A stretch of 20,855 bases of DNA from Actinomycetota bacterium (GTDB lineage: Bacteria; Actinomycetota; Actinomycetes; Nanopelagicales; Nanopelagicaceae): positions 1 to 20,855 of the forward strand of contig WLOR01000008.1 of assembly GCA_009699165.1 (NCBI GenBank), given 5' to 3'. The notes under the pieces are model-generated. The model was not told where the DNA came from and made no database searches. It worked only from the letters and a program-made list of their open reading frames with translations. Below, one piece after another: positions 1-20,855 of this stretch; positions within the stretch are counted from its first letter, which is position 1; the number at the start of each line of letters is the position of its first letter. A program made the position numbers and the translations under genes.

Positions 1-302
1 ATCCAATGTGGTCGATCTTTAGATTCAGTTGCGACATCGATTCGTGAAACAAAGTTTTCGTAGCCGGCGAAAATAACCATCAGAATAAGATTGGCAAGAA
101 GGGTTAGGTCCAGTAAAGCAAGTAGGTCGAGCGTAAAACTCTGTGGGGTGGCTTCGCCAATGTGGAGAGCAAGATGATAAAACTCGATTAGAAATCTATA
201 CGTCAAAAGAAGTAATGCTCCGACCAGGCCAAGATAAAGTGGAGCTAAGAGAAAACGAGAGCGGAATAGAACTACTTCAATACTGTGGGATATTCGGTTC
301 AT
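1..302 (-). CDS. UPF0114 (YqhA-like) membrane protein, 3' part cut off
   Basis: This is the first 100 residues of a membrane protein that runs off the left edge of the window. The product begins MNRISHSIEVVLFRSRFL and contains the segment LLAPLYLGLVGALLLLTYRF, then LDLTLLANLILMVIFAGYEN followed by FVSRID. This hydrophobic pattern, with the late GYENFVSRID motif, is what I recognise as the UPF0114/YqhA family of small inner-membrane proteins of unknown function. The ATG lies at 302-300, 14 nt after the stop codon of the ABC-F gene, so the two are probably co-transcribed. No strong Shine-Dalgarno is visible in the gap (GATAAAG is the best candidate). The C-terminal part is outside the window. 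Confidence 0.8.
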   Translation of the reverse strand, partial: MNRISHSIEVVLFRSRFLLAPLYLGLVGALLLLTYRFLIEFYHLALHIGEATPQSFTLDLLALLDLTLLANLILMVIFAGYENFVSRIDVATESKDRPHW

Positions 303-316
303 GCAAGAACTTTATC

Positions 317-2098
317 TCAATCCTCAAGACCGAGAGTTACTTGGAGCCACTCTTCTTCGAGTTTATCTTTATCTTGTCGTATCTGTTCAAGCTCTTGTGT
401 CAAAGCATGTAAGCGCTCTGGATCAAATGCTGCTTCCTCGAGCCCAATCTCTAACTCAGAGATTTTTCCATCTGCTTTTTCCATCTGGCGCTCAAGACGA
501 ACTTTGTCTTTCTTTAATTGGCGCTGTTCGGCGGCGTTAGAAGATTTCTTCTCTTTCTGTACCGATGTAGTGTTACTCATTGCATCATGACGGAGCTCTA
601 GATACTCATCGACTCCACGCGGTAGATCCCGGACAGATTTATCGCCTAACAAGCCGACAAAGCGATCACACACACGCTCTAGAAAGTACCTGTCGTGCGA
701 AATAACTATTAACGTTCCACCATAGCCATCAAGTAAATCCTCTAGTTCGGTGAGTGTTTCAATGTCGAAATCATTTGTGGGTTCATCAAGTAGAAGGACA
801 TTGGGGCTATCCATCAAAAGGCGTGTTAACTGTAAACGGCGCTTTTCACCTCCAGATAGATCTCCAACTGGCGTCCATTGAGATTCTCGATCAAAACCTA
901 ACCGCTCGCAAAGCTGGGAAGCAGAAAGCTCACGTCCACCACCTAGCTCCACGCGGTTGGCAACCTTTTCGACCGCTTCAAGTACACGCCAAGTCGGATC
1001 TAACTCATCGAGATGTTGCGTAAGAAATGCTGGTTTAACGGTTATTCCTGTTACTAGCTTGCCAGCGGTTGGCTGAATTTCACCAACGAGTGTTCGCATC
1101 AACGTTGTCTTTCCTGCGCCATTTATGCCAACTACGCCAATACGCTCTCCAGGTCCGATGTTCCAGTAAAGATCAGTAATTAACTCGTTATCACCGAGTT
1201 TTACTTGTACATGGTGTGCCTCATAAACAGTTTTACCCAAACGGTTCAGAGCAAATTTAAGAAGTTCACCTTGGTTGCGAGGCTCCGGCTCACCAGCAAT
1301 GAGGACATTTGCTGCATCAACACGAAATTTTGGCTTAGTTGTTCGAGCAGGCGCACCTCGTCGCAGCCACGCTAACTCTTTACGCACGAGTGCATTTCGA
1401 CGCGCATCCATTACAGAGCTTTGTCGTGCACGCTCTGCTTTAGCTAATACGAAAGCGCTGTATCCACCTTCATACTCTTCGACTTTTCCATCTACGACTT
1501 CCCATGTGCGATCTGTGACCGCATCTAAAAACCACCTATCGTGCGTTACTACTGTGACAGCTAAACCTTTGCGATTATTTAGGTACTCTGCAAGCCATGC
1601 GACACCCTCAACATCCAAGTGATTTGTTGGCTCATCGAGAAGAATTAAGTCGAGTTCATTTATTAGCAATTTTGCTAAACCAACTCGTCGGCGTTCACCA
1701 CCTGAAAGTTGGCCAAATTTGCGATCAAAGATATGGTCGTCAAAGCTTCCGAATAAACCAGTAAAAACTTCACGAATATTAGGTTCGCTTGCCCATTCGT
1801 GTTTTGCAGTATCTCCAAGTACAACTTCACCTACCGTGCTTTCAGGATTTTCAAAGTCAACTTGAGAGAGAATTCCAATACGCGACGAGTTGGATTTTGT
1901 AACTCGCCCCGAATCAGGCGCCTCTATCCCGGCGATTACTTTCATCAACGTACTTTTGCCGCAACCATTGCGCCCAACGATTCCAATTCGATCGCCCTCG
2001 GAAATACCAAGCGAGACTCCCACTAAGAGCTCTTTAATATCAAAGGCCTTTGAGACCTGTTCTATATTTACGACATTATTTACACCGTTGCGCGCCAT
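317..2098 (-). CDS. ABC-F family ATPase, Uup-like
   Basis: A soluble protein of 593 residues with two ABC ATPase domains and no membrane segment, as in ABC-F proteins, which act on ribosomes or nucleic acids rather than as transporters. Domain 1 has Walker A GRNGCGKST at 42-50, the signature LSGGE at 131-135 and Walker B with DEPTNHLD at 155-162. The linker (about 215-290) contains ELAWLRRGAPARTTKPKFR, typical of actinobacterial Uup-like members. Domain 2 has Walker A GINGAGKTT at 324-332, LSGGE at 414-418 and DEPTNDFD at 438-445. A charged, probably coiled-coil tail covers about 515-590, as in Uup. The start fits the family N-terminus. A TACGCT hexamer lies 8 nt upstream of the ATG. The gene is divergent from kynureninase across only 24 bp. 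A specific role (translation, antibiotic protection or DNA repair) cannot be assigned from sequence. Confidence 0.93.
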   Translation of the reverse strand: MARNGVNNVVNIEQVSKAFDIKELLVGVSLGISEGDRIGIVGRNGCGKSTLMKVIAGIEAPDSGRVTKSNSSRIGILSQVDFENPESTVGEVVLGDTAKHEWASEPNIREVFTGLFGSFDDHIFDRKFGQLSGGERRRVGLAKLLINELDLILLDEPTNHLDVEGVAWLAEYLNNRKGLAVTVVTHDRWFLDAVTDRTWEVVDGKVEEYEGGYSAFVLAKAERARQSSVMDARRNALVRKELAWLRRGAPARTTKPKFRVDAANVLIAGEPEPRNQGELLKFALNRLGKTVYEAHHVQVKLGDNELITDLYWNIGPGERIGVVGINGAGKTTLMRTLVGEIQPTAGKLVTGITVKPAFLTQHLDELDPTWRVLEAVEKVANRVELGGGRELSASQLCERLGFDRESQWTPVGDLSGGEKRRLQLTRLLMDSPNVLLLDEPTNDFDIETLTELEDLLDGYGGTLIVISHDRYFLERVCDRFVGLLGDKSVRDLPRGVDEYLELRHDAMSNTTSVQKEKKSSNAAEQRQLKKDKVRLERQMEKADGKISELEIGLEEAAFDPERLHALTQELEQIRQDKDKLEEEWLQVTLGLED

Positions 2099-2116
2099 GA
2101 TGGGAGAGCGTACCTT
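2088..2116 (+). promoter_or_regulatory. Putative promoter of kynU-kynA, leaderless
   Basis: TTGCGC (2088-2093), a 17-nt spacer and TACCTT (2111-2116) form a plausible sigma-70-type promoter. The hexamer ends 6 nt before the ATG at 2123, so transcription would start at or next to the start codon. The -35 element lies inside the first codons of the divergent ABC-F gene. Inference from spacing and consensus only. Confidence 0.5.
2107..2112 (-). promoter_or_regulatory. Putative -10 element for the ABC-F gene
   Basis: TACGCT reads toward the ABC-F gene and ends 8 nt before its ATG. No Shine-Dalgarno is visible, so a leaderless or nearly leaderless transcript is inferred. It overlaps by 2 nt the opposing -10 of the kynureninase gene. 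Confidence 0.4.
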
Positions 2117-2122
2117 TCATCC

Positions 2123-3397
2123 ATGAATGTCACCGACCGCGAATACGCGTTAGAGCTCGATAGAAATGATCCTTTAGCCCACTTCAAATCGCAGTTTGTC
2201 GTCGCAGATCCGCAGATGTGTTATTTAGATGGAAACTCATTGGGAAGGCTGCCTAAAGCCACCATTACCGCGGTCAATGATTTTGTAACGCGCGAATGGG
2301 GTCCCGAAGTCGTCACGGGTTGGGGGCATTGGGTTGATGAAGCCCAGCCGACGGGCGATTTGTTGGGTGCGGCCGCCCTTGGCGCCGCTGCCGGGCAGGT
2401 TCTTGTCTGTGACACAACGTCGGTAAATTTCTACCAGCTCTGCCTTGCGGCAATACATGCCCGACCTGGCAGAAAGACGATTATTACAGATGCGGCAAAC
2501 TTTCCAACGGATAGATACATTCTTGATGGAATTGCTAAGCAGTTTGGATTAAAACTAGTAATCATCAACAATGAGGATCCAACTATTGCCGTGCATGAAC
2601 GGATTACCACTGAAGTTTTAGCACCTTACTTAACCGATGATGTAGCACTCGTGACGTTAGAAGTAATTCAATATCGCTCTGGTGCTCGCACTGATATTAA
2701 ATCAATCACAGATCAGGTTCGTGCCATTGGTGGATTAGTGGTGTGGGATGCAAGTCATGCAGTTGGCGCAATTGAATTGAATTTAGATGCAAATGGCGTT
2801 GATCTCTGCGTTGGTTGTACTTATAAATACGGTAACTCTGGCCCAGGTTCACCTGCATGGTTATACGTCAGCAAGAATATTCAAAATGAACTTCAAGTGC
2901 CTATCCAAGGTTGGTTTGCCCAAGGCGCACAGTTTGAAATGGGACCTGTCTTTGAAAAAGCCGATGGAATTCGCGGTTTCCAGATTGCAAGTCCATCGCT
3001 AATTGGAATTCGTTGCGTTCAAACTGCCTTCGCAATGATTCAAGAGGCAGGTATTAATGAAATTGCAAAGAAGGCCGCAATTGGTACTCAGATGATGATT
3101 GACCTCTTTGATGAGTGGTTGGCACCATTGGGTATCGAGTTAAACACTTCACGATTATCGGATGAGCGTGGTGGGCATATCTCACTTGTTCATCCAGATG
3201 CTGCACAGATATGTATCGCCCTTAGACAAATTTCTAATGTGATACCTGATTATCGAACTCCAAATTCAATTAGATTAGCAATTTCACCTCTGGCAACTTC
3301 ATATGCTGAGGTGTGGGATGGTTTCGACCGTATGCGTGAATTAGTGGCATCGGGCCGCTATAAAGAGGTACAAGAGAGTGGTTCAAGGGTCACATGA
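2123..3397 (+). CDS. kynU: Kynureninase
   Basis: Predicted PLP-dependent cytosolic enzyme that cleaves L-kynurenine to anthranilate and alanine (EC 3.7.1.3). The 424 residues match the usual length. Motifs in order: YLDGNSLG at 34-41, the PLP-contacting segment DAANFPTD at 123-130, the cofactor-binding VWDASHAVGA at 207-216 with Asp209, and the Schiff-base lysine Lys235 in CTYKYGNSGPGSPAWLY. The stop codon overlaps the next start (ATGA at 3394-3397), so this gene and tryptophan 2,3-dioxygenase form a translationally coupled operon. The ATG at 2123 follows a -10-like hexamer by 6 nt and has no convincing Shine-Dalgarno. The kynurenine formamidase normally needed between the two steps is not encoded in this window. 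Confidence 0.93.
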   Translation: MNVTDREYALELDRNDPLAHFKSQFVVADPQMCYLDGNSLGRLPKATITAVNDFVTREWGPEVVTGWGHWVDEAQPTGDLLGAAALGAAAGQVLVCDTTSVNFYQLCLAAIHARPGRKTIITDAANFPTDRYILDGIAKQFGLKLVIINNEDPTIAVHERITTEVLAPYLTDDVALVTLEVIQYRSGARTDIKSITDQVRAIGGLVVWDASHAVGAIELNLDANGVDLCVGCTYKYGNSGPGSPAWLYVSKNIQNELQVPIQGWFAQGAQFEMGPVFEKADGIRGFQIASPSLIGIRCVQTAFAMIQEAGINEIAKKAAIGTQMMIDLFDEWLAPLGIELNTSRLSDERGGHISLVHPDAAQICIALRQISNVIPDYRTPNSIRLAISPLATSYAEVWDGFDRMRELVASGRYKEVQESGSRVT

Positions 3398-4191
3398 ACA
3401 ATGACAACTTCGATTCAGCGCTAACCTATACATCATATTTAGCAGTTGATGAACTACTGAATCTGCAACGTCCTCTTTCGGTCGGTCCAGAACATGATGA
3501 GATGTTATTCATCATTATTCATCAGACATACGAACTGTGGTTTAAGCAGTTGCTGCATGAGTTTGCTCAGGCACAACGTGCAATGGAGTCCGGCGATACT
3601 CATTATTCTTTAGCTCTCCTTGGTCGAATCCGGACAATCATGAAGGTCTGTGTTACACAGATTGATATTTTGGAGACGATGACACCGCTGCAGTTCAATG
3701 CTTTCCGCTCATATCTATCTTCATCAAGTGGATTTCAATCTGCTCAGTTTAGAAAAGTTGAAGCGCTACTTGGTCGACGCGATACAAAAATGGCAGGACA
3801 TTTGCCACCAGCGATTCAGGCGGAGATCGCTTTAATCACTTCTGAAAACTCCGTGTGGGACTCGGCGCTTGCTTATTTAGCAAAGCGTGGGCACGCGATT
3901 CCTACAGATGTACTTGGGCGTGATAGAACATCTGCTTACGAAGCCAATCTTCGAGTGCAAGATGTTTTGCTTGAAATACATCGAAATGATCCTGAAAGTG
4001 CAATGGTCTGCGAACGTTTATTAGATATAGATGAAGGTATTCAAGAGTGGCGATACCGTCACGTTAAAATGGTTGAACGCACAATTGGACATAAAATCGG
4101 CACCGGTGGATCTAGTGGCGTTGAGTATCTAGCAAGCACACTCTTTAATCCTGTCTTTAAAGATTTGTGGGAGATTCGCTCACGATTCTAA
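3394..4191 (+). CDS. kynA: Tryptophan 2,3-dioxygenase
   Basis: Haem enzyme opening the indole ring of L-tryptophan to N-formylkynurenine (EC 1.13.11.11), the first step of the kynurenine pathway. The 265 residues are slightly shorter than many bacterial homologues, but all family landmarks are present: distal His43 in HDEMLFIIIHQTYELWFKQ, substrate-carboxylate Arg105 in FRSYLSSSSGFQSAQFR, proximal haem-ligand His223 in EWRYRHVKMVERTIG, and the glycine-rich GTGGSSGVEYL at 236-246 with Thr237. It starts inside the kynureninase stop (ATGA), consistent with coupling. Its TAA stop overlaps the TAG stop of the convergent nitroreductase gene over the sequence CTAA, so no intergenic terminator is possible there. 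Confidence 0.95.
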   Translation: MNNDNFDSALTYTSYLAVDELLNLQRPLSVGPEHDEMLFIIIHQTYELWFKQLLHEFAQAQRAMESGDTHYSLALLGRIRTIMKVCVTQIDILETMTPLQFNAFRSYLSSSSGFQSAQFRKVEALLGRRDTKMAGHLPPAIQAEIALITSENSVWDSALAYLAKRGHAIPTDVLGRDRTSAYEANLRVQDVLLEIHRNDPESAMVCERLLDIDEGIQEWRYRHVKMVERTIGHKIGTGGSSGVEYLASTLFNPVFKDLWEIRSRF

Positions 4192-4754
4192 AGTGGCAAT
4201 GCATTGAGTACTATCTCTGACAACGCTTTACGTTCGCGTGTAGCTATTTCACGGTCATAGGTTTGACCTTCTAACTGATCGGCAGCTGCCTGCTTGCCAA
4301 TTGCAACAATAATTACAGGCCTCTGACCCTGAAAAAGTGCACCAGCTTTGTCTGCATCAAAGCCAGCCATTTGATGGGCTACGAAGCCTCGGTGGTGTGA
4401 CTCAAGCGTTAACTGTGCGACCGCAAGGCCACAGTCATACATGTACGTTGGATTTGGATTCCCATCTTCGCGAATAGATTCTCCGCCGACTGCTACCAGA
4501 AGTGCGGCCCGATAAGCCCAACTCTGATTGAATGGAACTAGGGCATCGAGGATCGATTTAAACTCTGCATCACCTCGGCGGCCAACTAGAAAGCGCCATG
4601 GTTGAATGTTGTTTGCCGAAGGTGCCCAACGTGCCGCTTCAAGAATAGCCACCACATCTTCGTTGGACACATTAGCGCTTTCATCTAGCGAACGCGGACT
4701 TCTTCTTTGAGCAAATAGTTCGTGAATATCTACGGATGTCTGTGCTTTCATCAT
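4188..4754 (-). CDS. Nitroreductase family protein
   Basis: A predicted FMN-dependent NAD(P)H oxidoreductase of the nitroreductase superfamily, 188 residues from the chosen start. Near the N-terminus it has the FMN-binding pattern FAQRRSPRSLD, followed by ARWAPSANNIQPWRFLV. A central segment YDCGLAVAQLTLESHHRGF and the C-terminal VIIVAIGKQA also fit the family. The reading frame opens further upstream (to 4841), but that would overlap the divergent DedA gene and adds no family sequence. I chose the ATG at 4754 because TATGGT ends 6 nt before it, the leaderless spacing seen elsewhere here; the next codon is also ATG. Substrate unknown. Confidence 0.85.
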   Translation of the reverse strand: MMKAQTSVDIHELFAQRRSPRSLDESANVSNEDVVAILEAARWAPSANNIQPWRFLVGRRGDAEFKSILDALVPFNQSWAYRAALLVAVGGESIREDGNPNPTYMYDCGLAVAQLTLESHHRGFVAHQMAGFDADKAGALFQGQRPVIIVAIGKQAAADQLEGQTYDREIATRERKALSEIVLNALPL

Positions 4755-4760
4755 CCGGGA

Positions 4761-4766
4761 ACCATA
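4761..4766 (-). promoter_or_regulatory. Putative -10 element for the nitroreductase gene
   Basis: TATGGT reads toward the nitroreductase gene, ending 6 nt before the tandem ATG ATG at 4754. This supports the shorter start and a leaderless transcript. No clear -35 is visible. Confidence 0.45.
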
Positions 4767-4775
4767 ATGCACATA

Positions 4776-4781
4776 TAGAGT
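4776..4781 (+). promoter_or_regulatory. Putative -10 element for the DedA gene
   Basis: TAGAGT ends 6 nt before the ATG at 4788, with no Shine-Dalgarno in between. It lies back to back with the nitroreductase -10 in a 33-bp divergent gap. Confidence 0.5.
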
Positions 4782-4787
4782 TAATGC

Positions 4788-5414
4788 ATGTCCAGTTGGA
4801 TTCATCACAGTGCTGAATGGCTTGTTGCAAACAATCTGCAAGTTCCTCTATTCCTTTTACTAATTCTTTTTTCATTTGCAGAGGCTGCCGCCTTTGTAGG
4901 TTTCATTCTTCCGGGAGAAACTTCATTACTAATCGGCGGAGTATTAGCTCACTCGAAAGTATGGCCTCTCTGGCTCTTTATTCTCTGCGCGATTATTGGA
5001 GCAATTGCAGGAGATTCGGTTGGTTACGAAGTAGGAAAGCATTTTGGTCCTCGTATAAAACAGACTGCTTTTGGCAGGCTGATTGGTGAAAAGCGCTGGA
5101 AGTTAGCTGAACACATATTTGAGAAATACCACGGTGGAGCTATATTTTTTGGGCGAGCTCAAGCATTGCTGCGGGCCCTTGTTCCTGCACTAGCAGGAAT
5201 GCACCGAGTCCCATATAAAGTATTCCTAAAGTGGAATGCTGCGGGTGGAGTCATATTTAGCACGATTGTAATTATCTTGGGATACGAATTCGCAAGTTCA
5301 TTGCAAAGCCTAGAAAAATACTTAAAATACTGGGCAATATTCTTCTTACTATTTGTCTTTACCGTTATATCGCTTTTGAAACGCAAACTTGAACGTTCAA
5401 TAGCCGAAGATTAA
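4788..5414 (+). CDS. DedA family membrane protein
   Basis: An integral membrane protein of 208 residues with the DedA/VTT (SNARE-associated) domain. The N-terminal segment LLLILFSFAEAAAFVGFILP, followed by GETSLLIGGVLA, is the re-entrant signature of the family. It is followed by IIGAIAGDSVGYEVGKHFG and then FFGRAQALLRALVPALAGMH with the conserved arginines, then F.KWNAAGG. Two further hydrophobic helices and a basic tail (LLKRKLERS) close the protein. DedA proteins support membrane integrity and are proposed lipid scramblases or flippases; the exact cargo here is unknown. The TAA stop shares the bases TTAA with the stop of the convergent gene. Confidence 0.92.
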   Translation: MSSWIHHSAEWLVANNLQVPLFLLLILFSFAEAAAFVGFILPGETSLLIGGVLAHSKVWPLWLFILCAIIGAIAGDSVGYEVGKHFGPRIKQTAFGRLIGEKRWKLAEHIFEKYHGGAIFFGRAQALLRALVPALAGMHRVPYKVFLKWNAAGGVIFSTIVIILGYEFASSLQSLEKYLKYWAIFFLLFVFTVISLLKRKLERSIAED

Positions 5415-5731
5415 TTCGAGTAATAAATAAGTAGAAATATGATTGAGACAATCGCTGCTGCAGAAATAATGAAATAATGAGCCCACTGAGGCAGCCCAGT
5501 GCGATCTGCTGCCTTTGTAGCAATTCTCTTCGTATGAAGTATCGCCTCACCAGCCCAAGCAAACTCTGTAGCCAAAATTCCCAAACCAGCAAGAACTATT
5601 AGTACGCCCGGTCCAGGCCCAATCAAGGCAACTGCCCCTGCAGCAGTCACTCCTCCACCGATTAGGCCTATGAAGATTCGCCACAGTAGGCGACCGGCAG
5701 TGGTTTTTTTAATCCACTCTCTAAATCTCAT
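5411..5731 (-). CDS. PGPGW-type (TIGR02611-like) small membrane protein
   Basis: A membrane protein of 106 residues. It carries a basic N-terminus, a hydrophobic helix at about 16-35, the family core LIGPGPGVLIVLAGLGILAT followed by EFAWA (36-60), and a C-terminal helix at about 84-103. The GPGPG turn followed by a hydrophobic run ending in ATEF.WA is the hallmark of the PGPGW/TIGR02611 family, of unknown function; the tryptophan after the second PG is replaced by valine. Its ATG overlaps the stop of the glycosyltransferase (TGA inside ATGA on the minus strand), so the two are coupled. It converges on DedA with a 4-nt overlap. Confidence 0.82.
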   Translation of the reverse strand: MRFREWIKKTTAGRLLWRIFIGLIGGGVTAAGAVALIGPGPGVLIVLAGLGILATEFAWAGEAILHTKRIATKAADRTGLPQWAHYFIISAAAIVSIIFLLIYYSN

Positions 5732-7143
5732 CTCTTGCGTGTCACCGAGATCTGATGGCCATATGCGCGCTCTGAGATCTCTTTTCTTCTTTCTAGGTAT
5801 TTCTCAGATGATCCTGACACTAAATGCTCAAAGCGAATATTTCCTTTGATTAAAGGTCGCAACTCGTCAGGCTTTGTCTGCATCCCGAATATTGGTGGCT
5901 CCTGCGCTATCTGTTCAACAACAATATGTGGGTGAATAAATCTATAAACAAGTGCTAACCGTCGAAGTCCAAGATTTGCAATATGTCGCAACCCTCGATT
6001 GAAGTGTTCCTGAACCATTAATCTATAAAAAGTAAGGTTTCTTGCTTTCTTTGCAGTTTTTTCAGTTGCTAATTTAAATAGCATCTGTGCAATCTCTTGT
6101 CCGCCAGTGGTCGCTGGTAACTCTGCACATTTGGCTGACAAGCTTGCCCGTACCAACGGATCTTGGAGTTTTCTTACGGTTGCTGTGATATCGGCGATGT
6201 CTTCTTGATCCGCCCGGAGAGCAAAACCAAAATCATGACACCAGCGAGCACGAGCTTCCTGGTCATCTGTACCTCGAATATTAGAGACGAATACCGTTGG
6301 AATTTGAGCTGGCAGTAGTTCATGTACCCCGTTGTAACCAGTGGCACATATTCCGACATCAAATGCATGCAGTACGTCAGCCAACGGGAAGTAGCGAACA
6401 ACTTTTAAATCCAAACCCTCTGGAGCTAGAGATTTTCCATCTTTATCAATCGGGGCTTTTGTTAAAACAACTTGAAGGTTATCCCAACCCAGTAGTCCTT
6501 CAAGGGCCGCAGTCATCTTATGATTAACGTCGCTATCACCTGTTCCTAACTGCACAAGCGCAACAGGTCGATCGAGATCTAGACCAAGTGCTCGTCGGGC
6601 TTCATCTCTGGGCAGCGCAGATTCCTTGCGAAAAAGAGATACCGGTGCAGTTAACACTGAATCTTTACGTGAAGATGTTGGGCCAAAATCATATGCGCGC
6701 GCAATGTCGCCAGGTTCAATAATGGTATCCATCATCTTAGATTGCAGTCCAAGCACGAAACGTTGTGGCTTCTTCTGCCATAACCCACGCCTTACCCACA
6801 CCAGTTTTAAGTCGGGGTATGCGTTCTTAGCAGCGATTACACCTGGGTACGGGACTACTCCATCAAAAGATAGAACTTTTGCATCTGTTTCTTCAATAAG
6901 TGCCAATAAGCGATCGCGCAGATACACGTCCCATTTTTCACGAGTCATCCATAACCGATCTTTGCCGGGAATGTATTCGCAACGTATATCCATAAATGAA
7001 GGAATCTCTGCGATTCCGCCAGCCATTGAAACAATTATGGGATTAGCGATCTCTTTTAACGAGACAGCAATAGCGCTTGCTCGCGCAAGGTGGCCCATTC
7101 CGACGCCATTGCTTGTGGCCAGAATGATTGTTGGCTTGCTCAT
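5728..7143 (-). CDS. GT-B fold glycosyltransferase (MurG/GT28-like)
   Basis: A predicted cytosolic nucleotide-sugar glycosyltransferase, 471 residues from the chosen ATG. The N-terminus ATSNGVGMGHLARA (9-22) is the acceptor-side glycine-rich loop of GT-B enzymes. The C-terminal nucleotide-sugar site is recognisable as VQLGTGDSDVN (197-207) and ATGYNGVHELLPAQIPTVFV (267-286), resembling GT28 C-terminal domains. A C-terminal extension of roughly 110 residues after the catalytic part is rich in basic and hydrophobic residues and unrecognised; it might contact the membrane. An upstream TTG at 7170 would add nine residues. I prefer the ATG at 7143 because MSKPTIILATSNG is a natural start and TAGGCT lies 7 nt before it. 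Donor and acceptor are unknown. Confidence 0.82.
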   Translation of the reverse strand: MSKPTIILATSNGVGMGHLARASAIAVSLKEIANPIIVSMAGGIAEIPSFMDIRCEYIPGKDRLWMTREKWDVYLRDRLLALIEETDAKVLSFDGVVPYPGVIAAKNAYPDLKLVWVRRGLWQKKPQRFVLGLQSKMMDTIIEPGDIARAYDFGPTSSRKDSVLTAPVSLFRKESALPRDEARRALGLDLDRPVALVQLGTGDSDVNHKMTAALEGLLGWDNLQVVLTKAPIDKDGKSLAPEGLDLKVVRYFPLADVLHAFDVGICATGYNGVHELLPAQIPTVFVSNIRGTDDQEARARWCHDFGFALRADQEDIADITATVRKLQDPLVRASLSAKCAELPATTGGQEIAQMLFKLATEKTAKKARNLTFYRLMVQEHFNRGLRHIANLGLRRLALVYRFIHPHIVVEQIAQEPPIFGMQTKPDELRPLIKGNIRFEHLVSGSSEKYLERRKEISERAYGHQISVTRKR

Positions 7144-7150
7144 GTGGCTA

Positions 7151-7156
7151 AGCCTA
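7151..7156 (-). promoter_or_regulatory. Putative -10 element for the GT28-like glycosyltransferase
   Basis: TAGGCT reads toward the glycosyltransferase and ends 7 nt before the ATG at 7143. It supports that start over the upstream TTG and suggests a leaderless transcript. Confidence 0.45.
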
Positions 7157-7175
7157 CCCAAATGCTTCAATCATT

Positions 7176-7181
7176 TAGACT
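7176..7181 (+). promoter_or_regulatory. Putative -10 element for nagA
   Basis: TAGACT ends 6 nt before the nagA ATG at 7188, with no Shine-Dalgarno in the CAACTC between. It is divergent from the glycosyltransferase -10 in a 44-bp gap. Confidence 0.5.
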
Positions 7182-7187
7182 CAACTC

Positions 7188-8270
7188 ATGAAAATAGTTG
7201 CCTCCCGTGCCCTAATAAATGGGCAACTAGAGTCAAACGTCTGCATTGAATCCGTGAATGGGATTATTACTTCGATTGAAGTTGATTCAGCGATGCCCAC
7301 AACAATTTCGGGAGTGATACTGCCCGGCTTCGTAGACATTCACACCCATGGTGCTGGTGGTTACTATTTCTCTGCTTTAAAGCCTGAGGATATTTCGATC
7401 GCAATAAGTACACATGCATCCCATGGAACAACTTCGATGTTGGCAAGCCTTGTCACAGAGCCACTAGAGAGCCTGCTCAAACAAGTCACAGCACTTGTTC
7501 CATTTATCGGTACGAGCCCCATTAAGGGTATTCATCTAGAGGGTCCTTATCTCTCTCACTCACATTGTGGGGCGCATGATTCGGCGCTTCTTCGAACTCC
7601 AAATATCGCTGAACTAGAACAGTTAATTGCCGCATCGAATGGCTCAATCCGAATGGTCACTCTCGCACCTGAGTTAGCTGGAGCAATAGCGGCTATTGAG
7701 TTTTTATGTAGCCAAGGTGTCGTTGTTGCTTTGGGGCATAGCGCAGCAGATGCCATAACTACTAAAGCTGCGATTGATGCTGGTGCCAGGATTATTACCC
7801 ATTTCAATAATGGAATGCCAAAGCTGGATAGTGGAGAAAATATCTCATCGGCATCACTTAATAATGCTGACGTTGCTCTCGAACTTATTCTAGATGGCGT
7901 GCATCTAAACCAGATAGATACACAGAGAATTCTCGACTCTGCACCTCATCGCATAATCGCTATAACCGACGCTATGTCAGCGGCTGGAAGCCTTGACGGA
8001 GATTACACAATCGGCAAACTTGATGTCCGCGTAAAAGATGGCATTGCCCGATTAACATCAAATGGAGCCCTTGCAGGTAGCACTTTGACAATGGATCGTG
8101 CATTTCATAACTTAATAGATAACTTTGGATTTTCAATCCCATCCGCCATTCATGCAACGTCTACTCTTCCGGCAGAAAAAATCGGACTTGTTGATGCTGG
8201 CAGTATTGAGGTTGGTAAGCGCGCTGAATTAATCGAATTTACAGTGAGTGGATCAATAATTCCGGTTTAA
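7188..8270 (+). CDS. nagA: N-acetylglucosamine-6-phosphate deacetylase
   Basis: Predicted cytosolic amidohydrolase converting GlcNAc-6-phosphate to glucosamine-6-phosphate and acetate (EC 3.5.1.25), used in amino-sugar catabolism and cell-wall recycling. The 360 residues show the family motifs in order: PGFVDIHTHGAGG with His52 and His54, GIHLEGPYLS with metal ligand Glu118, ALGHSAA with His184, ITHFNNGM with His205, LILDGVHL, catalytic Asp261 in ITDAMSAAG, and LAGSTLTMDRAF. The C-terminus GSIEVGKRAELIEF fits the small beta domain. The common THLFNAM motif reads THFNNGMPKLD here, a mild divergence. No nagB, nagE or nagK neighbour is present. It converges on guaB1 with a 3-nt gap between stops. 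Confidence 0.92.
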   Translation: MKIVASRALINGQLESNVCIESVNGIITSIEVDSAMPTTISGVILPGFVDIHTHGAGGYYFSALKPEDISIAISTHASHGTTSMLASLVTEPLESLLKQVTALVPFIGTSPIKGIHLEGPYLSHSHCGAHDSALLRTPNIAELEQLIAASNGSIRMVTLAPELAGAIAAIEFLCSQGVVVALGHSAADAITTKAAIDAGARIITHFNNGMPKLDSGENISSASLNNADVALELILDGVHLNQIDTQRILDSAPHRIIAITDAMSAAGSLDGDYTIGKLDVRVKDGIARLTSNGALAGSTLTMDRAFHNLIDNFGFSIPSAIHATSTLPAEKIGLVDAGSIEVGKRAELIEFTVSGSIIPV

Positions 8271-8273
8271 GAA

Positions 8274-9724
<1,451 letters not shown>

Positions 9725-9730
9725 CTCAGG

Positions 9731-9736
9731 TAGAAT
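9731..9736 (+). promoter_or_regulatory. Putative -10 element for the ABC exporter operon
   Basis: TAGAAT ends 6 nt before the ATG at 9743 (spacer ATAAAC, no Shine-Dalgarno). It is among the best -10 matches in the window and suggests a leaderless operon mRNA. Confidence 0.55.
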
Positions 9737-9742
9737 ATAAAC

Positions 9743-10669
9743 ATGTCTGAATTCCTGATTTCCGCCCGTGGCCTAACTAAAAAATTTGGCGATTTTGTTG
9801 CCGTAAATGGGATTGATTTCGATGTCCGTAAAGGAGAGTCGTTTGGCCTCTTAGGCCCAAATGGCGCAGGTAAATCAACGACTATGCGCATTATTGGCGC
9901 AACGTCCCAGCGCGATGCAGGCACAATCACGATTCTTGGCAAGGATCCCGAAAAACATGGTCCGCAAATTCGTGCTCACCTTGGGGTTGTCCCCCAGCAA
10001 GATAGTTTGGATATGCAGTTAACCGTTGTTGAGAATCTATACATCTACGGTCGCTACTTTGGTCTTCCACGTAAGTTTGTTAAGGGCAAGATTGAAGAGC
10101 TGCTGACATTTGCGCAGCTAGAGGAAAAGCGTGATGCAAAGGTGGAAACCTTAAGCGGTGGAATGAAGCGTCGGCTCACCATTGCCCGTGCGCTCGTCAG
10201 TGAGCCTGAGATTTTGATGCTTGATGAACCTACAACAGGTTTAGATCCGCAAGCCCGTCATATTTTATGGGATCGCCTCTTTAGGTTGAAAGAACAAGGT
10301 GTAACTCTCGTCATCACAACTCACTTCATGGATGAGGCCGAACAGTTGTGCGATCGTCTAATTGTGATGGATAAGGGAAACATTATGGCTGAGGGAAGTC
10401 CTGCATCTTTGATTAAGGATTACTCCACAAAGGAGGTTTTAGAAGTACGTTTTGGTTCAGATCGCAATCAAGAGGTTGCCGACAAATTACGCTCGATGTG
10501 CGAAAGAACTGAAGAGTTGCCTGATCGCATCTTGATGTACACCGAGGATGGCGAAACACTTCTTGAGCAGATTTATGCCGCCGATCTTCATCCTAAAACA
10601 TCTCTGGTTCGTAGAAGTTCTTTAGAGGATGTCTTCTTGCGACTAACTGGCCGAACATTGATCGAATAA
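9743..10669 (+). CDS. ABC-2 exporter ATP-binding protein (DrrA/NodI-like)
   Basis: The ATPase subunit (308 residues) of a three-gene exporter. Walker A GPNGAGKST is at 38-46, the Q-loop region VPQQDSLD at 83-90, the signature LSGGMKRRL at 137-145, Walker B ILMLDEPTTGLDP at 157-169, and the switch histidine in VITTHFMDEAEQLCDRL. A C-terminal domain of about 85 residues after the ABC core is typical of the DrrA/NodI group of ABC-2 ATPases. The stop and the next start overlap by one base (TAATG at 10667-10671), so the operon is tightly coupled. Substrate cannot be read from sequence. Confidence 0.93.
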   Translation: MSEFLISARGLTKKFGDFVAVNGIDFDVRKGESFGLLGPNGAGKSTTMRIIGATSQRDAGTITILGKDPEKHGPQIRAHLGVVPQQDSLDMQLTVVENLYIYGRYFGLPRKFVKGKIEELLTFAQLEEKRDAKVETLSGGMKRRLTIARALVSEPEILMLDEPTTGLDPQARHILWDRLFRLKEQGVTLVITTHFMDEAEQLCDRLIVMDKGNIMAEGSPASLIKDYSTKEVLEVRFGSDRNQEVADKLRSMCERTEELPDRILMYTEDGETLLEQIYAADLHPKTSLVRRSSLEDVFLRLTGRTLIE

Positions 10670-11508
10670 TGAGTATTGTAAATATTCGACAGGGTTCGAC
10701 TCGATTAGTCGATACCAAGAAAGTGCACTTGCGCGGTGCACTCTACGTTGCTGAGGCACGGACCAGAGCAATGATGAAATGGTTCTGGATGATTCTTGCT
10801 ATCGCTGTAGCCAATCCAGCCCTTTACTTAATTTCTGTGGGAATCGGACTCGGCGGATTGATAGATAAAAACGTAGGGAGTGCTGGAATCGATGGCGTTA
10901 AATACCTAACTTTTCTAGCGCCAGCCTTACTTGCGCAAGCGGCGATTCAAAGTGCAATGGATGAAACTGTCTACCCCACAATTGAAGGTTTTAAGTGGTA
11001 CAAAGTTTTTTACTCTATGAACTCCACGCCACTAAGTGGAGGCCAGATTTCATTAGGTGTTTTTCTTACCGCGCTTTTCCGAACCGTCTACACGGTCATA
11101 CTCTATTTTCTAGTGATGTGGTTCTTTGGAGCTTTGGATTCTCCTAGAGCATGGCTTGCGATACCTACTGCGATTTTTGCAGGGGTTTCATTTGGTGCAC
11201 TTATGCAGGCAGTTGCGGCCAAACTTGAAAATGAAAATATCTTCTTTGTTGTCTTAGGAAGATTTATTATGATGCCGTTGTTTTTATTCTCTGGCACATT
11301 TTTCCCATTGACATCCATGCCCTTCTTTTTACAATGGATTGGCTGGATCTCACCACTGTGGCATGCGACCGAGCTTGGTAGGTATCTCACCTATGGCCAT
11401 GAAATCTCATCATCTATGGTTCTCATCCACTTCGCCGTACTTATCACCATGTTAGTCGCCGGTCTCTATCTTTCAGCCCGTATTTTTACTAAAAGATTGG
11501 CCAAGTAA
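10669..11508 (+). CDS. ABC-2 type permease, first of two
   Basis: An integral membrane protein of 279 residues with about six hydrophobic helices and the ABC-2 permease pattern: an N-terminal helix beginning MMKWFWMILAIAVANPALYL, the segment FLAPALLAQAAIQSAMDETV, and the late MMPLFLFSGTFFPL, characteristic of the NodJ/DrrB group. The N-terminal stretch of about 30 polar residues before the first helix is cytoplasmic. It starts inside the ATPase stop and ends directly against the next gene (TAA then ATG, no gap). Confidence 0.88.
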   Translation: MSIVNIRQGSTRLVDTKKVHLRGALYVAEARTRAMMKWFWMILAIAVANPALYLISVGIGLGGLIDKNVGSAGIDGVKYLTFLAPALLAQAAIQSAMDETVYPTIEGFKWYKVFYSMNSTPLSGGQISLGVFLTALFRTVYTVILYFLVMWFFGALDSPRAWLAIPTAIFAGVSFGALMQAVAAKLENENIFFVVLGRFIMMPLFLFSGTFFPLTSMPFFLQWIGWISPLWHATELGRYLTYGHEISSSMVLIHFAVLITMLVAGLYLSARIFTKRLAK

Positions 11509-12336
11509 ATGTTTATCCCAATGGCAGTTGCAATCGCAGAAGCCCGTATAGGAAAACGTGGTGAGCGGTTCTACTCTGGCCGAGTTCCACAGTTGCTTGA
11601 ACGAGGTTTCATTGCCTTTCGTTCTTCAACTTGGATGATTGTTCTATCTGGCTTTGTAGAGCCTGTCCTTTATTTACTCTCATTTGGTTATGGCATTGGC
11701 AAACTCTTGCCAACCATCGAAAGCGGTGGACATACTATTAAATATGCTGCATTTATAGCACCTGCACTATTGGCAACAAGTGCCATGAACGGCGCGATCT
11801 ATGACTCAACAATGAATGTGTTTTTCAAACTTAACCACGATCGGATTTATCACGGCATGTTAGCAACCTCTATGGGTCCACTCGATGTTGCTCTAGGTGA
11901 AATTGGTTGGGCACTGCTACGTGGATTTTCCTATGCCTGTGCATTTATGGCCGTAGTGGCTCCACTCGGACTTATTGAAAGCATTTGGGGTCTATTGGCT
12001 ATCCCTGCAGCGGTTTTGATTGCATTTGGCTTTGCCTCGGTTGGTATGGCGATAACTTCATATTTGACATCTTTTCAACAACTCGAAGTAATAAATATCT
12101 TCCTACTTCCTATGTTTTTATTCTCTGGTTCTTTTTACCCTCTTAGTGTTTTTCCTCAGTGGTTGCAGTTTGTCGCCAATCTTTTACCCCTGACCCATGC
12201 CATAAATTTAGTGCGGGGACTTTGCCTTGGAAATCTGAGTTTTTCATTACTGGGTCATGCGCTGTATTTCGTCATTATGATTATTTGTGGACTGTTTTTT
12301 ACAACCAAGCGCTTAAATGCACTTTTTATGAAATAA
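11509..12336 (+). CDS. ABC-2 type permease, second of two
   Basis: A 275-residue membrane protein paralogous to the preceding permease. It shares the order of elements: STWMIVLSGFVEPVLYLLSF for the first helix, FIAPALLATSAMNGAIYDST in the middle, and LLPMFLFSGSFYPLSVFPQW near the end. The two permeases probably form a heterodimer with a dimer of the ATPase. The ATG immediately follows the upstream stop. An alternative ATG four codons later (MAVAIAEA) is possible. It is the last gene of the operon; only a weak hairpin follows (around 12352-12369) and no convincing terminator. Confidence 0.87.
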   Translation: MFIPMAVAIAEARIGKRGERFYSGRVPQLLERGFIAFRSSTWMIVLSGFVEPVLYLLSFGYGIGKLLPTIESGGHTIKYAAFIAPALLATSAMNGAIYDSTMNVFFKLNHDRIYHGMLATSMGPLDVALGEIGWALLRGFSYACAFMAVVAPLGLIESIWGLLAIPAAVLIAFGFASVGMAITSYLTSFQQLEVINIFLLPMFLFSGSFYPLSVFPQWLQFVANLLPLTHAINLVRGLCLGNLSFSLLGHALYFVIMIICGLFFTTKRLNALFMK

Positions 12337-12495
12337 CTAAAGATTTCCCTGCAAAAACGCGGAGTTTTGGGGGTTGCATTTAAAAAACGGCATGAGATAC
12401 TTATGTCTTAGTTCTAAAGAACTAAAAAACCGAACCGGGAGAGTACTTCTCAAACGAGTTTCAAACGCTGAAACCTTTGCCGTACAAGCTTTACA
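12337..12495 (+). promoter_or_regulatory. Structured leader region before the aminotransferase gene
   Basis: No gene lies in these 159 bp. Two perfect short stems are visible: TTAGTTC/GAACTAA (12408-12414 with 12419-12425, loop TAAA) and GTTTCA/TGAAAC (12458-12463 with 12469-12474, loop AACGC). A short GAGA/TCTC stem lies between (12440-12443 with 12447-12450... within GGGAGAGTACTTCTC). Overlapping alternative pairings (CTC/GAG around 12448-12458) could make structures mutually exclusive. A weak promoter candidate is TTGCAT (12374-12379) with a TACTTA-like -10 near 12398, which would give a leader of about 90 nt. No known riboswitch consensus matched by eye, and no Shine-Dalgarno is visible before the ATG at 12496. 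Confidence 0.4.
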
Positions 12496-13890
12496 ATGAT
12501 TACACAAACCAATCACAAGGAAACTTTTAGATTCATCCCTACGACTTCAGTAGAGGTTCCACCCGAACGAATCGCCCAGCTTCTTAAAGCTGAATGGGAG
12601 TTATTCACACAACAAACCGGTAAGAGTGCAGAAGAGAGCAGACGCTCCTTCAAATCACTACCTCTAGGTGTGACTTCAAGTTTCCAGCACTGGGATCCAT
12701 ATCCGATTTCGATTGTCAGTGCTAAAGGCGCTTGGATGACCGATGTCGATGGGCGCGAACTCCTTGACCTGTCAATGGGATTTGGCGCAATGCTCGCTGG
12801 TCACCTTAACCCTGTCATTGTTGAAGAAGTTAAAAAAGCTCTTGAGACTGGAACTCTGTTTGTAACCCCATCACCAATTTCAACTGATGCTGCCGAGAGA
12901 ATTTGTCGCCGCTTTGGAATTGATCAAGTGCGATTTACAAATAGTGGAACAGAGTCAACGATGTATGCCGTACGCACTGCGCGTGCTGCAACTGATAAAA
13001 ATGCGATTGTTAAAGTCGAAGGCGGCTATCACGGTAGCTATGATCCTTTTGTAGTTTCAAGCAAGCCTCCATTGGATCAAGTCGGAGATCCAAGTGATCC
13101 AATTGCCCATATCCCTGCAGGGATTGTTCCTGGCGAAATTTATGTAGTGCCATACAACGATGCAGATTCTCTTGAGCGGACTTTTATTAAACATGCTGAT
13201 TCAATCGCCTGTTTAATTCTCGAGCCAGTTCTTGAAAACTTGGGCATTGTTTTGCCAGATGAAGGATATCTAGAGCGCGTTCGCGATCTTTGCGATCAAT
13301 ATAACGTTGTACTCATTTTCGATGAAGTAAAAACAGGCTTAACTGCCGGGCATCAAGGTGCCGCCCAGCGTCTTGGTGTCACACCAGATCTAATTACTTT
13401 AGCTAAGTCAATTGGTGGTGGACTTACTTTGGCCGCTTTTGGTGGCAAAAAGAAGTACATGGATTTTGTGACTAATGGCAAAATGGCTCACTTCGGTACT
13501 TTTAACGGTAATCCTTTAGCGATGGCTGGAGTGCGTGCTGCAGATATCATCTTTACGCAAGAGTCATTAAAAACGGCAGAGGCATTTAACCAGCAGGCAC
13601 TGGATCGAATCGGTGCGATCATTGAGAAATACCAACTTCCAGCACATACGGTCGGTTTTGGTGTCAAAGGCTGCGTAACGTGGTCAACGACGCCTGTTCG
13701 CAACTATCGCGACTACAAAGCTACAGACTTTGCCATTGCTGAACTCTCGTGGCTCTTCTCGCTCAACCGTGGAATCATTACGCCTCCGGGTCTCGATGAG
13801 CAGTGGCTCATATCTCTTGCCCACGGGCAACGTGAAGTTGATATCTTGGTTGAGGATTTCGAGGCGTTAGCTCAGGCGTTGCGCTCTTAA
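12496..13890 (+). CDS. Class III PLP aminotransferase, HemL-like
   Basis: A predicted PLP-dependent enzyme of 464 residues, closest in pattern to the glutamate-1-semialdehyde aminomutase group of class III aminotransferases. Visible motifs: LPLGVTSSFQHWDPYPI at 55-71 (substrate-side loop), FTNSGTESTMYAVRTARA at 147-164 (phosphate-binding GTES), EGGYHGSYD at 175-183, the PLP-contacting VLIFDEVKTG at 272-281, and the Schiff-base lysine Lys304 in ITLAKSIGGGL. The N-terminus is about 50 residues longer than the core, and the acidic HxG-to-GSA features needed to call HemL are not evident, so a transaminase or aminomutase of another substrate is as likely. It has an unusually long upstream region for this window and no Shine-Dalgarno. 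Confidence 0.82.
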   Translation: MITQTNHKETFRFIPTTSVEVPPERIAQLLKAEWELFTQQTGKSAEESRRSFKSLPLGVTSSFQHWDPYPISIVSAKGAWMTDVDGRELLDLSMGFGAMLAGHLNPVIVEEVKKALETGTLFVTPSPISTDAAERICRRFGIDQVRFTNSGTESTMYAVRTARAATDKNAIVKVEGGYHGSYDPFVVSSKPPLDQVGDPSDPIAHIPAGIVPGEIYVVPYNDADSLERTFIKHADSIACLILEPVLENLGIVLPDEGYLERVRDLCDQYNVVLIFDEVKTGLTAGHQGAAQRLGVTPDLITLAKSIGGGLTLAAFGGKKKYMDFVTNGKMAHFGTFNGNPLAMAGVRAADIIFTQESLKTAEAFNQQALDRIGAIIEKYQLPAHTVGFGVKGCVTWSTTPVRNYRDYKATDFAIAELSWLFSLNRGIITPPGLDEQWLISLAHGQREVDILVEDFEALAQALRS

Positions 13891-13928
13891 GGCGGATATA
13901 CCTCAGCACCCCTGTAGAGTACGAACTT

Positions 13929-13946
13929 ATGACTGGTCAAGTCTAA
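13929..13946 (+). other. Possible five-codon upstream ORF
   Basis: ATG ACT GGT CAA GTC TAA encodes MTGQV. A TANNNT hexamer (TAGAGT, 13915-13920) ends 8 nt before its ATG, similar to the leaderless pattern of real genes nearby. It lies 27 nt upstream of the GT4 glycosyltransferase start. It may be chance. Confidence 0.15.
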
Positions 13947-13973
13947 GGACCGTTCTATACATGGGGAGAGGTT

Positions 13974-15296
13974 GTGAAGCGCCTTTCTGCAATCCTCTTT
14001 AGCTTCTGGAGTAAAAAACTCTCTGGATTAATTCTCGCGATTCGATCAACCCGTGTTTTTGACTGGATTGAAAGTAATGAGCGTGTCTACCAACTCTTAA
14101 AATCGATGTATAGGTTTATTCATCGACCGATGAAGACTCTTCCGGAAATGGCTTTCGAGTACAAGTTATTAAAGGCAGTCCCTCAGCGAACTATTTACTG
14201 TGATGTATCTGGAATTTTCGACGTCCCATTTCTGGATGGAACTCGACGGGTCGGTAAATATTTTGCCCAGCATTTACTCGATATGCATGATTCGAATTAC
14301 CGGATTATCCCCGTCAAATGGGATGGAAATACCTATATCGATTATAGAAAGACACAAAAGATCTTTAGATTCTTTGCAGATAGAAGATTTGAATGGAATC
14401 CAAATCCAGATGATTTACTTTTTTTGCAAACAATGGAAGCTGTCACACAAATTGGTCAGTTAAAATTTAAAGAGATCAAAAATAAAGTCAGAGTTGTAAC
14501 CTTTATTCACGACATATTGCCTATTCGTGAACCTAGTTGGTTTACAAAGCGCATGGTTAACACTTTCATTGACAACCTTGATTCCGCTCTTGAAAACTCA
14601 CATCTGCTCGTTGTTAGTTCGAAAGTAGTAGAAGGTGACCTGCTTGCATTGACCTCATCAACTAACTCTCAAAAAGTAATTCCCCAGATAGAACGTGTCA
14701 ATATCGCTTCAGTTGCTCAACGTTTTAGGGTTAAAGAGAGAAGTACTAAGGTCATCTCTTGCGCAGATCCACTAGTTTTCTTGATGATTTCAACTATAGA
14801 GCCGCGAAAAGGTTATGACGAACTTGTAGCCGCGGCAACAAAAGCAATATTGGCAGGTGCAAATATAAAATTCATAATTGTGGGTCGCTTGGGTTGGGTA
14901 TCCGACTCTTTTCGCGCAGAATTTGCGCGCTTTATTCAGGATTTCAGCGACCGAGTTGAGTGGCATGAAAATGCTACAGATGATGAAATCTCCGATTTTG
15001 TTTCAGAGGCAGATATTTTTCTCTCTCCAACACGCGGAGAAGGTTTTGGGATTCCAGTAACAGAGGCGCTCTTGGCTGGGCTTCCATCTCTGGCTCGAGA
15101 CATACCTGTTTATCAAGAACTCTATGGTCATGCCGTCGCACTTTTCGGCAAAGGTATGGATTTTCCAGACTTATATACGGCTTTTATAGAGCCTGAAAAG
15201 CTCCAAGCGGTTGCTACGGATAGATTTACAAAATTCATTCCAAGTGATTCGCTGGATTCATTTAATGCACTCATGGAAGTCTTTCGATCTCAATAA
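13974..15296 (+). CDS. GT4 family glycosyltransferase
   Basis: A predicted cytosolic glycosyltransferase of 440 residues with the GT-B fold. The C-terminal nucleotide-sugar half is clear: STIEPRKGYDELVAAA (273-288), IIVGRLGWVS, DDEISDFVSEADIFLSPTRG (336-355), then EGFGIPVTEALLAGLPSL with the E-x7-E motif (Glu356 and Glu364). The N-terminal 60 residues are basic and amphipathic, suggesting peripheral membrane contact. The start is GTG at 13974, supported by the purine-rich GGGGAGAGG just upstream; the ATG at 13961 is out of frame. This is one of three starts in the window with a Shine-Dalgarno-like sequence. It precedes the FN3/exosortase pair by 66 bp. The sugar and acceptor are unknown; a link to surface glycans or to the exported protein is only suggested by proximity. 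Confidence 0.85.
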   Translation: MKRLSAILFSFWSKKLSGLILAIRSTRVFDWIESNERVYQLLKSMYRFIHRPMKTLPEMAFEYKLLKAVPQRTIYCDVSGIFDVPFLDGTRRVGKYFAQHLLDMHDSNYRIIPVKWDGNTYIDYRKTQKIFRFFADRRFEWNPNPDDLLFLQTMEAVTQIGQLKFKEIKNKVRVVTFIHDILPIREPSWFTKRMVNTFIDNLDSALENSHLLVVSSKVVEGDLLALTSSTNSQKVIPQIERVNIASVAQRFRVKERSTKVISCADPLVFLMISTIEPRKGYDELVAAATKAILAGANIKFIIVGRLGWVSDSFRAEFARFIQDFSDRVEWHENATDDEISDFVSEADIFLSPTRGEGFGIPVTEALLAGLPSLARDIPVYQELYGHAVALFGKGMDFPDLYTAFIEPEKLQAVATDRFTKFIPSDSLDSFNALMEVFRSQ

Positions 15297-15362
15297 CACC
15301 TGGTAAAAGGGATCTCCCGAGTACTCTTTGCCTCAGGAATTGTTTCCAGACATGGGAGAAAT

Positions 15363-16118
15363 ATGCGCAGATTCGTGACTCTTTTTTCGGTTTTAGTCGC
15401 CCTTCAGGTGCCACTAGCAGTTGCCGTTGCAGCAGATGAGCCAATAACTGCGACGTCTTTTGAGATTCCGACACTGCAAACCTGTACATCGCTATCGTCA
15501 CATGCAGTCAGGATTTTGCGAAGCCAGCGACCTTGTCATGTGAACACTGAGGCTCTTGCAATATGGCGAAGTGAGGCATCGGTTGAAGATTTAACCTCTA
15601 AATTCCCCATGGCAACACTGCAGACTTGTGCGGGAAAGAGTTCGACTAACCCAAGCTACTTGTTAATCAAGAGTAGCTGTCAAAAATTTCAAGTTGCAAC
15701 GGCATGGCACAGATGGCTAAGGGCTCCTAGTACGCCAGAGATTAAAAGCGTTGTTGCTCTTAACGAGGTAACGGCGTTAATTACGTTCGATCAGATGAAT
15801 GACAATCCAGATGCGCCTATCGCATTTTTCACTGTAATTAGCCATCCCGATGAAGTGACAACTACTGGTCTGCCTAATGCAAAAGGACAGTATTACGTTA
15901 CGGGATTAAACGAGCAGAAGTCCTATACATTCTCGGTTTCAGCGACCAACGCCGATGGTGTGTCACCACTTTCTGCTGCGAGTGAAGTAGTCACGACACC
16001 AGCAATACCCGTTTTAGTTCCAGCCGGTCCAGGATTAATTTCATTTGTCACAGCAGCTGTTTTACTCTTTGCCTTCTTTATTTACCGGCGATTTAAATCC
16101 GCACTTCATTTAGTCTAG
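15363..16118 (+). CDS. Secreted Cys-repeat/fibronectin type III protein with C-terminal sorting-like tail
   Basis: A predicted exported protein of 251 residues, not assignable to a named family. The signal peptide covers about 1-24 (MRRFVTLFSVLVALQVPLAV, then AVAAD). Two similar Cys units follow: TLQTC at 37-41 with a second Cys at 58, and TLQTC at 85-89 with a second Cys at 106, both spaced 17 apart. A fibronectin type III domain covers about 125-211, ending with the typical YTFSVSATNADGVSPLSAAS. The tail has a Pro/Gly-rich motif (AIPVLVPAGPG, 214-224), a hydrophobic helix (about 225-240) and a basic cluster YRRFK (241-245). That tripartite tail is the layout of exosortase/sortase substrates. 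An exosortase-like gene begins 7 nt after the stop. The ATG has GGGAGA 3 nt upstream. It could alternatively be a simple single-pass anchored protein. Confidence 0.8.
   Translation: MRRFVTLFSVLVALQVPLAVAVAADEPITATSFEIPTLQTCTSLSSHAVRILRSQRPCHVNTEALAIWRSEASVEDLTSKFPMATLQTCAGKSSTNPSYLLIKSSCQKFQVATAWHRWLRAPSTPEIKSVVALNEVTALITFDQMNDNPDAPIAFFTVISHPDEVTTTGLPNAKGQYYVTGLNEQKSYTFSVSATNADGVSPLSAASEVVTTPAIPVLVPAGPGLISFVTAAVLLFAFFIYRRFKSALHLV
15471..15716 (+). repeat. Two Cys-repeat units within the FN3 protein
   Basis: The units start at residues 37 and 85, offset 48. Each begins TLQTC, has a Ser-Ser pair soon after, a hydrophobic core (VRIL or SYLL), a second Cys exactly 17 residues after the first, and a Trp about 10 residues later. 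The DNA is also partly conserved (ACACTGCAAACCTGT against ACACTGCAGACTTGT). This resembles C...vR...C...W repeats seen in other actinobacterial secreted proteins. One disulfide per unit is inferred. Confidence 0.6.
15999..16097 (+). other. Putative C-terminal protein-sorting signal
   Basis: It encodes residues 213-245 of the FN3 protein: Pro-rich AIPVLVPAGPG, then a transmembrane helix, then YRRFK. Motif, helix and basic cluster are arranged as in PEP-CTERM or PGF-CTERM signals, but the motif matches neither. Confidence 0.5.
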
Positions 16119-16125
16119 ATTTTTG

Positions 16126-16659
16126 ATGTTGCGAAAGTTCTGGGATTCACCCTTGCCGGAAATGGCAATCCGTTTTCTCCTTGTTATTCCCCTGATCTAC
16201 TTGACCCACGCCTTTAGTTGGGACTTCTTGCGCACATGGACGACCACATTGATTGTTCAAGGTGATGCTTTTCTTGGCACACACCTTGCTGTGCTCTCAC
16301 CCACATCATTTGCAGTTGGTGATCATTACTTTAAAGTTGTTATTTCTTGTACCTCTATCGACGTCCTAATTGGTTCGCTGCCGCTTTTGCTTGACCGCAG
16401 GAAAACAGTTTTTGGATTCATTCAATTCTTTCTTTTCTATGCCTTGGTGGCCGAAGTTTTGAATATTCTGCGGTTAGTACTTGGCTTCTTCGCCTTTGAC
16501 CATGGGCTCTCATGGAGGTTTGCCCATGAGATTCCAAGTGGGGTATTTCTCTTTCTCTGGTTCATCTGGTTACTGCACTATCGAGGCTGGTCATCTCCTT
16601 CCCTCTTATTCAAAGACCAACACAAAGGGGAGTTAAAAGAAGAAAAGCCCCCGGTGTGA
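16126..16659 (+). CDS. Exosortase/archaeosortase-like membrane protein
   Basis: A very small multi-pass membrane protein (177 residues from the ATG). It has helices at about 14-30, 66-90, 95-122 and 136-151. The three expected catalytic positions of exosortases can be placed: Cys75 in KVVISCTSIDVLIGSLPLLL, Arg116 in VLNILRLVLGFF (matching the N-x-x-R motif) and His134 in FAHEIPSGVFLFLWF (matching H-x3/4-G). The glycine usually two residues after the Cys is serine here. The gene starts 7 nt after the stop of the FN3 protein, which has a matching C-terminal tail, so a dedicated enzyme-substrate pair is inferred. A TTG at 16123 directly before the ATG is a possible start. No Shine-Dalgarno is visible, consistent with coupling. 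The last 27 residues are charged and cytoplasmic. It is shorter than typical exosortases, so assignment rests on motifs and context. Confidence 0.68.
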   Translation: MLRKFWDSPLPEMAIRFLLVIPLIYLTHAFSWDFLRTWTTTLIVQGDAFLGTHLAVLSPTSFAVGDHYFKVVISCTSIDVLIGSLPLLLDRRKTVFGFIQFFLFYALVAEVLNILRLVLGFFAFDHGLSWRFAHEIPSGVFLFLWFIWLLHYRGWSSPSLLFKDQHKGELKEEKPPV

Positions 16660-16675
16660 AAGGCACCGAGAGCTT
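16633..16675 (-). terminator. Rho-independent terminator of tRNA-Arg
   Basis: On the minus strand a 12-position stem (10 pairs) formed by 16675-16664 and 16656-16645, with a 7-nt loop, is followed by TTCTTCTTTT. It lies 7 nt beyond the tRNA 3' end and includes the stop codon of the convergent exosortase-like gene. In the plus direction no T-tract follows. Confidence 0.75.
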
Positions 16676-16681
16676 AACTTG

Positions 16682-16754
16682 TGCGCGCGAAGGGATTCGA
16701 ACCCCTAACCTTCTGATCCGTAGTCAGATGCTCTATCCGTTGAGCTACGCGCGC
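16682..16754 (-). tRNA. tRNA-Arg (anticodon ACG)
   Basis: A 73-nt cloverleaf: 7-bp acceptor GCGCGCG/CGCGCGC, D-arm GCTC/GAGC, anticodon stem TCTGA/TCAGA around loop CTACGGA (anticodon ACG, read as ICG after deamination), T-arm AGGGG/CCCTT with loop TTCGAAT, and discriminator A. The 3' CCA is not encoded. It serves CGN arginine codons. Confidence 0.97.
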
Positions 16755-16765
16755 TTATTTAGTTT

Positions 16766-16771
16766 TGTATA
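16766..16771 (-). promoter_or_regulatory. Putative -10 element of tRNA-Arg
   Basis: TATACA reads toward the tRNA and ends 11 nt before its 5' end, leaving a short trimmed leader. No good -35 is visible. The remaining sequence 16772-16852 shows nothing else I can identify. Confidence 0.35.
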
Positions 16772-16852
16772 GCCTGCGCATCTTACCTTCTTTTCATGGC
16801 CATCCAAAATGCCCATAATGCAGCCTATTAGTTGCCTTTTGCAGTGAATTAA

Positions 16853-16892
16853 TAAAACACAAAGGGCGCCGGAATCAACCGACGCCCTTTGT
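16853..16892 (-). terminator. Rho-independent terminator of the 5'-nucleotidase gene
   Basis: A 10-bp stem ACAAAGGGCG/CGCCCTTTGT (16859-16868 with 16883-16892), one mismatch, then CGG/CCG and the loop AATCAA. On the minus strand it is followed by GTTTTA. It begins 14 nt after the nucleotidase stop at 16907. Confidence 0.8.
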
Positions 16893-16906
16893 TATTTACT
16901 GCTTAA

Positions 16907-18922
16907 TTAGCCAACTTTTTTCACACGCCCATCGAGGGCAGGAATCTGGGTGACTTTGCCGGCTGCCATATCAGCCTTTAATGCATCTACAAACACATCA
17001 AGTAGTGCGCCATAAACTTTCGCCTTTGAAGGTGAGAACACATCTACATATCCATCGCCACCATAAATGATGTAGTCAAGAGTTGTCAGTGTGTATTCGG
17101 TAGCATCCTTTGCGATCTCAGTTCCATCATTCTTTGTAACCGAGACGATGCGACTTCCAAGTGGCTTTGACGAATCGAATGTGAACTTCAATCCAGATAC
17201 CTGTGGGAAGCGTCCATCTGCTGGATAGTTACCACCAACGCCATTTTCAAGTGCCTTCCAAAGGTTTGCACCTGTCACAACTGTTGTTGCTACCTGGTTA
17301 CCGAATGGATAAACAGTTAGAGCATCTCCGAGCGTCACATCGAGTGGGCCAGTACCTGTACGAACAAGAGCTGTATTGGCTGGGATGTAGTTCTTAGCTG
17401 GGAATGTATCGCGAATTCCACCGCCGTTAGAGATTGCAAAATCTGTCTTGTACTTAGCACGTAGTAAGTCTGCAATGTAATCACCCATTGGGTTTTCACC
17501 TGAACGCTCCACTGCAGGAGACCCACCGCGTGGGAACTGAGCAGATACTTGACCAATTTTGACGTCAAGTTTTCCAGTTAACTGATCTTTGTACTTCTTA
17601 ACCAATGCCGCACCTGCTGCATCTGGAGTCGTCACTGTACTCACAACACCTGTATTAATAGTTGCAGCTGCAGCTTTTAAAACATGCTGCAGTGATGAGC
17701 CGATTACTTTTCCATTCTTTAAGCAAACTTGACTGCGTGTGTACTCAACTCCTGCGTTACGTACTTCGCCAAGAAGTGCTGGTGCGCTCAATCGACCAGT
17801 TGGGATCAAGGTCGAGAATGTCTGGTGGCTATGGCCACCATAAATAACTGCAGCCCCTTTTATCGCTGAAGCAAGGCTGTTATATAGGCCTTTTGCAGTT
17901 CCATCAGAGTTCTCAGTCCACCCTTGGTGAATGAGCGCAATGACGATGTCTGCACCGGCAGCTTTTGCGTCAACGATTGCCTTATTCATTCCGACAACAC
18001 CTGGATCGATTTCGATTGTCTTCTTAGCGCCATTTGCATCCACATAATCGAGGTTTCCAGGGAAAACCTGCTCGATTGTCTCAGGAGTGTTTGCTCCAAC
18101 GATTCCAACTTTGATTCCACCACGATCAACAATTGTGAAGGATTTTGCAGCCTTGTCACCTGACTTCAAGGCAGCTAATGACTCATCACCGTAGTTTGAA
18201 ACAACCCACTGGAAATCTGAGGCACCGATAACTTTTTGCACATGAGCAAGGCTTCGGTCGTGTTCGTGGTTACCAAAAGTCGATGCATCAACCTTCATAA
18301 GGTTCATAGATTCGATTGTTGGCAACTCTTCAAACTCAGTTGAAATCGGTGGTGCTGCACCAATGTTGTCGCCAGATGAGACAGTGATTGTTGCTGCGTT
18401 AGCCTTGCGATCTGCCGCAAAGTTGCTAACTAATAATGGTGTTCCAAATGAGCTGCCTGTTTCGATTGCACCGTGTAAATCACTGAACTGCAGGATCTGT
18501 AATGCTTTATACGAAGGTGACGCCGAGTTTGCTATTTGAGCTGCGGTGTAAGTTTGTGTAGATACCCCCGGCTTAGAAAAGCCATAAGCATTTACCGCTT
18601 GAACAAATGGTGTTCCACCTGGCTGACCTACGACTACAGGCATTGTTACACCTGAGCGTCGAGATGCTGGGACGAAAATTGGGCAAGAGCCCGCGCCAGC
18701 CGAAACGACATATCCTGTAACTGCAGGGGTCACATCAGTCGCTGGTGTCCAGTTAACAACAATTCCATGAGAGCTAATGTGCGATGTAACGCCAGTAGGT
18801 GCAGCAGGCAAGGAGTAGCCCTGAGCCTGTGCAGTAGGTATTAGAAGTGAGACTAATACTGCGGTGGCTGTGGCGAGTGCGCCAAAGCCTTGAATTCTGC
18901 GGAGATTGGAAGTCTGTTTCAT
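16907..18922 (-). CDS. Secreted 5'-nucleotidase / metallophosphoesterase with N-terminal FN3 domain
   Basis: A 671-residue exported enzyme predicted to release phosphate and nucleosides from extracellular nucleotides. The signal peptide is about 1-34 (hydrophobic core ALATATAVLVSLLIPTAQA). A fibronectin type III-like domain covers about 38-126 (SLPAAPTGVTSHISSHGIVV through AVNAYGFSKPG). The calcineurin-like metallophosphoesterase core follows: FSDLHG (146-151) with Asp148 and His150, SSGDNIG, GNHEHD (217-222), ALIHQGW and GGHSHQ. The C-terminal 5'-nucleotidase domain contains NPMGDYIADLL, AISNGGGIRDTF, VYPFGNQVATT and LDYIIYGGDGY. Family members commonly use AMP or UDP-sugars; the substrate here is not fixed. 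There is no C-terminal anchor or sorting tail, unlike the nearby FN3 protein, so it is probably secreted free or loosely attached. TAGATT lies 5 nt before the ATG. Confidence 0.92.
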   Translation of the reverse strand: MKQTSNLRRIQGFGALATATAVLVSLLIPTAQAQGYSLPAAPTGVTSHISSHGIVVNWTPATDVTPAVTGYVVSAGAGSCPIFVPASRRSGVTMPVVVGQPGGTPFVQAVNAYGFSKPGVSTQTYTAAQIANSASPSYKALQILQFSDLHGAIETGSSFGTPLLVSNFAADRKANAATITVSSGDNIGAAPPISTEFEELPTIESMNLMKVDASTFGNHEHDRSLAHVQKVIGASDFQWVVSNYGDESLAALKSGDKAAKSFTIVDRGGIKVGIVGANTPETIEQVFPGNLDYVDANGAKKTIEIDPGVVGMNKAIVDAKAAGADIVIALIHQGWTENSDGTAKGLYNSLASAIKGAAVIYGGHSHQTFSTLIPTGRLSAPALLGEVRNAGVEYTRSQVCLKNGKVIGSSLQHVLKAAAATINTGVVSTVTTPDAAGAALVKKYKDQLTGKLDVKIGQVSAQFPRGGSPAVERSGENPMGDYIADLLRAKYKTDFAISNGGGIRDTFPAKNYIPANTALVRTGTGPLDVTLGDALTVYPFGNQVATTVVTGANLWKALENGVGGNYPADGRFPQVSGLKFTFDSSKPLGSRIVSVTKNDGTEIAKDATEYTLTTLDYIIYGGDGYVDVFSPSKAKVYGALLDVFVDALKADMAAGKVTQIPALDGRVKKVG

Positions 18923-18927
18923 GGTCG

Positions 18928-18933
18928 AATCTA
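18928..18933 (-). promoter_or_regulatory. Putative -10 element for the 5'-nucleotidase gene
   Basis: TAGATT reads toward the nucleotidase gene and ends 5 nt before its ATG, with no Shine-Dalgarno. A leaderless transcript is inferred. Confidence 0.45.
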
Positions 18934-18954
18934 AGCAGAAAATAAGACTGCTGC

Positions 18955-18971
18955 GTTACCCGAAAGGTAAC
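18955..18971 (-). terminator. Weak hairpin after fprA
   Basis: A perfect 6-bp stem GTTACC/GGTAAC with a 5-nt loop lies 30 nt past the fprA stop. On the minus strand it is followed by mixed sequence with only a short T-run (TTATTTTC) some 10 nt later. It may terminate fprA transcripts or be incidental. Confidence 0.3.
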
Positions 18972-19000
18972 TACAAGTTTGCTTTAAGGTGAATAAATAC

Positions 19001-20266
19001 TCAAAGACCAGCCATTTTTAAAAGCTCTTCCCGGTTAACACTCTTAACTCGAGGCTTTCCCAACGCTTCACCGGCAGCGATTTCAGCCTCATTGATGCGT
19101 TGCCAGGCGGCTTGATCGACAACTCTTTCCACCGAAATTACATCTGAGATATCACCAACATTTTTAGGCTCTACGAGATCACCGACTAATAGCTCGATAA
19201 CGGCGGCGGCATCTGATTTATTGGTTCCGATAACACCCGAAGGTCCACGTTTTGCCCACCCCACAACGTATAGACCGTCGGCGACACGACCATCTTCGTT
19301 TACTACCTTTCCATTTTCATATGGAACACCATCGATACTCGCGGCGTGGTAACCGATCGCGGTGATGACTAATCCACATTTAATAGTCACATCACCGCTT
19401 GGGGTTGAGTAAACAATCGCCTCCACACGCTCACTACCAACAATCTCTTTTGGAGTGTGCTGAAAAAGAAAGTGCATTGTTCGCTCGTGTGTGGTTTGTT
19501 GATTGTCTGCAATTAACGCCATTGCATCTAGATTGCTCTTCACATCTTTTTCGGGTGCATCTCCCGCACGAACAAGTGCTGCATCAATATCTTCGCAATG
19601 TATCACAACATTAGTGTGTTCAAGTTTTGATAATTCACGTAGTTCGGGCGATGTAAAAGCTGCGTGCTCTGGGCCGCGGCGAGCGCTCAAATAAACATCA
19701 CGCACTTTGCTTTTCTTGAGGGCTGCGATTGCATGATCGGCTGTATCAGTCGTATCAAGTTCTACTGGGTCAAGGGCTAACATTCTTGCAACATCCATAG
19801 CAACATTGCCAGCTCCAATAACAACTGCCGTATCGCAATCAAGAGGAACATTTAGCTCTGCAAAATCAGGATGTGCGTTATACCAAGGTACAAAATCGGC
19901 CGCGGAAAGCGATCCAGCTAATTCTTCCCCTGGAATCCCAAGTTTCTTACCTAAAGATGAGCCAGTGGCGATTACGACAGCGTCATACTTTTCCCTAAGC
20001 TGTGAAATGGATATTTCGCTACCAATTTCAACGTTTCCAAATAAGCGAAAGTTTGGATCTCCAGCTATCTTCTCAAATACCTTGGATACTGTCTTAATTT
20101 TTGGGTGATCTGGGGCAACACCGCTTCTCACAAGACCCCACGGGGTCGGAAGTCTTTCAATCATGTCTATTGCAAATGTTCGCTCGTCGTTTTGTAGATT
20201 ATGAAGGGCCTGAGCGGCAAAATATCCCGCTGGTCCCGCACCAATAATTGCTATTTTGTAGATCAC
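19001..20266 (-). CDS. fprA: Ferredoxin-NADP+ reductase, FprA (adrenodoxin reductase) type
   Basis: A 421-residue cytosolic flavoprotein moving electrons between NADPH and ferredoxin, resembling mycobacterial FprA and adrenodoxin reductase. The N-terminal FAD site is YKIAIIGAGPAGYFAAQAL (3-21). The family-specific RLPTPWGLVRSGVAPDHPKI follows, then VVIATGSSLGKKLGIPGEEL. The NADP dinucleotide fold is TAVVIGAGNVAMDVARMLA, with DVYLSARRGPEHAAFT after it. The C-terminal GWAKRGPSGVIGTNKSDA covers the flavin. It is somewhat shorter than mycobacterial FprA, and no fused ferredoxin domain is present. The start is GTG at 20266, with GGGAG 7 nt upstream. An Rrf2 regulator lies upstream on the same strand, 181 bp away, but separate transcription is likely. 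Partner ferredoxin is not in the window. Confidence 0.92.
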   Translation of the reverse strand: MIYKIAIIGAGPAGYFAAQALHNLQNDERTFAIDMIERLPTPWGLVRSGVAPDHPKIKTVSKVFEKIAGDPNFRLFGNVEIGSEISISQLREKYDAVVIATGSSLGKKLGIPGEELAGSLSAADFVPWYNAHPDFAELNVPLDCDTAVVIGAGNVAMDVARMLALDPVELDTTDTADHAIAALKKSKVRDVYLSARRGPEHAAFTSPELRELSKLEHTNVVIHCEDIDAALVRAGDAPEKDVKSNLDAMALIADNQQTTHERTMHFLFQHTPKEIVGSERVEAIVYSTPSGDVTIKCGLVITAIGYHAASIDGVPYENGKVVNEDGRVADGLYVVGWAKRGPSGVIGTNKSDAAAVIELLVGDLVEPKNVGDISDVISVERVVDQAAWQRINEAEIAAGEALGKPRVKSVNREELLKMAGL

Positions 20267-20447
20267 TGTGGAACTCCCAAACTAACCTGACGAACATTCA
20301 ATTGACCACAGTAAAGATTACGTGGCCTTAAAGGTTAAGTCTATGGAGTTCTTTTGTGTCCCTGCCCACTAAGTTAAGGCGGTAGTTTTATCAATCGTAA
20401 GGTAATCGGTGCTCACTCTCGGGTCCTTTTATTCATCCCCACATGTA
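20267..20447 (-). promoter_or_regulatory. Intergenic region upstream of fprA
   Basis: These 181 bp hold no supportable ORF. Candidate minus-strand -10 elements are TAGTTT (20279-20284), which would leave only a few leader bases, and TAGACT (20339-20344), which would keep the GGGAG ribosome site in the mRNA. No obvious terminator follows the Rrf2 gene. No clear Rrf2 operator palindrome was found. Confidence 0.3.
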
Positions 20448-20855
20448 TTAGCGTCTAGTCCAAGCACCAGGCGCAGCAACTGCCTTCGTGATATGAGTAG
20501 GTAGCTCTCCTGATTCAATCTGAGCCAGAGTTACTCCTTCTAGTGTTTTGCGAAGTGAGACCCGTAGTGCTATCCAAACATCTGTTAGGTGTTGCGCACT
20601 ACCTTTAAAAGTGACGCTTTCTGGTCGCTCACCTTTTACGGCTGCCAATGGGCCATCAATCACTCGAATAATATCTGCAAGGGAGATTTTGCTTGGAGGT
20701 AATTTGAGTTTATAGCCGCCTTGATTTCCCCTGTGTCCTTCGATTAGTTCGCCTTTTTTAAGCGATCGCAAAATTGTTTCGAGAAATTTATGCGGAATCA
20801 CTTGGTTATTTGAAATCTCTTCTGTGGTGGCTAGTTTCTGGTCATCAATTCGATA
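20448..20855 (-). CDS. Rrf2 family transcriptional regulator, N-terminus cut off
   Basis: The frame is open to the right edge, so this is the C-terminal 135 residues of a longer protein; the GTG at 20801 is an internal valine codon. The visible sequence starts YRIDDQKLATTEEISNNQVI followed by PHKFLETILRSLKKGELIEG, the recognition helix region of Rrf2 winged-helix proteins. Then come the wing GNQGGYKLKLPPSKISLADI and IRVIDGPLAAVKGERPE, followed by the dimerisation helix DVWIALRVSLRKTLEGVTLA. The three cysteines that bind a cluster in IscR, NsrR and RsrR would fall around GERPESVTFKGSAQHLTDVW, but no Cys is present there or anywhere in the visible part. It is therefore probably a cluster-free Rrf2 member responding to another signal. 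The target is unknown; fprA downstream is one candidate. Confidence 0.88.
   Translation of the reverse strand, partial: YRIDDQKLATTEEISNNQVIPHKFLETILRSLKKGELIEGHRGNQGGYKLKLPPSKISLADIIRVIDGPLAAVKGERPESVTFKGSAQHLTDVWIALRVSLRKTLEGVTLAQIESGELPTHITKAVAAPGAWTRR

Follow-up and report, generated by a model that had tools for sequence, protein, structure and literature searches.

Two adjacent genes of a small-genome freshwater actinobacterium probably constitute a dedicated sorting pair, in which a small exosortase-family enzyme is encoded directly behind its own candidate substrate. The pair lies in a stretch of 20,855 nucleotides (forward strand of contig WLOR01000008.1), which is referred to as the window throughout this paper. 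A dedicated enzyme-substrate pair had already been proposed in a first-pass annotation of this DNA, and the proposal is supported by the adjacency of the two genes at all five loci that could be read, by the invariant residues of the enzyme, and by orthologues that exceed the cut-off of the exosortase/archaeosortase family model. Here, the evidence is laid out from the gene pair itself to its relatives, its genomic surroundings and its distribution.

Features of the Gene Pair

The first gene (positions 15363 to 16118, + strand, ATG start) encodes the putative dedicated substrate, a secreted Cys/FN3 protein of 251 aa. Its N-terminal hydrophobic segment is followed by a four-cysteine region (residues 41-106, positions 15483 to 15680, +) with cysteines at residues 41, 58, 89, and 106, and by an FN3 domain (residues 129-209, positions 15747 to 15989, +) that matches PF00041 with 28.1 bits against a cut-off of 25 (E 2.3e-6). 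The C-terminus consists of AIPVLVPAGPG, a hydrophobic helix and YRRFK. It contains the putative recognition motif P-A-G-P-G (residues 220-224, positions 16020 to 16034, +) and the helix ending in Y-R-R (residues 225-243, positions 16035 to 16091, +, with YRR at residues 241-243), after which only a short basic end remains. The structure model of this protein has a mean pLDDT of 56, and the cysteine region, where pLDDT is below 50, has no confident fold.

The second gene (positions 16126 to 16659, +) encodes a membrane protein of 177 aa. Its ATG at 16126 sits 7 nt past the substrate stop codon, and a TTG at 16123 is an alternative start. Counted from the ATG, the protein contains C75, N113, R116, H134, and G139; the codon of the putative nucleophile Cys75 lies at positions 16348 to 16350, those of N113-x-x-R116 at 16462 to 16473, and that of His134 at 16525 to 16527, all on the + strand. 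The first-pass description of both reading frames, of these residues, of the tail and of the 7-nt gap was exact in every detail checked. In comparison with the nearest relative (L025), pN and pS were 0.22 and 0.72 for the substrate gene and 0.23 and 0.82 for the enzyme gene, with synonymous sites near saturation, and both genes look to be under purifying selection.

The Membrane Protein as a Member of the Exosortase/Archaeosortase Superfamily

In the exosortase/archaeosortase superfamily, a cysteine, an arginine and a histidine have characteristic roles. The window membrane protein is assigned to this superfamily through its relatives, because its orthologues exceed the cut-off of TIGR04178 and because no aligned row departs from the putative catalytic residues. 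The window protein itself scored 20.0 bits against TIGR04178, below the cut-off of 23 (E 6.4e-4; the match spans positions 1-90 of the 97 in the model), and it was absent from the genome-wide TIGR04178 search of its own genome (G000) at E ≤ 0.1. Nine relatives were scanned with the same model. The cut-off was passed by P0002 (27.8 bits) and P0004 (25.3), which are orthologues with 61-68% identity to the window enzyme, and by the divergent P0016 (23.9) and L022 (24.4); it was missed by L023 (22.4) and P0017 (19.1), and TIGR04178 was not among the listed matches of P0020, P0021, or P0022. The earlier suggestion of an exosortase-like enzyme is thus upheld by the orthologues, though the window copy stays below the threshold. 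The remaining TIGR04178 matches in the order (L003-L016, 14 loci) had E-values of 0.006 or worse and were set aside; the frame of the best of them, L003, resembles an iron permease by eye.

Residues C75, N113, R116, H134, and G139 were found in 16/16 rows of the enzyme alignment, which includes near-duplicates (P0001 nearly duplicates the window protein, L022 pairs with P0018, and L023 with P0017). The exosortase-like order of Cys75, N-x-x-Arg116, and His134 pointed out in the first-pass annotation is therefore a conserved feature. P0021 and P0022 are divergent relatives, 31-32% identical to the window enzyme, in which the invariant residues are present. A search of 5.8 billion proteins returned six homologues of the enzyme and eight of the substrate, and a profile search, in which up to 7998 candidates were scored, brought the enzyme homologues to at least 14, eight of them new. 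An active-site cysteine is described for ArtA in the accessible part of one report (PMC11980579).

The AlphaFold model of the enzyme (mean pLDDT 80) comprises five helices, with three short strands (residues 55-70) just before C75. In this model, C75 is the first residue of helix 75-88, R116 falls within the C-terminal half of helix 95-125, and H134 is near the start of helix 130-152; the loop 89-95 carries a charge of +2. From the helix positions alone, it is plausible that the three residues gather at one outer membrane face. Comparison of the model with solved structures in the PDB gave no convincing match. Among the proteins scanned, none matched XrtY, XrtX, XrtW, XrtF, ArtD, ArtE, or ArtH above the subfamily cut-off; the best such score was 23.7 bits for P0017 against XrtY, where the cut-off is 160, and the others were far below theirs.

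The sub-threshold score of the window protein and the missing PDB match are what would be expected of a membrane protein unrelated to exosortases, whose residues agree with theirs by chance. We regard such a coincidence as extremely improbable, since the orthologues lie over a curated cut-off, conservation extends to all 16 rows, and a neighbor with a tripartite tail accompanies the enzyme at each of the five readable loci.

The Tail of the Adjacent Secreted Protein

At every locus with a readable upstream gene (5/5), the enzyme is directly preceded by a secreted protein that ends in [AI]GP[GT], a helix and a basic segment. These loci are the window, L025 (WLMW01000011.1, G262:C3), L002/L017 (G181; CAINRW010000102.1, L026), L022 (G252), and L023 (G240), of which the last two come from another genus, so that two genera and three divergent enzyme groups are represented. 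The motifs are PAGPG in the window and in L025, PIGPT in L002/L017, IAGPT in L023, and SAGPT in L022. Substrate and enzyme genes are separated by at most 7 nt or overlap, and the signal peptides of the five upstream proteins were judged by hydropathy and by eye. In the substrate alignment, PAGPG and YRR are invariant in 9/9 rows, one of which (P0007) is almost identical to the window substrate. For two further couples, P0002 with P0008 and P0004 with P0011, the longest contig is equal within each couple (7214 and 10290, respectively), which suggests that enzyme and substrate are co-located there as well.

The strongest single argument for the pair is that a different ectodomain bears a tail of this type next to an enzyme of this type. 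The likeness between the window substrate and that of L002 is confined to the tail (13/38 identical, E 0.10 as a single comparison), and no FN3 match was obtained for the L002 substrate. The two FN3-type groups (the window group and L022/L023) are not independent in their ectodomains, because profile comparison aligns these over columns 85-213 with a probability of 96.9; the alignment ends before the tail.

The motif [AI]GP[GT] occurred eight times in 119,388 residues, or about 0.001 times per 15-residue stretch, in ORFs of at least 200 aa on 60 contigs sampled from the own genome. Given this background, its position just before the C-terminal helix in three groups exceeds what chance would give. 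Tail profiles built from two groups missed the held-out third (ranks 30, 1627, 1600, and 1633 of 2117 ORFs), and consequently the likeness of the tails rests on a short motif and on physical character; after this hold-out failure, tail HMMs were not taken to prove that the tails are homologous. The window substrate matched no NCBIfam family at E ≤ 10, and none of the NCBIfam models of C-terminal sorting signals was matched by ten further substrates. P0008 and P0009 showed a weak match, outside the tail, to NF045522, a MYXO-CTERM-anchored protein family. A recognition motif other than PEP or PGF had been anticipated, and the putative motif can now be written as [AI]GP[GT], for which no NCBIfam tail model was matched.

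Occurrence of the Tail With and Without the Enzyme

Relatives of the ectodomain provide a natural control. When the substrate alignment was searched against 135 genomes of the genus at E ≤ 1e-10, nine genomes were matched. Two of them, G000 and G262, contain a full-length substrate with its tail together with the enzyme. For the seven other ectodomain-bearing genomes, some of which are incomplete (67-97% or 99%), no enzyme was reported by the family-wide search, and the seven closed ORFs read from these enzyme-less genomes have neither a C-terminal helix nor a tail. In L166-L170, different sequence without a C-terminal helix comes after the matched region; Lcl_C was matched in 4/5 cases (above the cut-off in one) and He_PIG in 2/5, and these are secreted Cys/FN3 proteins ending in RAF. 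In L171 and L172, only the FN3 part was matched, again with no C-terminal helix. L173, for which no closed ORF was listed, and one more match on the same genome (G309) stand outside this count. In the ORFs that are readable, the tail accompanies the enzyme. FN3 orthologues that lose the tail while the enzyme persists had been named beforehand as the pattern that speaks against a pair; what was found is a tail in 9/9 substrate rows, and tail-less relatives only where the enzyme was undetected.

Other Candidate Substrates in the Same Genome

A true exosortase-family enzyme may sort several proteins, the adjacent one being merely one of its substrates. In favor of this reading, exosortases are often multi-target enzymes, with a median of eight PEP-CTERM proteins per genome according to the accessible part of PMC1569441, and the own genome is 83% complete. 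A direct scan covered 479,816 bases, which is 37% of the own genome, and took in 667 ORFs of 90 aa or more. Eight of these ORFs have a hydrophobic N-terminus and a single basic C-terminal anchor, and GP[GT] is found only in that of the window (0/7 in the others). The G181 substrate escaped the anchor filter but was caught by a simpler motif filter. A 61-residue ORF of L147 with AGPG, picked up by the motif filter, was rejected as too short for the architecture.

Over the whole own genome, the tail profile gave one match at E ≤ 10. In 296 genomes, the five that carry the enzyme gave E-values no worse than 2.8e-17, followed by a match at 6.9e-4; this search is blind to divergent tails, and it is partly circular because the five enzyme-bearing genomes supplied its training rows. 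Second-tier matches occurred in 166/296 genomes at E ≤ 1, the best beyond the five being the 6.9e-4 match, and none of 25 second-tier loci (L036-L060) ends in GP[GT], helix and basic segment. Four of them (L038, L051, L052, and L057) encode 62-99 residues, with a single helix and an end of the YRR type but no GP[GT]. A helix and YRR alone are thus unspecific.

Adjacency at 5/5 loci, the one own-genome match and the lack of GP[GT] in the other anchored ORFs of the sample make an enzyme with several targets unlikely, though the part of the genome read directly and the blindness of the profile leave some room for it. The arrangement of one enzyme with one substrate, judged from these searches, is likely to be exclusive.

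Genomic Context and the Upstream Glycosyltransferase

The pair is located in a variable interval between an aminotransferase gene and a ferredoxin reductase gene (positions 13890-19001 in the window). Both flanking genes were present in 15/15 relatives tested, and the interval between them ranged from about 1.7 to 26.5 kb in the 13 relatives that have both on one contig, with content and length varying across L093-L103. A tRNA-Arg (acg) gene, detected by ARAGORN at positions 16681 to 16754 on the - strand of the window, is a conserved border of the variable slot and was found in 11/11 stretches fetched from this interval. In near relatives, the slot from the aminotransferase to the tRNA-Arg is occupied by a glutamate-type dehydrogenase gene and one for a pyroglutamyl peptidase (by Pfam for L093, by eye for L094 and L102). 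In the window, it holds the FN3 protein, the enzyme and, upstream of both, a GT4-type glycosyltransferase of 440 aa (positions 13974 to 15296, +; Pfam Glycos_transf_1, E 6.6e-17). The slot of G262 contains the same three genes and three further ones, namely, a methyltransferase, a TOD1/MUCI70-like glycosyltransferase and an FkbM methyltransferase, which lie after the pair (L025:4061-6819) and before the tRNA-Arg. In G101, the same slot is occupied by a gene for a 3452-residue putative surface protein (L097:2364-12722, -). The G181 pair is found on the opposite side of the same ferredoxin reductase gene, with genes for a polysaccharide pyruvyl transferase and a GT2 enzyme downstream of it. A gene resembling those of peptidyl-prolyl isomerases precedes the pairs of the other genus (L022 and L023), and the pair of L023 has a rhomboid-like gene after it (both by eye).

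The GT4 gene was detected in 2/111 drawn genomes of the genus (E ≤ 1e-50), both of which have the pair, and in both it is upstream of the pair. It was not found at L017 and L027, while L022 is too short to tell. Because it was detected only in these two of the genomes drawn and was not found at L017 and L027, the GT4 gene is considered part of this clade's cassette and not of the system in general. The earlier idea that it belongs to the same surface locus accordingly holds for the window and G262 and fails at L017 and L027. Against defense models, the GT4 protein gave a weak AbiA match only (E 0.0041).

These neighbors bear on whether an enzyme of exosortase ancestry could do another job, for example in surface polysaccharide assembly together with GT4, the FN3 protein being an ordinary membrane-anchored surface protein. 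Such a role would fit the GT4 gene that immediately precedes the pair in the window and in G262 and the polysaccharide pyruvyl transferase and GT2 genes downstream of the G181 pair. We consider it highly unlikely, because the GT4 gene was not found at L017 and L027, the enzyme comes after a GP[GT]-tailed protein at 5/5 loci, and none of the putative catalytic residues varies.

Distribution

The enzyme was found in 5/296 genomes of the family. Six genomes were matched at E ≤ 0.01 before G285 was dropped, whose match (E 0.008, in a frame with stops) was taken as noise. In drawn samples of 394 genomes of the class and 396 of the phylum, it was detected in the own genome only. No relative of the enzyme was found in the viral contig, phage and plasmid collections, and a phage or plasmid origin was rejected on this basis. 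Since the distribution is sporadic, it suggests that cassettes of an enzyme and its own substrate are gained and lost.

Proposed Mechanism and Significance

For the dedicated pair, the following sequence of events is proposed. The substrate would be exported and then held in the membrane by its C-terminal helix, where Cys75, Arg116, and His134 of the enzyme would meet it at the outer membrane face. Attack by Cys75 would lead to a cut at or near A-G-P-G, and the new C-terminus would be passed to a lipid or glycan acceptor, or be released. The Cys/FN3 ectodomain would thereby be displayed. In the clade of the window, GT4 might act by modifying the substrate or by synthesizing the acceptor.

On a wider and more tentative level, which we hold to be quite possible rather than probable, small-genome freshwater actinobacteria would possess exchangeable surface cassettes, each with a minimal exosortase and one dedicated [AI]GP[GT]-tagged substrate. 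Together with glycan genes, these cassettes would be exchanged at variable chromosomal slots and would remodel the cell surface, possibly in response to phages or grazers. The pair thus suggests a possible way for these cells to vary their surface. It also offers a proposed exosortase-type recognition motif with no matching NCBIfam model in bacteria with very small genomes, and its unusually small enzyme, which has just one candidate substrate next to it, would open exosortase chemistry to a clean two-gene test. No paper joining exosortase with Planktophila or Nanopelagic- was found in a literature search that mostly left subscription papers aside.

Comparison With Known Systems

Dedicated pairs of an enzyme and its target are in themselves a known idea, as stated in the accessible part of PMC3237569. 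That report describes rhombosortase and GlyGly-CTERM, where the enzyme is near a single target and the arrangement is called a dedicated system. The window pair would share this arrangement, whereas rhombosortase is a rhomboid serine protease, an unrelated enzyme, and its motif is GlyGly. With exosortase (EpsH) and PEP-CTERM, the putative pair has in common the superfamily and the architecture of the tail (PMC1569441 and PMC12188702, as far as their accessible parts go), but the motif is not PEP. Archaeosortase A, for which cleavage and lipid anchoring in Haloferax are described in the accessible parts of PMC7157517 and PMC11980579, and its PGF-CTERM substrates resemble the present system in the motif, hydrophobic helix and basic tail and in the cysteine enzyme; in contrast, the present system has another motif, is bacterial, and has its candidate substrate directly beside the enzyme. 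A further close likeness is to the dedicated single-target pairs of TIGR04178, with which the present system shares the family signature (via the orthologues), the Cys, N-x-x-Arg, and His residues, the multipass topology and the adjacent protein with a tripartite tail. It differs from them in the [AI]GP[GT] motif, in an enzyme of only 156-179 aa, in having no named-subfamily match above the cut-off among the proteins scanned, and in its occurrence in small-genome actinobacteria.
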